NCBI RefSeq assembly: GCF_016900375.1 | Contig: NZ_JACJKB010000001.1 | Coordinates: 1 to 64,000 of the forward strand | DNA from: Collinsella tanakaei | Lineage (GTDB): Bacteria > Actinomycetota > Coriobacteriia > Coriobacteriales > Coriobacteriaceae | Direction: 5' to 3' | Length of the DNA stretch: 64,000 nucleotides | Part shown: positions 1 to 64,000 of the stretch, one piece after another | How positions within the stretch are numbered: position 1 is the first letter of the stretch | How the letters are laid out: each line of letters opens with the position of its first letter | Notes under the pieces: generated by a model | Seen by the model: only the letters and a program-made list of their open reading frames with translations | Told to the model about the DNA's origin: nothing | The model's database searches: none | Program-made: the position numbers and the translations under genes

Positions 1-683
1 AGCGCTACATCGACGGGTCGTTCGGCGACGAGCCGGGCTGGATGTACTTCGACCCGGTGACCGGTGCGGTCGACTACGGCTGGGCCTGGATCCCGGACCC
101 GGGCAAGTGGGTCTGCTACGACGAGGTCACCGGCCGCATGCGCCACGGCTCGGTCATGGTGGGCGGCCTGCCGTACTACCTCGACGAGCACACCGGCGAG
201 CGCCTGCCGCGCGAGCGGGTCGTCGAGCGCCTGCTGGCGGTCGCGGCCTCGCAGGCGGGTGTCACCGATGGCGACCGCTACCAGAACGCTGCTATCGCGG
301 CGGGTTCGAGCTTCAACTCCTTCGGCCCCTGCACCGCGTTCGTGTACTGGTGCTTCCAGGAGGCGGGGCTTCAGTACCAGTTCATGGACGGCGGCGCCAC
401 CACGTGGCCTCACGAGATGTGGGATTGGTACATCGCACGCGGCTGGACGATCCCCGTGGGCACGCGTCCCCAGCCGGGCGATATCTGGGTCGATAACCTT
501 CCCGCGACGCGCCCGTTCCCCGAGGCATCGGCCACGCACTCGGGCATCGTCGACCACGTGTCGGCTGATGGCCGGACGATCTACGTGTGGGAGCACGTGA
601 ACGGCTACGTCCACCTGTGCGCGGAGAGCTCGACGCTTTGGTACCTTTCCGGCTACGCCACGCCGTTCTACAACGAGGCGTAG
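1..683 (+). CDS. Secreted wall-binding CHAP-type amidase, 5' truncated
   Basis: The open frame enters from the window's left edge (frame starts at base 3), so the true start lies upstream. The visible part opens with GW-like cell-wall-binding repeats (motifs such as GWMYFDPVTG and KWVCYDEVTGRM), almost the same as repeats in the next gene. A CHAP-like cysteine peptidase/amidase domain follows: a Cys in PCTAFVYWCF near base 330 and a His in ATHSGIVDHVS near base 540 are the likely catalytic pair. Proteins of this kind bind the wall through the repeats and cut peptidoglycan peptides or amide bonds. The N-terminal signal peptide and any other domain cannot be seen. A terminator follows. It looks like a paralogue of the downstream lysozyme that shares its repeat module but has a different catalytic end. 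Confidence 0.75.
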   Translation, partial: RYIDGSFGDEPGWMYFDPVTGAVDYGWAWIPDPGKWVCYDEVTGRMRHGSVMVGGLPYYLDEHTGERLPRERVVERLLAVAASQAGVTDGDRYQNAAIAAGSSFNSFGPCTAFVYWCFQEAGLQYQFMDGGATTWPHEMWDWYIARGWTIPVGTRPQPGDIWVDNLPATRPFPEASATHSGIVDHVSADGRTIYVWEHVNGYVHLCAESSTLWYLSGYATPFYNEA

Positions 684-698
684 CCCACCTGCGGCCTG

Positions 699-730
699 GC
701 GCCGGATGCATGCCCGCATCCGGCGCTTTT
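699..730 (+). terminator. Rho-independent terminator after the CHAP gene
   Basis: An 11-bp GC-rich stem (699-709 pairs with 716-726) is followed by TTTT, 15 bases after the stop codon of the upstream gene. Confidence 0.8.
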
Positions 731-899
731 GCTTGCCGAGCTGAGGGGGTCCGTCCCTCTGAGCTGCATGGGTATTTTGCAGCCCTGTTGATGAATCTGC
801 GCTGAATATGAGGTGTTCGCAGGGCCTTTCGTCCATCATGGTACGATTCCACGGATTGAGCTTGCCGAATTTCGAGCATGGTATGAGCAAGGGAGCGAT

Positions 900-3200
900 A
901 TGACCCGATTCAACCGCATCGTGTCCGCGGTGCTTACGACCGTCATGTGCACGGCGACGATTCTCCAGCCCGCCTCCGTCTACGCCGAGGTGCTTGCCGC
1001 CGAATCCGCCGAGCAGCAGGAGCAGGTCTCGTTCGTGTCCGCCGATGAGTTCGCCGTCGATGACGAGGCCGCTTCGTCGGAGAGCGCCGACGGCTCGACG
1101 GCAGAGGTGCTCGAGTCCGATGAGAACGTGACGGAGGATGCCGGCGCCGACACCGAGGCGCCCGAGGCGACCGAGCCCGCCGCGGAGGGGGAGAACCTGG
1201 CCGCGTCCAAGAGGGAGGGCGCCGACGCGGCAACCGACGTTGCCGAGCAGGACGCTACCGCGACCGACCCCGAGGCAACCGACCCCGAGGCCGCCGAGGC
1301 CGAGACCGAGGACGGCGTCCGCACCGAGAACTCCTGGCGCTACACGGAAGGCGAGCTGCGCGATGACCTCGAGGACGAGGGCATCTCGCTGCAGGCGATG
1401 GGTGCGCTTCCCGAGGGCGCGACGGCGCAGGGCATCGACGTCAGCGCCCACCAGGGCGAGATCGACTGGAACAAGGTCAAGGCCGCGGGCATCGACTTCG
1501 CGATCATCCGCGTGGGCTTCCAGAACGTCGGCGGCTTCGAGTACGACGCCCAGTGGCACCGCAACGTCGCCGAGGTCGAGCGCCTCGGCATCCCGTACGG
1601 CGTGTACATCTACTCCTATGCGCGCACGAATATGGATGCCGACATCGAGGCGAACGGCGTCATCAACGCGCTGCAGGGCCATCACCCCCAGCTTCCCGTG
1701 TACTTCGACATGGAGGACAACACGACGCTCGGTGCCGATTTCGCGGCTGTGGCCTCGACCTTCTGCAACAAGATCCAACAGGCGGGCTACACGCCCGGCG
1801 TCTACGCGAGCCTCTCCTGGTGGCGCATGCACTTGAACGATCCCGTGTTCAACAACTGGAACCGTTGGGTTGCCCAGTACTACACCAGCTGCACCTACGA
1901 GGGCGCCTACAGCGTCTGGCAGTACACGAGCTCGGGCCGCGTGGACGGCATCGTCGGCCGCGCTCCCAATTGGGATCCGAGCGTCGACATGAATTACTGG
2001 TACGGCACGCTGCCCGGCACCTCCGGCCACACCGGCTGGGTCGATGCCTCCGGCAATCCCTGCGAGCCCGCTCAGGCTGCGCATTGGCAGGATAACGGCA
2101 TCACCGCAAAGTCGAAGTTCTTCTACGACCCCACGACCAACGCCTGGTACTGGACGGAGGCGGACGGCTCCATCGCCAAGAACCACGACGCCTTCGTGCC
2201 GGTGAACAACAACGTCGCCGGCTATTCCTGGGAGCACGCCTCCTTCGAGTGGCGCGCCGCCAACGGCAAGTGGGTGCGCCTGGGTGCCGACGGCAAGCTC
2301 GTCAAGGGTGAGAGCCATCACGATGGCAAGTGGTACCTGTTCGACGAGATCACCGGTGCCATGCAGTACGGTTTCCGTCTCCTGAGCGATGGCAACGGCG
2401 GCGCCAAGTGGGTCTTCTACGACTACATCACAGGCATCATGGCGCACGGTGAGCGCTATATCGACGATAGCCGCGGCGATGAGGCCGGTTGGGTCTATTT
2501 CGACCAGAACACCGGTGCGATCGTGTACGGCTGGAAGGAGATCTCGGACGGCAACGGCGGCACGAAGTGGGTCTACTACGACACCACGAGCGGCCGCATG
2601 GTGTACGGAACCCGCGTGATCGACGGCTATTCGCGCACTTTCGACACGCTCACCGGCGCCTGCACGAAGATCGGCTACCAGAACCCCACCCAGTACTTCC
2701 AGGTCTCCAGCAAGAACGTGAGCCTGCCGGCAGCGGCTGCCTCCACGCGCTTCAACTACGTCTCGCCCTCCACGATCGACGTCGAGGCCGACCGCGACGA
2801 CTGCGTCGACGCCATGCTCAAGCGCGCCCGCGAGTACCTGGGCACCAAGTACGTGTGGAACTATGCGCTCGCTCCGGGTGAGGGCGTGGATTGCTCCGGT
2901 CTCGTCATGCAGTGCCTGTACGCCGTGGGCATGGACCTGGGCGACTACAACCCCTACAAGCACTGGACCGATCCCTTCCATGCGCATGATGCGAACAACA
3001 TGGCCGCCGACGCCCGCTTCATGCACGTCGACTACGAGGACCGCGAGCCCGGCGACCTGATCTTCTATCCCGGCCATGTGGCGATCTACGTCGGCAACGA
3101 CCGCATCATCGACGCGTACTCGCCCTCGACGGGCGTGCGCGTGGCGTCCATCGAGGACGGCGGCTCCACGATCAGCGGCGTCGGCCGTCCGATGGTCTAG
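900..3200 (+). CDS. Two-headed wall hydrolase: GH25 lysozyme, GW-like repeats, NlpC/P60
   Basis: Secreted bifunctional peptidoglycan hydrolase, about 766 aa. The ATG at 900 is chosen over an in-frame start at 813 because GGGAG sits just upstream and a signal peptide begins there (hydrophobic stretch ending near PASVYA, residues 1-32). Residues 35-165 form an acidic Glu/Ala/Asp/Thr-rich linker. Residues 175-370 are a glycoside hydrolase 25 (muramidase) domain, with GIDVSAHQGEIDW and the acidic motif PVYFDMEDN. Residues 380-605 carry wall-binding repeats (WVFYDYITGIMAHG type). The C-terminus is NlpC/P60, with Cys665 in GVDCSGLV and His726 in PGHVAIYV. It would therefore cut both glycan strands and stem peptides. 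Its repeats match the truncated upstream gene, which suggests a tandem family. Confidence 0.9.
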   Translation: MTRFNRIVSAVLTTVMCTATILQPASVYAEVLAAESAEQQEQVSFVSADEFAVDDEAASSESADGSTAEVLESDENVTEDAGADTEAPEATEPAAEGENLAASKREGADAATDVAEQDATATDPEATDPEAAEAETEDGVRTENSWRYTEGELRDDLEDEGISLQAMGALPEGATAQGIDVSAHQGEIDWNKVKAAGIDFAIIRVGFQNVGGFEYDAQWHRNVAEVERLGIPYGVYIYSYARTNMDADIEANGVINALQGHHPQLPVYFDMEDNTTLGADFAAVASTFCNKIQQAGYTPGVYASLSWWRMHLNDPVFNNWNRWVAQYYTSCTYEGAYSVWQYTSSGRVDGIVGRAPNWDPSVDMNYWYGTLPGTSGHTGWVDASGNPCEPAQAAHWQDNGITAKSKFFYDPTTNAWYWTEADGSIAKNHDAFVPVNNNVAGYSWEHASFEWRAANGKWVRLGADGKLVKGESHHDGKWYLFDEITGAMQYGFRLLSDGNGGAKWVFYDYITGIMAHGERYIDDSRGDEAGWVYFDQNTGAIVYGWKEISDGNGGTKWVYYDTTSGRMVYGTRVIDGYSRTFDTLTGACTKIGYQNPTQYFQVSSKNVSLPAAAASTRFNYVSPSTIDVEADRDDCVDAMLKRAREYLGTKYVWNYALAPGEGVDCSGLVMQCLYAVGMDLGDYNPYKHWTDPFHAHDANNMAADARFMHVDYEDREPGDLIFYPGHVAIYVGNDRIIDAYSPSTGVRVASIEDGGSTISGVGRPMV

Positions 3201-3233
3201 GGTCGTGACAGCTGAGTGATGGAAGAGGCATCT

Positions 3234-4202
3234 ATGGGAAAACCGTCCCTGTGCATCGTGATCCCCTGCTATAACGAGCAGGAGGTCCTGCCGATTACGG
3301 CTCCGCAGTTCAAGCGGGAGCTCGAGCTGCTGCAGGAGCGGGGCTATATCGCCGATGACAGCTGCATCCTGTTCGTGAACGACGGTAGCTCCGACACCAC
3401 GTGGGAGATCATCGAGTCGCTGGCGAAAAGCGACCCCGTCTTTCGCGGCATCTGCCTTTCTCGCAACCGCGGCCACCAGAACGCCCTGCTTGCGGGCCTC
3501 ATGGAGTGCCGCGGCTTCTGCGATGTGAGCATCAGCATCGACTGCGATGGCCAGGACGACATCGGCGCCATGGAGGATATGCTCCGTGCGTATCTCGACG
3601 GCTGCGACGTCGTGTACGGCGTGCGCTCATCGCGCGCGACCGATACCTTCTTCAAGCGCACCTCGGCGCAGATGTTCTACAAGCTCATGAACGGCATGGG
3701 CGTGGAGACCGTCTACAACCATGCCGACTACCGCCTGCTTTCACGCCGCGTGCTCGACGAGCTCTCGCGCTTCGAGGAGGTCAACCTCTTCCTGCGTGGC
3801 ATGGTCCCGCTCGTGGGCTTTAAGTCGACCAGTGTGTACTACGAGCGCCACGAGCGGCTGGCGGGGGAGAGCCACTATCCGCTGAGCAAGATGCTCGCGC
3901 TTGCGCTGAACGGCATTACGAGCCTGTCGGTGAAGCCCATCCGCCTGATCACAGGCCTGGGCTTCATCGTGTCGCTCATCAGCTTCATCGGTGTGATCTG
4001 GGCGGTCATCGTGTCGCTTCTTGGCCATTCGGTCGCCGGCTGGGCGAGCATGGTCTCGATCGTCTGCTTCATCGGCGGCATCCAGCTGCTGGGCATCGGC
4101 ATCGTCGGCGAGTACGTCGGGCGCATCTACCTCGAGGCCAAGCGCCGCCCGCGCTTCATCGTGAGCGAGCGCACCTTCGACGAGGAGGATGACGAGCGCT
4201 GA
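3234..4202 (+). CDS. GT2 glycosyltransferase, GtrB/DPM1-like, two C-terminal TM helices
   Basis: About 322 aa. Family 2 glycosyltransferase of the polyprenyl-phosphate sugar synthase type (GtrB, ArnC, DPM1-like). These enzymes move a sugar from a nucleotide donor to undecaprenyl phosphate on the inner membrane face. The N-terminus has CIVIPCYNEQEVLP, then FVNDGSSD and the acidic SIDCDGQDD near residue 103. Two membrane helices lie near residues 238-263 and 270-295, ending in the conserved GEYVGRIYLEAKRRPRF. ATG 3234 is preferred because GGAAGAGG lies 5-6 bases upstream; GTG 3216 and ATG 3219 are possible alternatives. It starts the surface-polysaccharide cluster and could supply lipid-linked sugar to the membrane glycosyltransferase at 5716. 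The sugar is unknown. Confidence 0.88.
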   Translation: MGKPSLCIVIPCYNEQEVLPITAPQFKRELELLQERGYIADDSCILFVNDGSSDTTWEIIESLAKSDPVFRGICLSRNRGHQNALLAGLMECRGFCDVSISIDCDGQDDIGAMEDMLRAYLDGCDVVYGVRSSRATDTFFKRTSAQMFYKLMNGMGVETVYNHADYRLLSRRVLDELSRFEEVNLFLRGMVPLVGFKSTSVYYERHERLAGESHYPLSKMLALALNGITSLSVKPIRLITGLGFIVSLISFIGVIWAVIVSLLGHSVAGWASMVSIVCFIGGIQLLGIGIVGEYVGRIYLEAKRRPRFIVSERTFDEEDDER

Positions 4203-4243
4203 TGCGCGCGGCGCCTTGGGCGCCGCTGCGGTTAGATCAGGTA

Positions 4244-4331
4244 AACACCCACAACTAAGGCCCACAACCTGAGGATCTGGCGGTTTGTAAACCGAGTTAC
4301 CCTCAAGTTGTGGGCCTTAGTTGTGGGTGTT
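4244..4331. repeat. Long near-perfect hairpin between convergent genes
   Basis: Bases 4244-4274 pair with 4301-4331 (30 of 31 positions). The 26-base loop holds a second small hairpin, CGGTTT/AAACCG (4281-4294). It lies between a plus-strand gene ending at 4202 and a minus-strand gene ending at 4343, so it may act as a two-way terminator. The arms are AT-richer than the neighbourhood and have no clear T-run, so a small mobile palindrome is also possible. Confidence 0.75.
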
Positions 4332-4342
4332 GAACACTCAGG

Positions 4343-5542
4343 TTAGGAGCGGAAATGGCTGCCGCGGGGGCGCAGGGCGGCCTCGCGCGGATCGGCGGCT
4401 TCCAGGGCGGGCGATTCGGCGGGAGCGGACTGCTCGCCCAGGGCGCGCCAGAAGCCGCGGATGGGCCGGGTTGCCCCGCGCTTCACATGGGGGAAGAACA
4501 CCATGCGCAGCGGCGGAATCAGGTAGAAGACGCCCATGAGGAGGGCGTCCACGAGCAGGCGGACGCACAGGAACGGGATCCAGGTCTCCGGCTTATAGCC
4601 GATAGTCTTCTGCAGGATGTCGATGACGATCGTCCAGGGCGTGATGTTGTCTTCGATGATGTGGATGGTGAACAGCGCGAGCGTGTTTCTGCCGACAGCC
4701 TCGAGCGCGGCGGCGGGACCCGTGAGGAAGCGCGCCATGAGCTTGGCGATCGTGAGGATGCAAAGCGTGGCGCCGATGCCGCCGGCGATGTCGATTATGC
4801 CCGCGGGGTAGGTGCACATCGAGAGCGAGGATTTGCCGCCAAACGCGATGGCGAGGCCCCACAGCACCGCGGACACGGCGACGATGGGAACGCGGAAGCG
4901 CTCGACAAGATCCGCATGGCGATGCAGCTGGTAGCCGATATACATGTAGAGAATCGCACCGAGGCCGCTTTGAATGCTCATCGGCAGCCAGACGAACAGG
5001 CCACTGATGTAGGAGAGGGCGAACAGCGCCACGACCATCACGGTCTTGGCCTTGGGCTTCAGCTTGGCGATGAGTCCGATGAAGAGCTTCGCCCAGAACA
5101 GCGCCGGCAGGTACCAGATGCCGCCGATGCGCAGGACGTGCACGAGGGCGAACTCGTGGTCGGAGCCGGCGCCCCAGAGCGCCGCCTGCGTCCAGTTGCC
5201 GGCGGCGAGCAGCGGGTCGCCCATCTGGAGGGCGGCCGATATCGCGCCGCCCCCGATGATGATCAGGCACGAGACAAGATAGGGTAGCAGCAGGCCGCGT
5301 GCGGATTTGAGGACGCCTCGGCCGGTGAGTGGCGCATCGAAGTTCGTCAGATAGCCCGAAACGATGAAGAGCACGTAGAGATGGAAGGTGTCCAGGAACC
5401 TGACGATGTCCCATGGCATGCCGCCGTCATACGATGCCTCGCCGAACAGGATGCCTGTGTGGTAGATGATGATGGAGACAACCGCGAGTGCACGGGCGAT
5501 ATCGAGTTCCGGTATGCGCTGCTTACGGGCGGTGTTGGACAT
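4343..5542 (-). CDS. Membrane acyltransferase, acyltransferase-3 family
   Basis: 399 aa polytopic membrane protein of the acyltransferase-3 (OafA/fucose 4-O-acetylase-like) family. The N-terminus has the typical PELDIARALAVVSIIIYHTG, with the family His in the first helix, followed by about ten hydrophobic helices; the tail is cytoplasmic and charged. Family members transfer acetyl or other acyl groups to sugars or lipids at the membrane, here probably decorating the polysaccharide made by the neighbouring genes. It is convergent with the GtrB-like gene and divergent from the membrane glycosyltransferase at 5716. The acyl group and target cannot be told from sequence. Confidence 0.85.
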   Translation of the reverse strand: MSNTARKQRIPELDIARALAVVSIIIYHTGILFGEASYDGGMPWDIVRFLDTFHLYVLFIVSGYLTNFDAPLTGRGVLKSARGLLLPYLVSCLIIIGGGAISAALQMGDPLLAAGNWTQAALWGAGSDHEFALVHVLRIGGIWYLPALFWAKLFIGLIAKLKPKAKTVMVVALFALSYISGLFVWLPMSIQSGLGAILYMYIGYQLHRHADLVERFRVPIVAVSAVLWGLAIAFGGKSSLSMCTYPAGIIDIAGGIGATLCILTIAKLMARFLTGPAAALEAVGRNTLALFTIHIIEDNITPWTIVIDILQKTIGYKPETWIPFLCVRLLVDALLMGVFYLIPPLRMVFFPHVKRGATRPIRGFWRALGEQSAPAESPALEAADPREAALRPRGSHFRS

Positions 5543-5715
5543 TCAATAAAGACCTTAACTAGAACGGGCGCTTGTGCGCAGAGTGAGTGCTACCGAAACA
5601 CTGTAGTATATGCCGCGATGCTGTGGGCGTTAGAATGGCTACGCATCACGGTCGGAACATAGATGCGCGAAACGGACACGCGCGGCGACATCATGTCGCA
5701 TGGAACGGAGGGGCT

Positions 5716-7365
5716 TTGGCTTCAGTCGATATGCACGAGACGCATCGCACGCAATCGCTGCGCGCGGCGGACATGCTTGCGGCCCTCATGCTCGCCTTCG
5801 CCGCCCTGCTGGTCGGGGGTATGGCCATCGCGGCGCCCTTCCTCTCCACGTTCTACACCGATGTCCACGCCTTCGTCGTGGGGCCCGACTACAGCGAGAT
5901 CGTCACCATGCTAGACACGGGGCTCTACACCGTGGTCGCCCTGCCGGCGCTGGCGACGGCGATCCTGCTCATCGTCTTCTGCGGTCTCAACCGCACGTTG
6001 CGTCACCTGCCGACGACGCCTGTTGCCGTCTGCTCGGTTGCCATCATCTTCGCGGTGGCGGTGGCCTGGCTCTTCCAGCTCAATACGGAGACTAATATCT
6101 ATGCGGATTCCCTGCGGCTGGACACGTACGCGAAGGCCCTACTCGAGGGCGACTACGCCGTGTTCAGCAAGGATCTGGGCGACGGCGTGCCCTACCTTTC
6201 GATCTACCCGTTCCAAAGCGGCTCGGTCTGGCTGCTCGCGGGCGTCTACGCCCTGTTCGGATCGGGCAACCAGCTGCCGTTCCAGCTGCTGAACGCGGTA
6301 TGCGTGGCCCTGACCGCCGGCTGCATGATCGCTATCTGCAAGATGCTGTTCAGCTCGCGCGGCGCCACGAACGCCTGCTCGCTGCTGCTCGTGGCGTTTT
6401 TGCCGCTGCCGCTGTCGGCCGCACTCGTGTATGGCAACGCCATCGGTCTGGGCCTGATCTCGCTCGTGCTTGCCCTGAACGTCTACGCCATGCGCTGTCA
6501 GGACGCGCCGCGTCATCGGTGGACTGCCTTCGGGGTGTCGTGTCTCGTCTGCGCCATCGCGCTTACCGTCAAGTCGACCTTCGTGCTCATGCTCATCGCC
6601 CTTGTGCTCACATGGGCCATCGTGCTGCTGCGCGAGCGCCGCCTGCGCTTCCTTTTGGTCGTGCTCGCCGCTGCGCTCGTCGTCAACTGGGCGGCGGGCA
6701 TTCCGGTGATGCTGCTCGAGCATACCGTCGGCGTGGACTTCGGATCCGGCATGCCCAAGTCGTCCTGGATCGCCATGGGCATGGAGTGGAGCATGTACCT
6801 CGACAAACCCGGCTGGTGGTCGGGTGACTACGCCCTCAACTTCGCCGATACGGGGATGGATGGCGACGCGCAGAACGCCTTCGCCCTACAGCATATCGGG
6901 TGGTCGATTTCGACCTTCATCCATGATCCGCTCTTCGCGCTGCGCTTCTTCGGGGTGAAGCTCATCACCGAGTGGCTTGAGCCGACCTTCCAGTCCATCT
7001 ACTACTCGGCGACCTCCCTGGCGGATGCCACCACGCCGCTTGCGCGCGAGGTCATCGGCCGCGGGCACCTGGCGCACCGCGTGATCATCGCCTACATGGA
7101 TGCCTTCCAGAACCTGCTGTACCTGAGCGGCGCCGTGGGACTCGTCTGCACGGTCAGGCACCACCGCGCCTTCGGGCCGGCGGTCATCCTGCTCGCCGTT
7201 TCCTTCCTGGGCGGTTTTGCCTGCTACCTGCTCTGGGAGGCCAAGAGCGTCTACGTGTTCCCGTTCGCGCTCATGTTGTTCCCGTTCGCCGGATACGGCG
7301 TCGATGCCCTTTGCGGCGCCGTCCGCACGTGCATGGCGCGCGGTACCGTTCGCGCTGAATCATAG
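5716..7365 (+). CDS. Multi-span membrane glycosyltransferase-like protein
   Basis: About 549 aa with some 11-13 hydrophobic helices. The overall plan resembles GT-C fold (GT39/GT83-like) lipid-sugar-dependent transferases: a first helix (LAALMLAFAALLVGGMAIA), an extracytoplasmic loop rich in Asp/Tyr, then a regular run of helices. No single catalytic motif is decisive. TTG 5716 (MASVDMHETH) is chosen because GGAGGGG sits at 5707-5713; ATG 5731 is the alternative. The start at 5587 that frame length alone would allow has no ribosome site and a non-membrane leader. Next to GtrB-, GlfT2- and pyruvyltransferase-like genes it probably adds a sugar outside the membrane or polymerises a surface glycan. 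Confidence 0.65.
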   Translation: MASVDMHETHRTQSLRAADMLAALMLAFAALLVGGMAIAAPFLSTFYTDVHAFVVGPDYSEIVTMLDTGLYTVVALPALATAILLIVFCGLNRTLRHLPTTPVAVCSVAIIFAVAVAWLFQLNTETNIYADSLRLDTYAKALLEGDYAVFSKDLGDGVPYLSIYPFQSGSVWLLAGVYALFGSGNQLPFQLLNAVCVALTAGCMIAICKMLFSSRGATNACSLLLVAFLPLPLSAALVYGNAIGLGLISLVLALNVYAMRCQDAPRHRWTAFGVSCLVCAIALTVKSTFVLMLIALVLTWAIVLLRERRLRFLLVVLAAALVVNWAAGIPVMLLEHTVGVDFGSGMPKSSWIAMGMEWSMYLDKPGWWSGDYALNFADTGMDGDAQNAFALQHIGWSISTFIHDPLFALRFFGVKLITEWLEPTFQSIYYSATSLADATTPLAREVIGRGHLAHRVIIAYMDAFQNLLYLSGAVGLVCTVRHHRAFGPAVILLAVSFLGGFACYLLWEAKSVYVFPFALMLFPFAGYGVDALCGAVRTCMARGTVRAES

Positions 7366-7495
7366 GGGAGAATCCTTTCGCCAGAGACGCCGTCGGCTGC
7401 CTTCCGCGCTCTGTCCTTCCTGTGTGACAGGCCGCCGCGCGCAGGGCGTTCGGGTATCATGTTGAGGTCACCTACGTGTTCACTTGGGAGTTCAC

Positions 7496-9373
7496 ATGTC
7501 CTCAACCATCAAATTCGCCAACATCGTGCTCGAGCACAACGAGCGCTCCGTTGGGTATCCCGGTCTGTACTGCCGCGCCGACCAGCCGTTCGTCTACGAG
7601 AAGGAGGCGGGTGCCTGGAGGCTGTACGATAAGGGTCGTTTTGATTTCACGACGTACTTCAACTCGCTTTCGGTCATGAAGCTCCGTCGCTACACCTCGG
7701 CGACCAAGTTCTTCCTGCACCTTGAGGTCAAGGGTGCCGCCTGCACCTATTGCCAGACGGTCGCCGATTCCTTCTCGGCCCATCCGAAGCGCCTCGAGGA
7801 CACCGCCATCACGCTCGCGGCGTCCGATGAGTGGCAGTCGATCGATGTCGAGATCGTCGCCTCCGACGAGATCGTCCTGACGGGCTTCGAGCTCGTGTGC
7901 GATGGCCCCGTCTACATCGCCAACGGCTCCTATTCGGTCGAGGTCCCCGGTGAGCTTCGCGACTGCGAGCTCGCGCTCGCGACGACCACCTTCAAGAAGG
8001 AAGCGTTCATCGAGCACAATATCGGGCTCATCCGCAAGGAGATCCTGGAGAGCGACGACGAGATCGCGCGCCACTTCACCATGCACGTGATCGACAACGG
8101 ACGCACGCTCGATGTCGAGCGCCTCGCGGGCGGCGCCATCACCATCTCGCCGAACGACAACGTCGGCGGCGCTGGCGGCTTCACCCGCGGCATGATCGAG
8201 GCCATGGAGCAGACGCCGCGCGCCACGCACGTGCTGCTCATGGATGACGACGTCGCGGTGTCGCCCGAGAGCATCAAGCGCACCTACAACCTCATCCGCA
8301 TGCTGAACGACGAGTACGCCGAGGCGTTCATCAGCGGCGCCATGCTCAACTACGAGGTGGGCGACGAGCAGTGGGAGGATACCGGCTTCATGACGAAGCA
8401 GGGCACCTTCGCTCCCGCCAAGCCCCCGCTGCGCTTCAGCAAGTTCGAGGACCTCGTGTACAACGAGGTGTTCTCCATCCCCAAGGAGATCGTCAAGCTC
8501 GACCAGCGCTATGCCGCCTGGTGGTACTGCTGCATCCCCGTCTCGGTCATCGAGAAGAACGGCCTGCCGCTGTCGGTGTTCGTCCGCTGCGACGACGCCG
8601 AGTACGGCGTGCGCTGCAAGCCCCGCATCATCACGATGAACAGCCTGTGCATCTGGCACCTGTCGTTCCACGTGCGCTACAACGCCGCGGTGGAGCGCTA
8701 CCAGACGACGCGCAACACCATGATCGCCCAGGCGACGACCGGCTTCGCGCCCAAGTCGGACTTCATGTACGAGATGCACAACAACATCCGCCTCGAGCTC
8801 AAGAAGTTCGGCTACGCGAACGCCGAGCTCGTGCTCGACGCCTTCGAGGACTTCATGAAGGGCCCCGACTTCTTCAGCACGCCCGGCGTCGCCGAGGAGA
8901 CCTTCATGCGCGCGAACCGCAACAAGGAGAAGCTCGTGTCGTTCGACGAGCTTCAGCGCCAGGCGCATGCACTCGGTCTCACCGATTTCGACATCAAGAA
9001 GCTCGACCGCCAGTTCGTCGACTCCGACAAGCCGCGTACCCGCTTGCAGCGCATGGCCGATTACGCCTTCGACAACCATCAGAGGCTGCTCGTGAACAAG
9101 GGCCAGGGCTACGCCGTCATCCCGGTGGTCGGCTGGGCGTATCCTGCCGGCGTGATCCGCGGCAAGAAGTACCTGATCGTCATCGACTGGTACAACCGCT
9201 GCGGCGCCATCCGCAAGAAGGACTCCGCGCGCTACGCCGCGATCGAGAAGCGCTACAAGGAGGACATGAAGCGCTATAAGCGCGAGATCAAGGGCCTGCG
9301 CGAGCAGTACGCCTCGCGTCGCGAGGAGCTCACCTCGCTCGCGTTCTGGAAGCGCTATCTGGGCATGCAGTAA
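7496..9373 (+). CDS. GlfT2-like galactofuranosyltransferase
   Basis: About 625 aa. It resembles GlfT2-type GT2 enzymes that use UDP-galactofuranose to extend galactan-like polymers. An N-terminal beta-rich domain (residues 1-160) precedes the GT-A core. The core has NDNVGGAGGFTRGM, the metal-binding DDD at residues 250-252 (LLMDDDVAVSP), and a WHLSFH motif with the likely catalytic-site His388. The C-terminal 200 residues are helical and basic. ATG 7496 follows GGGAG at 5-base spacing; an in-frame TTG at 7484 is less likely. Its presence implies a galactofuranose-containing wall or capsule polymer. The UDP-Gal mutase (glf) is not in this window. Confidence 0.85.
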   Translation: MSSTIKFANIVLEHNERSVGYPGLYCRADQPFVYEKEAGAWRLYDKGRFDFTTYFNSLSVMKLRRYTSATKFFLHLEVKGAACTYCQTVADSFSAHPKRLEDTAITLAASDEWQSIDVEIVASDEIVLTGFELVCDGPVYIANGSYSVEVPGELRDCELALATTTFKKEAFIEHNIGLIRKEILESDDEIARHFTMHVIDNGRTLDVERLAGGAITISPNDNVGGAGGFTRGMIEAMEQTPRATHVLLMDDDVAVSPESIKRTYNLIRMLNDEYAEAFISGAMLNYEVGDEQWEDTGFMTKQGTFAPAKPPLRFSKFEDLVYNEVFSIPKEIVKLDQRYAAWWYCCIPVSVIEKNGLPLSVFVRCDDAEYGVRCKPRIITMNSLCIWHLSFHVRYNAAVERYQTTRNTMIAQATTGFAPKSDFMYEMHNNIRLELKKFGYANAELVLDAFEDFMKGPDFFSTPGVAEETFMRANRNKEKLVSFDELQRQAHALGLTDFDIKKLDRQFVDSDKPRTRLQRMADYAFDNHQRLLVNKGQGYAVIPVVGWAYPAGVIRGKKYLIVIDWYNRCGAIRKKDSARYAAIEKRYKEDMKRYKREIKGLREQYASRREELTSLAFWKRYLGMQ

Positions 9374-9453
9374 GCATGTCGCCCGCCTGCGGCCGTCGTC
9401 GCAGGCGGGCGGATCGTCTGCCGCAGGGGTTCGAGGTACTGAAAGGGGCCACT

Positions 9454-10716
9454 ATGCCTTCTCCCACCGTCAGCGTGATCGTTCCGGTCTTCAACAGCGC
9501 GGCCTATCTCGAGCGCGCCCTCGATAGCCTTTCCGCCCAGACCTTCCAGGATTTCGAGGTCATCTGCATCGATGACGGTTCGGATGACAACTCCTTCGAG
9601 GTGCTGAAGCGCTATCGCGACAGCGGCTCGTTCTCCTCGTTCTCCATTCTGACCCAGCGCCATCTGGGCCCCGGGCGCGCGCGCAACAAGGGCCTTGAGG
9701 AGGCTCAGGGCACCTACGTGCTGTTCATGGACTCGGATGACTTCATCGAGCCCGAGCTGCTCGAGCACGCCGTCGCGCGCGCCGAGGACCTGTCCTGCGA
9801 TATCGTGGTCTGGGACGTCTGGTACTTCAACAACCGCGTTCAGCGCGACCAGCACCCCGCGGTGGGTACGCTCGAGTTCCCGGCCTTCGTGAGCCTCGAG
9901 GAGCAGGGCGAGAAGGCGTTTTGCGCGTCGGATAACCCGGATGCCATCTTCACCTCCTTCCAGAACTGGCCGTGGAACAAGCTGTTCCGCCGCTCGTTTA
10001 TCGAGGAGCACGGCCTGCGCTTCCCCTCGCTTTTCCGTACCGAGGACCTGCCTTTCACCTGCGAGGCGCTCGTGCTGGCGAAGCGCATCGGCGTGATCTA
10101 CGAGCGCCTGTCGCACTACCGCATGCGCACGGGGCAGTCGTCGATGGATACGAAGGACCGTCACGCCCAGGATTTCATCGAGGCGTTCGCGCAGCTGAAG
10201 GGCGACCTGCAGGCGCGCGGCCTGTACGAGACCTACCGCACGAGCTATGTGCGCTGGGCTCTGGGCGGCGCCGTGTACAACCTGAACTCGCTGACGACCC
10301 CGCGCGCCTTCAGCGAGGCCTTCGATGCCCTGCATCGCGGCGGCATCAATCGCATGGGGCTGCTCGACGTCCCGCTGGAGACCTACGCCAACGAACTCGA
10401 CCGTCAGTCCCTGCGCCTGATCGAGTCGGGCAACTCCCTGGCGTACCTGTTCTTCTGGATGCGCAACCACTGCGAGTTCGTCGACGATCACAAGGAGGCC
10501 ATCGACATGCTCGAGGCCGACCTCGACGCGGCGCGCGACGACGCCCACAGGACGCGCGAGCAGCTGAACAGGAAGATTGCCGAGCTCGAGGCGGCGCATG
10601 CTGAGCTGGATGCCTCCGAGGAGGAGCTCGACCGCCTTCAGCGTTCAGCGGAGTTCCGCTACGGTACGGCTCTGCTGCGCATCCCGCGCGCCATCCAGCG
10701 CAGGCTGCGCGGATAG
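9454..10716 (+). CDS. GT2 family glycosyltransferase with coiled-coil tail
   Basis: About 420 aa. A GT-A core at the N-terminus shows VSVIVPVFNSAAYLERAL, CIDDGSDDN and the metal-binding FMDSDDFIEPE near residue 95, the usual layout of processive or capsule-type GT2 enzymes (WaaB/EpsJ-like). Residues 350-400 form a charged coiled coil, and the last residues are an arginine-rich amphipathic tail (FRYGTALLRIPRAIQRR) like those of two neighbours. ATG 9454 follows AAAGGGG; upstream in-frame starts give an arginine-rich leader not seen in the family. It lies 80 bases after the GlfT2-like gene and is followed by a terminator, so it ends that transcription unit. The sugar and acceptor are unknown. 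Confidence 0.85.
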   Translation: MPSPTVSVIVPVFNSAAYLERALDSLSAQTFQDFEVICIDDGSDDNSFEVLKRYRDSGSFSSFSILTQRHLGPGRARNKGLEEAQGTYVLFMDSDDFIEPELLEHAVARAEDLSCDIVVWDVWYFNNRVQRDQHPAVGTLEFPAFVSLEEQGEKAFCASDNPDAIFTSFQNWPWNKLFRRSFIEEHGLRFPSLFRTEDLPFTCEALVLAKRIGVIYERLSHYRMRTGQSSMDTKDRHAQDFIEAFAQLKGDLQARGLYETYRTSYVRWALGGAVYNLNSLTTPRAFSEAFDALHRGGINRMGLLDVPLETYANELDRQSLRLIESGNSLAYLFFWMRNHCEFVDDHKEAIDMLEADLDAARDDAHRTREQLNRKIAELEAAHAELDASEEELDRLQRSAEFRYGTALLRIPRAIQRRLRG

Positions 10717-10744
10717 GGGAGCGTGCCTTTATATCGAAACGAAA

Positions 10745-10770
10745 AAAGCGCCCCGAGAGGGGCGCTTTGT
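10745..10770 (+). terminator. Rho-independent terminator after GT2 gene
   Basis: Stem AAAGCGCCCC / GGGGCGCTTT (10745-10754 with 10759-10768) with a GAGA loop. The A and T flanks let it work in both directions, serving the GT2 gene (+) and the tRNA-Arg (-). Confidence 0.85.
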
Positions 10771-10782
10771 CATGTTGCGGGG

Positions 10783-10856
10783 TGCGCCATGTCGGATTCG
10801 AACCAACGACCTTGGGATTAGAAGTCCCCTGCTCTATCCAACTGAGCTAATGGCGC
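10783..10856 (-). tRNA. tRNA-Arg (anticodon TCT)
   Basis: A full cloverleaf on the minus strand: acceptor GCGCCAT/ATGGCGC, D-arm GCTC/GAGC, anticodon loop CTTCTAA, T-arm GTTGG TTCGAAT CCGAC and discriminator A. One mismatch sits at the top of the anticodon stem (27-43). The 3' CCA is not encoded (the DNA gives CCC), so the CCA-adding enzyme is needed; the gene at 18319 provides it. Confidence 0.92.
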
Positions 10857-11026
10857 ATGGATTACCGTCAGCTATTCTACATGCTTTCCGTATCGCGCGC
10901 CGCGAGGATTCCCTGCGCCCGAATATCACCGCACGTAGACTCGGGGCGCGCGACTGCGATGCCAATGGAAAAAAACCGCAGGTCCCGCGCTTCGGCAGAG
11001 GCGCTGCTCATCCACGGGAGGCAGGG

Positions 11027-12688
11027 CTATCCGCGCTTCGAATCGAGGGCGCGCTTGAGGGCGCGCGGGGCGGCGGTGATCGCGCGGCCGACGCGCCAGG
11101 CCGTGGATTCGCGCAGGCGGTCGATCTCGGCGCGCAGGGCGTCTGCCTCTGCGCGAAGCGCGTCGCGCTCGGCGCGGGCCTCGTCGCGCTCGCGCTCGGC
11201 GGCGTGCCACCACTGCTCCTCGAAGGAGACGTCGCGCGGGTAGAGCATGCGCTTTTCGAGCACGGGCATCGGGCGCTCGTCCACGATGCGCTCGAGCTCG
11301 TCGAATGCGCTCATCGCAAGCGCATGGCATCGCGTCGCGCCCTGCGCGATGAGTTCAAGATCGCCTTCGCGCTCGGCGTCCATGCGATCGTAGGCCTCGG
11401 CGATCTGGCCGGCTGCCGCGTCCATGGGCATGAGGAAGGACGAGCGGTCCATGAGCTCGTAATACGCCGCGATCTTCTCGTTATAGTCGAGGCCGATGCT
11501 CTGCACGCCGCGGACGTTCGCCACGATGGAGCAGTGCAGGCGCATGGCGATGACCGCGTGCGCCGCGGAGATGAGGTCGACCGTGAGGTCGCCGTCTGCA
11601 AAGCAGTCGATCGCTGCGCAGATCGTGGAGTCTCCGATGCGGTCGATGATGGCGCGGTGGAGGGCGACGTCCTCGGGTGAGAGGTCGATGAACAGGGCCT
11701 TCAGCTCGTGGCTGCGACAGATCTGGGCAATCGCCTGGGCCATCGTGTCGACGAAGTTCTCGTGGGCGGTACGATGCTCGCGCAGGGAGATGGCGATGTA
11801 TCCGCCCGGCTCGAGGCCGCGCTCACGCAGGGCCTCTTTGGCCGCCGTGCCGATGGATCGGTCCTCAAGCGTGAATGCGAGATCGGCCTTGCGGTCGATC
11901 TGCGCGGCGGGAACGCCCGCCGCAAGCAGGAGCCGCTCGGTTTCCGCGTCGCGCGGCAGGTAGCGGGCACCGCAGCGCGCCTCGAGGCGCACGAGGCGCT
12001 GCGCGTCCGCATTGGCGAGGGGTCCGGCGCCGATGCCCAGAAACACCGCCGGAACGTCGTACAGGGTGGCCATCAGGGTGTAAGTCGTCTGGCCGCCGAG
12101 CTCGGAGCGGGGGTTCAGGAAGGGGTCGACGGGGCCTGCGCTCCATGCCTCGAAGGCGTCGTCGAACATGATGCCCGCCATGTACACGAGCGCGCTGGCG
12201 CCGCGCAGCATGACGTCGGCGTCGATCTTGCGGTCGCAGGTCGTCGAGACGATGCCGTGGCGCTTGAGCGTCGCGTTCGGATCGTGGCCGATGAGCTGGA
12301 TGTGAGCATCCGCGAAGCGCTTCTCGATCTGGCGGCAGATCAGCGAGAAGATCAGCTCGTCGCCGAAGTTGTTCGGACCCACGTAGCCAAAGACCACGAA
12401 GCGACGGATGGGGGCGTCAGAGCCCTTGCCGGTCGCCTCGAGCCGCTCGAGGATCTGCTCGGCGGTCTCGTTCCCGCAGCCGATGTAGTCGGGCTTGAAC
12501 CGATCGACGAAAGTGCTCAGCGTGGACATGTCGGGGCTGCCGTCCTCGTTGAGGCAATTCGCGAACCTGCGGGGGTCGATGACCTCGACGGCATGCCCGG
12601 CCAGGCGAAGCGTCTCGAAGCAGGTCCACACGAGGTCGTCGTTGCGGTATTCCATCGGCGCGACGATGGCTATGCGGTAATATTTCAT
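11027..12688 (-). CDS. Polysaccharide pyruvyl transferase family protein
   Basis: About 553 aa. ATG 12688 (MKYYRIAIVAP) has AGGGAAGG in front; longer in-frame starts do not. Residues 1-110 are a Rossmann-like leader domain. Residues ~115-460 match the polysaccharide pyruvyl transferase family (CsaB/WcaK type), with FGYVGPNNFGDELIFSLI, the central FLGIGAGPL segment and the C-terminal RLHCSIVANVRGV. These enzymes add pyruvate ketals from PEP to sugars, giving a negative charge that can anchor surface proteins. Residues ~490-530 form an Arg/Glu/Ala coiled coil, ending in STAWRVGRAITAAPRALKR. That ending is nearly the same as in the divergent GT2 gene at 12738, with which it shares a 49-base promoter gap. 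Confidence 0.85.
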   Translation of the reverse strand: MKYYRIAIVAPMEYRNDDLVWTCFETLRLAGHAVEVIDPRRFANCLNEDGSPDMSTLSTFVDRFKPDYIGCGNETAEQILERLEATGKGSDAPIRRFVVFGYVGPNNFGDELIFSLICRQIEKRFADAHIQLIGHDPNATLKRHGIVSTTCDRKIDADVMLRGASALVYMAGIMFDDAFEAWSAGPVDPFLNPRSELGGQTTYTLMATLYDVPAVFLGIGAGPLANADAQRLVRLEARCGARYLPRDAETERLLLAAGVPAAQIDRKADLAFTLEDRSIGTAAKEALRERGLEPGGYIAISLREHRTAHENFVDTMAQAIAQICRSHELKALFIDLSPEDVALHRAIIDRIGDSTICAAIDCFADGDLTVDLISAAHAVIAMRLHCSIVANVRGVQSIGLDYNEKIAAYYELMDRSSFLMPMDAAAGQIAEAYDRMDAEREGDLELIAQGATRCHALAMSAFDELERIVDERPMPVLEKRMLYPRDVSFEEQWWHAAERERDEARAERDALRAEADALRAEIDRLRESTAWRVGRAITAAPRALKRALDSKRG

Positions 12689-12737
12689 TGCCTTCCCTTC
12701 CGAATGTTTACGACCAATCATACAGTGCGAGGTTCCC

Positions 12738-13808
12738 ATGGTCCGTTTGTCTGTCGTCGTCCCCATGTTTAATGCAGAACGCTTCGTCGACTCGTGTTTC
12801 GAGATCCTCGACCGCCAGGGCCTTGAGCGCTCCGAGTTCGAGGTCGTCGTCGTGGATGACGGCTCGACGGACGCGACGGGCGAGCTGTGCTCCCGCTATG
12901 TGAGCGAGTGGGGCAACGTCACGCTGCTTCGCCAGGAGAACTCGGGTGCCGGCGTGGCGCGCAACCGCGGCATGGATGCGGCGAGGGGAACCTACCTCTA
13001 TTTCTTCGATGTGGATGACGAGCTCGATGACGGCTCCCTTCGGGTGCTGCTCGAGCGGTGCGAATCCTCCGACCTCGACGTGCTGTTCTTCGGCGGTCGC
13101 GTGGTCTACGAGCCTGCGGAGTGCGAGCGCGACTACCCTCAGGATCCGAACTATTTCGCGCGCCGTCAGCCGGAAGGCGTCGTCGATGGCGAGGAGATGT
13201 TCATCCGCCAATCGGAGGACGGCAACTTCTGCGCCCAGCCGTGCCTGCTCATGACGAAGCTCGAGACGATGCGCGCAGGTGGCATTCGGTTTGCCGAGGG
13301 CATCGTCAACGAGGACAACCTCTTCGTGCTCCAGGCGACCCTGCGTTCGCGCAGGGCCGATGTCGACCCCACGCTACGCTACACCTATGTCGTGCGCCCC
13401 AATACCGTCACGACCGATAACCGCACGGGTGGCAAGCGCTTCTTGGCCCATATGGTGCTCGCTCAAGAGTTCGAGCTCGAACGCCAGCAGGCTATCGCGC
13501 AAGGCAAGGATCGCCTGGCTGCGGCTATCGGCGCGATCATCATCTGGTTCATGGGCATCATCGAGGAGAACTGCCCCGAGCCCATCGAGGAGTTCAAACC
13601 GTTTTGCGACCCGCGTTTCGCCCATCTCGCCATGGCGGCGCGCTTCGTGCAGCAGGACGTTCGCAACCTGCGCAGCACGCGCGACGAGGCGGAGCGCGCC
13701 CGCAGGGCCGAAGCGCGCGTGGCGGAGCTCGAGGCCTCCACGACGTGGCGTGTCGGCAGGGCGGTGACCGCCGTCCCCCGCGCCCTGAAGCGCATGATCG
13801 CGCGGTAG
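12738..13808 (+). CDS. GT2 family glycosyltransferase
   Basis: 356 aa. N-terminal GT-A core with SVVVPMFNAERFVDSC, VVDDGSTDATGE and the DXD-like YFFDVDDELDD near residue 95, typical of inverting GT2 capsule or teichoic-acid transferases. A short coiled coil is followed by the terminal motif STTWRVGRAVTAVPRALKR, matching the pyruvyltransferase gene on the other strand. GCGAGG lies 5 bases before the ATG. It is the last gene of the surface-glycan block; 67 bases later the PTS genes begin. The sugar cannot be predicted. Confidence 0.85.
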   Translation: MVRLSVVVPMFNAERFVDSCFEILDRQGLERSEFEVVVVDDGSTDATGELCSRYVSEWGNVTLLRQENSGAGVARNRGMDAARGTYLYFFDVDDELDDGSLRVLLERCESSDLDVLFFGGRVVYEPAECERDYPQDPNYFARRQPEGVVDGEEMFIRQSEDGNFCAQPCLLMTKLETMRAGGIRFAEGIVNEDNLFVLQATLRSRRADVDPTLRYTYVVRPNTVTTDNRTGGKRFLAHMVLAQEFELERQQAIAQGKDRLAAAIGAIIIWFMGIIEENCPEPIEEFKPFCDPRFAHLAMAARFVQQDVRNLRSTRDEAERARRAEARVAELEASTTWRVGRAVTAVPRALKRMIAR

Positions 13809-13875
13809 CGCGAACACGATAGGGTCGATCTTGGCGGCAGGGGCAACGGGTCCTTGGCCGCGATAGGGAGGGAAC

Positions 13876-14679
13876 ATGGCTCATCAGAAGAAGATCGTCG
13901 CGGTGACCGGCCATCCCACCGGCGCGGTGCACGCGCTCATGGCCAAGGAGGCGCTCGAGCATGCCGCCTCCGAGCGCGGCGTGGATATCCGCGTCGAGAC
14001 CCGCGCCCCCGGAGGTGTGCTGGGCACGCTCATGCCGGCGGAGATCGATGAGGCCGCAGCGGTCATCATCGCCTCGGATGAGCATATCGATACCTCGCGG
14101 TTCTCCGGCAAGCCGCTGGTGTTCTCCGGCATCGCCGGCGCGCTCTCGTTCCGTTCCGCCGGCGAGCTCGTCGACCGCGCTTTGGGCCTGACGGATGGCG
14201 CGGTGGAGGCGGACTCGCCGCGAGAGCCCGACTTCGTCTCCGAGAGCTCGATATTCTTCGCCGAGGGGTTCAGCGATCGCGATGAGCTGCTCGATTTCGT
14301 GTCCCGCTCTGCCGTCATGCTGGGCTATGCAGACGATGCGGCGCAGCTCAAGGCGGCCTTCCTGAAGCGCGAGGCGGAAGGGGCCACCGGTATGCTCGAG
14401 GGCTTCGCGATCCCGCATGCCAAGTCGCCGACCGTGCGGCGGGCGTCCGTCATCGTCGTGCGCGACGACGACGGGGTCGAGGGCTGGGAGACCATGGATG
14501 GTCGTCCCGTCACCGTCGCCATCGCCCTGCTTATCCCCGAGGGAGGGGAGGGCTCGGTCCATCTCAAGTTGCTCTCGCGCATCGCCGAGGCGCTGATGGA
14601 TGAGGATTTCCGCAGCGAGGTCAAGCAGGCGAGCGACCCCGCCGCCATCGCCGCCGCCATCAACGCGCGGCTTTCGTAG
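13876..14679 (+). CDS. Fructose-type PTS IIB-IIA protein, IIB cysteine replaced
   Basis: 267 aa, two PTS domains and no membrane (IIC) part. Residues 1-100 look like a fructose IIB domain (KIVAVTGHPTGAVHALMAKEALE), but the expected active-site Cys (TACPTG in the family) is His13 here (TGHPTG). Residues 115-267 are a IIA domain of the mannitol/fructose class with its phospho-His181 in GFAIPHAKS. AGGGAGGG precedes the ATG. It lies upstream of HPr and enzyme I on the same strand, so phosphate transfer to the IIA His is plausible. With the IIB Cys lost, sugar phosphorylation by this protein is doubtful; it may regulate or pass phosphate to other IIB partners. Confidence 0.82.
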   Translation: MAHQKKIVAVTGHPTGAVHALMAKEALEHAASERGVDIRVETRAPGGVLGTLMPAEIDEAAAVIIASDEHIDTSRFSGKPLVFSGIAGALSFRSAGELVDRALGLTDGAVEADSPREPDFVSESSIFFAEGFSDRDELLDFVSRSAVMLGYADDAAQLKAAFLKREAEGATGMLEGFAIPHAKSPTVRRASVIVVRDDDGVEGWETMDGRPVTVAIALLIPEGGEGSVHLKLLSRIAEALMDEDFRSEVKQASDPAAIAAAINARLS

Positions 14680-14886
14680 GCGTCTCATGCCGCCAGGGGG
14701 TCAGCTCGACTGGATTTCTCCAGTCGCGGCCCGCGAGCGTCCGTTCGCCTATCGGCGAGGCCGTTTTTACCGCTCTCGGGGTTCTGCATCCCATTTTGCC
14801 GCTGTTGCGTTACACTAAGTGACGTATTTTGGCGCGCCCGATTTACCGTTGCTTAGGGTGTGCGCACGAAGAAAAAGGAGAAAAGT

Positions 14887-15150
14887 ATGGTTTCCGAGAA
14901 GGCTACCCTCATCAATCCCCAGGGTCTGCACATGCGTCCCGCCGGCCTGTTCGCCTCCACCATGGGCAAGTATGCCTGCGACGTGACGATCGTCACCGCC
15001 GACAAGGAGGTCAACGGCAAGAGCCCCATGGCCCTCATGGCTGCTGGCATCCCCTGCGGCACCGAGGTTGAGGTCCGCTGCGACGGCGCCGACGAGAACG
15101 AGGCCCTGGCTGCTGCTCTTGAGCTCATCAAGAGCGGTCTCGGCGAGTAG
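14887..15150 (+). CDS. ptsH: Phosphocarrier protein HPr
   Basis: 87 aa, full HPr length. The phosphorylation site is His15 in NPQGLHMRPAG, and the regulatory Ser46 lies in NGKSPMAL. HPr passes phosphate from enzyme I to sugar-specific IIA domains in the cytoplasm; Ser46 suggests HPr kinase control as in Gram-positives. AAGGAG stands 6 bases before ATG 14887; an in-frame ATG at 14860 has no such site. A terminator follows at 15197, before ptsI. Confidence 0.95.
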   Translation: MVSEKATLINPQGLHMRPAGLFASTMGKYACDVTIVTADKEVNGKSPMALMAAGIPCGTEVEVRCDGADENEALAAALELIKSGLGE

Positions 15151-15196
15151 CTTGGTCGCTACATAGTCACCGCACCTTCCTTTTGTTGGATACTCG

Positions 15197-15232
15197 GCGC
15201 GGGCATCGCCGCGTGCGATGCCCGCGCTTTTT
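15197..15232 (+). terminator. Terminator or attenuator between ptsH and ptsI
   Basis: A 12-bp stem (15197-15208 with 15216-15227) is followed by five Ts. It stands between two PTS genes that normally share a transcript, so partial termination could keep HPr more abundant than enzyme I. Confidence 0.85.
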
Positions 15233-15280
15233 GCAGGGGGCTCGGCCGCAAGGCCGGGCGCATATAGGAGAGGAACATCA

Positions 15281-16984
15281 ATGTACGAGGGAGTAAACGC
15301 ATCTGAGGGCATCGGTATCGGCACCGTAGCAGTCGCCGTGGAGCCCGATCTGACCTTCACACCGCACACCGTCGAGGACACCGAGGCGGAGAAGAGCCGC
15401 TTCCAGGCCGCTCTCGACGTCTTCTGCGAGAAGACCGCGGCCCAGGCCGAGCACATGAAGAAGAGCGTCGGCGAGGCCGAGGCCGAGATCATGAGCGGCC
15501 ACATCATGCTTGCGCAGGATCCGGAGCTTACCGGTTCCATCAAGGCCTCCATCGAGGGCGGCACCTGCGCCGAGCAGGCGCTCGTCGAGACGAGCACCAT
15601 GTTCGAGAACATGTTCCTCTCCATGGATGACGAGATGTTCCGCCTGCGCGCGGCCGACATCGCCGACATCCGCACCGGCATCCTGGCCGAGCTGCTCGGC
15701 CGTGAGGTCGTCGACCTCTCCGTGCTTCCCGAGGGCACCATCGTCGTCGTGCACGACCTGACCCCGTCGATGACCGCGACCATCGACAAGGAGAATGTCG
15801 CCGGCATCGTCACCGAGACCGGTGGCCGCACCTCTCACTCCGCCATCATCGCGCGCGCCCTCGAGATCCCGGCCGTGCTCTCCGTCTCCAACGCCTGCGG
15901 CGCCCTCCACAACGGCATGACCGCCATCGTCGACGGCATCCACGGCGTCGTCATCGGCGAGCCCGACGAGGCCACGCTTGCCGAGTACACGAAGCGCGCC
16001 GAGGACTTCGCCGCCGAGAAGAAGGCCCTCGAGGCCTTCCGCGGCAAGGCGACCGTCACCGCCGACGGCGTCAAGAAGATTCTCGCCTGCAACATCGGCA
16101 ACCCCGACGACACCAAGGGTGCTATCGAGCACGATGCCGAGGCCATCGGCCTGTTCCGCTCCGAGTTCCTGTTCATGGACGCCAAGTCGCTGCCCTCCGA
16201 GGAGGAGCAGTTCGACGCCTACCGCAAGGTTGCCGTTGCCATGAAGGGCGCCCCGGTCATCATCCGTACGCTCGACGTGGGCGGCGACAAGGAGATCCCG
16301 TATCTCAAGCTCGTGAAGGAAGAGAACCCCTTCATGGGTTACCGCGCCATCCGCTACTGCCTCGATAATCCCGACGAGTACAAGGTCCAGCTCCGCGCCC
16401 TGCTGCGCGCGAGCGCTTTCGGCGACATCAAGATCATGGTCCCCATGGTCACCTGCGTCGAGGAAATCCGCGCCGTCAAGGACCTCGTTGCCGAGTGCAA
16501 GGCCGAGCTGAGCGAAGAGGGCTACAAGTTCGACGAGAACATCGAGGTCGGCATCATGGCCGAGACCGCTGCCTCCGCGAACATCCCTGAGCTGCTTGCC
16601 AAGGAAGCCGACTTCTTCTCCATCGGCACGAACGACCTCACCGGCTACACCATGGCTGCCGACCGCGGTAACGACAAGGTGTCCTACCTCTACAGCTGGT
16701 ACTACCCGGCGGTGCTGCGCGCCATCCGCAACATCATCGTGGCCGGCTCCGAGGCGGGCATCATGGTCGGCATGTGCGGCGAGGCCGCTGCCGATCCGCT
16801 GCTGACGCCGCTGCTGATCGCTTGGGGTATGGACGAGTTCTCCACCTCCGCTCCGAGCATCCTGCGCACGCGCAAGGCCATCTCGCAGTGGTCGGTTGCC
16901 GAGGCCAAGGAGCTCGCCGACAAGGCGCTCGCGTGCTCCACGGCCGAGGAGGTCAAGGCGCTGCTCGAGGCCAACGCCAAGTAA
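15281..16984 (+). CDS. ptsI: PTS enzyme I (phosphoenolpyruvate-protein phosphotransferase)
   Basis: 567 aa, usual length. It takes phosphate from PEP and gives it to HPr. Domains in order: an HPr-binding helical domain inserted in the N-terminal phosphohistidine domain, the active His186 in GGRTSHSAIIAR, then the PEP-binding TIM barrel with IRTLDVGGDKEIPYL, FFSIGTNDLTGYTMA and the catalytic Cys in GMCGEAAADP. ATG 15281 follows AGGAGAGG; the in-frame start at 15218 lies inside the upstream terminator. Together with ptsH it serves all PTS sugars of the cell. Confidence 0.95.
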   Translation: MYEGVNASEGIGIGTVAVAVEPDLTFTPHTVEDTEAEKSRFQAALDVFCEKTAAQAEHMKKSVGEAEAEIMSGHIMLAQDPELTGSIKASIEGGTCAEQALVETSTMFENMFLSMDDEMFRLRAADIADIRTGILAELLGREVVDLSVLPEGTIVVVHDLTPSMTATIDKENVAGIVTETGGRTSHSAIIARALEIPAVLSVSNACGALHNGMTAIVDGIHGVVIGEPDEATLAEYTKRAEDFAAEKKALEAFRGKATVTADGVKKILACNIGNPDDTKGAIEHDAEAIGLFRSEFLFMDAKSLPSEEEQFDAYRKVAVAMKGAPVIIRTLDVGGDKEIPYLKLVKEENPFMGYRAIRYCLDNPDEYKVQLRALLRASAFGDIKIMVPMVTCVEEIRAVKDLVAECKAELSEEGYKFDENIEVGIMAETAASANIPELLAKEADFFSIGTNDLTGYTMAADRGNDKVSYLYSWYYPAVLRAIRNIIVAGSEAGIMVGMCGEAAADPLLTPLLIAWGMDEFSTSAPSILRTRKAISQWSVAEAKELADKALACSTAEEVKALLEANAK

Positions 16985-17033
16985 GACTTCTGTAAACATG
17001 TGCGCCTCAGTGCCCGCGCGTATTGTTAAATAA

Positions 17034-17071
17034 GACCGCGTGGTGCCGCTTCGGAGCGGTCCCGCGCGGTC
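17034..17071 (+). promoter_or_regulatory. Stem-loop leader upstream of the PfkB kinase
   Basis: GACCGCG (17034-17040) pairs with CGCGGTC (17065-17071), and an inner CCGCT/AGCGG stem carries a TCGG loop. It ends a few bases before the ribosome site of the next gene. There is no T-run, so it may affect translation or RNA stability rather than end transcription. Confidence 0.45.
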
Positions 17072-17092
17072 ATCTTGGAAAGGGGAGATTCC

Positions 17093-18025
17093 ATGTTCTA
17101 TACGCTCACTGCAAACCCGGCGGTCGACATGACCGTCACCTGTCCTCCGTTGATTCCCAACGAGAACATCCGCTCGGTCACCGCGAGCTACACGCCGAAC
17201 GGCAAGGGCCTCGACGTGTCGTTCGCCCTCAAGAAGTTCGGTGTCGACTCCGTCGCCCTCGGCTTCTTCGCCGGCTTCACGGGCAAGTACATCGTCGATG
17301 AGACCATGAACATGGGCTGCCTGTGCCGCCCGGTTTGGATCGACGGCATCACGCGCATCAATTCGTACTTCAACGACGGCGAGAACGAGTACGGCATCCT
17401 GAACGCCGGCGCCCCGCTCACGCCCGAGGGCGAGCGCGAGCTCTATCGCATCCTCGACACCACCGGCGACCTCGAGTGCCTGATTATCTCCGGCTCGCTG
17501 CCCCCGAAGGCCTCCCGCTACTTCCTGGATGAGGTCATCGACCACGCCCAGGACCGCGGCGCCGACGTCATCCTCGACCTCTCCAGCGATCGTCTGAAGA
17601 AGCTCGCGGACAAGAAGCCGCTGCTCATCAAGCCGAACCATCACGAGATGAAGGCCATCTTCGGCGTGCCGGTGAACACGGATGACGAGGTGCGCGTCGC
17701 CATGAAGATGGCGCACGACATCGGTGTCCAGAACATCCTGCTCACCCGCGGTAGCCGTGGTGACGCCTACTTCTCCAACGGCGAGGACATCTGGTACGCC
17801 CGCCGCGAGTTCAACATCAACCTCGTGTCCTCGGTCTGCGCTGGCGACTGCACGCTTGCCGCGTTCATCCTCAAGTGGTACCACAACCGCGACAACGTTG
17901 AGGAGGCTCTGCGCCTCGCTCTGGCGACCGGCGCCAACGTCGCCGAGAGCGTCGGCCTGGGCGACTTCGGCCGCGTTGAGGAGTACAGCCACCGCATCGC
18001 GGTGCGCAAGCTCGAGCGCCAGTAA
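17093..18025 (+). CDS. PfkB family sugar-phosphate kinase, probable 1-phosphofructokinase
   Basis: 310 aa, the length of 1-phosphofructokinase/tagatose-6-phosphate kinase. It starts FYTLTANPAVDMTV, has GKGLDVSFALKKFG (substrate contact), ISGSLPP, KPNHHEM and the C-terminal anion-hole/catalytic motif SVCAGDCTLAAF with Asp252. The first Gly of the usual GAGD is Cys here. It converts fructose-1-phosphate (or tagatose-6-phosphate) to the bisphosphate with ATP. Its place after fructose-type IIA, HPr and enzyme I supports the fructose role. ATG 17093 has GGAAAGGGGAG upstream; TTG 17075 is an unlikely earlier start. A terminator and an A/B repeat pair follow. Confidence 0.85.
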   Translation: MFYTLTANPAVDMTVTCPPLIPNENIRSVTASYTPNGKGLDVSFALKKFGVDSVALGFFAGFTGKYIVDETMNMGCLCRPVWIDGITRINSYFNDGENEYGILNAGAPLTPEGERELYRILDTTGDLECLIISGSLPPKASRYFLDEVIDHAQDRGADVILDLSSDRLKKLADKKPLLIKPNHHEMKAIFGVPVNTDDEVRVAMKMAHDIGVQNILLTRGSRGDAYFSNGEDIWYARREFNINLVSSVCAGDCTLAAFILKWYHNRDNVEEALRLALATGANVAESVGLGDFGRVEEYSHRIAVRKLERQ

Positions 18026-18052
18026 GCCCATCTGCTTTCATAGCGTTTGCCC

Positions 18053-18087
18053 AGCCCGCCTGCAGGTCATCCCGCAGGCGGGCTTTG
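18053..18087 (+). terminator. Rho-independent terminator after the PfkB kinase
   Basis: AGCCCGCCTGC (18053-18063) pairs with GCAGGCGGGCT (18074-18084), then TT. The repeat A1 begins inside its tail. Confidence 0.8.
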
Positions 18088-18118
18088 TCCACTTTCAGGA
18101 CGGAGATGTTTTCGGCCA
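18086..18118 (+). repeat. Repeat A, copy 1
   Basis: First of six copies of a ~33-bp element, TGTCCACTTTCA + GGACGGAGATG + TTTTCGGCCA, with ends that resemble an inverted repeat. Other copies start at 25031, 27187, 48019, 52203 and 59637. Here it lies 16 bases before a family B hairpin. Confidence 0.85.
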
Positions 18119-18133
18119 CCCGGCGGCGCGGAG

Positions 18134-18253
18134 CTGGCCTCTCTGGGGACGTAGCCGGGAGGCGCCAATCCGGGGACCCCGGCCGGCGGGACCAATGCCG
18201 CCGGCCGGGGTCCCCGGATTGGCGCCTCCCGGCTACGTCCCCAGAGAGGCCAG
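18134..18253. repeat. Repeat B, copy 1: perfect 56-bp hairpin
   Basis: Bases 18134-18189 are the exact reverse complement of 18198-18253, with an 8-base loop. The arm begins CTGGCCTCTCTGGGGACGTA. It lies between the PfkB kinase and the CCA-adding enzyme, with no T-run after it. Related copies lie at 25085, 27060, 48178 and 52417, and half copies at 27228, 47968 and 55557. Confidence 0.92.
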
Positions 18254-18318
18254 CGGGCTCGCGGTCCCGTGGGCGGCTATACTTAGGTCACGTAGGCTGG
18301 ATGCGAAGGCGGTTGCTT

Positions 18319-19740
18319 GTGAGTCAGATGACCATGCGCCCACAACTGAATGGAATCGAGCTTTCGGAGCGCGCCGAGCGCGTTCTGCGCGTGCTGGAAG
18401 GCGCCGGTCTCGAGGCCTGGGTCGTCGGAGGCTGGGTTCGCGATGCGCTCATGGGTATCGACGGCCACGACGTCGACATCTGCTGTGCCGGCACCTGGCA
18501 GGATAACGAGGCCGCCCTCGAGGCCGCAGGCATCGGCGTCGTGGAGAGCGGCATCCGCTTCGGCGGCATCACCGCCGTGGTCGACGGCGAGCGCATCGAG
18601 GTCACCACTTACCGCATGGACGGCTTCTACACCGATGGGCGCCATCCGGAGTCCGTCACGCAAGCCTCGTGCGTCGAAGATGATCTTGCGCGCCGCGACT
18701 TCACCGTGAACGCCATGGCATGGCATCCCGATCGCGGTCTGCTCGACCTCTACGACGGCCAGGGCGACCTTGAGCGCCGTGTGATTCGCGCGGTGGGGGA
18801 GCCTCGTCGCCGCTTTGAGGAGGATGCCCTGCGCATGCTGCGCGCCGTGCGGTTCGCATGCCGGCTGGATTTCGTGATCGAGCCCGAGACGGCGTCTGCG
18901 CTCGCCAGCTGCGCACCGCTGCTCGATGCCGTCGCACGTGAGCGCGTGGGCATCGAGCTCGACGGCATCCTCGTATCGGCTCACGGCGGCGACGCCCTGC
19001 TGCGCTATCCCGAGCTCATGTGCGCGGCCATTCCGGAGCTCGCGGTCTGTCGCGGGTTCGACCAGCAGAGCCCCTATCACGCCTTCGACGTGTACGAGCA
19101 CATCGCGCGTGTTCTGACCGTTGCGGGCGAGCTCTCGCGCTTCCGCATCGATGGCGGCGACCCCGATCAGCCGCCTTCGCCCTCGCTCATGTGGGCGGCG
19201 CTTCTGCACGATATCGGCAAACCCGCCACCTTCACGGTCGATGGGAACGGCCGCGGCCACTTCTACGGCCACCCCGAGGCGGGGGCCAAGATGGCGCGCG
19301 ACATCATGCGGCGCCTTTCAATCTCGGGCGATGTCATCCGCGACGCCTGCCTGCTCATTCGCTATCACGACCGCCCGATGATGGCGGAGCGCGAGGACCT
19401 GCTCTGCGTCATGCAGATCTTCTCGGGCGAGGGCCTCAACACGGCGCGCCTCATGGGCGAGCTGTTCGATATCAAGCGCGCCGATGCGCTGGGCAAGGCG
19501 CCGTCGTGCTTCTATTACGTCGAGGACATCGAGCGCATGCGAGAGATGGTACGCGAGCTTATCGCCAACCACGAGGCGTACAGCCTGGAGACGCTCGATC
19601 TGCGCGGGCGCGACCTGATCGCTGCCGGTGCCAAGCCGGGACCGCGCCTGGGCGAGCTGCTCCGCCGCGCGCTTGCTGCCGCGATGCGCGGGGAGGTCCC
19701 CAACCGTCGCGAGGATCTGCTGGCGTATCTCGACCTGTAG
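18319..19740 (+). CDS. cca: CCA-adding tRNA nucleotidyltransferase
   Basis: About 473 aa, class II bacterial type. The nucleotidyltransferase head has AWVVGGWVRDALMG and GHDVDICC (metal aspartates), then RRDFTVNAMAWH and the RRFEEDALRMLRAVRF motif of the tRNA-binding neck. A C-terminal HD domain (LLHDIGKPATF ... GHPEAGA) may give phosphatase or phosphodiesterase activity. It builds or repairs the 3' CCA of tRNAs; at least the tRNA-Arg in this window lacks an encoded CCA. GTG 18319 is preferred, with GAAGGCGG 6 bases ahead; ATG 18301, 18328 or 18334 are alternatives. Longer in-frame starts would translate the B hairpin and are rejected. Confidence 0.92.
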   Translation: MSQMTMRPQLNGIELSERAERVLRVLEGAGLEAWVVGGWVRDALMGIDGHDVDICCAGTWQDNEAALEAAGIGVVESGIRFGGITAVVDGERIEVTTYRMDGFYTDGRHPESVTQASCVEDDLARRDFTVNAMAWHPDRGLLDLYDGQGDLERRVIRAVGEPRRRFEEDALRMLRAVRFACRLDFVIEPETASALASCAPLLDAVARERVGIELDGILVSAHGGDALLRYPELMCAAIPELAVCRGFDQQSPYHAFDVYEHIARVLTVAGELSRFRIDGGDPDQPPSPSLMWAALLHDIGKPATFTVDGNGRGHFYGHPEAGAKMARDIMRRLSISGDVIRDACLLIRYHDRPMMAEREDLLCVMQIFSGEGLNTARLMGELFDIKRADALGKAPSCFYYVEDIERMREMVRELIANHEAYSLETLDLRGRDLIAAGAKPGPRLGELLRRALAAAMRGEVPNRREDLLAYLDL

Positions 19741-19782
19741 CGCGGCTGAGCGTTGATACCGTCTTTCGATAGCGGGAAAGTT

Positions 19783-19842
19783 TTGCCCCTCGCGTTCCGA
19801 TATTGCTATGATGGTTCGGGTCAATAACACGAATCGAACCAT
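19783..19842 (+). promoter_or_regulatory. Promoter with overlapping inverted-repeat operator, ABC importer operon
   Basis: A -35-like TTGCCC (19783-19788) and -10-like TATGAT (19807-19812) are 18 bases apart. ATGGTTCG (19811-19818) and CGAACCAT (19835-19842) form an inverted repeat with a 16-base spacer over the -10/+1 region. This is a likely repressor site for the importer genes that start at 19867. E. coli NikR sites also have two half-sites with a 16-base spacer, but the half-site sequence here differs. Confidence 0.55.
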
Positions 19843-19866
19843 TCGTAACACTTTCGGGAGACTGTG

Positions 19867-21510
19867 ATGGATGCAGAACATCTCGTGATGAGCCGCCGCG
19901 GCCTCGCGGGGGCGTTTGCGCTCGCAGCCACCGCGCTCGCGGGCTGCGCGAAGGATGATCCGGAGGCGACGGCATCCTCGCAGTCGCCTGTTGGCACCTC
20001 GGAGACGACCCGCGTGGTCATTGCCATGAACGCGGGAAGCGAGCCTGCGGCGGGCTTCGACCCGCTGGTCGCCTGGGGTTGCGGCGAGCATGTGCACGAG
20101 CCGCTCATCCAGTCCACGCTCATCACGACCGATGAGAACCTGAACTTCGTCAACGACCTCGCGACGGACTATATCTGCTCCGAGGACGGACTCACCTGGA
20201 CGTTCACCATCCGCGATGACGTCATGTTCACCGATCGCGAACGCCTGACCGCCTCGGATGTCGCCTTCACCATCAACCAGGTCGCCCACGGGAACACCTC
20301 GGAGGCAGACCTCTCGATGGTCGATCAGGCCGTTGCGACCTCGGATGCGACCGTCGAGATTCACCTGACGCGGCCCCATAACGCTCTGCTCTACACGCTT
20401 GCCGTTCTGGGTATCGTGCCCGAGCACGCCTACGGAGAGGGTTACGGCGCCAATCCGATCGGTTCGGGTCGCTATATGCTCGTCCAGTGGGACCGTGGCC
20501 AGCAAGCGATCTTTCGTGCCAACCCCGACTATTACGGCGAGCCTCCCGTCATGGACCAGGTCGTTGTCGTCTTCATGGACGAGGACGCCGCGCTCGCTGC
20601 GGTTCAGGCGGGTCAGGTTGATATCGCCTACACCTACGCGACCCATGCCGAGCAGAGCTTCTCGGGCTTTGAGCTCACGGCGCTGGGTACCGTCGACTCC
20701 CGTGGCGTCTCTTTGCCCTGCATCCCGGCAGGCTCGACAAAGCTCGATGGGGCGAACGAGTATCCAGCGGGCAACGACGTGACCTGCGACGTCGCCGTGC
20801 GGCGCGCGATCAACCTGGGCATCGACCGTCAGCGCGCCATCGACCATGTGCTCAACGGCTACGGGCAGTTGGCCTACAGCGTGGGCGACAGCATGCCCTG
20901 GGCGAGCGCCGACATGCGGGTGGAGTACGACCCGGACGGCGCGGCGGCGCTGCTCGACGAGGCCGGCTGGACGGTCGGCGATGACGGCGTTCGCGTGAAG
21001 GACGGGGTGCGCGCCGCTTTCGATCTGTGGTACGCCTCCGACGATTCGGTCCGCCAGGCGCTCGCGAACGACTTCGCCGACCAGATGGCCGAATTCGGCA
21101 TCGAGGTCACGCCGCGCGGCGGCAGCTGGGACGAGATCTATCCGCACGAGTTCGAGCAGCCCGTTCTTTGGGGCTGGGGCTCGAACTCCCCGGTGGAGGT
21201 CTATGAGCTGAATTACTCGACCGGATGGGGCAACTACGCCTGCTACGAGAGCGATACGGTCGATGCGTATCTCGATGCCGCGCTCGCGCAGCCGGATATC
21301 GAATCATCGTATGCGTACTGGCAGCGCGCTCAATGGGACGGCGAGGAGGGCATCGCGCCCCAGGGTGCGGCCACCTGGTTCTGGATCGCGAACGTCGACC
21401 ACCTGTACTTCAAGCGTGCGGGGCTCGATATCGGTGCGCAGAAGCCGCACCCCCATGGTCATGGCTGGTCGCTCGTGAACAACGTCGACCGATGGTCGTG
21501 GACCTCGTAG
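19867..21510 (+). CDS. Lipoprotein substrate-binding protein, SBP_bac_5 (dipeptide/nickel) family
   Basis: 547 aa. A signal peptide with an RR pair and the lipobox LAGC put the lipid on Cys27, so it is anchored outside the membrane. The body is a full SBP_bac_5 domain (DGLTWTFTIRDDVMFTD, NPIGSGRYMLVQW, ADVAVRRAINLGIDR-type motifs). It binds a peptide, a nickel complex or a similar ligand and delivers it to the two permeases that follow. The C-terminal PHPHGHGWSLVN is histidine-rich, which favours a metal or metal chelate. GGGAG is 6 bases before ATG 19867; ATG 19888 is an alternative. First gene of a five-gene operon. Confidence 0.88.
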   Translation: MDAEHLVMSRRGLAGAFALAATALAGCAKDDPEATASSQSPVGTSETTRVVIAMNAGSEPAAGFDPLVAWGCGEHVHEPLIQSTLITTDENLNFVNDLATDYICSEDGLTWTFTIRDDVMFTDRERLTASDVAFTINQVAHGNTSEADLSMVDQAVATSDATVEIHLTRPHNALLYTLAVLGIVPEHAYGEGYGANPIGSGRYMLVQWDRGQQAIFRANPDYYGEPPVMDQVVVVFMDEDAALAAVQAGQVDIAYTYATHAEQSFSGFELTALGTVDSRGVSLPCIPAGSTKLDGANEYPAGNDVTCDVAVRRAINLGIDRQRAIDHVLNGYGQLAYSVGDSMPWASADMRVEYDPDGAAALLDEAGWTVGDDGVRVKDGVRAAFDLWYASDDSVRQALANDFADQMAEFGIEVTPRGGSWDEIYPHEFEQPVLWGWGSNSPVEVYELNYSTGWGNYACYESDTVDAYLDAALAQPDIESSYAYWQRAQWDGEEGIAPQGAATWFWIANVDHLYFKRAGLDIGAQKPHPHGHGWSLVNNVDRWSWTS

Positions 21511-21553
21511 GGTGCGCACGCACAGAAACTCGAACAGGGGAGAGGAGGGCGCC

Positions 21554-22543
21554 ATGCTGCGGTTCGCGCTCGGGCAGATCGTGCGGTTCTTCGCGCTGAT
21601 GGTCGCGGTCAGCGCGGTCACCTTTGTGCTCGTGGCGGCGTCGCCCATCGACCCCGTGCAGGCGAATACGGGTCAGGCAGCCATGCTCACCATGAGCGCC
21701 GAGAAGCGCGCTCAGCTGGATGAGCGCTGGGGTGTGGATGAGCCCGTGTGGGAGCGCTATTTCGCGTGGGCGCAGGATGCCGCGCGCGGGGATCTCGGCG
21801 AGAGCCTGCGGTTCAACGCGCCGGTGGTGCAGGTCGTCGCCGAGCGTGCCGGCAACTCGGTGCTGCTGCTCGCCTCCGCCTGGGTCATCTCGGGCGTGCT
21901 GGGGGTTGCCCTCGGCGTGCTCGCGGGGGCGCTTCGTGGAAGCCTGCTCGACCGCATCGTCCGCGGCTACTGCTATCTGCTGTCCGCCACGCCGACGTTT
22001 TGGCTTGCCATCGTCGTGCTCATGGTGCTCGCGGTGCAGTTCGGCTGGTTTCCCGTCGGCTTCTCGGTGCCCATCGGCGTATCGTCGGAAGGCGTGACGC
22101 TGGCCGACCGCCTATACCACATGGTGCTTCCGGCCCTGACGCTCTCGGTGACAGGTGTGGCGAATATCGCGCTGCACACGCGCGAGAAGACGGTGGATGT
22201 GCTCTCGAGCGATTACGCGCGGTTTGCCGCCGCGCGCGGCGAGGGCAGGTGGGCCATCGTGTGGCGCCATGGGCTTCGAAACCTCGCCTTGCCGGCGTTA
22301 ACCCTCCAGTTCGGCTCGGTCAGCGAGATCATCGGCGGGTCCGTCCTCGTGGAGCAGGTCTTCTCGTATCCGGGCATCGGCCAGGCGACCGTGACGGCCG
22401 GTTTGGGCGGCGATGCGCCGCTGCTCGTGGGCCTTGCGCTCGCGACGGCCGCCCTCGTGTTCGCCGGCAACCTCGTGGCGAATCTGCTGTATGGCCTCGT
22501 TGATCCCCGCATGAGGAAGGGGGCTGTCGATGCGCGCGCATGA
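21554..22543 (+). CDS. ABC importer permease, DppB/NikB-like
   Basis: 329 aa, about six membrane helices. N-terminal FFALMVAVSAVTFVLVAASPIDPV is the usual first helix of the DppB/OppB/NikB group. The ATPase-contact (EAA-like) segment lies near FAAARGEGRWAIVWRHGLRN, followed by GSVLVEQVFSYPGIGQ. With the next gene it forms the transmembrane channel for the ligand caught by the lipoprotein. GGAGGG precedes ATG 21554. It overlaps the next gene by 14 bases, a sign of translational coupling. Confidence 0.9.
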   Translation: MLRFALGQIVRFFALMVAVSAVTFVLVAASPIDPVQANTGQAAMLTMSAEKRAQLDERWGVDEPVWERYFAWAQDAARGDLGESLRFNAPVVQVVAERAGNSVLLLASAWVISGVLGVALGVLAGALRGSLLDRIVRGYCYLLSATPTFWLAIVVLMVLAVQFGWFPVGFSVPIGVSSEGVTLADRLYHMVLPALTLSVTGVANIALHTREKTVDVLSSDYARFAAARGEGRWAIVWRHGLRNLALPALTLQFGSVSEIIGGSVLVEQVFSYPGIGQATVTAGLGGDAPLLVGLALATAALVFAGNLVANLLYGLVDPRMRKGAVDARA

Positions 22544-23411
22544 GGTGGCAGCATCTGCTGGGGTGACGGTCTTCCACGAGCCGCATGCGCGGGTGCTCGA
22601 GGGGCGTCGTCTTCTGCTTATCGGCCTCGTGGTGTCGGCTGCCCTGCTGGTGCTCGTGACGGGTGTCGGGGCGATGCTCACCTCGGAAGCCTCTGCGACG
22701 GATTTCACGGCGAAGAACCTCGCCCCTTCGGCGGCGCACCTCTTCGGTACCGACTGGATGGGCCGCGATATGCTCGCGCGGACCCTTGCGGGGCTTTCGA
22801 CCTCGATCGGCATCGGCCTCGTGTCGGCGGTGGTGTCGTCGCTCGTGGCGCTGGCGCTCGCCGCGGTCTCGGCGCTCGGCGGGCGCCGTGCGGATGCCGT
22901 GGTAAGCTGGCTCATCGACCTCGTCATGGGCATCCCCCATATCGTCCTGCTGATCTTGATCAGCTACGCGCTCGGCAGAGGGGCGCTCGGCGTGTGCGTC
23001 GGCGTTGCCATCACGCATTGGCCGAGCCTGACCCGTGTTCTGCGTGCCGAGATCATGCAGCTGCGCGAGCAGCCGTTTATCGCCACCTCGCGCGCGCTCG
23101 GCGTCGGCGGCGTCCGGCTTGCGCTCACGCATGCGCTTCCCTGCGTGCTGCCGCAGTATCTCGTGGGGCTCGTGCTGCTCTTCCCCCATGCGATCCTGCA
23201 TGAGGCGTCCATCACGTTTTTAGGCTTCGGCCTATCTCCGGAGACGCCCGCCATCGGCGTCATCCTGTCCGAGGCCATGGGATATCTCACTGCCGGCTCC
23301 TGGTGGCTCGCCGTGTTTCCCGGTGTGGCGCTCCTGCTCGTCGTGCTGCTGTTCGACCGCGTGGGGTCGTGCCTGCGCCGGATGATGTCGGTCGAGGAGG
23401 TGCAGCTATGA
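22530..23411 (+). CDS. ABC importer permease, DppC/NikC-like
   Basis: 293 aa, about six helices. It has the N-terminal OppC-type helix, the loop HLFGTDWMGRDMLARTLAG that marks the DppC/NikC group, and the EAA-like segment IATSRALGVGGVRLALTHALP. It is the second half of the membrane channel. The start overlaps the previous gene by 14 bases, and its stop overlaps the ATPase start by 4 bases (ATGA), so all parts are made together. Confidence 0.9.
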   Translation: MRAHEVAASAGVTVFHEPHARVLEGRRLLLIGLVVSAALLVLVTGVGAMLTSEASATDFTAKNLAPSAAHLFGTDWMGRDMLARTLAGLSTSIGIGLVSAVVSSLVALALAAVSALGGRRADAVVSWLIDLVMGIPHIVLLILISYALGRGALGVCVGVAITHWPSLTRVLRAEIMQLREQPFIATSRALGVGGVRLALTHALPCVLPQYLVGLVLLFPHAILHEASITFLGFGLSPETPAIGVILSEAMGYLTAGSWWLAVFPGVALLLVVLLFDRVGSCLRRMMSVEEVQL

Positions 23412-24406
23412 GGGAGGATGTTCCTGCGCTCCGTTTGGGCGAAGGCGCTGCCGGTAACGGCGAAGCTTGCGCGGAGGCGCCCCATGGCCCCCATGCAGAC
23501 GCCGAGCTGCACCATCACCATTCGCATGCCGAGGCGTCGCGCCATCCGGGCGACCATCATCTGCTCTCGATTGAGGGGCTTTCGGTCTCGTTTTCCCTGT
23601 ACGATTCCCGAGCGCCGTATTTTCGCGCGGGACGGGTCGACCTCGAGCAGCTGCATGACCTGACGGTCTCGGTTCACGAGGGCGAGATCCTCGCGGTCGT
23701 GGGCGCGAGCGGCTCGGGAAAGACCCTGCTTGCCGATGCGGTGCTCGGGCTGTACGAGCCGAATGTCCACGTTTCTGGTCGCATATGGTTCGATGGCGAG
23801 CCGATGGACGCTTCGCGCCTTTCCACCCTGCGTGGGCATGGCATCTCGCTCGTGCCCCAGAGCGTGTCCCATCTCGATCCGCTCATGCGCGTGGGGGCGC
23901 AGATCGTGGGTTTGTGCCGCGGAGCCGAGCGAAGCCGGCGCGTGGCGCGGATGCGCGACCTCATGGCGGCGTACGGCCTTCCCGCGTCCGTCGAGCGAGC
24001 CTATCCGCACGAGCTCTCGGGCGGTATGGCGCGGCGCGTGCTGCTGCTCTGCGCTCTTATTGACGACCCACGGCTTATCGTGGCCGATGAGCCGACGCCC
24101 GGTCTCGACCTCGAACTTGCGGTTCACGCCCTGGATGACCTGCGATCATTTGCCGACGGCGGGGGAGGCGTGATGCTCATCACGCACGATATCGAGCTCG
24201 CCCTGCGCGTGGCGGACCGTGTGGCGGTGTTTCGCGAGGGCACGATCGTGGAGGAAACGGCCGCGGAGAGCTTTTCCAATCCCACGCTGCTGCGTCATCC
24301 CTTCTCGCGGGCGCTTTGGCATGCGATGCCGAGCAACGGGTTCGCCGTGGCGGACGAGGGGCAGTTCGGCAGTTCGGCGGGGGAGATGGCAGGAGGTGCC
24401 CTATGA
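23408..24406 (+). CDS. ABC importer ATPase, DppD/NikD-like, with His-rich leader
   Basis: 332 aa. Residues 1-55 are an added leader with ten His in 26 residues (His26, 29, 35-38, 40, 46, 50, 51). A standard ATPase follows: Walker A GASGSGKT, signature LSGGMARRV, Walker B LIVADEPTPGLD and the switch His in LITHDIEL. It powers import with its partner at 24403. The His-rich leader is unusual in a cytosolic ATPase of this class and suggests nickel, cobalt or zinc binding, perhaps a metal sensor or store. ATG 23408 overlaps the permease stop; the in-frame start at 23303 lies inside the permease and is rejected. Confidence 0.88.
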   Translation: MREDVPALRLGEGAAGNGEACAEAPHGPHADAELHHHHSHAEASRHPGDHHLLSIEGLSVSFSLYDSRAPYFRAGRVDLEQLHDLTVSVHEGEILAVVGASGSGKTLLADAVLGLYEPNVHVSGRIWFDGEPMDASRLSTLRGHGISLVPQSVSHLDPLMRVGAQIVGLCRGAERSRRVARMRDLMAAYGLPASVERAYPHELSGGMARRVLLLCALIDDPRLIVADEPTPGLDLELAVHALDDLRSFADGGGGVMLITHDIELALRVADRVAVFREGTIVEETAAESFSNPTLLRHPFSRALWHAMPSNGFAVADEGQFGSSAGEMAGGAL

Positions 24407-25056
24407 GTCTGGTTGCGCGTGATATCGCGTTTGCCTATCCGGGGCGCGAGCCGCTGTACGATGGGTTTTCGCTTGAGGTGGAGCCGGGGGAGCGCGTGGC
24501 GCTCGTCGCGCCCTCGGGGAGGGGCAAGACGACGCTTTGCCGAATTATGGCGGGGCAGCTTGAACCGCAGCGAGGCGAGGTGCTGGTCGATGGCGAGCCG
24601 CTTTTGGGGCGGAGGCCTTCGGGGCGGCGCGCGCTGCCGGTGCAGCTGGTCTCGCAGCATCCGGAGCTCGCGTTCGACCCTCGGATGCGCATGGGTGCCT
24701 CGCTCGCAGAGGGTGCGGCCGGGCGTTCGGTTGCCGATGCGCTCGATCGCGCTGAGGAGACGGGCCTGCGCGAGCTGCTGGGTATTCGCGGGGAATGGCT
24801 GTCGCGGTTTCCCCATGAGTTGTCGGGCGGCGAGCTCATGCGCTTCTGCATCGCCCGCGCCCTGCTGGCCGAGCCGCGCTACCTGCTCTGCGACGAGATG
24901 ACCGCGATGCTCGATGCCGTGACCCAGGCGGAGATCTGGCATCGCGTGCTCGCCATCGCCCGCGAACGAGCCATCGGCCTCGTCGTGGTATCCCACTCAC
25001 CGGCCCTTCTCGCCAAGATCGCCACCCGCCAATGTCCACTTTCAGGACGGAGATGA
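24403..25056 (+). CDS. ABC importer ATPase, DppF/NikE-like
   Basis: 217 aa, short for the family (often 260 or more). Walker A is APSGRGKTT, the signature LSGGELMRF, and Walker B YLLCDEMTAMLD, where Met stands in the usual Pro place. The switch His is in VVVSHSPALL. Start overlaps the previous stop (ATGA). The last residues, QCPLSGRR, are written by repeat A2, whose insertion seems to have replaced the original C-terminus and given a new stop codon. The core is complete, so it is probably active as the partner of the DppD/NikD-like subunit. Confidence 0.88.
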   Translation: MSLVARDIAFAYPGREPLYDGFSLEVEPGERVALVAPSGRGKTTLCRIMAGQLEPQRGEVLVDGEPLLGRRPSGRRALPVQLVSQHPELAFDPRMRMGASLAEGAAGRSVADALDRAEETGLRELLGIRGEWLSRFPHELSGGELMRFCIARALLAEPRYLLCDEMTAMLDAVTQAEIWHRVLAIARERAIGLVVVSHSPALLAKIATRQCPLSGRR

Positions 25057-25067
25057 AAGTGGACATT
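25031..25067 (+). repeat. Repeat A, copy 2, running into a gene end
   Basis: The most symmetrical copy with A3: 25031-25044 (AATGTCCACTTTCA) is the exact reverse complement of 25054-25067, with the 9-base centre GGACGGAGA. It supplies the last eight codons and the TGA of the ABC ATPase ending at 25056. B2 begins 17 bases later. Confidence 0.92.
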
Positions 25068-25084
25068 TCCGCGCGGGCCCTCCG

Positions 25085-25195
25085 CTGGCCTCTCTGGGGA
25101 CGTAGCCGGGAGGCGCCACGCCGGGGACCCCGGCCGGAGGCTTCGCCCCGCGGGCCGGCGGGGCGAAGCCCCCGGCCGGGGTCCCCAGAGAGGCC
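25085..25195. repeat. Repeat B, copy 2, with one arm shortened
   Basis: Starts CTGGCCTCTCTGGGGACGTA like B1, but the right side runs from CCCCGGCCGGGGTCCCC straight to AGAGAGGCC. The stretch matching GTAGCCGGGAGGCGCC is missing from that arm. A deletion between two GTCCCC copies would explain this. An inner hairpin (25139-25170, GGCTTCGCCCCG/CGGGGCGAAGCC) fills the loop. Confidence 0.85.
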
Positions 25196-25212
25196 CGCAC
25201 GCGTCGGTGCAT

Positions 25213-25242
25213 ACGAAAAGAGGCCCCTTTCGGAGCCTCTTG
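25213..25242 (-). terminator. Terminator after tRNA-Glu (minus strand)
   Basis: AAGAGGCCCC/GGAGCCTCTT stem (25218-25227 with 25233-25242) followed by TTTTC on the minus strand, just past the tRNA 3' end. Confidence 0.75.
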
Positions 25243-25249
25243 GAGTTCT

Positions 25250-25326
25250 TGGTAGCCCGTACCAGATTCGAACTGGTGATCTCCGCCTTGAGAGGGCGGC
25301 GTCCTAAACCGCTAGACGAACGGGCC
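25250..25326 (-). tRNA. tRNA-Glu (anticodon CTC), copy 1
   Basis: Cloverleaf on the minus strand: acceptor GGCCCGT/ACGGGCT (G-U end pair), D-arm GTCT/GGAC, anticodon stem CCGCC/GGCGG with loop CTCTCAA, T-arm ACCAG TTCGAAT CTGGT, and an encoded CCA. It is identical base for base to the tRNA at 26930-27006 in the opposite direction. Confidence 0.95.
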
Positions 25327-25609
25327 GTCTGTGTTGCGCCTTTGCGCAGAGAGAATATTACGGGATACCCCTATCGAGCGCAAGCCCTCATTTTCGAAAT
25401 TCTGAAGTTGTGGAGGACTTGCGAAGGCGTGTCCTGAGAGTTCCCGCTGTGTTCCGCTTTTCGCACCGTATTATGGGGGACAGTGCAGCGCGGTACTATA
25501 TGTGCACAACATACGATATCTATAGGAGCAGCAAGACGGCAGTCCTTCGAGCATCTGCGCGCGAAGGCGGCCCGCTGCGCACTCCGGTTTCTTATTGGAG
25601 GTTGGGTTC
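25327..25609 (+). other. Leader region of the IDH-like gene
   Basis: This 283-base stretch holds the promoter of the minus-strand tRNA-Glu at its left and the promoter of the gene at 25610 at its right. Less GC-rich patches (near 25465-25475 and 25495-25530) could hold -10 boxes, and TATGTGCACAACATA is a loose palindrome near 25499. No coding region is supported. Confidence 0.4.
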
Positions 25610-26692
25610 TTGAACCACGAGGTCGCCCTTATTCCCGGAGACGGAATTGGCCCCGAAATCGTGTGCGCGATGCGCCGCGTGATCGAGGCGGCCGGCGTTG
25701 ATATCACCTGGCGCGAGCTACAGGCGGGGGCTTCGGTCGTCGATCGGTATGGAACGCCGCTTCCCGATCATGTGCTCGACGTCATCCGCGAGGTCGGAGT
25801 TGCCATCAAGGGGCCTATCACCACGCCGATCGGCAGCGGGTTTCGCAGCGTGAACGTATCGTTGCGCCGCGCCTTCGACCTGTACGCCTGCGTGCGCCCC
25901 TGCGCCTCTATGCCCGGAGATGGGTCGCGCTATCGCGATGTGGATGTCGTCATCATCCGCGAGAACACCGAGGACCTCTATGCCGGCATCGAGTTCGAGG
26001 CGGATGATCCCGCGGCCCAGGATGTGAGGGAGACCGTCAAGCGCGACACCGGGCGCGTCATCCCCCAGGATGCCTGCATCTCGCTGAAGCCCATCTCGCG
26101 CACGGGCTCCGAGCGCATCGTGCGCTACGCCTTCGAGTACGCCCGGCGATGTGGCCGCTCAAAGGTCACTGCTGTGCACAAGGCGAATATCATGAAGGCG
26201 ACCGACGGGTTGTTCATGCGCGTTGCGCGCGAGGTGGCGGCCGAGTACCCGGAGATCGCGTTCGAGGACCGCATCGTCGACGCGACCTGCATGGGTCTCG
26301 TAATGCACCCGGAGGATTTCGACGTGCTCGTGCTTCCCAACCTGTACGGTGACATCGTGAGCGACCTGTGCGCCGGTCTCGTGGGCGGGCTCGGCATGGC
26401 GCCCGGGGCGAATATCGGCTCCTCGTGCGCCATCTTCGAGGCGACGCACGGCTCGGCGCCCGATATCGCGGGGAAGGGGATCGCCAACCCGACTGCCGAG
26501 ATCCTGTCGGGCTGCATGCTTCTCGACCATCTGGGCGAATCCGATGCCGCCGCGCGCATCCGCTCCGCCGTGCGCGCGACGCTTGCCGATGGCGCGTGCG
26601 TCACGGCGGATGTGCGTCGCGCGCTGACCGGCTCCACGTCGGGCGCCGCGACCACCGATGAGTTCACGGATGCGGTGATCTCCCGTCTATAA
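25610..26692 (+). CDS. Isocitrate/isopropylmalate dehydrogenase family, probably isocitrate dehydrogenase (NAD type)
   Basis: 360 aa. Family motifs: ALIPGDGIGPEIV at the start, GFRSVNVSLRRAFDLYACVRP (substrate arginines, in the form seen in NAD-type isocitrate dehydrogenases), IIRENTEDLYAGIEFE, the Lys/Asn of VHKANIMKATDG, and the metal aspartates near DLCAGLVGGLGMAPGANIG. It oxidises isocitrate to 2-oxoglutarate, or possibly a close homologue such as isopropylmalate or homoisocitrate. No leu genes are nearby, and the SVNVSLRR segment fits isocitrate. TTG 25610 follows GGAGG by 8 bases; TTG 25595 is unlikely. The gene stands alone between two inverted tRNA-Glu repeats and may be flipped or moved with that segment. 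Confidence 0.85.
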   Translation: MNHEVALIPGDGIGPEIVCAMRRVIEAAGVDITWRELQAGASVVDRYGTPLPDHVLDVIREVGVAIKGPITTPIGSGFRSVNVSLRRAFDLYACVRPCASMPGDGSRYRDVDVVIIRENTEDLYAGIEFEADDPAAQDVRETVKRDTGRVIPQDACISLKPISRTGSERIVRYAFEYARRCGRSKVTAVHKANIMKATDGLFMRVAREVAAEYPEIAFEDRIVDATCMGLVMHPEDFDVLVLPNLYGDIVSDLCAGLVGGLGMAPGANIGSSCAIFEATHGSAPDIAGKGIANPTAEILSGCMLLDHLGESDAAARIRSAVRATLADGACVTADVRRALTGSTSGAATTDEFTDAVISRL

Positions 26693-26846
26693 GCGTACAG
26701 CATGTGCCGTAAGCAGGGGATATGGGCGCCCTGTGAATCGAGCTGAACGAATTTCGACTTTTCTCAAAAAAGTACTTGCGCATGGGAATGTGCTCCCCTA
26801 ATATACTTTCTTGCGCGAAGCGGCAACGCGAGCGCGGATGCACCAT

Positions 26847-26920
26847 TGGGATGTCGTCTAATGGCAGGACAGCGGATTCTGGTTCCGTCAATGGGGGTTC
26901 GACTCCCTCCATCCCAGCCA
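26847..26920 (+). tRNA. tRNA-Gln (anticodon CTG)
   Basis: Cloverleaf: acceptor TGGGATG/CATCCCA, D-arm GTCT/GGAC, anticodon loop TTCTGGT, T-arm GGGGG TTCGACT CCCTC, discriminator G and encoded CCA. It lies 9 bases before tRNA-Glu and is probably cotranscribed with it. A -10-like TATACT is at 26802-26807. Confidence 0.95.
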
Positions 26921-26929
26921 TCCACATAC

Positions 26930-27006
26930 GGCCCGTTCGTCTAGCGGTTTAGGACGCCGCCCTCTCAAGGCGGAGATCACCAGTTCGAATCTGGTACGGG
27001 CTACCA
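26930..27006 (+). tRNA. tRNA-Glu (anticodon CTC), copy 2
   Basis: Same sequence as 25250-25326 but on the plus strand, with encoded CCA. It forms the inner end of the right inverted-repeat arm and shares a terminator (27015) with tRNA-Gln. Confidence 0.95.
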
Positions 27007-27014
27007 AGAACTCT

Positions 27015-27040
27015 AAGAGGCTCCGAAAGGAGCCTCTTTT
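27015..27040 (+). terminator. Terminator after tRNA-Gln/tRNA-Glu
   Basis: AAGAGGCTCC/GGAGCCTCTT stem (27015-27024 with 27029-27038), GAAA loop, then TT. Confidence 0.85.
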
Positions 27041-27059
27041 CGTATGCGCCGACACGGTG

Positions 27060-27169
27060 CTGGCCTCTGTGGGGACGTAGCCGGGAGGCGCCATGCCGGG
27101 GACCCCGGCCGGAGACTTCGCCCCGCCGGCCGGCGTGGCGCCTCCCGGCTACGTCCCCACAGAGGCCAG
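27060..27169. repeat. Repeat B, copy 3: 34-bp perfect arms
   Basis: 27060-27093 pairs exactly with 27136-27169. Compared with B1, the arm reads CTCTGTGGGG and the other arm CCCCACAGAG: both sides changed together, so pairing is kept. The loop keeps the GGGGACCCCGGCC segment. Confidence 0.9.
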
Positions 27170-27186
27170 CGGAGGGCTCGCGCGCA

Positions 27187-27222
27187 AATGTCCACTTTCA
27201 TCTCCGTCCTGAAAGTGGACAT
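27187..27222 (-). repeat. Repeat A, copy 3 (reverse orientation)
   Basis: Read on the minus strand it is TGTCCACTTTCA + GGACGGAGA + TGAAAGTGGACA, like A2. It lies 17 bases from B3. Confidence 0.9.
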
Positions 27223-27227
27223 GGCGG

Positions 27228-27258
27228 CTTTCGGCTACGTGGCCAGAGAGGCCAGCGG
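27228..27258. repeat. Repeat B, decayed half copy
   Basis: TTTCGGCTACGTGGCCAGAGAGGCCAGCG resembles one B arm (GGCTACGTCCCCAGAGAGGCCAGCG) with changes in the middle. It has no partner arm. Confidence 0.6.
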
Positions 27259-27385
27259 GGGATCGTCTGGAATTCTTTTCACGGCGGGGTCCGTCTGGGA
27301 GCTCGGGTCAAAAGGCCGTACAATAGTGGGTAATGCCTTTCACGCGCGTCTTCGGGCGCGACCTATATGACTTGCAAGGAGACCC

Positions 27386-28735
27386 ATGTCGGATTCCACC
27401 CATAAGCCGGGGACTCAGCCCAAGGTCGTGGCCCAGCCATCCGGCGGCGACGATCACAAGGGCGCGCGCCGCGGAGCCATCTTCATCGGGCTCGTGCTGG
27501 TGGCCTATGTGATCTATCTGGTCGTCACCGGCCAGGTCGCGCAGTTCTGGGACGCCATGAGCAACGTCCAGATGGGTTGGCTCGCCGTCGCATGCCTGAG
27601 CATGCTGCTCTACCTCATCTTCGGTATCGCCGCTTACGCCATCGCCGTGTGGCTCGACCCAGAATCGCCCGTCGGCATCCGCGACCTCATCTCGGTCGAG
27701 GCGAGCGGCATCTTCTTCGGCAACCTCACGCCTATGATGATGGGCTCGACGCCCGCCCAGATCTACCGCCTCACCAAGGCGGGCCAGAACGTGGGCGAGG
27801 CCGGCGCCATCCAGTTCACCCGCTTCATCGTCTACCAGTTCGGTCTCGTGGCCTGGGGCGCCATCCTGCTTATCGCCCGCATGCCGTTCTTTGCTGCCCA
27901 GTACGGCGACATCACGCTCATCAGCGTCTTCAGCTTCGGCGGCCATGTCTGCATCCTGCTCGGCATCTTCGCTGTCGCGCTCATGCCGCGCATGGTCATC
28001 CGCGTCGCCCATTGGATCATCCGCGTGCTTGCGCGCGCCGGCGTCTCCCGCGAGAAGACCGAGAGCTGGCATGAGTTCGTCGACAGCGAGGTCATGGCCT
28101 TCTCCGACAAGTTCAAGCTCGCTGCGGGCCACTTCAGCTCCATGGCGCTCACGGTTGTCATCACCATGCTGCAGCTCGCGTTCTTCTACCTGGTTCCGTA
28201 CTTCCTGATGCTCTCGTTCGGCCACCACGATGTGGACTTCTTCTCGGTCATGGCGGCGAGCGCGTTCGTCCAGCTGCTGAGCTCCGCTGTGCCCCTGCCG
28301 GGCGGCACGGGCGGCGCCGAGGGCGGTTTCGCGCTGTTCCTCGGCCACTTCTACGGCAGCGCTGCGACGGCGGGCTATCTCCTGTGGCGTCTGATCACCT
28401 TCATCGCGCCCACGATTCTCGCCGCTCCGCTGCTGGGCCTCAAGAGCTCCCACAACGCGAGCATCCACGAGCGCTGGGATCGCGCCATCTCCAAGCTCGG
28501 TCGCGGCAAGAAGCGCAAGCGGACCCCGAGCCGGACGGTCACGGCCCATAAGACCGAGGTTGCGGCTGTCGAGCGCACCGAGGCGTCTTCGAGCCCGGCT
28601 CAGCACCACGCTCCCAGCTCAAGTGCCTCCCCGCGTCCCCGTCACCGCGGAACGCAGGTCAGGCGCTCTGAGGGCGGTATCACCGTCTCGCCGTCTGCCC
28701 TTGCCAAGAAGCGGCCGACCACCAAGAAGAACTGA
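27386..28735 (+). CDS. YbhN/LPG-synthase-TM family membrane protein
   Basis: 449 aa with about eight membrane helices, matching the family that includes YbhN and the flippase part of MprF (lysylphosphatidylglycerol synthase TM region). Characteristic parts are ASGIFFGNLTPMMMGSTPAQ, FTRFIVYQFG and the C-terminal SAVPLPGGTGGAEGGFA. The last ~90 residues are Arg/Ser/Thr-rich and likely cytoplasmic. No aminoacyl-lipid synthase domain is attached, so a lipid-moving role is a guess from the family. AAGGAG precedes ATG 27386. A terminator follows. Confidence 0.85.
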   Translation: MSDSTHKPGTQPKVVAQPSGGDDHKGARRGAIFIGLVLVAYVIYLVVTGQVAQFWDAMSNVQMGWLAVACLSMLLYLIFGIAAYAIAVWLDPESPVGIRDLISVEASGIFFGNLTPMMMGSTPAQIYRLTKAGQNVGEAGAIQFTRFIVYQFGLVAWGAILLIARMPFFAAQYGDITLISVFSFGGHVCILLGIFAVALMPRMVIRVAHWIIRVLARAGVSREKTESWHEFVDSEVMAFSDKFKLAAGHFSSMALTVVITMLQLAFFYLVPYFLMLSFGHHDVDFFSVMAASAFVQLLSSAVPLPGGTGGAEGGFALFLGHFYGSAATAGYLLWRLITFIAPTILAAPLLGLKSSHNASIHERWDRAISKLGRGKKRKRTPSRTVTAHKTEVAAVERTEASSSPAQHHAPSSSASPRPRHRGTQVRRSEGGITVSPSALAKKRPTTKKN

Positions 28736-28747
28736 CGTATCCGCACG

Positions 28748-28787
28748 CCGCGGGGCATGCCGAAGCTGGCAGGCTCCGCGGTTTTCA
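28748..28787 (+). terminator. Terminator after the YbhN-like gene
   Basis: CCGCGG (28748-28753) pairs with CCGCGG near 28773-28780, with inner GGC/GCC pairs, followed by TTTT. Confidence 0.65.
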
Positions 28788-28848
28788 TGCGGCCCGGGCC
28801 TTAAGGGCGCACGGCCGCATCGCATGCCCAGAGAGGACCCAACTGTCT

Positions 28849-29853
28849 ATGATTCGCATCGCCGGGGCGATCGCCGCCGGGCTCGTGGCGCTCGGCGGGG
28901 CCGGCTTCACGGCTGCAGGCAACGCGCTGTTCGAATTCGCCTTGAATCCGCGCTCCAAGCGCTCCATCATGTCGCATATCAACTTCGGCGAGGCGAGCGG
29001 TCTCGATGTCGGCGCCTTCGCAGCCGATCCGTTCCGCCGCGAAGCCCGTGCGTGGTTCGAGCAGGCGCGCCGCGACGCGTGCATTCCGGCGCGTGATGGG
29101 GGAGAGCTGCGCGGATGGCGCATATGGGGGCAGGGGGTCGTTCCGGGTGACGATGGCCGCCGCTCGATTGCGAGCACCGATACGGAGCACCGCTACCTCA
29201 TCTTGTGCCACGGCTACAGCGGTCAGCCCTCCGACCTTTCCGGCGAGGCCATGCTCGCGCATCGCGCGGGGTTTTCGGTCCTGCTGCCCGCCGCGCGCGG
29301 ACACGAGCGCAATTCCGACCGCTATGTGGGGATGGGCTGGCTCGATGCGAACGACCTGCTCGGTTGGATTGACATGATCGTCGACTTCGACCCCGATGCG
29401 CGCATCGCGCTCTACGGCGTGTCCATGGGCGGCGCCGAGGTCATGATGGCGTCGGGGCTCGACCTGCCGCCCCAGGTGAAGTGCATCGTCGAGGACTGCG
29501 GCTACACGAGCGTGTGGGATGAGTTCGTCGTGCAGATGGACAACATGATGCATCTGCCGGTCCACCCGCTGCTCGACGCTGCCGAGACCGTGTGCCGTGC
29601 ACGCGCCGGATACGGCTTTCGCGAGGCGAGCTCCGTCGAGCGCCTGAAGCGCGCCCGCGTGCCCATGATGTTCATCCACGGAACTGAAGATGCCTTCGTG
29701 CCCTACGGGATGCTCGATCGGGTGTATGACGCATGCGCGAGCGCCATCAAGGAGAAGGTGCCGTTTGAGGGCGCGCGCCACGGGGAGAGCTCGCACAGCG
29801 ATCCCGAGCGCTACTGGAACGTGGTGAGCGGTTTTCTCGCACGCTGCCTGTAG
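28849..29853 (+). CDS. Alpha/beta hydrolase, membrane-anchored or secreted
   Basis: 334 aa. A hydrophobic N-terminus (AGAIAAGLVALGGAGFTAAG) could be a signal anchor. The hydrolase core has ILCHGYSGQPSDL (oxyanion loop), the nucleophile elbow YGVSMGGAEVM with Ser192, an acid in HGTEDAFVP and the His in FEGARHGESSHS. This is the pattern of the DUF/FrsA-like or BAAT-type serine hydrolases seen in Gram-positives; the substrate is unknown. It is a single gene after a terminator, convergent with the exporter operon that ends at 29872. Confidence 0.82.
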   Translation: MIRIAGAIAAGLVALGGAGFTAAGNALFEFALNPRSKRSIMSHINFGEASGLDVGAFAADPFRREARAWFEQARRDACIPARDGGELRGWRIWGQGVVPGDDGRRSIASTDTEHRYLILCHGYSGQPSDLSGEAMLAHRAGFSVLLPAARGHERNSDRYVGMGWLDANDLLGWIDMIVDFDPDARIALYGVSMGGAEVMMASGLDLPPQVKCIVEDCGYTSVWDEFVVQMDNMMHLPVHPLLDAAETVCRARAGYGFREASSVERLKRARVPMMFIHGTEDAFVPYGMLDRVYDACASAIKEKVPFEGARHGESSHSDPERYWNVVSGFLARCL

Positions 29854-29871
29854 GCGCGATCGGCCCGTCCC

Positions 29872-31118
29872 CTACAGGGACCGCAGGCACTCCACGGGGT
29901 CGAGCTTCGCCGCACGTCGCGCCGGGTACCAGCCGAACAGAAGGCCGATGCCGATGCTCAGGCCGACTGCCGCGGCGATCGCCTCGACCGACACGAGGGG
30001 CGCCAGCGTGGAGGTCGTCCCGTCCCCCGTGCTCATGCCCATCGAGCTCAACAGGCCGAACGTCGATGCGGCGAAGGCGAGACCCCACGACAGCAGGTAG
30101 CCGAGCACGGTGCCGATGATTCCGCCGGCAACGCACACCACGGCCGATTCCATCAGGAACTGCAGGGTGATGTCGCGGCGGGTGGCCCCGAGCGCGCGGC
30201 GCACGCCGATCTCGCGGATGCGCTCCGTCACGTTCGTGAGCATCATGTTCATGATGCCGATGCCGCCGACCAGAAGCGAGATGCCCGCGACCGCCCCCAT
30301 GATGAGCGAGAAGGAGTTCATGAACCCGGTCATGGAGTCGATCGTCGACTTCATGGAGTAGACGTACACGTTGTCGTCGATCTGGTCGTCGGGGATGCTC
30401 ATGACCTTCGCGACCTGCTTTTTGGTGGTCTCCATGAGGGCGTCGACATCCACGCCCTCGCGCGCGATGCCCACGACCTGCGTCAGGTACGCATAGCCGC
30501 CGCTGAAATCCTTGAGGACGGTCTCGAGCGGCATGTAGACGGTGATATAGGTGCTGTTGCCGCCGCTGCCCGTGTTGGGCATGCGCTCATCGACGCCGAC
30601 GACCAGGTAGTCGCTGCTGCCGATGCGCACCGTCTTGCCCACGGCGGTGATGTCCTCGCGCCCGAAGAGCGCCTTCACGCCCGAGCGGTCGAGGACGACC
30701 ACGCGCGAAGCGGAGGACTCCTCCTGGGTGGTGAACAGGCGTCCCTCGGCAAGGCGCAGGGCGCCCGTCATCTGGAAGAAGGTGCTGTTCGCGCCGGTGA
30801 TGCTCACATCGATGGTCTGCTGGCCGTTTTTGATCTGGGTGTAGCCGAAGGCCGATCCCTCGATAGCCTCGTATTCGGGCATGAGGCGCGCAAGGTCGTC
30901 GACATCGTCGGGTTTCATCTGGTAGGCGCAGGAGATCTGGACGGCTCGCGCCGCGTTGAGGCCGAGGCTCTCGACGAGCGAGTTGCGGATGCCGCCGATG
31001 AGCGAGGTCATGGCGATGACCGCCGAGATGCCGATCACGATGCCCAGGATGGTGAGGAGGCTGCGCCCGCGGTTGGATTCCAGCGAGCGGAGGGCTTCTC
31101 GGATGAGGTCGCGAAAGC

Positions 31119-31122
<4 letters not shown>
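29872..31122 (-). CDS. MacB-type ABC exporter permease (FtsX domain)
   Basis: 416 aa. A first helix with SLLTILGIVIGISAVIAMTS is followed by a large extracellular MacB core domain (residues 50-280), then three C-terminal FtsX helices (ISLLVGGIGIMNMMLTNVTERIREIGVRRALGATRRDI). MacB permeases do not carry substrate through a channel but pull on a periplasmic or surface partner to push out drugs or peptides. It shares a 4-base overlap with the ATPase gene before it. It ends the operon adaptor-ATPase-permease. Confidence 0.92.
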
Positions 31123-31876
<754 letters not shown>

Positions 31877-31880
<4 letters not shown>

Positions 31881-33397
31881 GATGCGCTCACCGCGGTGTC
31901 GGCACCCATCATGTCGCCCATTCCGCCGGAGATGACGATGGTATCGCCGTCGGCAAGGGGAGAGGCGGGCATGGATGCGCCGTCGGGCTCGTTCACGTCG
32001 GCACCTTCGGCGCTGCCCACGACGGCCCAGTCGGAGTTCTGCGTGACGACCGTGACGTCGCGGCGCTCGGCGGCATGGGTCTCGGGATCGGTCTCGACCA
32101 TGACGTAGTAGGAGGCTCCATCGTCGGTCTGAAGCGCCATGGTGGGAACCATCACCACGTTGTCGAGCTGCTCGGTGATGAGGTTGACGCTCGCGGTCAT
32201 GCCCGGCTTCAGCCGCGGGTCGGGCTCGGAGATGAGCACATCGACCGCGAAGGTGACGGAGCTTCCGTCCATATACATGCCGCCACCGCTGCCTGAAGCG
32301 ATCGAGGCGATGTTCTGCACGGTGCCGGCAAGCGAGATGTCGGGGAACGCCGGGAAGGTCACGGTGGCCGTCTGGCCGGCCGCGACGCGCGCGATGTCCT
32401 CTTCGCCCACCTGGATCGTGACCTTCATCTTCGAGAGGTCGGCGATCTGCATAAGGCCGCCCGCACCGCCGTCAGAACCCGAGCCCGATCCGAGTGCACT
32501 TGCGCCCACCTGGGCGTTCATGGCCACGACGTTGCCCGAGAGCGGCGAGGTGACCGTGCGCTCAGCAGCCTTGGCAACCGCCTGGTCCACCGCCGCCTGC
32601 GCGCTTTCCACCGAGCGCTCGGCGGCTTTGACGGCATCGTCGGCGGCTTGGGTATCGATGCCCGTATCGCCTGCCGGCAGGTCGACGGTGCCGCCGCCGG
32701 TATCTCCGGGTGCCCCCGCATCGCCCGCGCCGCCGTCATCGAGGAGGGTGATTCCTGTGGAAGCCGCTGCGGGCTGTGCCGCCTGCGCCGCGCGCGCCTG
32801 CTCGGCCGCCTTGTAGGCATCGTCGCGCGAGCGCTTGGCGCTCGCCAGGCTCTCCTTGGCCGCCTCGAGGTTGCGCTGCGCCTCCTTGATGGCGAGGTCG
32901 AGGTCGGGGTTGTCGATGACCATGAGGACGTCGCCCTCGTTGACGTACTGGCCGGCGGCAACGCGCACCTCGGCGATCGTGCCGTCGACGGTGGGCGTGA
33001 TGACGGTGGAGGAGAGCGGCTCGAGCGAGCCCGATGCATCGACCACATCGATGTAGCTGCCAGCGAAGGCGATGTCGGTGATGGGCTCGTAGGTCATCTC
33101 CGTCTGCTGCTGGTTCAGCGCGTTGACGGCGATGAACCCGCCGGCGCCGAGGGCGACGATCACGCCCGCCACGATGCCGCGGCGGATGAGCTTCTTGCGG
33201 CGGCGCTCTGTTCGCTTGGCCTTGAGTTGGGCGTACGCTTCGGCGTCCGTCGCATCGAGCTCCTCATCGGGGTTTGCGAGCACGGTCGCGGAGTCCGGGC
33301 CGCTCTTGGCGGCTGACGGTATGACGCCGATCGGCTCGCGGACGGCATCGTCCTGCGCGGGGCCCTTGGGCACGGTCGGCGTGGTCTCATCGGTCAT
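31877..33397 (-). CDS. MacA/HlyD-family exporter adaptor
   Basis: 506 aa. A cytoplasmic leader of ~70 residues, one TM helix (GIVAGVIVALGAGGFIAVNAL), then lipoyl, alpha-hairpin and beta-barrel parts of an HlyD/MacA adaptor. The hairpin is split by a Gly/Asp-rich insert (residues ~215-245). In Gram-positives such adaptors link the MacB permease to extracellular substrate. First gene of the minus-strand exporter operon. Direct repeats of TGTCAC 59-75 bases upstream suggest control by a response regulator. Confidence 0.9.
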
Positions 33398-33455
33398 GGT
33401 ATCTCCCTAGGTTTGAGAGGAAAGGTCTGCATGTGGCGCCAGAATACGCCGCGAA

Positions 33456-33472
33456 TGTCACGAATCTGTCAC
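33456..33472. promoter_or_regulatory. TGTCAC direct repeats, possible response-regulator site
   Basis: TGTCAC at 33456-33461 and 33467-33472, start to start 11 bases. OmpR-family regulators bind such one-helical-turn direct repeats. The site lies upstream of the MacA-like gene and 5 kb from an OmpR-family regulator gene. Confidence 0.5.
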
Positions 33473-33495
33473 GGCTGCCGTTCGAATCTGCGAAC

Positions 33496-33535
33496 GGTGC
33501 CCTTCCGCCGCGTTTCCGTGCAGCGGAAGGGCACC
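33496..33535 (-). terminator. Terminator after the large FtsX permease
   Basis: A 13-bp perfect stem, GGTGCCCTTCCGC (33496-33508) with 33523-33535, lies a few bases past the minus-strand stop at 33542. The T-run is weak. Confidence 0.7.
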
Positions 33536-33541
33536 TGCGCA

Positions 33542-36412
33542 TCAGATGGCATCGTCGCGAAGCGACTCGACGATGCTCCAGGAGCGGTTGCGGGCAAGGG
33601 CGTAGGCGACGCTTGCCGCGATTACGACGGCGACGGCGAGCACCGAGATGCCGACCTGCGGCCACGGCAGGGAAAACTCATAGGTCGAGTACGAGATGAC
33701 CATCGACTGGTAGAGCCCGAAGGTCGCCAGTGCGGCGATGGCGAATCCGATCATGAACCCGCGCAGGGCGTAGCTTGCGCATTCGTAGGCGATCATGCGG
33801 CGGAAGGCGCTATCGCCCATGCCGATGGATTTCAGCATCGCGAACTCGCGGCGGCGCAGCATGAGGGCGTTCGCGAGCGTGTTGAAGACGTTAGCCACGG
33901 CGATCAGCCCGGTGATGGCGGCGAAGCAGTAGATGAACGTGTTCACCGTGGTGGCCATGAGACGCGCCTGGAGCTTGCCCTGCGCCGTGTTCGAGTAGAC
34001 GAGGTCGAGCTCAGGGTAGCCTTTGGCGATGGATTCCAGCTCGTCTTGGAGCTCGGCCGCCTGCGTGGCGTCGCCGCCGCAGTCGAACGAGGTGGTTGCG
34101 GCCGTATAGCCCATGGTGTCGGCAAGGTCGATGGCCGACGCCGGCAGGATGAGCTGCAGCGTTCCGGTGGCGTTCACAACGCCTTCGGGCAGCTCGTCCG
34201 CGAGCGCGCCGATCTCGATGTCCTGCTCGGCGGCGACCGCCTCCGCGAGGGGCAGGTAGCGCTCTTTGCCCTCGTTGTCGTAATACATCGCCTGTGGGGA
34301 TCCGTCGGGTCCGTCCTCGATGTCGGAAACGAAGTAGCCATCGAGGTCTGCGAATTCAAGAGAGCGGACCGTACCGGTGCCTTCGAAGGGACTATAGGAG
34401 CCGTAGGTCTCCCCGTCGGTCGTCCGATAGGCGTTGACGGCGATGGCGCGCGGGTGCGTGGGGTCGCAGAACTCGCCTCGCGAAAGGCCGAGTTCGCCGA
34501 TGTAGGCCTGCCAGGAGCTATCGTCGATGAATTCGACGTAGGCGGGGCCGTACCACGATCCGTCCGCAAGGGGCGGCAGGGCGCCGTCGAGACCCATGAC
34601 CTCATCGTTCAGGATACCGGCGGGAACCAACAGGTCGGCCATGTAGGAGGTGGTATAACCGTTGGGGTCTGCGCCCTCGATCTGGGAGGCGTCCGCGTAG
34701 AAGCGCGCGAGCGCCTTTTGCATGGCCGGTCCGTCCACCTGGCCGTATGCGAGGGCGAGCGTTCGGTCCGCTTCGGCGCCCGTAGCATCGATATAGACCA
34801 CGAGGTCCTGCCCCTCCATGGTCTGGATTGAGGTGTCGCTCGCGTAGCTCATGACGTTCGCGATGGACCCCGAGGTGATGAGCAGGGCGACCGACACGGC
34901 GAGCGCGGCGACCGTGACGCGGCCCTTCGAGGAGCTACGGCTGAGGTTGCGGTGGGCGATGAAGCCGGGGATGCCGAACAGACGGCCCGCGATGCCGAGC
35001 CTGCGGCTTGTCGGGTAGCCCGCTTGCGGGACACGGCGCAGCCGGCGGCGGGTGGCGCGGCTGAGGCGCACGTCCTGCGTCTGGCGGATGGCGTCGACTG
35101 CAGACACACGGCTTGCGCGGATGGCGGGGACGGCTGCGCTCACGAGCAGCGTGACGAGGCTGAGCGCGATGGCGGCAAGAAGCGCCACGGGATGCACGAC
35201 CACGTGCGCGTCGGTTCCGCCGACCATGGTGGCGATGCCCTCGCCGAGCAGGCTGAACACGACGAAGCAGCCAACAAGACCGAGTGCGAGCCCGATAGGG
35301 ATGCCGACGCCGCCGATGACGAGGGCCTCGGTGAGCACCGTTCGGCGCAGCTGGCGGCGGCTGGCACCGAGACTCGAGAGCAGGCCGAACTGCCGCGTGC
35401 GCTCGGCGACCGAGATCGCAAAGCTGTTGTAGATGAGCGAGACGCCCGCCACGACCACGACGGCGGCCAGGATGCCTGCGATCTGGTAGAGGGTGTTCCA
35501 GACGGCTTTGTCGGGCGTGGCGCCCATCCAGCGCAGAAGGGACTCGTGCACGCTGCCGCCTGCCGTGCTGCTGCTGTTGGCTATCGATTCGACGATGCCC
35601 TCGGCAGCTGCCGGGTTCTTCGTGCGGAAGAGCAGCGACGCCCAGGTGGCGTCCGAGCCGTCTGCCAAAGCGTTCTCGACCGCGCTGCCGTCATCGTAGA
35701 TATAGGCGCTGCTGCCCTGGAGCGCATAGTTTGCCGCGTAGCCGTACGCCCGGAAGAAGCCCGCGACGGTGACGGTGAGCTTGCCGAGGTCTGCAGCGTA
35801 CGAGTCGGTTTGCGTCTCCTCGTCGACGGTGTCGCCGGATGCGGGCATGGCGACATAGGACGATCCGTCTGCGAGGTTCGTGATCGTGCGCGTTCCGAGG
35901 TCGAGGACGAGCTGGCTGCCAAGGCCGATGGCGCCGCCGTCTGCGGTGGCGATTCCGCAGGGCGCAAGCTCGAGGTTTTGCAGGTAATGGGGGAGGATTA
36001 CCTCGCCTGCGGCTTCGGGCGCATGGCCGGCGACGATCTCGGGCAGCTTCACGAGGGGCTCATCGGCATCCTGCGTGGCAGGCCAGGTCTTCGCGTACAG
36101 ATACCTGCCCAGCAGGTCGTCGTTCTCATCGCCGAGAGACACGGTGCCCAGGCACGTGATGCCGACCCAGTCCGTCACCTTGGGGTTTTCGGTCAGCGTG
36201 GCGAAGCTCTGCTCGTCGACGGGCATGACCTCGCCGTACCACCAGCCCTCTTCAGCGCCGGTGCGCTGGATGAGCATGTTCGAGAGGGACACGACGCTCG
36301 TGAGCACCGCGGTGATGAGCGCGCAGGATAGCGCGATGCCGATGATGGACACGACAGTGCGCGTGCGGTTTCGCTTGAGCGACTGCAGCGTGAAGCGGGT
36401 GAAGATGCTCAT
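33542..36412 (-). CDS. Large ABC exporter permease with two FtsX domains
   Basis: 956 aa. TM helix at the N-terminus ([22 protein letters not shown]), an extracellular domain, a first FtsX bundle near residues 300-430 ([22 protein letters not shown]), a second extracellular domain (500-790), and a C-terminal FtsX bundle ([18 protein letters not shown]). This ten-helix plan is that of YtrF/BceB-like or large lipoprotein/peptide exporters. It pairs with the ATPase at 36414, one base away, and follows a two-component system. Probable role: antimicrobial peptide or drug resistance, or cell-wall stress. Confidence 0.9.
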
Positions 36413-36413
36413 C

Positions 36414-37154
36414 TCAGCGCGCCCCCTTGGAGGGGAAGGCCGCGGCGGTCCCGCCGTGTGTCGCGGCGGGTACCTGCCGAATGCGCTCGTCGCGCACGAG
36501 CCGGCCGTCCTCGATGGCTATGACGCGGTCCGCCATAAGAGCGATATCCTCGTCGTGGGTGATGACGATGAGCGTCTGCTTGAGCTGCCGGTTGGAATCG
36601 CGCAGCAGCCGCATGATCTCGGCTGAGTTCTTGGAGTCGAGGTTGCCCGTGGGTTCGTCGGCGAGCACGACCGCCGGCGCGTTCATGAGCGCGCGACCGA
36701 TCGCCACGCGCTGCTGCTGGCCGCCTGACAGCTGGTTGGGCAGGTAATGCTCGCGCCCGGTGAGCTTGAGCGTGCGCAGCAGCATGTTCAGGCGCTTGTC
36801 GTTGACGCTGCGCCCATCCATGAGCACGGGAAGCGTCATGTTCTCCACGACGTCGAGCACGGGGATCAGGTTGTAGAACTGGTAGACAAGACCGACCTCG
36901 CGGCGGCGGAAGACGGCGAGCTGCTCGTCGGTACGCTCGTAGATGTCCTGCCCCTGCAGGCGCACGGTGCCCGAGGTCGGTCGGTCCACGCCGCCCATGA
37001 GGTGCAGCAGGGTCGATTTACCCGAACCCGAGCTGCCGATGATGGCGATGAACTCGCCCGCCTGAACGGAGAAGCTCACGTCGTCCAGAGCGCGCACGGC
37101 GGTGTCGCCTTCTCCGTAAACCTTGGTCAGATGCTCGATGGTCATGATATCCAT
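36414..37154 (-). CDS. ABC exporter ATPase partner of the large permease
   Basis: 246 aa. ATG 37154 ([14 protein letters not shown]) has AAAGG upstream; the longer start at 37190 has not. Walker A is GSSGSGKST, signature LSGGQQQRV, Walker [13 protein letters not shown], switch His in VITHDEDI: the LolD/BceA class. It is directly followed by the permease, and a 165-base gap with an inverted repeat separates it from the kinase gene. Confidence 0.93.
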
Positions 37155-37220
37155 GGCTGGCCTTTCGTTAGCCGATACGTCATCTACCATACTGGCGAGG
37201 CGGCCTTGCGGCTGGATGAC

Positions 37221-37248
37221 CGCCGCGTGACACTTCTGTCACGCGGCG
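37221..37248. promoter_or_regulatory. 12-bp inverted repeat upstream of the exporter ATPase
   Basis: CGCCGCGTGACA (37221-37232) is the exact complement of 37237-37248, with CTTC between. It contains GTGACA/TGTCAC, the same six bases found as direct repeats before the MacA gene. It has no T-run, so it could be a regulator site, a transcript hairpin, or both. Confidence 0.5.
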
Positions 37249-37319
37249 AAAACGAGGTGCGGCGGGAATCTTTGCCGTCTGATTTTCGAGTGCCATTGCG
37301 CGCGGGTAGGCCCGCGTCG

Positions 37320-38387
37320 TTACACCGCCGTCTTGAAGAAGGCGATCTCGAAGCGTGCCCCGACAGTCGCGCCCGTCTCGTCGGTGACGTTCGATGCCCG
37401 AATGCGGCCGTCCTGTGCGGTGATGAGGCTCTTCGCGAGGGCGAGGCCGATGCCCACGCCCTGGGGCTCGACGCCATCGGCTTCATCGGTTCGGTCGGCT
37501 CCACGGTAGAAGCGCTCGAAGATATGGGGGAGGTCGGCTGCAGCGATGCCGGGGCCGGTATCGGTCACGACGATGCGGAACGCTAGGGCGTCTTCCTGCA
37601 CCCGCACGGAGACGATGCCGCCCGCAGGGGTGTGCTCAAGGCAGTTCTTCAGCACGTTGCGCAGGGCCTCGGCGGTCCAGCTCTGGTCGCCGGTAAACGT
37701 GCTGCCTGGTTGGATCGTGCGGACAAACGTGACGTCGGCGATATCGAAGGCGATGGCGAGAGGGCCGTATGCCTCCTCGACAAGCTTCTCGGCGTCAACG
37801 GGTGCGTGCAGCAGCTTGATCGCGCCGGCATCGACGCGCGCGAGCTTGAGCAGCGACGACACGAGCCACATCACCTGGTTCTGCAGCCGCTCGATGGTGC
37901 GCACCCTCGCCAGGGCGTCGCGACGCGCGTCGGCAGCCAAGCCATCAAGACCGCCGATCTGCTTGCGTAGCAGCTCGGTGGTAAGGCCGAGGGAGGTCAG
38001 CGGCGTCTTCAGCTGATGCGATATGTCTGCCAGGGAGTCGGCGAGCAGGCTCCGGTCGCGCTCGAGCTGGTCCACACTGATGGCGAGCTTCTGCAGGAGC
38101 TTTGCGATCTCGTTGGTCAGGATCGCAAGCTCGCCCTCGCGCGCGCCGTCGAGGAGGGCGGGGCGCTCGGCAAAGAGGCATTCGTCGAGCTGTGCCGCAA
38201 GAAGAGCAATCGCCCGGTAGCGCGCCCGCGTGAACAGCGCCACGACGATGCCGAGGATGCAGGCGGTGCTTATGACCCAAAAGCAGGCGGCTGATCCCGA
38301 GAGCGCGCACGACGCAAGCGCGATCAAAAGCGTGGCGCCGACGTAGGTGCAAACCAGCAGCATGAGTTCGCGGTTGCGCAGCAGCAT
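37320..38387 (-). CDS. Sensor histidine kinase, intramembrane-sensing type
   Basis: 355 aa. Two TM helices (about residues 9-29 and 33-52) are joined by a very short outer loop, so it likely senses a membrane partner or event, as BceS-like kinases do with their ABC transporter. The kinase core has the phospho-His124 in DISHQLKTPLTS, the N box VLKNCLEHTPAGG, G1 DTGPGIA, F box IFERFYRG and G2 GVGIGLALA. It acts with the regulator gene 9 bases upstream (38397). The next genes, the ABC ATPase and permease, are probably its targets or sensor partner. Confidence 0.92.
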   Translation of the reverse strand: MLLRNRELMLLVCTYVGATLLIALASCALSGSAACFWVISTACILGIVVALFTRARYRAIALLAAQLDECLFAERPALLDGAREGELAILTNEIAKLLQKLAISVDQLERDRSLLADSLADISHQLKTPLTSLGLTTELLRKQIGGLDGLAADARRDALARVRTIERLQNQVMWLVSSLLKLARVDAGAIKLLHAPVDAEKLVEEAYGPLAIAFDIADVTFVRTIQPGSTFTGDQSWTAEALRNVLKNCLEHTPAGGIVSVRVQEDALAFRIVVTDTGPGIAAADLPHIFERFYRGADRTDEADGVEPQGVGIGLALAKSLITAQDGRIRASNVTDETGATVGARFEIAFFKTAV

Positions 38388-38396
38388 GCGTCCTCC

Positions 38397-39086
38397 TTAT
38401 CCGCGCGAGCGGTAGCCGAGGCCGCGCACGGTTTCGATGAGCTGCGGGGCCGACGGGTCGTCTTCGATCTTGTTGCGCAGCCGCTTGATATAGACCGACA
38501 GCGTGTTCTCCTCGATATAGGCGCCGGCATCGTCCCACAGCGCATCGCGGATGGCCTCGCGGGTGATGAGCTTGCCGGGGTTTCGGGCGAACAGCAGAAG
38601 CAGGCGGTACTCGAGCGCCGAGAGCACAAGCTCGACGCCGTTTCGCTCGACATGGGCTCGGTCGGGGTCGATCACGATGGACCCGAGTCTCACGGTGCGG
38701 TGCGCAGGCTGACTGCGGCGTAGCGCCGCACCGATGCGCGCCATGAGCTCGCGCGGACGGAACGGTTTCGCCACATAGTCGTCGGCTCCTATGTTGAGGC
38801 CGGTGACCGTGTTGATCTCGTCGTCAGACGCGGTCAGGAAGATCACGGGAACGTCTGGGTGCGCCTGCTTGATGGCCGCGCAGACGGCAAAGCCGTTGCC
38901 CTGGGCAAGGGAGATGTCGAGCAGCGCGAGCTGGTAGCCGAAGGCGCCTGATGAGGAACCGATGCGCGCGATGGCCTCGGCCTGCGTGCGGACAGCGTCG
39001 ACGGCGTACCCTTCCGAGGCCAGAAGCTCGGTCAGGGCACCGATGATAAGCGGGTCGTCTTCGACAAGGAGGATGCGTGCGGTCAT
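38397..39086 (-). CDS. OmpR-family response regulator
   Basis: 229 aa. Receiver domain with acidic pocket VEDDP, phospho-Asp57 (LALLDISLAQG), Thr in LTASDD and Lys in YVAKPFRP. A winged-helix DNA-binding domain follows (LVLSALEYRLLLLFARNPG, ENTLSVYIKRLRNKIED, VRGLGYR). ATG 39086 has AAGGACC upstream; the frame continues 5' but without a start or ribosome site that fits. First gene of the RR-kinase-ATPase-permease order. Likely binds direct repeats such as TGTCAC. Confidence 0.93.
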   Translation of the reverse strand: MTARILLVEDDPLIIGALTELLASEGYAVDAVRTQAEAIARIGSSSGAFGYQLALLDISLAQGNGFAVCAAIKQAHPDVPVIFLTASDDEINTVTGLNIGADDYVAKPFRPRELMARIGAALRRSQPAHRTVRLGSIVIDPDRAHVERNGVELVLSALEYRLLLLFARNPGKLITREAIRDALWDDAGAYIEENTLSVYIKRLRNKIEDDPSAPQLIETVRGLGYRSRG

Positions 39087-39134
39087 GAAGGTCCTTAGCG
39101 GTTTCGGATTTCCAAAGACCATTGTGGCACGAAA

Positions 39135-39164
39135 AGGCGGGGGAGGCGAAAACCTCCCCCGCCT
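39135..39164 (-). terminator. Terminator after the L,D-transpeptidase gene
   Basis: AGGCGGGGGAGG/CCTCCCCCGCCT stem (39135-39146 with 39153-39164). On the minus strand it is followed by TTTTC. It separates the transpeptidase from the regulator gene downstream. Confidence 0.85.
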
Positions 39165-39199
39165 GATGCGGACTATGACGGAACTGTCACCTTGGATGC

Positions 39200-40987
39200 C
39201 TAGTAGTGCGTGATGACGCAGGTGCCCACCGTGATGATGCTGCTCAGCTCGGCGGCCTTCTCGGGCGGCAGATTCACGCAGCCGTGGCTGCCGGTCCACT
39301 GGTAGGCGGTGGGGTCGCCGAAGCTCGAGGACGCCTGCCAGTCGGCATCGTGCAGGCCGACGGCGCCGCCGATGAAGGGCATCCAGTAGTTGACCGGCGT
39401 GCGGTAGTCGGGCTCGCCATCGCCGTCCTCGTCGGCACCGGTCAGGGTCGCGCCGCCGTTGTTGCTGTTCAGGAAGTAGATGCCCGTCGGCGTGTAGTTG
39501 TTGTCGATCGGGCTGCCCGTGATGCAGCCGGACTCCCAGATCACGTTGTCGTTGGCGTCGTAGTAGCGAGCCCACTGCTCGGTGAGGTCGATATCCACAT
39601 AGGACGCCCAGTCGCGCTGGCCCATGCCGTGGTACACGTCGGCGGTCTGCTTCGTGGGAACCTGGATGTCGCCGGTCTGCTTGTTGGCCACGGCATCCTG
39701 GATGAGCTGCGCCAGTGCGGCCTCGTCGCTCACCCAGCCGTAGGTGCCGCCCGACACGGTGCACTGCTTGCCGTCGGCGCGGGTCCAGGTGCGCTCGGTG
39801 CCCACGGTATCCAGCGCGTTCACCGCAAGGTCGCGGATCCAGCCGGAAAGGCCGTCGGAGTTCAGGATGGGGTTGAGCGCCTCGTCGAAGGTGATCCATT
39901 GGGTCATGGTCTTGCCGTCAAGCGTGGCGATGGGCGTGTCGCCGTACTTGAGCGTGACGTTCACGCCGATGATCTCGTTCGCGGCGTCGCAGGCTGCCTG
40001 CAGCTGCTCGTCGGTGGCGCCGCCCGCCAGGGGCTCGTACATGGAGTCGTCGAGCTCGACGGTCATCTCGGCGCGGGAGACGGCATCCTTGACGGCGGCG
40101 ATGATCGCGTCGCGCGAGAGGCGCTGGTTGGAGCGGGCCTTCTCGACGCTGAACTGACCGGTCGCCTCGTCGAAGGCGCCGGCGGTATCGAAGGTGCCCG
40201 GGCGGCTGGCGTTGAACTCGTCGATGGCGGCGCCGAGACCCGCCTCGAGGCCGGCCTCGTCGTAGGTCACGACAAAGGCTGCGCCCTCGTCGTCAGCGGT
40301 CTCTTCCGTATCGTTTCCGGTCATGCCGGAAATGAGCTTGATGGGCCAGAGCAGGGGCTCGTTGGCAGCGAGCACGGCCTCGGCCTCCGCATCGGCATCG
40401 ACGGAGAACGTGCCGGGCTCGGGCGTGTAGTCCCAGGTGAAGCCCAGGCCGGAGACGGAAAGCGAGTAGCTGCCCACGGAGTTCTCGACGAGCTGGGCGG
40501 CGGTCGCGGCGTCGTTCATCGAGACGTCGATGCCGCCGATCTTCGTTCCGGGATAGTACTTGCCCGAGAACACGAAGACGCCCGCGGCGTACGCGATCGC
40601 GAGCACGCCGACGGCGACTCCCAGGCCGATGAAGATGGCACGATGGCTGCGGCGGGGCTTCTCGGAATCGTCGCCGAGCGGCTCGAACGTGCCGGTGATG
40701 GCGGCGTCGAGCTCGGAGTTGCCCGGCACGAAGGTCGTCTGGATGGGGCCGCGGCGCTCAGGCGTGCGCACGGAGGGCATCGCCTGGGTCGGCTGCTGGG
40801 TCTGGGGAAGCGGCTGCTGGGAAGCGGTGACGTCGGCCGATGCGGCAGACCGCTGAGTCGCGGCAGCAGGGGTCGGCACGGTCGGCTGCGCCGTGCGCTG
40901 GGCACGGCTCGCGGCCATCTGCGCGGGCGTGACAGGCGCAAGCGGGTCGGTCCCGGCCGAGCCGGCGCGGTTGGGGGCGTTATCCAT
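39200..40987 (-). CDS. L,D-transpeptidase (YkuD) with VanW-like peptidoglycan-binding domain
   Basis: 595 aa. A Pro/Ala/Gln-rich cytoplasmic leader (1-130), a TM helix (AIFIGLGVAVGVLAIAYAAG), then two PG-binding-4/VanW-type segments with YYPGTKIGGIDVS-like starts. The C-terminal YkuD domain has the catalytic Cys570 in GSHGCVNLPP, preceded by FIGGAVGLHDADW. It makes 3-3 crosslinks in peptidoglycan from tetrapeptide donors, or attaches proteins, at the outer face of the membrane. This enzyme is not inhibited by most penicillins, which fits beside stress-type exporters. Its promoter has a -10-like TATAAT (minus strand, 41053-41058). Confidence 0.92.
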   Translation of the reverse strand: MDNAPNRAGSAGTDPLAPVTPAQMAASRAQRTAQPTVPTPAAATQRSAASADVTASQQPLPQTQQPTQAMPSVRTPERRGPIQTTFVPGNSELDAAITGTFEPLGDDSEKPRRSHRAIFIGLGVAVGVLAIAYAAGVFVFSGKYYPGTKIGGIDVSMNDAATAAQLVENSVGSYSLSVSGLGFTWDYTPEPGTFSVDADAEAEAVLAANEPLLWPIKLISGMTGNDTEETADDEGAAFVVTYDEAGLEAGLGAAIDEFNASRPGTFDTAGAFDEATGQFSVEKARSNQRLSRDAIIAAVKDAVSRAEMTVELDDSMYEPLAGGATDEQLQAACDAANEIIGVNVTLKYGDTPIATLDGKTMTQWITFDEALNPILNSDGLSGWIRDLAVNALDTVGTERTWTRADGKQCTVSGGTYGWVSDEAALAQLIQDAVANKQTGDIQVPTKQTADVYHGMGQRDWASYVDIDLTEQWARYYDANDNVIWESGCITGSPIDNNYTPTGIYFLNSNNGGATLTGADEDGDGEPDYRTPVNYWMPFIGGAVGLHDADWQASSSFGDPTAYQWTGSHGCVNLPPEKAAELSSIITVGTCVITHY

Positions 40988-41165
40988 GTTCGGTCATATC
41001 CTCGTGATCGCTGTGACGGGACGTCTGTCCCGAGTAGGTCTCATGCGCGCCGATTATACCTGCTCAGGCGGGGACTCGCAGGGCCGGCAGGTCGGTTCCA
41101 CAGGGATTTGACCCTACGTTCGCAATTTCCCTGCATTTCATCAACGTTTGCACATCTCAACAGAG

Positions 41166-41198
41166 GGCGGCCCCGAGGCGTATCGCCTCGGGGCCGCC
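41166..41198 (-). terminator. Terminator after L-serine dehydratase
   Basis: 15-bp stem GGCGGCCCCGAGGCG (41166-41180) with its complement (41184-41198) and a TAT loop, just past the minus-strand stop at 41223. The following T-run is weak. Confidence 0.75.
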
Positions 41199-41222
41199 TG
41201 AACGCTTTGGGTTTTCGAGCGC

Positions 41223-42830
41223 TTATCCGCAGATGCCGCAGCTTCGGCAGGCAGCGAGCGCGCTCGGCGCCTGGGCGATGCCGCCCTTGGCCGTCTCGCG
41301 CAGGCTCGAGGGCAGGGCATGGCCGACGGCGAGCATGACCTTGGCCATCTCGTCGAAGGGCACGAGGTTGTGCACGCCGGAGAGCGCGAGCTGGGCGGAG
41401 GAGAACGCCGCCGCCACGCCGATGGCGTTGCGGTTCTGGCAGGGGACCTCAACAAGACCGCCCACGGGATCGCAGACAAGGCCCAGCAGGTTCGACAGCG
41501 CGATGGACGCGGCGTCGAGGGCGCAGGCGGGGGTGCCGCCGAGCATCTGGACGAGCGCGGCCGCGGCCATGGCGGCGGCGCTGCCGACCTCCGCCTGGCA
41601 GCCGCCTTCGGCACCGGCGACGCAGGCCGAGGTGGACAGGTTGAGGCCGATCGCGGCGGCGCAGTACAGGGCGTCCATGATCTCGTGGTCGTCGAGCCCC
41701 AGGTGCTCGGCCTCGGAGAGGATGCAGCTGGGAACGACGCCGGCGGAGCCCGCCGTGGGGGCGGCCACGATGACGCCCATGCTCGCGCTGCGCTCGAGCA
41801 CCGCCATGGCGCGTGCGACGGCCATGGTCTGGACCTCGCCCATGAGGGCGGCAGACAGGCGGCCGGCTCCGTTCAGGGCGATCTCGCGCGCCTCGCCGCC
41901 GATGAAGCCGCCGAGCGAGCGGCTCGGCTGGCGGATGGGGGAGGTGGTCTCGTCGCGCATGACGTCGAGCACGCGGCGCATCGACGCCACGCAGGCGTCC
42001 TCGCCGATGAGGTGCGCCTCGCGGACAGCCATGACGGCACCGATGTTCATGCCGAAGCGCTCGCAGGCGTCGAGCAGCTGCGCGCCGTCGTCGAACAGCT
42101 CCGGCGTGGACACGCCGGGGGCGAGCGACGAGGCGGATCCGGGAAGCTCGATGAACGTCGCGTTATCCACGAGGTCGAGGGCGCGGATGGCAGGAAGGAC
42201 GTCCTTGCCGGGCGCGCTGTCGGTCTCGAATACCGAATACGCCTGTCCGCCCGCCTCGGTGCGGTAGGTGCGGCAAAACGCGATGTTGACCTTGTGCTCG
42301 GCAAGCAGGCCCGTGAGGGCGGCAAGCGCGCCAGGGGCGTCGCGGTGGGCGACGAACAGCGTGCTGTAGGCGCCCGTGATGTCGACGCCCACGCCGTTGA
42401 TGCGCGAGATGCGCACGCGGCCGCCGCCGAGGCTCTCGCCACGGGCGGTGGCGTGCTTGCCCCCTTCGGCATCCATCTCGATGTCGACGGTGTTGGGGTG
42501 CAGGCTCGCGTCATCGCCGCCGATGACGAACTCGAACTCGAGGCCACGGGCGGCAGCGAGGTCGAAGGCGTCGCGGATGCGCTCGTCGTCGGTATCGAGG
42601 CCGAGGATGCCCGCCACGAGGGCGCGGTCGGTGCCGTGCCCTCGGTAGGTGTGCGCAAAGCTGTTCCACAGTGTGAAGCGCACGCGGCGAACTGTGCCCT
42701 CGAGCAGCGAGGCGGCAACGTTCGCGCAGCGCAGGGCGCCTGCGGTATGGGAGGACGAGGGGCCGACCATGATGGGGCCCAAGATCTCGAAGGCCGAGGT
42801 CGTAGCCAGAGTCTGGGGTTTTCCAGCCAT
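41223..42830 (-). CDS. sdaA: L-serine dehydratase, iron-sulfur type, single chain
   Basis: 535 aa, the beta (ASB) domain joined to the alpha catalytic domain. The N-terminal half starts SAFEILGPIMVGPSSSHTAG. The C-terminal half has the three expected cluster cysteines in AEGGCQAEVG, GLVCDPVGG and VEVPCQNRNAIG. The extra end CRSCGICG is cysteine-rich and could sit in the active site or cluster region. It turns L-serine into pyruvate and ammonia, an energy route in gut anaerobes. GGAGCG precedes the ATG. It follows gltX by 46 bases on the same strand and is probably cotranscribed with it. Confidence 0.93.
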   Translation of the reverse strand: MAGKPQTLATTSAFEILGPIMVGPSSSHTAGALRCANVAASLLEGTVRRVRFTLWNSFAHTYRGHGTDRALVAGILGLDTDDERIRDAFDLAAARGLEFEFVIGGDDASLHPNTVDIEMDAEGGKHATARGESLGGGRVRISRINGVGVDITGAYSTLFVAHRDAPGALAALTGLLAEHKVNIAFCRTYRTEAGGQAYSVFETDSAPGKDVLPAIRALDLVDNATFIELPGSASSLAPGVSTPELFDDGAQLLDACERFGMNIGAVMAVREAHLIGEDACVASMRRVLDVMRDETTSPIRQPSRSLGGFIGGEAREIALNGAGRLSAALMGEVQTMAVARAMAVLERSASMGVIVAAPTAGSAGVVPSCILSEAEHLGLDDHEIMDALYCAAAIGLNLSTSACVAGAEGGCQAEVGSAAAMAAAALVQMLGGTPACALDAASIALSNLLGLVCDPVGGLVEVPCQNRNAIGVAAAFSSAQLALSGVHNLVPFDEMAKVMLAVGHALPSSLRETAKGGIAQAPSALAACRSCGICG

Positions 42831-42876
42831 TATCGCTCCATGGGAAACGTCGAGGTGGTACCGCTTGTTTTGGCCG

Positions 42877-44358
42877 CTACAGCGCCATCTCGCGTGCGCG
42901 GTCGATGCGGGCGAGGCAGTCGTCGCGGCCGATGAGCTCCATGGTCTCGCCGAGCGGCGGGCTCACCATGTTGCCGCACTCGGCGACGCGGATGGCCTGG
43001 AACACGATGCGCTTCTTGGCATCGAGGGCCTCGGGCAGCGGCTCCAAGGCGGCGTCGATGGCCGCGGCCTTCCACTCGTCGGCAGGCAGCGTGCCGAGCG
43101 CCACGCGCGCGGCGTCGAGGATCGTGCCCATGCCCTCCTTGGCGAGGCCCTTGGCCACGGACTTTTCGTCGTAGGCGAGGGTCGCCGCTGTGGCGAACAC
43201 GGGGGCGGCCACGGAAGCGGCGTCGGCGGGCATCTTGGTGCGCGGGCGCACGATGCTCGCGAGCAGGTTCCACCAGACGTCGTCGTGCTCGGCACGCACG
43301 GCGGAGATTCCCGCGGCCTCGAGCTGCGGCAGCATGATCTGGTCGGTGAAGGTGGCGTCGTCCATGGCGTTGATGTACTCGGCGTTCATCCAGTCGAGCT
43401 TCTTGGGGTCGAAGGTCGCCGGGTTCTTGGAGATGCGCTCGAGCGAGAACTCGCGTGCGAGAACGTCGCGCGGGATGACGGTGGTCTCGCCGTCGAGCGA
43501 CCAGCCGAGCAGCGCCAGGTAGTTCACGAAGGCGTCGGACAGGTAGCCGGCATCGCGGTACTCCTCGACGGAGGTCGCGCCGTGGCGCTTGGAGAGCTTC
43601 TTGCCGTCGGCGCCGAGAATCATCGAGATGTGCGCGAACGTGGGCACGGGTGCGCCCAGGGCCTCGTAGACCATGACCTGGCGCGGGGTGTTGGACAGGT
43701 GGTCGTCGCCGCGGATGACATGGGTGATGCCCATGAGCGCGTCGTCCACCACGGTGGCGAAGTTGTAGGTCGGCGTGCCGTCGGAGCGGAAGATCACGAA
43801 ATCGTCGAGCTCCTTGGCGTCGAAGACGACCTTGCCGTGCACGGCGTCGTCGATCACGACGTCGCCGCGGCCCTCGGGCACCTTGATGCGCAGGGTGTAG
43901 GGCTCGCCGGCATCCATGCGGGCGCGGGCCTCGGCGGGATCGATGTCTCGGCAGCGGCGCTGGTAGCCCTGGAAGGGGTCCTTGCGCTCCTGGGCGGCCT
44001 TGCGGTCGGCCTCAAGCTGCTCGGGCGTGCAGAAGCAGGGGTAGGCCTTGCCCTCGGCGAGCAGGCGCTCGGCGGCCTCGCGGTAGAGGTCCAGGCGCTC
44101 GGTCTGGGCGTAGGGGCCATAGTCGCCGCCGACCTCGGGACCCTCGTCCCAATCGAGGCCGAGCCAGCGCATGGCGCGCAGGATCACCTGGGTGTTCTCC
44201 TCGGTGGAGCGGGTGGGGTCGGTGTCGTCGATGCGCAGGATGAACGTGCCGCCCATGGCGCGGGCGAAGGCCCAGTTGTAGATGGCCGTGCGGGCGCCGC
44301 CGATATGCAGCTTGCCGGTGGGCGAGGGCGCGAAGCGCACGCGGACGTTTGAGCTCAT
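42877..44358 (-). CDS. gltX: Glutamyl-tRNA synthetase
   Basis: 493 aa. Class I synthetase: RVRFAPSPTGKLHIGGARTA holds the HIGH-type site, and KLSKRHGATS is the KMSKS-type loop. In between lies the GDDHLSNTPRQ motif, and the C-terminal helical part binds the anticodon. It charges tRNA-Glu, for example the two CTC copies in this window, and in many bacteria also tRNA-Gln (then amidated). ATG 44358 has AGAGGAG upstream; the in-frame ATG at 44385 is too far from a ribosome site. sdaA follows downstream. Confidence 0.95.
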   Translation of the reverse strand: MSSNVRVRFAPSPTGKLHIGGARTAIYNWAFARAMGGTFILRIDDTDPTRSTEENTQVILRAMRWLGLDWDEGPEVGGDYGPYAQTERLDLYREAAERLLAEGKAYPCFCTPEQLEADRKAAQERKDPFQGYQRRCRDIDPAEARARMDAGEPYTLRIKVPEGRGDVVIDDAVHGKVVFDAKELDDFVIFRSDGTPTYNFATVVDDALMGITHVIRGDDHLSNTPRQVMVYEALGAPVPTFAHISMILGADGKKLSKRHGATSVEEYRDAGYLSDAFVNYLALLGWSLDGETTVIPRDVLAREFSLERISKNPATFDPKKLDWMNAEYINAMDDATFTDQIMLPQLEAAGISAVRAEHDDVWWNLLASIVRPRTKMPADAASVAAPVFATAATLAYDEKSVAKGLAKEGMGTILDAARVALGTLPADEWKAAAIDAALEPLPEALDAKKRIVFQAIRVAECGNMVSPPLGETMELIGRDDCLARIDRAREMAL

Positions 44359-44396
44359 GGATGCTCCTCTGATAGGTGTATACATAATCGTCCTGC

Positions 44397-44402
44397 ATTA
44401 TA
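44397..44402 (-). promoter_or_regulatory. gltX: -10 box of gltX
   Basis: TATAAT on the minus strand, about 40 bases before the chosen start codon. No convincing -35 box was seen. Confidence 0.5.
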
Positions 44403-44640
44403 TGGCACGGCGCGCTGCGCGGGGTCGTGCCGCGCGATTTGTAGGAGATGCCCAAACTCGGGCCCCTGTCCTGCGGGGCCGTTAAGCTGCCTTCCCATGT
44501 GCGTGCCGTCCCTTTTGAGGCCGCGGTGCCCGCTTGTTCGGAATCGCTGCCGGTTGCTTAAGGCTCAAGCGAGGTTGAAGCGGTACCATTCGGGTATGTA
44601 TGTATGCGTTGGCTTCTGGATAGACAGGGGAGATGGCGAG

Positions 44641-45390
44641 ATGTTCGCAGACGATCCGTTCGCACGAACCGCCGTGGATGAAAACGATGCTGCGGGAGAT
44701 GCGCTCGTCGTTGCCCACGATGCCGCCTATTGCGTGCGCGGCTACCGTTCGTTTGAATTCGCCAGCTTCTCTGCGCGGGCCGGCGAGGTGCTCGCCCTGT
44801 TTGGCACCGACCGTGTTGCCGCTCGCGACCTGGCCCTTGCCTGCGCCGGGCTGGTGCGACCCACCGCAGGTACGCTGAGCGTTGCCGGCATCGATGTTGC
44901 CGGGCGAGCGCGCCTTGCCGCCGGCATCGCCGGGGTCGGCGTGTTCAGCGGTCTTGTCGATGCGGACGGGTCGCTCACCGTCGAGGAGTGCGTCGGGCAC
45001 GAGTTGCGCCTGCGGCGCGCCGCAGGCGTCGATGTGCTCGAGTACCTTGCCGAATTCGGGCTCGCCACCCAGGCCGAGCAGCGTGTGGACATGCTTGCGC
45101 CCGCGGCCCGAGCTCGGCTGTCAGCCGCCCTCGCATGCGCCGGCGGGGTGCGCGTTGCCGCGCTCGACCTCGATGACCCCTTTGCCGATGGCCTTTCCAC
45201 GCGGGATGCCCGTCTGGTCGTAACGCTTGCGCAGCGCTATGCCCGTGCGCATCGCATCTGCGTCGTGGTCGCGACGCGCGAGCCCGCCGTCGCCTGCGCG
45301 GCAGATGCGGCGGTAGCCCTCGATATCCCTGCTGCCGAGGCGCTTGCCTGCCAGATGGCGGCTTCTTCCGAGGAGGTCGGTGCCGCATGA
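44641..45390 (+). CDS. Degenerate ABC ATPase-like protein
   Basis: About 249 aa. The fold order follows an ABC ATPase, but key sites are lost. Where Walker A (GxxGxGKS/T) should be, it reads ALFGTDRVAARDLAL, with no lysine. The signature is worn (MLAPAARARLSAAL), and the Walker B area LDLDDPFADGLS has Asp instead of the catalytic Glu. It may bind without hydrolysing, or act only as a structural partner of the YhgE/Pip protein whose start overlaps its stop (ATGA). ATG 44641 follows GGGGAG by 8 bases; an in-frame start at 44497 lacks support. Base use is like its neighbours, and the frame is intact. Confidence 0.72.
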   Translation: MFADDPFARTAVDENDAAGDALVVAHDAAYCVRGYRSFEFASFSARAGEVLALFGTDRVAARDLALACAGLVRPTAGTLSVAGIDVAGRARLAAGIAGVGVFSGLVDADGSLTVEECVGHELRLRRAAGVDVLEYLAEFGLATQAEQRVDMLAPAARARLSAALACAGGVRVAALDLDDPFADGLSTRDARLVVTLAQRYARAHRICVVVATREPAVACAADAAVALDIPAAEALACQMAASSEEVGAA

Positions 45391-47966
45391 GTGGCATCTT
45401 CGAATCGATACACCTGGCGCTGTCCTCTGCTGCCCGCTCGCGCGGTGCGCGGGGCATCGCGATCGCGCTCATCGTCCCCATCGTGCTCATGGTTCTGCTC
45501 ATCTGGGCGCTGGCGCCTGCGGTGGGCGGATCGGGCGCTGTGCCCGTGGCCGTGGTCAACCTCGACGAGGGCGCGACGACCGAGAGCGGCGGCAGAGTGC
45601 ACAAGGGCGATGACCTCGTGGAATCGCTGGGCGACACCACCGAGCTTCTGTGGAGCGAGGTCGACGAGGAAGCTGCCGACGCCGGCCTTGAGGACGGCAC
45701 CTACGCGCTTGCGATCAAGATCCCTGCCGACTACTCCTCGTGCATCGCGAGCCTTTCGGGCAGCTCGCCGCGAAAGGCGACGGTCGAGATCGTCTCGAGC
45801 GGCGGTCAGAACGTGCTGGCGACAAGCGCCGGCTCCGCGGCGCTCAAGCAGCTTCAGGCGCGCCTTCGTTCCGAGGTGGGCGAGCAGTATCTGGTGTCGG
45901 TGCTGACCGACGTGCAGCAGCAGGCGACCTCGCTCACGCTTACCTCCGACGGCTCCACGATGCTCGAATCGGGCTACAACGCCATGATCGAGGGCGCCGA
46001 TGCCATCGCTACGGGACTGGACGAGACGGCCTCGGGCACCGATCAGCTCGGCTCCGGCCTGGGGCAGATCGCCGAGGGCGCCGATGCCGCGAGCGCGGGT
46101 GCGGAGGCGCTCGGGCAGGGCATCGCCGCCATCCGCGACCAGGCGGCGGCCCCGCTTGCGCAGGGCGCCGAGGCGCTCGCCTCCGGTCTCGACACGGTTT
46201 CCGAGACCGCGGGCGCCATGGGGTCAGGTGTCGAGCAGGTCGGCGAGGCGCTCGATGGCGTCGCCGATACGCTGTCCCAGAACATGGAGGACATCGCCGC
46301 GCTCGGGGCCTCCGCCGGCCAGATCGCCCAGCAGGGGGCGTCGCTCTCGACGGCCCTCGAGGGTGTGACGGCGCCCTTGGCCTCAGCGACCGAGGCTGCC
46401 GGAACCGTGGCGGCCGGTGCAACCGGTGCCTCCGAGGCGGTCGGTGCGGTGCGCGACCAGGCGGCGGCTCTTGCGGGGGAGCTCTCGTCCGACGACGAGC
46501 AGGCTCCCGGTATCGCCCAGCAGCTCACGGCGCTCGACGCGCGCGATGCGGAGCTGACCTCCCAGCTGCGTGAGGTCGCTCTCGATGTCGAGCTCACCGC
46601 CGAGAATCGCGCCGCGCGCGTGGAGGAGCTCGATGGGCAGATCGCGCAGGTCGATGCCGAGCGCCAGCAGCTGCAGGAGCGCGTCGTGTCTGGCGCGGCG
46701 ACGGCAGCACAGCTGAGCGAGAGCGCTGCCGGCGCATCCGATGCGCTTGGCTCGGCGGTCGAGGCCAACGATGAGCTCGCGGCGGCGTCCGGGGAGCTTG
46801 CCGGCGCGGCGACGGGCGTGAGCGATCCGGTTCAGGGTCTCGTCGAGGCCACGACGTCGGCTGCGACGTCGGCCGGCAGCATCGCGCGCGGCGTCGCCAC
46901 CGCGCAGGCGACGCTTGCCGGCGTGGGCGAGCCCGGATCCGACGGGTACGTGGCCGGCCTTGCCGACACGACGGTCTCGCTCGGTCAGGGCATCTCAGCG
47001 CTTGCCGGGCAGCTCTCGTCCACCGGGGCAGTCGGCAGCGGCGTGACGGCCCTGTCCACGGGCGCGTCGGCGCTCGGCCAGGCCTTGACGCCGCTTGCCG
47101 AGGCGACCGATCAGCTTGCTGCGGGCAACGCCACCCTGGCGACGGCGCTGGATGGCGTCGTCGAGGGCGCTTCCGGTCTGAGTGCGGGGCTCTCCGCCAT
47201 GTCGGATGCAACTGGGCAGCTGGGCGAGGGTGCCGAGCAGCTGAAGGACGCGTCGTCGCAGATTGGGGAGAGCGTGGCCGATGCGGGCGAGGAGCTCGGC
47301 GGAATCGCCGGCGACCGCGAGGAGCGCGCCGAGGTCGCCTCGAGTGCTGTCACGTTCAAGACCTCGCGCGCGCAGCCTGTGGGCGAGGCCACGTCGGTGG
47401 CGCCCGCGATCGTCGCCTCGGCGCTTTGGCTCGCAGCCATGCTCGCGGCCTGCGTTCTGCCGGAGCTCGACGTGCGCGCCATCGCCGCCGGGCGCATTGG
47501 CGCTGCCATGCTGGCGCCGGTGGCGGGCGCGGTCGCGTTCGGCTTGGTCCAGGGTGTCGTCGCGCTCGTCTGCCTTGCTATGGCCGGCGTCGAGATGCGG
47601 TCTGCGGCCGCTACGACTGCCTTGGTCATCGGTGCGTCCGTTGCCTTCGCCTGCATCGCCCGGGCGCTCGCCTCGTGGTGCGGCCACGCCTTCGTGCCGG
47701 CATCGGTGGCCCTGCTTGCCGTGCAGATCGCCTGCGCGGGCGGCATCGTTCCCGATTCGCTTTCCTTCGGCGTCCTGCGCGCCCTCGGCCGCATCCTGCC
47801 GGTCCCGGTGCTCGCCGACGCGCTGCGCGGCACCTTCGCCGGCATCGCCAGCCGCGCCGTCTTGGCCCTGCCGGTGCTCTTCGCCTTCATCGTGATTGCC
47901 CTCGCAGCTACCGCCCTGCGCGCCCACGCAAGCCGCACCCTCCATCCCCACCGCCTCCCTGCCTAA
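45387..47966 (+). CDS. YhgE/Pip-family membrane protein
   Basis: 859 aa. TM helix at residues ~23-45 (IAIALIVPIVLMVLLIWALAP), then an N-terminal YhgE/Pip domain with VAVVNLDEGATTESGG. A very long Ala/Gly/Gln/Ser helical region follows (residues ~190-620), probably outside the membrane and largely coiled-coil, with repeated LGSGLGQIAEGADAASAG-like units. It ends in five or six TM helices (VAPAIVASALWLAAMLAACVLP onward). Family members serve as phage receptors, in toxin export or in wall-linked secretion. It overlaps the degenerate ATPase gene by 4 bases, so the two are likely a unit. Repeat B4a begins two bases after the stop. Confidence 0.85.
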   Translation: MSGIFESIHLALSSAARSRGARGIAIALIVPIVLMVLLIWALAPAVGGSGAVPVAVVNLDEGATTESGGRVHKGDDLVESLGDTTELLWSEVDEEAADAGLEDGTYALAIKIPADYSSCIASLSGSSPRKATVEIVSSGGQNVLATSAGSAALKQLQARLRSEVGEQYLVSVLTDVQQQATSLTLTSDGSTMLESGYNAMIEGADAIATGLDETASGTDQLGSGLGQIAEGADAASAGAEALGQGIAAIRDQAAAPLAQGAEALASGLDTVSETAGAMGSGVEQVGEALDGVADTLSQNMEDIAALGASAGQIAQQGASLSTALEGVTAPLASATEAAGTVAAGATGASEAVGAVRDQAAALAGELSSDDEQAPGIAQQLTALDARDAELTSQLREVALDVELTAENRAARVEELDGQIAQVDAERQQLQERVVSGAATAAQLSESAAGASDALGSAVEANDELAAASGELAGAATGVSDPVQGLVEATTSAATSAGSIARGVATAQATLAGVGEPGSDGYVAGLADTTVSLGQGISALAGQLSSTGAVGSGVTALSTGASALGQALTPLAEATDQLAAGNATLATALDGVVEGASGLSAGLSAMSDATGQLGEGAEQLKDASSQIGESVADAGEELGGIAGDREERAEVASSAVTFKTSRAQPVGEATSVAPAIVASALWLAAMLAACVLPELDVRAIAAGRIGAAMLAPVAGAVAFGLVQGVVALVCLAMAGVEMRSAAATTALVIGASVAFACIARALASWCGHAFVPASVALLAVQIACAGGIVPDSLSFGVLRALGRILPVPVLADALRGTFAGIASRAVLALPVLFAFIVIALAATALRAHASRTLHPHRLPA

Positions 47967-47967
47967 A

Positions 47968-48001
47968 TGGCCTCTTTGGGGACGTAGCCAAAAGGTGCCA
48001 A
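47968..48001 (+). repeat. Repeat B, half copy 4a
   Basis: ATGGCCTCTTTGGGGACGTA start with the following GCCAAAAGGTGCCA, a B left arm without a close right arm. It begins right after the YhgE/Pip stop; A4 starts 17 bases later. Confidence 0.8.
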
Positions 48002-48018
48002 AACCCCGAGATGCCCCT

Positions 48019-48051
48019 TGTCCACTTTCAGGACGGAGATGTTTTCGGACA
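48019..48051 (+). repeat. Repeat A, copy 4
   Basis: TGTCCACTTTCA + GGACGGAGATG + TTTTCGGACA, the same class as A1 and A6. It lies between half B4a and the hairpin at 48095. Confidence 0.9.
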
Positions 48052-48094
48052 TCGCCTTCGGACTGCGCGCTTTCGGAACGCTTGCAGCCGATGG

Positions 48095-48146
48095 CTGTGC
48101 GCAAAGGGAACGTCCTGCAGGGTCTAAGCGTTCCCTTTGCGCACAG
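48095..48146. repeat. 18-bp inverted repeat between A4 and B4b
   Basis: CTGTGCGCAAAGGGAACG (48095-48112) pairs with 48129-48146, 16-base loop. Further out, CTTCGGA/TCCGAAG-type pairs extend it. The sequence differs from families A and B, so it may be a separate palindrome inserted in this repeat-rich gap. The 447-base gap 47967-48413 holds only these repeats and the metK promoter. Confidence 0.7.
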
Positions 48147-48177
48147 TCTTCGCTCTCACGCGTTCCGAAGGCGCTCA

Positions 48178-48264
48178 CTGGTCTCTCTGGGGACGTAGCT
48201 GGGAGGTGCCAGACCGGGAAAAGCCCGGCATGGCACCTCCCGGCTACGTCCCCAGAGAGACCAG
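48178..48264. repeat. Repeat B, copy 4b
   Basis: CTGGTCTCTCTGGGGACGTA left arm and matching right arm ending CCAGAGAGACCAG. GGTC/GACC replaces GGCC/GGCC of B1, a paired change that keeps the stem. One G-T style mismatch lies at AGCTGG/CCGGCT. The loop is short (GACCGGGAAAAGCCCGGCA). Confidence 0.85.
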
Positions 48265-48413
48265 GTCCCAGACGGCTGATGTCGGCTCTTGCGTGGCGCT
48301 TGTGAGGTCCGCGCTCTGAGCGCGGTGCAGCTTCGTTAACGGTATACAATGGCGTGTTACTTGAGCCCGGCGGAATGGTAACGGTCGCCGGGCCTTACGA
48401 TGAAAGGGGCACC

Positions 48414-49694
48414 ATGCCAGATCAACCTCGTTCCACCCAGGAACCCCGTACCTACGTGTTCACGTCTGAGTCCGTGACCGAGGGCCATCCCGATAAGATC
48501 GCCGACCAGATCTCCGATGCCGTCCTCGACGCCATCCTCGCCAAGGAGGCCAAGCTCGAGAGCCAGGGCTATGTGGACCACAAGGGCGTTCCGGCCAAAC
48601 TCGAAAATGTTCGCTGCGCCTGCGAGACGCTCGTCACCACCGGTTCGGTCATCGTGTCGGGTGAGATCCGCTGCCAGGCGTACGTCGACGTGCAGAAGAT
48701 CGCTCGCCGCGTCATCGAGCGCATCGGCTACACGCGCGCAAAGTACGGCTTCGATTCCGAGACCTGCGGCGTCATCAACATGATCCACGAGCAGAGCCCG
48801 GACATCGCGCAGGGCGTCGACCAGAGCTTCAACGCGCAGCGCGGCGCTGTCGACCCGCTTGACCTCATCGGCGCGGGCGACCAGGGCATGATGTTCGGCT
48901 ATGCGTCCAACGAGACCTCGACGCTCATGCCCATGCCGCATTACCTGGCGAGCCGCCTGGCCGAGAAGCTCGCCGAGGTGCGCCACGACGGCACGCTGCC
49001 GTACCTGCGCCCCGACGGCAAGACCCAGGTCACCGTGCGCTATGAGGACGACCGCCCGGTCGCCGTCGAGACCATCGTCATCTCCACGCAGCACGCGCCC
49101 GAGATCGAGTCCATGGACACGATCAGCGCCGACCTCATCAAGCACGTGATCGCTCCCGTCATGGACGCCGAGGGCATCGCCTGGCGTGACGCCACGATCT
49201 ACGTGAACCCCACCGGCCGCTTCGTCGTGGGCGGCCCCATGGGCGACACCGGTCTTACCGGCCGTAAGATCATCGTCGACACCTACGGCGGTATGGGCCG
49301 TCACGGCGGCGGCGCCTTCAGCGGCAAGGACTGCACGAAGGTCGACCGCTCGGCCGCCTACGCCGCGCGCTGGGTGGCTAAAAACGTCGTGGCTGCCGGT
49401 CTTGCCGACCGTTGCGAGGTGCAGCTCGCCTATGCCATCGGCGTGGCGCATCCGCTCTCGCTCATGGTCGACACCTTCGGCACCGAGCATGTGGAGGTGC
49501 CCGCGATCGAGGCCGCGGTCGAGAAGGTCTTCGACCTGCGTCCGGGTGCCATCATCCGTGACCTCGACCTGCGCCGTCCGATCTTCGAGAAGACGGCGGC
49601 ATACGGCCACTTCGGCCGTGAGGACGCCGATTTCACCTGGGAGCGCTGCGACCGCGTGGATGAGCTGCGTGCCGCCTGCGGACTGAGCGCGTAG
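48414..49694 (+). CDS. metK: S-adenosylmethionine synthetase
   Basis: 426 aa. It makes SAM from methionine and ATP. Motifs in order: [17 protein letters not shown] (start), [12 protein letters not shown] (adenine/ATP region), and the glycine loop [19 protein letters not shown]. Length is slightly above the usual ~400. ATG 48414 follows GAAAGGGG. A -10-like TATACAAT lies near 48342, and a short GCCCGGCG/CGCCGGGC hairpin (48365-48392) precedes the ribosome site; no known SAM riboswitch was seen. Confidence 0.96.
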
Positions 49695-49703
49695 GCTGCT
49701 CGC

Positions 49704-52202
49704 ATGGCCGATCAGCCCACGCTGTTTCCCGAACTGAATCAACGTGGTGACGCGGGTACTGCCGATGCGGCTGTGCCCGCGTCCTCGTCGCGGGCGGCAA
49801 GCGCACCTGCAGCCGCCGTTCCCATCGCCTGCTATGTGTCCGTTGCGGTCGATATCCCCGCACGCGCCCTGACCGATCCCTTCACCTACGGCGTGCCGGC
49901 GTCGATGGCCGATGACGTCGCCATCGGAAGCACCGTGCTGGTCGCCTTCGGGCATCGCGCGGCGATCGGGTACGTGCTCGCGGTGGCGGAGCATCCCGGC
50001 GATCTTCCGACGGCAACGTCGCTCGATGCCGAGCATGCTGCCGCAGGAACGTCTGCGCGCGCGCTCGACCCCGCGCGCATCAAGCCGATTCGCGCGCTTC
50101 TGGCCGAGCCGTCGTGCTCCGACCTGATCGCGCCGATCTCATATTGGATGAGCCGCGAGTACGTGGCACCGCTCTCCGAGTGCCTGCGGCTCTTCCTGCC
50201 GCCGGGCGGCACGCCCCGTCTGCGCAAGGACGATGCGGGGGAGTACGTGCTCGAGCGACCTGCTGTGCCCGAGGTCCACGAGCGCGTCGTGTCGCTGACG
50301 CCTGCGGCTGCCGATTATCTGCCGCCCGAGCGGGCGACGCGCCAGCGCCAGCTCATGGAGGCGCTCGCGTGCGGCCCGGTGACCACCCGCGAGCTCAATG
50401 TGCTCTATACCGACCTTTCGCCGGCTATCCGGGCGCTCGAGAAGAAGGGCATCGTGCGCGTCGATGAGCGGCGCGCGTGGCGCGGTGTCGACGATGCGAC
50501 CACGCTGTCGTCGGCGAGCGGGACTGCGCCGGAGCGGTTGACGGCAGGGCAGAGAGCCGCCCTCGATGCGATCCAGACGGCTTCCGAGGCGGGCGAGGGC
50601 TCCGTCGTGCTGGTTGACGGCGTGACCGGATCCGGCAAGACCGAGGTGTACCTCGCCGCCATCGAGCGCGTGCTCGCGCAGGGGCGCACCGCCTGCGTGC
50701 TCGTTCCCGAGATCTCGCTCACCGCGCAGACGGTGGGCCGCTTCCGTTCGCGCTTCGGCGGCGCCGTGGCGGTCTTCCATTCGCGCCTTTCTGCCGGCGA
50801 GCGCTTGGACCAATGGGATATGGTGCGAAGCGGTGCCGCCCGCGTCGTGGTGGGTGCGCGCTCAGCGCTCTTCTGCCCGCTGCGCGACCTCGGCCTTATC
50901 GTGATCGACGAGGAGCATGAGCAGTCGTACAAGCAGGGTCAAAGCCCGCGCTACCATGCGCGCGAGGTCGCAGCGCAGATGGCGCGTCTCGGCGGGTTTC
51001 CGCTCGTGCTCGGTTCTGCCACGCCCTCTGCCGAGGCGCTTGCGCGCTGCCGGGCAGGGGAGTACCTGGGGCAGCGCTGGCAGCGGGTCGAGATGCCCGA
51101 GCGCGCGGGCGCAGGCGTGCTGCCTGAGGTCATCGTGGCCGATCTGCGCCGCGAGTTCGCCGGCGGCGCGCGCTCCATCTTCTCGCGTCCCCTGCGCGAT
51201 GCGCTGCTGGAGGTCGCCGAGCGCCGCGAGAAGGCGGTGCTACTGCACAACCGCCGAGGCTTCGCGCCGTTCCTCATGTGCCGCGACTGCGGGTGCGTTC
51301 CCACCTGCAAGCACTGCTCCACGGCGCTGACCTATCACGAGCGGACGCATACGCTCGAGTGCCACACCTGTGGCGCCAGCTATCATGTGCGGCCCTATCC
51401 CGCGCCGGGCAGCGCCTGCCCCAAGTGCGGGAGCCGCTACCTTGCCAAGATGGGTATGGGCACACAGCAGGTGGAGGACGCGCTCGTGGCGCTTATGCCC
51501 GAGCACGTCAAGGTTATCCGCATGGATGCCGATTCCACGCGCGGCAAAGATGCCCATAAGCGGCTTCTCGAGGAGTTCGACGCCGCCGAGTGTGCGGTGC
51601 TGCTCGGCACGCAGATGATCGCCAAGGGCCTCGATTTTCCCGAGGTGACGCTCGTGGGCGTGGTCATCGCCGACTATGCGCTCAAGATGCCCGACTTCCG
51701 CGCCTCCGAGCGCGCGTACGACCTTCTCGAGCAGGTGGCGGGTCGTGCTGGGCGCGGCGAGCATCCTGGTCGGGTGATTATCCAGACCTACCTGCCGAGC
51801 GATCCTGTGATCCGTGCCGTCGCGGCGCACGACCGATCTATCTTTACGGAGCACGATGCACGCGAGCGGTCCGAAGCGCTGTATCCGCCCTTTGTGCGGC
51901 TGACGAACGTGCTGGTGCGCGGCCGCGATGACGGCGCGGTGAGGGACTATATCGGCGCGCTTGCGCGCGAGGTCGCCGAGGCGCTGGATGCGCTGGCAAG
52001 CCCTGGGGAGGAGCCAGCGCGACTGCTGGGACCGACGAGCTGCGTGATCGAGCGCGCCAAGGACCAGTACCGCCATCATTTCATCGTGAAGTCGCCGCTC
52101 GGGATCGACGTATCCTCGGCGATCTTTGCAGCCGTCTCGCACGTCGGGCACCGCTCCGGCATCAGCGTCAGCGTAGACGTCGACGCCTACGACATGATGT
52201 GA
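49704..52202 (+). CDS. priA: Primosomal helicase PriA
   Basis: 832 aa. N-terminal DNA 3'-end-binding part, then a winged-helix segment, the helicase motif I GVTGSGKTEVY, motif II DEEHEQS, and zinc-binding cysteines (CRDCGCVPTCKHC, CHTCGASYH, CPKCGSRYL). The second helicase half follows, with GTQMIAKGLDFP and QVAGRAGRGEHPG. It reloads the replisome at stalled forks. The gene is 9 bases after metK. Its TGA stop (52200-52202) directly abuts repeat A5. Confidence 0.95.
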   Translation: MADQPTLFPELNQRGDAGTADAAVPASSSRAASAPAAAVPIACYVSVAVDIPARALTDPFTYGVPASMADDVAIGSTVLVAFGHRAAIGYVLAVAEHPGDLPTATSLDAEHAAAGTSARALDPARIKPIRALLAEPSCSDLIAPISYWMSREYVAPLSECLRLFLPPGGTPRLRKDDAGEYVLERPAVPEVHERVVSLTPAAADYLPPERATRQRQLMEALACGPVTTRELNVLYTDLSPAIRALEKKGIVRVDERRAWRGVDDATTLSSASGTAPERLTAGQRAALDAIQTASEAGEGSVVLVDGVTGSGKTEVYLAAIERVLAQGRTACVLVPEISLTAQTVGRFRSRFGGAVAVFHSRLSAGERLDQWDMVRSGAARVVVGARSALFCPLRDLGLIVIDEEHEQSYKQGQSPRYHAREVAAQMARLGGFPLVLGSATPSAEALARCRAGEYLGQRWQRVEMPERAGAGVLPEVIVADLRREFAGGARSIFSRPLRDALLEVAERREKAVLLHNRRGFAPFLMCRDCGCVPTCKHCSTALTYHERTHTLECHTCGASYHVRPYPAPGSACPKCGSRYLAKMGMGTQQVEDALVALMPEHVKVIRMDADSTRGKDAHKRLLEEFDAAECAVLLGTQMIAKGLDFPEVTLVGVVIADYALKMPDFRASERAYDLLEQVAGRAGRGEHPGRVIIQTYLPSDPVIRAVAAHDRSIFTEHDARERSEALYPPFVRLTNVLVRGRDDGAVRDYIGALAREVAEALDALASPGEEPARLLGPTSCVIERAKDQYRHHFIVKSPLGIDVSSAIFAAVSHVGHRSGISVSVDVDAYDMM

Positions 52203-52235
52203 TGTCCACTTTCAGGACGGAGATGAAAACGGACA
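52203..52235 (+). repeat. Repeat A, copy 5
   Basis: TGTCCACTTTCA + GGACGGAGATG + AAAACGGACA. Starts at the base after the priA stop codon. No B copy lies nearby on this side; the next B is at 52417. Confidence 0.88.
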
Positions 52236-52248
52236 TGTAGGGTGGGTT

Positions 52249-52270
52249 CCGAGAATATATATATTCTCGG
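52249..52270. repeat. AT-core palindrome, copy 1
   Basis: A perfect 22-base palindrome, CCGAGAATATA/TATATTCTCGG, 14 bases after A5. See the twin at 52313. Confidence 0.85.
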
Positions 52271-52312
52271 AAGGGTTGGCGATAGAATCCTGCGGAAACT
52301 CTGACGGGCTGC

Positions 52313-52332
52313 CGAGAATATATATATTCTCG
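52313..52332. repeat. AT-core palindrome, copy 2
   Basis: The same 20-base palindrome (CGAGAATATA/TATATTCTCG), centred 63 bases from copy 1. The pair stands in the 478-base priA-def gap, which otherwise holds only A5 and B5. Confidence 0.85.
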
Positions 52333-52416
52333 AATCGGCCTCGCGCAATGGCCGCAAACAGCGCCGTCTTGAACGCGCGGTCTGCCTGCCTGTCGGGCGC
52401 CCTGTCCCTTGGCCTG

Positions 52417-52554
52417 CCTGGCCCCCGGGCGGCGTGGCCTCTCTGGGGACGTAGCCAACAGATGCCATGCTGAGATCTAAATCAAAGAATCGATTCAATC
52501 GCATGGCGCCTGTTGGCTACGTCCCCAGAGAGGCCACGCCGCCCGGGGGCCAGG
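52417..52554. repeat. Repeat B, copy 5, with a long extended stem
   Basis: The stem begins CCTGGCCCCCGGGCGGCG and runs through GTGGCCTCTCTGGGGACG and GTAGCCAACAG to CATGC. The right arm mirrors it, with one or two mismatches near GATGCC/GGCGCC. The ~30-base loop is AT-rich (GATCTAAATCAAAG-like), unlike other copies. It stands between priA and def. Confidence 0.85.
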
Positions 52555-52680
52555 CGAGGGGCAAGCCCACCGAAGGGGCCGGGCTTCCGTACCAAAAAAC
52601 ATGGGTTGCCGACACTGCTGTGGTAGTTGCGGGTAAGATAGTGCAGATGGACTTGTATACAGAAAGGGAGCTGAACACCC

Positions 52681-53217
52681 ATGGAGATAAACGGCATCGT
52701 CGTGTCGCCTGATCCCCGTCTTCGCCAGGAGTGCGCCCAGATCGAGGAGATCGACGAGCGTATCGAGCGTCTTGCCGAGCAGATGAAGCGCCAGATGTTC
52801 GAGAACGGCGGCTGCGGCCTTGCGGCCCCGCAGGTCGGAGAGCTCATCCAGCTCGTCGTCATCGACACGGAGTACACCTCCGAGAAGGATTACGACCCCT
52901 ACGTGCTCATCAACCCGGTGATCGTCGAGTCGTCGGACACGAAGGTCCCGTTCAACGAGGGCTGCCTGTCGATCCCCGGCATCAACGTCGAGATCGAGCG
53001 TCCCGATCACGTGGTGGTCGAGGCGTACGACCTGAATGCCGACCTTATTCGCTATGAGGCTTCCGGCGACCTCATGTGCGTGTGCCTGCAGCACGAGATC
53101 GATCACCTGCATGGCATCACGATGTTCGAGCGCCTGCTTCCCACCAAGCGCCTGGCCGCCATGCACGACTACCAGGAGGCGCTGGCGCACGGTGCCAAGC
53201 CGGGAGAGACTTCCTAG
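52681..53217 (+). CDS. def: Peptide deformylase
   Basis: 178 aa. Removes the formyl group from new proteins. All three motifs are present: GCGLAAPQVG (44-53), EGCLSIPG (93-100, metal Cys95) and QHEIDHLHG (137-145, metal His138 and His142 with catalytic Glu139). AAGGGAG precedes the ATG at longer than usual spacing. It leads the def-fmt-rsmB group, which is common in bacteria. Confidence 0.96.
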   Translation: MEINGIVVSPDPRLRQECAQIEEIDERIERLAEQMKRQMFENGGCGLAAPQVGELIQLVVIDTEYTSEKDYDPYVLINPVIVESSDTKVPFNEGCLSIPGINVEIERPDHVVVEAYDLNADLIRYEASGDLMCVCLQHEIDHLHGITMFERLLPTKRLAAMHDYQEALAHGAKPGETS

Positions 53218-53238
53218 CCTTCAGCGTATCCATTCATG

Positions 53239-53262
53239 GGCCCGCCTCGGCGGGCCTCTTTG
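53239..53262 (+). terminator. Weak terminator after def
   Basis: GGCCCGCC/GGCGGGCC stem (53239-53256) with a minimal loop, then CTCTTTGG. The T-run is poor, so read-through into fmt is likely. Confidence 0.4.
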
Positions 53263-53308
53263 GTGTCTGCCGCCGCCGCGACACAAGTTCGAGAAGAGAG
53301 GAGCGCAC

Positions 53309-54232
53309 ATGCGCGTCGTGTTCATGGGGACCCCTTCATTTTCGGTTCCATCTCTGCGTCATCTTGCTGCCGAGCACGAGGTCGCGCTCGTGCTCACCCG
53401 TCCCGACGCCGTGCGGAGCCGTGGCAAGAAGCTCGAGCCCTCGCCGGTAAAGGTCGCAGCGATCGAGCTCGGCCTTCCCGTGGTCGAGGCCAAGCGCATG
53501 ACCCCCGAGATCCTTGACGCCCTTTGTGCCGCCGAGGCCGACGTTTTTTGCGTAGCCGCCTACGGCTGCATCCTGCCCGACGAGGTCCTCACCATGGCGC
53601 CGCTGGGCTGCGTGAACGTCCACGCGTCGCTGCTGCCACGCTGGCGCGGTTCGGCTCCCATCCAGCGTTCGATTCTCGCTGGCGACGATCGCACGGGCGT
53701 GTCGATCATGCGCATCGGGCATGGGGTCGATACCGGGGCCTATTGCGCCCAGGCGAGCTGCAGTGTGGCTGGCAAGACGGCCGATGAACTCACGGCGGAG
53801 CTCGCCGAGCTGGGTGGCGCGCTGCTGTGCGAGACGCTTCCCGCGATCGCCGACGGCACGGCCGTGTGGACCGAGCAGGATGAGGCGCTCGTGACGCACG
53901 CTGCGAAGATCGAGAAGGCGGAGCTGCGCCTCGACCCTGCATCGACGGCGCTTGAGAACGTGCGGCGTACCCTGGCATCCTCCGATGCCGCGCCGGCGCG
54001 CTGCGCGGTGGACGGACGGCCCTTGCGCGTTCTTTCGGCAGCGGTTGCCGATGACGCCGCAAGCGTTGCCGCCGGATCGTTTGCCAAGGTCGGAAAGCGT
54101 ATATTCCTCGGATGCTCCGATGGTGCCCTTGAGCTTTTGTGCGTGAAACCGGATGGCAAGCGCGCGATGGATGCCGCTGCATGGGGTGCGGGTGTGCGCG
54201 AGAATGCCGGATTGTGGGAGAAGCTCTCGTGA
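53309..54232 (+). CDS. fmt: Methionyl-tRNA formyltransferase
   Basis: 307 aa. Adds formyl to Met-tRNA for initiation. It starts RVVFMGTPSFSVPSLRHL; the formyl-donor loop and catalytic parts lie in VNVHASLLPRWRGSAPIQRS and GVSIMRIGHGVDTGAYC. A C-terminal tRNA-binding domain follows. ATG 53309 has GAGAGGAG 6 bases before; longer in-frame starts overlap def. The stop overlaps the rsmB start by 4 bases. Confidence 0.95.
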   Translation: MRVVFMGTPSFSVPSLRHLAAEHEVALVLTRPDAVRSRGKKLEPSPVKVAAIELGLPVVEAKRMTPEILDALCAAEADVFCVAAYGCILPDEVLTMAPLGCVNVHASLLPRWRGSAPIQRSILAGDDRTGVSIMRIGHGVDTGAYCAQASCSVAGKTADELTAELAELGGALLCETLPAIADGTAVWTEQDEALVTHAAKIEKAELRLDPASTALENVRRTLASSDAAPARCAVDGRPLRVLSAAVADDAASVAAGSFAKVGKRIFLGCSDGALELLCVKPDGKRAMDAAAWGAGVRENAGLWEKLS

Positions 54233-55548
54233 CGAAGCTCGCTGCGGCACGCAAGGCTGCCCTGCGGGTTCTCGTTGAGGCTGATCGTTCAGGCTCCTAT
54301 GTGCGCGATACGCTGAATGCCGATGCCGGATTGCGCTCGCTCGATGCGCGCGACCGAGGCCTGGCCATGCGCTTGGCGCTCGGTACGACGGCGACCGCAG
54401 GATGCCTCGACGAAGCGCTTGACACCTATATCGCAAAACCTAACAAGGTGGCGCCCCGTGTGCGGTGGTGCCTGCGCATCGCAGCCTTCGAGCTGCTCTA
54501 TCTGGGTACACCTGCCGAGGTCGCGGTAAGCCAGGGGGTCGAGCTCGTTCGCTCGTGCGCCCGTGGGGCCGTGGGTTTCGCGAATGCGGTGCTGCGTCGT
54601 GTTGCCGATGGCCGTGAGTCCTATTTGTCTGCTGAGGGCCTGGCGAACGACAAGCGCGAGACCGTACGCTTGGCGCGTTCGGGTGGCCTGCCGACATGGC
54701 TCGTCCACACGGTTATCGATGCGCGCGGTGTTGACGCTGCGACCTCCTTTGTTGCGGCGGAGCTCGAGGCGGCACCTCTTGCCCTCCATCTCAACCCGCG
54801 TGTCGATGCGATTTCGCGCATCGGCGGACGCTTGTCTGATATGCCCGGTTGCATCATCGACGTCGATGGCCCGGCGCTTATGGCGAGTCATGCGCTCGAG
54901 CGTGCCGATGCCGTGGTATCCGACGCTAACGCCCAGGCAGTGGCCTATGCTGCCGTGCGGCCCGGCTCGCTGCTCGAAGTCGGTTCCGGCCGAGGGACGA
55001 AGACCTTTATCATCGCCGCGGAATCGCAGCGCGCCGGTTTTACGCGCGCGCACGTGGCAGTTGAGCTCAGCGAAGACAAGTGCGCGCTCAATCGCGAGCG
55101 TTTGGTCCAGGCAGGGCTCGATGCGGGCGTGCGGGTACTTGCCGGCGATGCCTGCGAGCTTGACACCGTGCTCGCGCCGATCGATGGCGAGGTGGGGAAG
55201 CGCCGTCTGTTCGATACGGTGCTCGTCGATGCTCCCTGCTCCGGCACGGGCACCATGCGCCGCCATCCGGAGATCCCCTGGCGGCTCGTTCCCGACGATG
55301 CCTTCGACGGATTGCCGAAGCTGCAACTCACGATGCTTGAGGAAGCCGCGCGCCGCGTCGCCCCGGGCGGTCGACTCATCTACGCCACCTGCTCCGTACT
55401 CGCTTCGGAGAATGAGGACGTCGTCTCGTCCTTCTTGGCATCGGAAGCTGGGCGGCGCTTCGCTCTGGATGGATCTCCTCACCAGAGCATTCCCGCTCCA
55501 GGCGGATATGACGGCCACTTCTACGCGACCTTCACCGCAGCCGAATAA
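54229..55548 (+). CDS. rsmB: 16S rRNA m5C967 methyltransferase
   Basis: 439 aa. The N-terminal NusB-like RNA-binding domain (AARKAALRVLVEAD ... GFANAVLRRV) is followed by a Rossmann SAM domain (LLEVGSGRGTKTFIIA) and the catalytic motifs VDAPCSGTGTMRRHPEI and IYATCSVLASENEDV, with two cysteines. It methylates C967 of 16S rRNA. GTG 54229 overlaps the fmt stop (GTGA) and gives the normal N-terminus. A half B repeat (55557) follows the stop by 8 bases. Confidence 0.93.
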   Translation: MTKLAAARKAALRVLVEADRSGSYVRDTLNADAGLRSLDARDRGLAMRLALGTTATAGCLDEALDTYIAKPNKVAPRVRWCLRIAAFELLYLGTPAEVAVSQGVELVRSCARGAVGFANAVLRRVADGRESYLSAEGLANDKRETVRLARSGGLPTWLVHTVIDARGVDAATSFVAAELEAAPLALHLNPRVDAISRIGGRLSDMPGCIIDVDGPALMASHALERADAVVSDANAQAVAYAAVRPGSLLEVGSGRGTKTFIIAAESQRAGFTRAHVAVELSEDKCALNRERLVQAGLDAGVRVLAGDACELDTVLAPIDGEVGKRRLFDTVLVDAPCSGTGTMRRHPEIPWRLVPDDAFDGLPKLQLTMLEEAARRVAPGGRLIYATCSVLASENEDVVSSFLASEAGRRFALDGSPHQSIPAPGGYDGHFYATFTAAE

Positions 55549-55556
55549 GGCGATCC

Positions 55557-55590
55557 TGGCCTCTTTGGGGACGTAGCCAGCAGGTGCCAA
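55557..55590 (+). repeat. Repeat B, half copy 6
   Basis: CCTGGCCTCTTTGGGGACGT then AGCCAGCAGGTGCCA: a left arm without a mirrored right arm. It shares CTCTTTGGGG with half copy 4a, so half copies form their own subtype. Confidence 0.75.
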
Positions 55591-55651
55591 CCGAAGGGGC
55601 CAACCGAAGGGGCAGCCGCTAGGGGTCGCCAGCAGGGTCCCTCAAAACGAA

Positions 55652-55677
55652 ACGCCCCGCAGATAAGCGGGGCGTCG
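55652..55677 (-). terminator. Terminator after the FmdB-like gene
   Basis: ACGCCCCGC (55652-55660) pairs with GCGGGGCGT (55667-55675), flanked by A-rich bases that read as T on the minus strand. It may also serve rsmB. Confidence 0.8.
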
Positions 55678-55705
55678 TGACGATCAGCCTGATCGATAGC
55701 GGGTG

Positions 55706-55945
55706 CTAGTTGCTGTGCGGGCAGTTCTCGCAGCTGCAGCCCGAGGTCGCCTCGGTGCTGGACGAGCCACCGCGCTGATCGGTGTTGTAAAAGCCGGAAC
55801 CCTTGAACTCGATGCCGCTCGCATTGAACACCTTGTCGGCGGCACCGCCGCACTCCGGGCAGGTGATGCTCGGGCGCTCGGTCATGCCGTGCTCGACCTC
55901 GAACACGGTTCCGCAGGAGCTGCAGCGATAATCGTAGCGTGCCAT
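55706..55945 (-). CDS. FmdB-family zinc-ribbon protein
   Basis: 79 aa. N-terminal zinc ribbon with Cys8, Cys11, Cys29 and Cys32 (YDYRCSSCGTVFEVEH ... CPECGG), then FKGSGFYNTD, typical of the FmdB/CxxC regulatory family, and a Ser/Cys-rich end. Function in most bacteria is unknown; it is named after a formamidase regulator. ATG 55945 follows GAGGGGAAG, so the in-frame ATG at 55969 is less likely. It stands alone between terminators. Confidence 0.88.
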   Translation of the reverse strand: MARYDYRCSSCGTVFEVEHGMTERPSITCPECGGAADKVFNASGIEFKGSGFYNTDQRGGSSSTEATSGCSCENCPHSN

Positions 55946-55974
55946 GTCTTCCCCTCGATTGCCTCTCATGAAAG

Positions 55975-56000
55975 CCCCGCCGCGGGTTGCGCGGCGGGGA
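55975..56000 (-). terminator. Terminator after the GH13-GH77 gene
   Basis: CCCCGCCGC/GCGGCGGGG stem (55975-55983 with 55991-55999) on the minus strand between the fused glycosidase and the FmdB gene, followed by CTTTC on the minus strand. Confidence 0.6.
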
Positions 56001-56062
56001 TGCGTTTAACCTTGTCTACTGTACCCAAATGCGGGCGTTATGCAACGGCGCACGTACAGGAA

Positions 56063-59000
56063 TCAGCGAGCTTCCACCGAATTCGACCTGCCGGTCTTCT
56101 GAGCAAGGTCGCGGATGCGCTCAACGGAGGCGGCGAGCGTCTTCTCGTCGGCCTGCCAGCTCCAGTTGCCCTCGGCAGTGCCGGGCACGTTCATGCGCGC
56201 GTCGTCACCGAGCAGCATGACGTCCTGGACCTGCATCATCACGAGGTCGGCATCGCTCTCGAAGGCGCTCTTCATGATGGAGAGCGCAAGCTCCTCCTGC
56301 TCCTCGGGCTTCGCATCGGCGGCCCAGCGGGCGCTCGTCCAGCCGACGAGGGTGGAGGTGTCGTGCGTGGAGGTGTAGACGACCTTCTCGGCAGCAGGCT
56401 TTACTCCGTCGCGCACGTCGTAATCTTCGAACTCCAGCACGTCCATACCGGGGAAGCCACAGGATGCCGTGAGGGCGCGTACCGCAGGTGTGAGGTAGCC
56501 GAGGTCCTCGGCGATAAGCGGAAGCTCACCGAACTCGTGCTCGGCGCGGCGGAACAGGTCGATACCGGGGCCGGGCAGCCAGCGGCCGGTGCTGCCGTCC
56601 TTGCCGGCGGGGATGCTGAAATAGGACTGGAAGCCCAGGAAGTGGTCGAGGCGCACGCGGTCGTACAGGGCGAGCGAACGACGAAGGCGCTCGATCCACC
56701 AGGTGTAGCCGTCGGCGCGCATGACGTCCCAGCGGTAAGTCGGGTTGCCCCAGACCTGACCGGTGGCCGAGAAGCGATCGGGCGGAGTGCCGGCGATCTC
56801 GGTGGGCTTGCCGGAGCGGTCGAGGTTGAACATATCGGGCTCGCTCCAGGCGTCGGCGGAGTCATCCGACACGTACATGGGGATGTCGCCGATGATCTCG
56901 ATGCCGCGCTCATGGGCGTAGGCGCGAAGCTCGGCCCATTCGGTATCGAAGCGGTACTGGGCGAAGGCGTGGAAGCGCCCGCGCTCCAGGAAGCGCGCGT
57001 CGTCCAGGATTTCGACATCGTAGGAACGGTAGGCGCGCGGCCAGCGATGGCGGGACGCGCCGCGCGAGGCATCCTTCACGGCCATGAAGGCGCAGTAGGG
57101 GTCGAGCCAGACCTCGTTGCGCTCCAAGAAGGCACGGAATTCAGGCGATTTTTGGCCGTCGGCAAGCTGGAAGGCCTCGTAGGCGTCCTCGAGCTCCTCG
57201 GCGGTCTCCTCGAGCAGATCCATGTTGCCGGCGAAAGCAGAGGGCCCCGCATAAGGGGAGGCGAACTGGTCCGTCGGGTTCACGGGCAGGACCTGCCAGT
57301 AGCTAGCGCCCATCTCGGCAAGATGATCGATGAAGCGGCGGGCGGGCGCACCGAGCGTACCGGGGCCGTCCTCGTTGGGGACCGACGTGATATGGCATAC
57401 GACGCCCCAGCCGCGCTTGAGCGGCTTCTGCAGACGCTTGGCCTTGTGGAAATAGGCCACGGCGCTACCGAGGGGCCACAGGGTGAGCTCGCAGGTGCCG
57501 TCATCGGCAACGGGAAGGTCGCGGCCGCTGATGACGTCGATGGCAAGGTCGCCCTCGGCAGGGATGCTCACCGTGTGGACGGAGCCGAGGCTGCGGTTGA
57601 CGACGACCGTCGCCGCATCGCCGTTGTCGTCACGGCGCGTGTAGGCGAGCACGTCGTCGTTGAGGGCGCGGGCCTCGATGGAGCCCGTGCTGAACAGCGG
57701 CAGCGCGCGGCGCAGGGCCGAGCTGTTGCGGACCATGTCGAAGAAGTCGTGGTCCTCATGGCCCCACGGGTAGGTGGCGCGATTGCCGGGGTCGGTCAGG
57801 CCCTGGACGCCGGCCTCGTCGCCGTAGTACACCGAGGGCACGCCGCGGAAGGTCATCTGGATAAGTGACGCGAGCCAGAAGCGGCTCTTGGCGAGGCCGA
57901 GCTGGTTGTCGGACAGGCGATAGGTGCTGCGCTGCTCCTCGGGCAGGCTGTCGGGGTTCGGCGCACCGCCCAGGATGGAGATGATGCGGGCGCGGTCGTG
58001 GCTGCCCAGCAGGTTGAGCGCGCAGGCGAGGGCCTCGTCCGGGTAGTTCTCGCGCAGGGTCTCGATGGCCTCAGCGGCGTCATGGGCGGTATAGCCGGAA
58101 TCCTCGCCGGTCAACAGGCCGAGCACGAGATCGCGGAAAGGATAGTTCATGGCGGAGTCGAGCTCGCTTCCCAGCAGATAGTGGCGAAGCTTGCCGTAGG
58201 CGATCTTGTTGGAGGCGTCCTCCCAGACCTCGCCGAGCACGAGGGCGTCGGGGCGCTCGCGGAGCGCTGCGGCCTTGATGTCGGCCAGGAACTCATCGGA
58301 CAGCTCGTCGGCCACATCCAGACGCCAACCGCGCGCACCGGCGCGCAGCCAGTGGCGGATCACGCCGTCGGGGGCCAGGATGAGCTCGCGGATAGCGTCG
58401 GACTCCTGGTTGACGGCGGGCATGTTGCCCACGCCCCACCAGCAGTCGTAGGTGCCGTCGGCGTTGATGTGGAAGGCATCGGCCCAATCGGAATCAGGGT
58501 CCTTGGACCAGGCGCCGGGTTCGGGGTAGTTGCCGAAGGCGTTGAAGTACACCGAATCGCTTCCGGTATGGTTGAAGACGCCGTCGAGGATGATGGCGAT
58601 GCCGTGGCGGCGCGCGGTGACGCACAGCCTGCGGAAGTCCTCCTCGGTGCCGAGGAGGGAATCGATCTTCATGTAGTCGGCCGTGTCGTAGCGGTGGTTG
58701 CTCGCCGCCTCGAAGATGGGGTTAAGGTAGATGGCCGTGACGCCCAGCTCGGCGATGTAGGGGATATGCTCCTCGATGCCGCGCAGAGATCCGCCGTAGA
58801 AGTCCCAGCTGCGGATCGCGCCGGTTTCATCGCGGTCGTAGACGGGCGGGGTGTCCCAGTCCTCGACGATGTGCTGCTCGCAGCCGCGGCGGGGGTGCGC
58901 CAGGCGCTCGAGGCAGCGCTGCTTCCAATCCTCATCGCGCGCGAAGCGATCGGGGAAGATCTGGTAGACGATGCCGCGCTCGTACCATGAGGGGCGCGTC

Positions 59001-59374
59001 TCGCGGTGGCGATAGACGGTGATCTGGAAGGAAGGCACGTCGCTGCGGTCGTAGTACGTCACGCCCTCGCCGCCCACATGGCCTTCAGGTGCGCCGACGC
59101 GCTGCTCGAAGCCGTCCATGGTGCGGACGATGAAGCTGTACCACACGATGGATGGGTCGTCCCAGGTGACGGTGACGGAGTACATGCCGTTCTCGTCGGG
59201 AGCCATGGGGTAGAGCTTCTCGCCCTCCTCGTCGACCCACGTGCGGAGCACGCATTCGATGCCGGCGGCATCCTCCTTGTACACTTCAAGCGAAAGCGTC
59301 ACCGCGGTACCCGCTGTAACCGCACCGAAGGGTGAGCGGAACTGCGTGAGCCTGCTGTTATGCCGAAGCTTCAT
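56063..59374 (-). CDS. Fused GH13 alpha-glucosidase/amylase and GH77 4-alpha-glucanotransferase
   Basis: 1103 aa with two complete enzymes. Residues 1-130 are an immunoglobulin-like N-domain. Residues ~130-640 are a GH13 catalytic domain of neopullulanase/maltodextrin type: DGVFNHTG, nucleophile Asp in GWRLDVADEL (~350), acid Glu in LVLGEVWED (~380) and LLGSHDRAR (~460). From ~645 (RGWGVVCHITSVPNEDGPG) a MalQ-like GH77 domain follows, with nucleophile region RLDHFLGFQSYFSIP (~908) and acid Glu in AEDLGYL (~954). So it both cuts and transfers alpha-1,4-glucan pieces. No signal peptide is seen, so it works in the cytoplasm, probably on glycogen or imported maltodextrins. It lies beside glgA, glgD and glgC. 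A shared start and one long frame show the fusion is real. Confidence 0.92.
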   Translation of the reverse strand: MKLRHNSRLTQFRSPFGAVTAGTAVTLSLEVYKEDAAGIECVLRTWVDEEGEKLYPMAPDENGMYSVTVTWDDPSIVWYSFIVRTMDGFEQRVGAPEGHVGGEGVTYYDRSDVPSFQITVYRHRETRPSWYERGIVYQIFPDRFARDEDWKQRCLERLAHPRRGCEQHIVEDWDTPPVYDRDETGAIRSWDFYGGSLRGIEEHIPYIAELGVTAIYLNPIFEAASNHRYDTADYMKIDSLLGTEEDFRRLCVTARRHGIAIILDGVFNHTGSDSVYFNAFGNYPEPGAWSKDPDSDWADAFHINADGTYDCWWGVGNMPAVNQESDAIRELILAPDGVIRHWLRAGARGWRLDVADELSDEFLADIKAAALRERPDALVLGEVWEDASNKIAYGKLRHYLLGSELDSAMNYPFRDLVLGLLTGEDSGYTAHDAAEAIETLRENYPDEALACALNLLGSHDRARIISILGGAPNPDSLPEEQRSTYRLSDNQLGLAKSRFWLASLIQMTFRGVPSVYYGDEAGVQGLTDPGNRATYPWGHEDHDFFDMVRNSSALRRALPLFSTGSIEARALNDDVLAYTRRDDNGDAATVVVNRSLGSVHTVSIPAEGDLAIDVISGRDLPVADDGTCELTLWPLGSAVAYFHKAKRLQKPLKRGWGVVCHITSVPNEDGPGTLGAPARRFIDHLAEMGASYWQVLPVNPTDQFASPYAGPSAFAGNMDLLEETAEELEDAYEAFQLADGQKSPEFRAFLERNEVWLDPYCAFMAVKDASRGASRHRWPRAYRSYDVEILDDARFLERGRFHAFAQYRFDTEWAELRAYAHERGIEIIGDIPMYVSDDSADAWSEPDMFNLDRSGKPTEIAGTPPDRFSATGQVWGNPTYRWDVMRADGYTWWIERLRRSLALYDRVRLDHFLGFQSYFSIPAGKDGSTGRWLPGPGIDLFRRAEHEFGELPLIAEDLGYLTPAVRALTASCGFPGMDVLEFEDYDVRDGVKPAAEKVVYTSTHDTSTLVGWTSARWAADAKPEEQEELALSIMKSAFESDADLVMMQVQDVMLLGDDARMNVPGTAEGNWSWQADEKTLAASVERIRDLAQKTGRSNSVEAR

Positions 59375-59636
59375 AGATCGTCCTTGCTTATAGGTTCGAC
59401 CACCGTACGGTGGGGCTATGTCGGAATAGGGCGCTGATGCACGCCAAGGTAGTAGTGTAACGTATGCACGGCACGTACGCGCAAGATATGCGCGCTTGGG
59501 TGCCTCTTAATGCGACATTTTGCCATCGTCTGTCCATATCGGTGCGCCGACTTCCCCGGATGGCATGTTTTGGGGAGTACGTGCCACCGTCTGAGGTGAT
59601 GGCGACCAGGGTTTCCGACCTTTTCGGGAGGCCCGA
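59375..59636. other. Upstream region of the GH13-GH77 gene, no gene seen
   Basis: 262 bases on the 5' side of the minus-strand glycosidase. It should hold its promoter. No coding region or clear hairpin is supported. Repeat A6 and a terminator fill the rest of the gap to glgA. Confidence 0.4.
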
Positions 59637-59669
59637 TGTCCTAAAACATCTCCGTCCTGAAAGTGGACA
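59637..59669 (-). repeat. Repeat A, copy 6 (reverse orientation)
   Basis: On the minus strand TGTCCACTTTCA + GGACGGAGATG + TTTTAGGACA. It lies just past the glgA terminator. No B copy is near. Confidence 0.85.
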
Positions 59670-59700
59670 AAAAGAGGGTTCCGGATGACCGGAACCCTCT
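59670..59700 (-). terminator. Terminator after glgA
   Basis: 12-bp stem AGAGGGTTCCGG (59673-59684) with 59689-59700, ATGA loop, then CTTTTT on the minus strand. Confidence 0.88.
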
Positions 59701-59723
59701 ATGCGCTCTATGGCGATTGCGGA

Positions 59724-61976
59724 TTAGCGACGCTTGCGCGCGGTGCTGCTCTTGCGGGCGGCGGCGACGCTTGTCGCCTTGGGTACCGCAGGCTTCTCAG
59801 CGGGGACCTCCTCGGCCTTCTCCTCGGCCTTCGCGGCGGTCTTCTTTGCCGCGGTGGTCTTGGTGGTCGTGGTCTTCTTCGCGGCCGTCTTGGTCGCGGT
59901 GGCCTTCGGCACGGCAGCGGCCTCAGTGGCCTCAGCCTTGTCGGCAGCCTTCTCGGCGGTCTTAGCGGCCGTGGTCTTCTTGGCCGCGGTCGTCTTCGTC
60001 GCCGTGGTCTTGGTAGCGGTCGTCTTCGCGGCGGTCGTCTTCTTGGCGGCGGGCTTGGCCTCGGCCTCGTCGCCCTTCTCGGCAGCAGCCTTCGTCGCGG
60101 TCGTCTTGGCAGCCGTGGCCTTCTTGGCAGCAGTCGTCTTGGTCGCGGTCGACTTGGCAGCCGTGGTCTTCTTGGCGGCGGGCTTGGCCTCGGTCTCGTC
60201 TGCCGCCTTCGCGGCCGCGGTCGTGGACTTGGCGGTCGTCTTGGTGGCCGTCTTCTTCGCGGTCGTGGACTTTGCAGCCGTGGTCTTCGCGGCAGCGGTC
60301 TTGGTCGCGGTCTTCTTGGCGGCAGGCTTCGGCTCGGCCTTGGGCTCCTCGGCCTTGACCTCCTCCTTCACCTCGGCCTTGGGCTCCTCGGCCTTGGTCT
60401 CGGGCTCAGCCGCGGGCTCGTCCTTTACCGGCTCGGGCTCGGCGGCAGGCTTCTCGGCCGGCTTATCCTCGACAGCGGGGGCCTCGGGCTCAGGCACAAA
60501 AGGGGAGAAACGCTCGATCTCGGGGTGCAGGCCGTAGTAGAGGTCCATGTACTGGTCGGCAGAGCGCTTCCAGCTGAAGTCGGCGGACATGGCGTTGTCC
60601 ACGAGCTTGTTCCAGGCATCCTTGTCGTCCCAGAACGTACGGGCGGCACGGAACACGGCATCGCCCATCTCGTCGCCGTTGAAGTGGGTGAAGGTGAAGC
60701 CCGTGCCCTCGCCGGTGAACATGTTGTAGGGGATGACGGTGTCCTTGAGGCCGCCGGTCTCGCGCACGATCGGCAGGGTGCCGTAGCGCATGGCGATCAT
60801 CTGGGACAGGCCGCAGGGCTCGAACAGCGACGGCATGAGGAACATATCGGCGCCGGAGTACATGCGCTGCGACAGGTAGGGGTCGAACTCGATGCGCGCG
60901 GCCATGGTGCCCGGATAGGTGCGCTCGAAGTAGCGCAGGGCCTCCTCGTACTCGGCGTCACCGGTGCCGAGCACGGCAACCTGCACGCCGCCGGAGAGGA
61001 TGCGGTCGAGCGAGTATGTGACGAGGTCCATGCCCTTCTGGCGGGTCAGGCGCGTGACCATGGCCATGAGGGGACGGTCGTCGCGGACCTCGAGGCCGAG
61101 CTCGGCCTGGAGCGCTGCCTTGCAGGCGGCCTTGCCGGAGCGGTCCTCGCGGGTGTAGTTGGCGTGGATGCGGTCGTCGGTGGCCGGGTCGTTGCGCTTG
61201 ATGTCCAGACCGTTCAGGATGCCGGACAGGATGTTCTCGCGGCGACGCAGGACGCCGTCGAGGCCCTCGCCGAACTCGGGCGTGCGGATCTCCCACGAGT
61301 AGGTGGGGGAGACGGTCGTGATGGCGTCGGAGTAGTTGAGGGCGCCCAGCATGTAGTTGATGGAGCGGGCGTCGCAGCGCAGCTGGCGCACGGCGGGCTC
61401 GATGTGCGAGAGGCCGAGCACGTCGCCCAACAGCATGTCGGTGAACTGGCCCTGGAAGGCGATGTTGTGGATGGAGAAGACGGTCTTCACGTTCTGGTAC
61501 AGGGGGTTGGCCATGTAGAACTCGCGCAGGAAGACCGGGGCGAGGGCGGTGTGCCAGTCGTTGCAGTGCAGGATGTCGGTCATGAAGCCGTCGGGCAGGT
61601 ACTGCAGGCTCTCGCACACGGCCTTGGAGAAGAACGCGAAGCGCTCGCCGTCATCGAAGAAGCCGTAGGGGTAGCTGCGGTTGAAGTAGTGCTCGTTGTC
61701 GAGGAACATGTAGGTGACGCCATCGTACACGAGGCGCTCAAGGCCACAGTACTCGTTGCGCCAGCCCAAAGGCACGTAGAACTGGCCCACATGCTCCATC
61801 TGGCTCTTGTACGAATCGGCGATCGTGGCGTACTTCGGCACCATGACGATGACCTCTGCGCCGGCAGCCGCGAGGGCGGCGGGCAGCGAGCCCGCGACGT
61901 CAGCGAGTCCGCCGGTCTTCACGAACGGCGCGGCCTCGGCGGAGGCGAACACGATATGAAGCTTTTCGTTTGCCAT
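59724..61976 (-). CDS. glgA: Glycogen synthase with histone H1-like C-terminal tail
   Basis: 750 aa. Residues 1-485 are a full GT5 ADP-glucose glycogen synthase: KTGGLADVAGSLPAAL near residues 20-35 (donor loop), HCNDWHTALAP, HNIAFQG, and the C-terminal FLMPSLFEPCGLSQMIAMRYG with its Glu. The last ~265 residues are a very biased extension. An acidic Pro/Glu/Ala linker (to ~540) is followed by a strongly basic run of AAKKTT, AAKST and TKTTAAKK-like repeats ending SSTARKRR. Such Lys/Ala/Thr tails resemble histone H1 and bacterial histone-like proteins. The tail may bind DNA, RNA or acidic glycans. The gene lies downstream of glgD and glgC with a hairpin between. Confidence 0.93.
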   Translation of the reverse strand: MANEKLHIVFASAEAAPFVKTGGLADVAGSLPAALAAAGAEVIVMVPKYATIADSYKSQMEHVGQFYVPLGWRNEYCGLERLVYDGVTYMFLDNEHYFNRSYPYGFFDDGERFAFFSKAVCESLQYLPDGFMTDILHCNDWHTALAPVFLREFYMANPLYQNVKTVFSIHNIAFQGQFTDMLLGDVLGLSHIEPAVRQLRCDARSINYMLGALNYSDAITTVSPTYSWEIRTPEFGEGLDGVLRRRENILSGILNGLDIKRNDPATDDRIHANYTREDRSGKAACKAALQAELGLEVRDDRPLMAMVTRLTRQKGMDLVTYSLDRILSGGVQVAVLGTGDAEYEEALRYFERTYPGTMAARIEFDPYLSQRMYSGADMFLMPSLFEPCGLSQMIAMRYGTLPIVRETGGLKDTVIPYNMFTGEGTGFTFTHFNGDEMGDAVFRAARTFWDDKDAWNKLVDNAMSADFSWKRSADQYMDLYYGLHPEIERFSPFVPEPEAPAVEDKPAEKPAAEPEPVKDEPAAEPETKAEEPKAEVKEEVKAEEPKAEPKPAAKKTATKTAAAKTTAAKSTTAKKTATKTTAKSTTAAAKAADETEAKPAAKKTTAAKSTATKTTAAKKATAAKTTATKAAAEKGDEAEAKPAAKKTTAAKTTATKTTATKTTAAKKTTAAKTAEKAADKAEATEAAAVPKATATKTAAKKTTTTKTTAAKKTAAKAEEKAEEVPAEKPAVPKATSVAAARKSSTARKRR

Positions 61977-62003
61977 GGAAGACTCCCAAAATCTGTCGTT
62001 GCC

Positions 62004-62041
62004 AAATCGCCGTCCAGCCCCTGAGAGCCAGACGGCGATTT
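62004..62041 (-). terminator. Hairpin between glgD and glgA
   Basis: AAATCGCCGTC (62004-62014) with GACGGCGATTT (62031-62041), 16-base loop. On the minus strand it ends in TTT only, so it is a weak terminator or attenuator that may lower glgA relative to glgC/glgD. Confidence 0.65.
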
Positions 62042-62098
62042 CAATGATACCGCTATACGTTCCCTGATAGGGAGCGAATGGGTTGATTTAACGCGGCT

Positions 62099-63205
62099 TT
62101 ACGCCATGGGGGCCTTGGCCACCGTCAGGATGGCGTCAGGCGTACCGCGCAGCTCGGTGTTGGCCGGGACCACGTTGTTCTTGTCGATGATGGCGTTCTC
62201 GACGCGCGCGCCGCTCTTGATGGTGACGCCCTGCATGATGATGGAGTTCACCACGTTGGCGCCGGATTCGACGACGACGCCGCGCGACAGGATGGAGTTG
62301 CGGACCGTGCCCATGATCTCGCAGCCGGCGGAGATGCGGGAGTTGCAGGCGATGGAGCCGGAAGAGTACTTCGCGGGGGCGGCATCGTGAGCCTTCGTCA
62401 GGATCGGGCGATCCTTGCGGAACAGCTGGTTGTTGATGACCGGATCGAGCATCTCCATGGAGCGCTGGTAGTAGGTCTTCTCGTCGAACATGCCGACAGC
62501 GAGGCCCTTGAACTCGTAGCTGCAGACATCGATGCGGGCGAAGTCGCCGGCGATGGCCTCGAAGATGTCAAGGTAGTCGGCGGACGCATAGCGGTCGATG
62601 ATCTGGAGCAGCAGCTCGCGGTTGATGATGAAGCAGTCGATGAACTTGTTGTCACCGTACTTGCAGCCCTCCTTGACCTGCTGGACGCGGCCGGCGTCGC
62701 CGATTACGAGGGAGCAGGCCTCCTCATGATCGCGCTCGGCCTTGACGTAGACCATGGTGATGCCCACACCGCTGGCCTCATGCGCGTCGATGATGGCGTT
62801 GAGGTCCATGTTGAAGATGATGTTCGAGCCCATGAGCACGACATAGGGCTCCTTGGCGCGCTGGAAGAGCGTCTTGTTGGAGATGATGTCGCGCAGCAGG
62901 AAGCGCATGCCGGCCTTGGTGGTGCCATAGGGGTTGCCGGGCAGCGGGAACAGGCCGCCGCGCTTGCGGTCGAGGCCCCAGTCCTTGCCGTGGCCGACGT
63001 GGTCGATGATGGAGCGATAGTTGCCCGGCATCACGAGACCGACCGTCTTGATGCCCGCGTTGGCCATGTTGGACAGCGGGAAGTCGATGAGGCGGTAGCG
63101 GCCCATGACGGGGACCGAGGCGATGGGGCGGCTCTGCAGGAGGGTCTCCTGCTTGAGCGCCGTGTAGTTAGCTGTGATGTAACCGATGGCCTTGTTGTTG
63201 ATCAT
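62099..63205 (-). CDS. glgD: Glucose-1-phosphate adenylyltransferase, GlgD-type subunit
   Basis: 368 aa. Start MINNKAIGYITANY; nucleotidyltransferase part with MGRYRLIDFPLSNMANAGI and MGSNIIFNMDL, then the left-handed beta-helix end (SRGVVVESGANVVNSIIMQG). GlgD subunits lack several catalytic residues of GlgC and are thought to regulate it; the visible start has TALKQETLLQSRPIASVPVM instead of the usual GGxGxRLxPLT loop, which fits a non-catalytic role. The start lies 4 bases after the glgC stop, so the two are coupled. GGGGGGAA precedes ATG 63205. Confidence 0.92.
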   Translation of the reverse strand: MINNKAIGYITANYTALKQETLLQSRPIASVPVMGRYRLIDFPLSNMANAGIKTVGLVMPGNYRSIIDHVGHGKDWGLDRKRGGLFPLPGNPYGTTKAGMRFLLRDIISNKTLFQRAKEPYVVLMGSNIIFNMDLNAIIDAHEASGVGITMVYVKAERDHEEACSLVIGDAGRVQQVKEGCKYGDNKFIDCFIINRELLLQIIDRYASADYLDIFEAIAGDFARIDVCSYEFKGLAVGMFDEKTYYQRSMEMLDPVINNQLFRKDRPILTKAHDAAPAKYSSGSIACNSRISAGCEIMGTVRNSILSRGVVVESGANVVNSIIMQGVTIKSGARVENAIIDKNNVVPANTELRGTPDAILTVAKAPMA

Positions 63206-63209
63206 CGGA

Positions 63210-64000
63210 TCATTCCCCCTTCCCGATGACGACGTCGTTTCCGACGACGGCGGTGTCCTTCTGCGTATCGACGCTACCGAGCTTGACGCCCTCCTCGACG
63301 ACGGCGTTCTCGCCCAGGATCGCGCGGACCACATGGGCGCCGCTCTTCACGACGGCACCGGGCAGCAGGACGGAGTCCTCGACGATGGCACGCTCCTCGA
63401 CCACGCAGTCGGTGGAGAGGATGGAGTGCTTGGCGGTGCCGAAGACCTCGCAGCCGTTGGACACCAGGCAGTCGTCGACACGGCCGTTGGGGCCGATGTA
63501 GTGCGGCGGGCGGGTGGTGTCGTTGCTCATGATGGGAGCGGCCTTCTCGTAGATATCGAACTCGGGGTTCGGACCGAGCAGGCCCATGCTCGTCTCGTGG
63601 TAGCTGGCGATGGTGCCGACGTCCTTCCAGTAACCATGGAACTTGTGGACGAACAGGCGCTTGCCCTCCTCGAGGGCCTTCGGGATGATGTCGCCGCCGA
63701 AGTCGTGGCTGGAGCGCTGGTCGAGCGCGTCCTCCTCGAGGGCGCGGATCAGGAAGTCTGCCGTGAAGATGTAGATGCCCATGGACGCGAGGTTCGAATC
63801 GGGCTTCTCCGGCTTCTCGGTGAACTTGGTGATGCGGTCGTTCTCATCGGTGGTGAGGATGCCGAAGCGGCTGGCGTCCTCCCAGGGCACGGGCATGACG
63901 GCGATGGTGAGGTCCGCATTGTTCTTGATGTGGTTGTCCAGCATCTCGCGGTAGTCCATGCGATACAGGGCGTCACCGGAAAGGATGAGGACGTACTCGG
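63210..64000 (-). CDS. glgC: Glucose-1-phosphate adenylyltransferase GlgC, 5' truncated by the window
   Basis: 263 aa visible; the start lies beyond base 64000. The visible part opens in YVLILSGDALYRMDYREML (the SGD...YxMDY sugar-phosphate motif), then the Gly- and Lys-bearing FTEKPEKPDSNLASMGIYIF and VHKFHGYWKDVGTIASYHE, and the beta-helix repeats of the C-terminus. It makes ADP-glucose for GlgA and is the catalytic partner of GlgD. The operon runs glgC-glgD-(hairpin)-glgA on the minus strand. Confidence 0.95.
   Translation of the reverse strand, partial: EYVLILSGDALYRMDYREMLDNHIKNNADLTIAVMPVPWEDASRFGILTTDENDRITKFTEKPEKPDSNLASMGIYIFTADFLIRALEEDALDQRSSHDFGGDIIPKALEEGKRLFVHKFHGYWKDVGTIASYHETSMGLLGPNPEFDIYEKAAPIMSNDTTRPPHYIGPNGRVDDCLVSNGCEVFGTAKHSILSTDCVVEERAIVEDSVLLPGAVVKSGAHVVRAILGENAVVEEGVKLGSVDTQKDTAVVGNDVVIGKGE

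Follow-up and report, generated by a model that had tools for sequence, protein, structure and literature searches.

A 267-residue Collinsella protein, read from an open reading frame and its translation at positions 13876-14679 (+) of the window (the whole 64,000-nucleotide stretch of Collinsella tanakaei DNA that was analysed), fuses the IIB and IIA domains of a PTS Enzyme II without a IIC domain and carries a histidine (His13) at the position of the IIB active-site cysteine. Because the histidine at this site is held by selection in two species, these data suggest that what remains of an Enzyme II has been recruited to a new role, probably a regulatory one. The reading we favour, with moderate confidence, is that this transport-dead Enzyme II persists as a cytosolic IIA signalling protein in which the IIB domain serves as a docking partner for IIA.

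Architecture and locus of the IIBA gene

An earlier note on this DNA had pointed to positions 13876-14180 as a IIB domain in which Cys is replaced by His13, with the IIA His181 retained and no IIC gene adjoining. These positions do cover the IIB part, but the gene itself extends to 14679. The protein starts with MAHQKKIVAVTGHPTGAVHALMAKEALEHAA, and its translation confirmed both residues, His13 being present in the C. tanakaei An368 relative as well and His181 lying within GFAIPHAK, in a column that is invariant across 25 aligned rows. The neighbouring genes likewise agreed with the note, with a glycosyltransferase-like gene upstream and ptsH, ptsI and pfkB downstream. The features of the region are as follows.

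12738-13808: glycosyltransferase-like gene, upstream neighbour of the IIBA gene
13876-14679 (+): IIB-IIA fusion protein without IIC, 267 residues, P0001 (open reading frame, translation, Pfam, 67-68% identical protein in C. tanakaei An368)
13876-14190 (+): IIB(fru) domain, residues 1-105 (Pfam, AlphaFold2 model, 2r48 structure match)
13903-13947 (+): catalytic-loop segment, residues 10-24, apparently under purifying selection (about 10 synonymous differences and 1 replacement difference from An368)
13912-13914 (+): codon of His13, at the active-site Cys position (translation; His also in An368)
14233-14676 (+): IIA(fru) domain, residues 120-267 (Pfam; PtsN structure 3urr_A)
14416-14418 (+): codon of His181, the expected IIA phosphorylation site (invariant column of the 25-row alignment)
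14744-14769 (+): terminator-like hairpin between the IIBA gene and ptsH (consensus scan only)
14887-15150 (+): ptsH, HPr (PF00381, 95.9 bits; protein identical in An368)
15281-16984 (+): ptsI, Enzyme I (TIGR01417, 603.5 bits, cut-off 341.7)
17093-18025 (+): PfkB-family sugar-phosphate kinase (PF00294; TIGR03168, 238.9 bits, cut-off 216.4)

In Pfam, the IIB half matched PTS_IIB (PF02302, residues 10-90, 37.7 bits against a cut-off of 23.6) and the IIA half, beyond a short linker, matched PTS_EIIA_2 (PF00359, residues 120-263, 101.7 bits against 27). With the fructose IIB model TIGR00829 (cut-off 76.85 bits) the window protein fell below the threshold at 68.9 bits, the An368 protein slightly exceeded it at 77.5 and three canonical relatives scored 105.9-110.5, while the narrower IIA model TIGR00848 was narrowly missed (100.8 versus 103.5). 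At an E-value of 0.001, the protein matched neither PF25554 (FruA IIB') nor the mannose-family models in Pfam. Moreover, the active-site Cys in the CPTG loop that marks a fructose IIB is His13 here, and the IIC that a functional fructose Enzyme II has in or adjoining the protein was found neither within the IIBA protein (Pfam) nor at its locus in the window.

The AlphaFold2 model, built from 25 aligned sequences, reached a mean pLDDT of 93.7, as a model output that carries no inter-domain confidence. Its IIB half superimposed on the Bacillus subtilis IIB structure 2r48 (Z 19.6, rmsd 1.4, 105 residues aligned), and its IIA half on the PtsN structure 3urr_A (Z 22.2, rmsd 2.0, 147 residues). Given this confident model and these structure matches, both the IIB and the IIA fold appear intact.

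A consensus scan of the region returned two terminator-like sites versus 0.6 expected and no promoter-like site, both of which are to be taken as weak evidence. Further upstream (7484-13808), the window holds glycosyltransferase-like genes and a polysaccharide pyruvyl transferase-like gene, named by sequence reading, in an order that matches An368.

The ptsHI locus across Collinsella

The corresponding locus of most Collinsella, immediately upstream of ptsH-ptsI-pfkB, encodes an Enzyme II of the order IIB-IIC-IIA with Cys at the active site. The window protein shares locus and domain order with this Enzyme II (IIB 50-53% and IIA 57-65% identical), but differs from it in lacking IIC, in having His for Cys and in the divergence of its IIB outside the loop. 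The relatives that have the IIBCA-type IIC are IIB-IIC-IIA proteins of mostly about 670-790 residues (as open-frame lengths) and read ATGCPTGIAHTFMAKEALE or nearly so at the loop. Among the matches listed, this IIC occurred in 33 of the 43 genus genomes, with FruABC instead in eight, both in none and neither in two (G030, in which IIA reaches the contig end, and G041, in which the best IIA match is about 30% identical); this tally was done by hand, and because it treats related genomes as independent, the Fisher p of the mutual exclusion is not an independent test and is not leaned upon here. G008 carries IIBCA together with another IIC relative (43%) that contains a stop. An IIA match of at least 48% identity was found in 42 of the 43 genomes, the match in G036 being partial only.

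The window's own genome encodes a complete FruABC elsewhere, the IIC of which is about 42% identical to the lost IIC and is its only match in the genome. In all eight FruABC genomes the IIC has gone from the old locus. What is left there is IIB(His)-IIA in the window genome and in An368 (G043), a IIB without catalytic loop followed by IIA in G018, and IIA with no recognisable IIB in G033, G039, G040, G044 and G045, as determined by reading of the loci and, for G018, G043, G044 and G033, by Pfam scans as well. Since the loop or the whole IIB is missing from six of these genomes that kept IIA, IIB appears to be dispensable for the role of IIA in those sisters. In a tree of HPr and Enzyme I (24 sequences, leaving out G039), the window genome pairs with An368 inside a clade that includes G018, G033, G040, G044 and G045 (support 100). 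A IIA-only gene beside ptsHI is also seen in G062, G063 and G004, which belong to two other genera of the family. In G021 and G025, a IIA-only gene at ptsHI is accompanied by IIBCA elsewhere.

Some further observations were made at these loci. In G033, a family-2 glycosyltransferase homologous to the product of the window's 12738-13808 gene and IIA lie in one 624-residue frame (L057:6679-8550) with both Pfam domains, which may be a real fusion or may instead yield IIA from an internal Met. The IIA-only proteins of G044, G039 and G045 (L055, L061 and L063) start with DIAAAT, which by eye resembles the first IIB strand minus the loop. Finally, the window's PfkB is 99% identical to that of G033 versus 89% for Enzyme I, and this difference hints at gene exchange at the ptsHI-pfkB locus.

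Distribution of and selection on the His13 loop

Among the matches listed, the An368 protein (L034) is the sole full-length close relative of the window protein (67-68% identical). Its loop reads VTGHPTGAVHAIMAKEALE, with the His encoded by CAC versus CAT in the window, while the closest canonical family members read ATGCPTGIAHTFMA. The replacement of Cys, on which the earlier note had focused, is thus real but does not stand alone, as five loop positions (V10, H13, A17, V18 and A20) differ from the canonical form. Since all five are common to both His species, the loop would most simply have been remodelled before these species split and then left unchanged.

The alignment with homologues that the note had proposed yielded His in An368 and Cys in all 55 other IIB places of the family, among the matches listed (53 by pattern, L144 and L162 by reading; the window gene, the An368 gene and the loopless G018 gene are excluded from this sample). 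At the DNA level, an H-P-T-G-x-x-H-x-x-M pattern, searched across order and phylum with zero mismatches allowed so that other His-type loops could escape, matched two of the 395 order genomes, both of them Collinsella; among 198 genomes drawn from the phylum it matched one, the window's own. A wider family of His-type IIB domains was considered and set aside, the pattern being confined to two Collinsella among the 395 order genomes. Among the listed titles and abstract openings of open-licence papers, we found none dealing with this Collinsella gene or with a fructose IIB that has His in the Cys position.

A sequencing or assembly error at the Cys codon, combined with Cys at this site in homologues, had been named in the note as a finding that would undo its claim. 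Such an error is extremely improbable, because turning TGC or TGT into CAT or CAC takes two base changes, and because the independent An368 genome has His with a different codon in the same derived loop; a read error at His13 was therefore rejected.

Selection was estimated by Nei-Gojobori counting on one genome pair (window versus An368), using short segments with synonymous sites near saturation. Residues 10-24 showed 10.0 changes per 11.8 synonymous sites versus 1.0 per 33.2 replacement sites (Fisher p 2e-7), and residues 6-36 showed 18.0 per 24.7 versus 7.0 per 68.3 (Fisher p 1.6e-8). For residues 37-105, the corresponding values of 26.5 per 56.3 and 48.5 per 150.7 did not reject neutrality at 0.05 (p 0.07). 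The loop segment had 5 of its 31 residues replaced, compared to 34 of 69 in the rest of IIB (p 0.002). In the 55 pairwise comparisons of 11 canonical IIBCA genes that served as a control, replacement divergence was 0-0.10 for the loop segment and 0.06-0.18 for the remainder of IIB, versus 0.10 in the loop segment and 0.32 in residues 37-105 for the His pair. The loop segment is still constrained, if only as loosely as in the most divergent canonical pairs, and the remaining IIB, including the canonical ETHGQVGVEN stretch, is freed beyond the canonical range. With about 10 synonymous changes versus 1 replacement in the loop, while the other part of IIB outpaces the 55 canonical pairs, the His loop is, judging from these counts, under purifying selection and not in simple decay. 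Decay of the entire IIB was considered too, and the substitution counts, if this pairwise result holds, rule it out for the loop, though not for residues 37-105. The IIA domain is constrained (dN/dS 0.13, window versus An368). As a separate observation, the window and An368 differ at synonymous sites by about 1 in the IIBA gene versus 0.2-0.3 in ptsH, ptsI and pfkB, a contrast that could stem from codon bias or recombination.

Possible roles of the IIBA protein

In the favoured reading, the ancestor would have been a fructose Enzyme II of the order IIB-IIC-IIA that lost its membrane IIC, probably once the separate FruABC permease took over fructose uptake. The product would now be cytosolic, encoded beside HPr and Enzyme I. 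As a constrained IIA adjoins HPr and Enzyme I, it most likely continues to receive phosphate from HPr-P on His181, and could act as a reporter of PTS state or as a phosphate sink. No transport is expected since IIC and the thiol are both missing, and IIB would no longer hand phosphate to sugar. Instead, its loop and first helix, which we take to be the part of IIB expected to face IIA in related complexes, may be kept as a surface for its own IIA, with His13 replacing Cys, so that IIB probably adjusts or senses whether IIA is phosphorylated. The suggestion in the earlier note that the protein may have become a regulator fits the loss of IIC, the presence of FruABC elsewhere and the retention of IIA beside HPr and Enzyme I. 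Regulation via HPr-Ser-P is not the expected route, because HPr kinase is reported to be absent from Actinobacteria (PMC2405797).

Several known systems resemble the protein in part. The IIB' domain of Escherichia coli FruA (144.4 bits with PF25554) is likewise a fructose-type IIB without active-site Cys, reading DANLGQARAYMA, and is described in PMC6872149 as serving protein contacts and not transfer. However, it is part of a permease that has a functional IIB and IIC, and unlike the window protein it has a loop other than HPTG. EIIA-Ntr (PtsN) has a IIA fold without transport partner, as reflected in the structure match (Z 22.2), but the window protein scored only 57.1 bits with TIGR01419 (cut-off 138.7), is fused to a IIB and is closer to fructose-type IIA. 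The EIIB-Gat domains of PRD regulators such as MtlR exemplify a IIB-like domain in regulatory use, and in type I Mga the EIIB-Gat Cys is reported to be replaced by Gln (PMC11537053); these domains sit in DNA-binding proteins, whereas no DNA-binding or PRD domain was found by Pfam in the window protein.

Alternatively, as the earlier note also raised, His13 may be a new phosphate acceptor, at the end of a relay from PEP via Enzyme I, HPr and IIA-His181 to IIB-His13, used for signalling or for transfer to a partner, which we regard as possible though on the unlikely side. The intact H-P-T-G loop and its purifying selection would agree with this, as would the five loop changes common to both species, among which I17A and T20A could admit a larger side chain. 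The His ring would set the phosphate further out than Cys does, so that the anion hole may misfit. Transfer from one His to another is normal within the PTS, and the IIB domains of the mannose family (ManX/ManL type) use His as phosphate acceptor (PMC7587183), but these belong to a different family, the window protein matching PTS_IIB. The existence of Cys-less IIB domains that are retained for contacts (PMC6872149) and the fact that six sisters kept IIA without the loop or IIB both argue against phosphorylation of His13. The more specific proposal that a Cys-type P-loop was rebuilt around a phosphorylatable His, with the loop changes making the swap work and a soluble relay from Enzyme I via HPr and IIA-His181 to IIB-His13 conveying a signal, strikes us as rather unlikely.

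The IIB could also be a dying remnant, in which transport was lost, Cys drifted and deletion is under way as in the sisters. The loopless IIB of G018, the five genomes without recognisable IIB and the near-neutral evolution of residues 37-105 are in line with this, but drift would not have spared residues 10-24 and the frame is intact in both His species, making such a fate improbable. It is very unlikely that IIBA still serves sugar uptake together with a IIC encoded elsewhere. The genome does contain 14 EIIC matches, but the sole match to the lost IIC belongs to FruABC, a permease that comes with a IIA and a Cys-type IIB. The second permease with a IIA2 domain, on contig C2, is likewise supplied with a IIB and a IIA, and His13 lacks the thiol that the fructose family uses.

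Selection on a Cys-to-His loop is unexpected. Under the favoured reading of a cytosolic IIA signalling protein with a docking IIB, the IIBA gene would present an Enzyme II caught between transporter and soluble signalling protein, and in the sisters the process would have ended differently, with the loop or the whole IIB gone. If His13 does carry phosphate, it would mean that a Cys-based IIB loop can switch chemistry, and the protein would allow the loss or change of acceptor residues in PTS relays to be tested directly.

Follow-up and report, generated by a model that had tools for sequence, protein, structure and literature searches.

The palindrome pair in the priA-def gap

The window (the whole stretch of Collinsella tanakaei DNA that was analysed, 64,000 bp) carries priA and def separated by a gap of 481 bp. 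The following features were recognised in and around a pair of palindromes in this gap.

52203..52237, + strand: dispersed hairpin repeat TGTCCACTTTCAGGACGG..GGACATG, directly 3' of the priA stop codon, with many genome matches to query positions 2-37
52234..52348, - strand: whole twin-hairpin element, matched by covariance model R1 (97 bits, E 1e-25)
52250..52269, strandless: palindrome 2, the 3' hairpin of the element; perfect arms of 13 bp each reach 52247-52272
52285..52299, - strand: conserved asymmetric linker GTTTCCGCAGGATTC, identified from the sequence, the copy alignment and the genus-wide pattern
52313..52332, strandless: palindrome 1, the 5' hairpin of the element, CGAGAATATATATATTCTCG, identified by reading the sequence and by genome search
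52416..52555, strandless: inverted pair of GTAG-bearing palindromic repeats GGGGACGTAGCC.., with 55-nt arms

The perfect 20-bp palindrome CGAGAATATATATATTCTCG occurs at 52250-52269 and again at 52313-52332, with 63 bp between the centres. The preliminary description, made from the window alone, reported this pair (starting it one base early, at 52249) and considered such repetition unlikely by chance, and the search counts agree. When an 18-base shortened form was used with up to three mismatches, the 64-kb window contained these two sites only, compared to a mean of 0.01 matches in 100 dinucleotide shuffles. The whole genome sequence of the strain (2.48 Mb in 87 contigs; hereafter the own genome) contained six exact copies of CGAGAATATATATATTCTCG and 14 with up to three mismatches, while the reversed control gave 0. 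Most of these sites were paired, 63-64 bp apart, at separate loci. The twin palindromes are far beyond chance.

No match to CGAGAATATATATATTCTCG was found in viral contigs, leaving a phage origin without support. A search of 84,980 species genomes, a set from which neighbours of the own genome are possibly missing, returned no pairs; the only matches were single palindromes on two contigs of one archaeal MAG, which were taken as unrelated. Rfam returned no known RNA family at the element, and its matches in the window were four tRNAs only.

Architecture of the twin-hairpin element

Side-by-side reading of the palindrome loci led to the recognition of the linker. The preliminary description was right about the palindromes but had missed the longer element to which they belong (R1 match at 52234-52348), with its conserved asymmetric linker at 52285-52299. 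The element consists of hairpin 1, a 15-nt linker and hairpin 2, is about 95-115 bp long in total and has its hairpin centres about 64 bp apart. Across the genus the linker consensus is GTTTNNSCAG followed by GATTC or ATAAA. The first linker pattern used, CGTTTNNNCAGNAT, gave only 8 matches, several of them without hairpins.

Nine copies from the own genome and one from a relative (G008) were combined in an alignment, A1, on which model R1 is based. R1 found nine full copies at separate loci in the own genome with E values of 3e-22 or better, values that are not independent evidence because the scored copies, including that in the window, were used to build the model. In A1 the linker is conserved and 15 of the 29 base pairs show changes on both sides. 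The covariation score was 0.215, compared to 0.111 for shuffled alignments (0 of 500 as high) and 0.03-0.09 when the partner was slid. Among the six base pairs beyond the tip, 143 of 216 were complementary, compared to 91 ± 7 with shuffled partners (0 of 5000), although this excess is somewhat inflated since palindromes were picked by arm length, which favours pairing. The lower stems differ by locus yet remain complementary. Folded as RNA, the window copy has a minimum free energy of -39.1 kcal/mol (z -4.6), and its two palindromes can pair with each other too.

Some partial or related structures were also seen. A degenerate half copy of the element lies at C87:65411. At L200:2638-2747 (G000:C35:59137-59246; L059), the exact linker GTTTCCGCAGGATTC separates two hairpins that lack the AT tip; TTTTTT follows the second of them. 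At position 18045 (+) of the window, a linker-like sequence, GTTTGCCCAG, stands directly before a GC-rich hairpin, CCCGCCTGCAGGTCATCCCGCAGGCGGGCTT, soon after a TAA codon; this may be chance.

Chance as the source of the pairs is already excluded by the match counts. A neutral low-copy repeat with no mechanism of its own, for example one spread by ectopic recombination, would be in keeping with the low copy number and the half copy. With only 0.01 window matches expected, none in the genome control, pairing maintained and a linker conserved across the genus, we regard chance or neutral repetition as a highly improbable account of the element.

Linker, tips and spacing in related genomes

Matches to R1 were present in 13 of 43 genomes of the genus (own genome counted), and the matched relatives retained the linker while their hairpins were different. 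Searched on its own, the linker pattern matched clearly more often than its reversed control did in the majority of the genus genomes.

Hairpin tips were alike in nearly all copies within one genome and different between species. Nearly every hairpin of the own genome has the tip GAGAATATA/TATATTCTC or a near variant, compared to TCATTCA/TGAATGA in G017, GGAACATCA/TGATGTTCC in G064, and variants of AGAATATG/CATATTCT plus AGATTC..GAATCT in G008. Genomes of the G058 type have a longer hairpin, ACCTGCCAAAATAAACCTGTCCCTTTTTGGCAGGT, after the linker and often a GC-rich, terminator-like hairpin before it. For copies in which both palindromes were recovered beside the linker, spacing was 63-66 bp in four species; the script misses imperfect palindromes, and distances of 93 and 101, for which it had picked the wrong palindrome, are excluded from this range. 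The six-turn spacing pointed out in the preliminary description is real, being near-constant and kept in four species. Dispersal, paired architecture, near-fixed spacing and linker conservation are thus directly demonstrated.

Presence, absence and genomic position

The priA-def gap is 14-208 bp long in 12 relatives, compared to the 481 bp of the own genome, and none of the 12 has the element there, so the window copy looks like a lineage-specific gain. Of the two expectations attached to the 20-mer, recurrence elsewhere in the genome was borne out at nine paired loci and conservation in the priA-def gap of relatives was not. A conserved regulatory site of priA-def was ruled out by the same 12 gaps.

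A second locus, between genes for a 2-hydroxyacid dehydrogenase and an FMN reductase, has the element in the own genome and in G008; it is absent in G064, G022, G016 and G017. Comparison of the two genomes at this locus shows matching outer stems (CCCCTTCC/GGAAGGGG) and linkers (GTTTTCCCAGATAA) but different tips, as would follow either from a joint turnover of the tips of all copies or from a second use of the site. A MITE of a DDE transposase would have terminal inverted repeats and a target-site duplication. No target duplication was noticed at copies or empty sites, where the intergenic DNA of relatives is too diverged for exact junctions, and no clean insertion junction was seen for the element.

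Copies lie mostly downstream of genes and seldom in promoters, and the neighbouring genes have unrelated functions. Most own copies are between co-directional or convergent genes, and a few, such as C13b, are between divergent ones. At four own loci the edge of the element is 10-32 bp past a stop codon, as placed by a purpose-written, codon-usage ORF caller, which is not a standard gene finder. At the window palindromes, the promoter-like matches are simply the AT cores; most copies, besides, are located downstream of genes. REPs elsewhere also favour sites downstream of genes (PMC3733652).

The preliminary description had suggested a dimeric regulator pair or a partition or nucleoid protein. 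A paired operator or architectural site would hold a dimeric protein on each palindrome, on the same helix face and six turns apart; protein and tip would co-evolve, giving each species its own tip. Consistent with this, spacing stays at 63-66 bp in four species despite different tips, and both sites have the same tip in nearly all copies of one genome. The copies, however, are behind genes of unrelated function, mostly outside promoters, their complementarity runs into locus-specific stems, where a double-stranded site has no need of it, and there are nine pairs only, missing from the same gaps in relatives. Because copies stand behind unrelated genes and the stems stay complementary while changing, a strand-folding repeat fits better than a double-stranded operator. 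The regulator and nucleoid-protein proposals found no support, and we consider a paired operator quite improbable. The tips may be bound by a species-specific protein.

Position behind genes could also point to a twin terminator or 3'-UTR RNA element, i.e. bidirectional terminators or mRNA-stabilising hairpins under selection at gene ends, with the linker as an RNA signal and not a transposase tag. The 10-32 bp distances to stop codons at four own loci, the compensated lower stems, the stable folding predicted for the window copy (z -4.6) and, in several relatives, a hairpin 1 formed by a GC-rich stem and then a T-run are all in line with this. The element resembles bidirectional intrinsic terminators in having two hairpins behind a gene end. 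Unlike them, the window copy has no T-run behind either hairpin, and a search for intrinsic terminators (G+C-rich hairpin with an immediate T-run) called no site there. Tips and linker, moreover, are identical between unrelated loci, an identity that a generic terminator does not need, and the genes on either side of own copy C13b were called as divergent. A terminator or 3'-UTR element is an unlikely explanation, but it is compatible with the transposase-based reading that we prefer (below) and does not exclude it.

Possible association with RAYT-type transposase genes

Four RAYT-like Y1_Tnp genes were present in the own genome, each flanked by other hairpin or repeat families; the twin element was beside none of the four. 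The gene at C1:180469 is flanked by GTAG-bearing GGGGACGTAGCC repeats, the family of the inverted pair at 52416-52555. That at C1:228348 (L183) is flanked by AAGTTTGGGGACAGGTCCCAAACTTTCA, in which there is a motif of the GGGGWSAS type reported from TIRYT repeats, and that at C7:14094 (L184) by ACAAGATGGGGCCAGGT.. repeats. The gene at C24:87278 has a CGTGAAATAAGGCCTGAGG repeat on its upstream side.

In relatives the picture was different for one gene lineage. Inverted linker-plus-hairpin units lie close to an orthologous RAYT gene, on both sides of it, in G063 and G003 (326 aa) and in G018 (a 210-aa fragment). The linker is changed in the downstream G018 unit (ACCCAAATAAA) and in the upstream G003 unit. 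The units beside the RAYT genes are at the same time located behind adjacent genes, at their 3' ends. At the corresponding place G058 lacks the RAYT gene, the gene enclosed by the units has the opposite orientation, and the same stop codon is followed by another hairpin, GGGGACAGG. The comparison of these two close species (G018:C44, L193; G058:C1:895599-897505, L279/L287) thus displays presence and absence of a RAYT gene and inversion of a neighbour gene between hairpin repeats. Against the link, linker copies are about as numerous in relatives that lack the orthologous RAYT.

A RAYT gene bordered by two inverted REPs is the published hallmark (PMC2817692). Judged by sequence layout, the RAYT link appears real, resting on one gene lineage in relatives. 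Compensated stems, presence or absence of the element between relatives, and flanking of this one RAYT lineage by linker-plus-hairpin units are directly demonstrated. In the literature searched, no paper joined Coriobacteriia and RAYT, and nothing relevant was found under the genus name Collinsella.

Comparison with known palindromic repeats

The twin element appears to be a new relative, low in copy number, of the palindromic repeats known from bacteria. With GTAG REPs and REPINs, which are associated with RAYT (TnpA-REP) (PMC3116915, PMC2817692, PMC3733652), it shares a short, palindromic, intergenic, dispersed form, often downstream of genes, a hairpin beside an unpaired conserved motif and, in three relatives, a transposase gene flanked by two inverted units. 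As expected of REPs, its palindromes are dispersed and intergenic, mostly downstream of genes, at nine loci. In contrast to GTAG REPs, its unpaired motif is a 15-nt linker common to two hairpins, its tips are species-specific and its lower stems locus-specific, and no cognate RAYT adjoins it in the own genome. The hairpin feet of the window copy have no GTAG or GTGG, and A1 has no such conserved columns. Canonical REPs usually exceed 100 copies (PMC2817692); the nine full copies of the twin element are below that level.

TIRYT transposases are of the Y1 type; their genes come with longer inverted repeats (TIRs), which likewise occur as dispersed families and in which conserved GGGGWSAS motifs are reported (PMC3733652). 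A similar sequence, GGGACAGG, is present in hairpin 2 of G058-type copies, whereas the twin element of the own genome lacks GGGGWSAS and flanks no transposase gene there. CGTC-tagged REPs have no dedicated transposase known and are described with stems of 8-9 bp, loops of 4-5 nt and a CCA-type tail (PMC3733652), features that the twin element does not retain. They too are palindromic repeats, and at the linker edge some twin copies have GACGTTT, which gives CGTC on the opposite strand, but twin stems are mostly longer and loopless and the linker edge is not constantly CGTC, which places the element outside that class.

A proposed model for spread and function

What the evidence supports best is a REP-type repeat that is dispersed, lineage-specific and strand-folding. 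We think it probable, if far from certain, that it is a low-copy REP-like element that serves as substrate of a RAYT/TIRYT HUH (Y1) transposase and acts as a 3'-end hairpin once placed. Mobilisation by such a transposase is the likeliest mechanism, inferred by analogy and from the flanked genes in relatives; from their position, the hairpins may also serve as structures at RNA 3' ends. The earlier proposal that the palindromes are targets of a site-specific system comes closest to this, if the system is taken to be a Y1 transposase.

In this model the element would be non-autonomous, and the transposase would read single-stranded hairpins beside an unpaired tag, the linker. The element would be moved in trans, now or formerly, into intergenic DNA, often behind stop codons, where the transcribed hairpins might block read-through or protect mRNA. 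The hairpin tip would be the species-specific part, and the lower stems would adapt locally, their complementarity being kept through selection for the fold or through hairpin-templated repair. Against the RAYT reading, the own RAYT genes are not flanked by the element, the GTAG foot is lacking and there are nine copies only. The tip difference between the own genome and G008 at their shared locus is also unexpected under simple vertical descent of a transposed copy.

A more tentative possibility, to which we give limited credence, is a paired-hairpin class that keeps the genus-wide linker and a geometry of about 64 bp. Its tips would turn over together, co-evolving with a putative single-strand-binding protein (RAYT-type or other), and its lower stems would be rebuilt at each site.

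Short palindromic repeats are common in bacteria, yet the manner of their spread and the reasons for their sequence uniformity within a genome are poorly understood. In the twin element the parts are cleanly separated: the linker is genus-wide, the tips are uniform per genome and different per species, and the stems vary by locus but remain paired. This separation makes a reader of the tip, and joint change of the copies, directly testable in related genomes with several RAYT-like enzymes.

Neighbouring repeats

The two other repeats of the priA-def region are separate from the twin element. Genome copies of the TGTCCACTTTCAGGACGG..GGACATG repeat are often in inverted pairs, and no cognate transposase for it was present among the four RAYT loci read. 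The GGGGACGTAGCC GTAG repeats have many genome copies, with members of the family on either side of the RAYT-like gene at G000:C1:180469.
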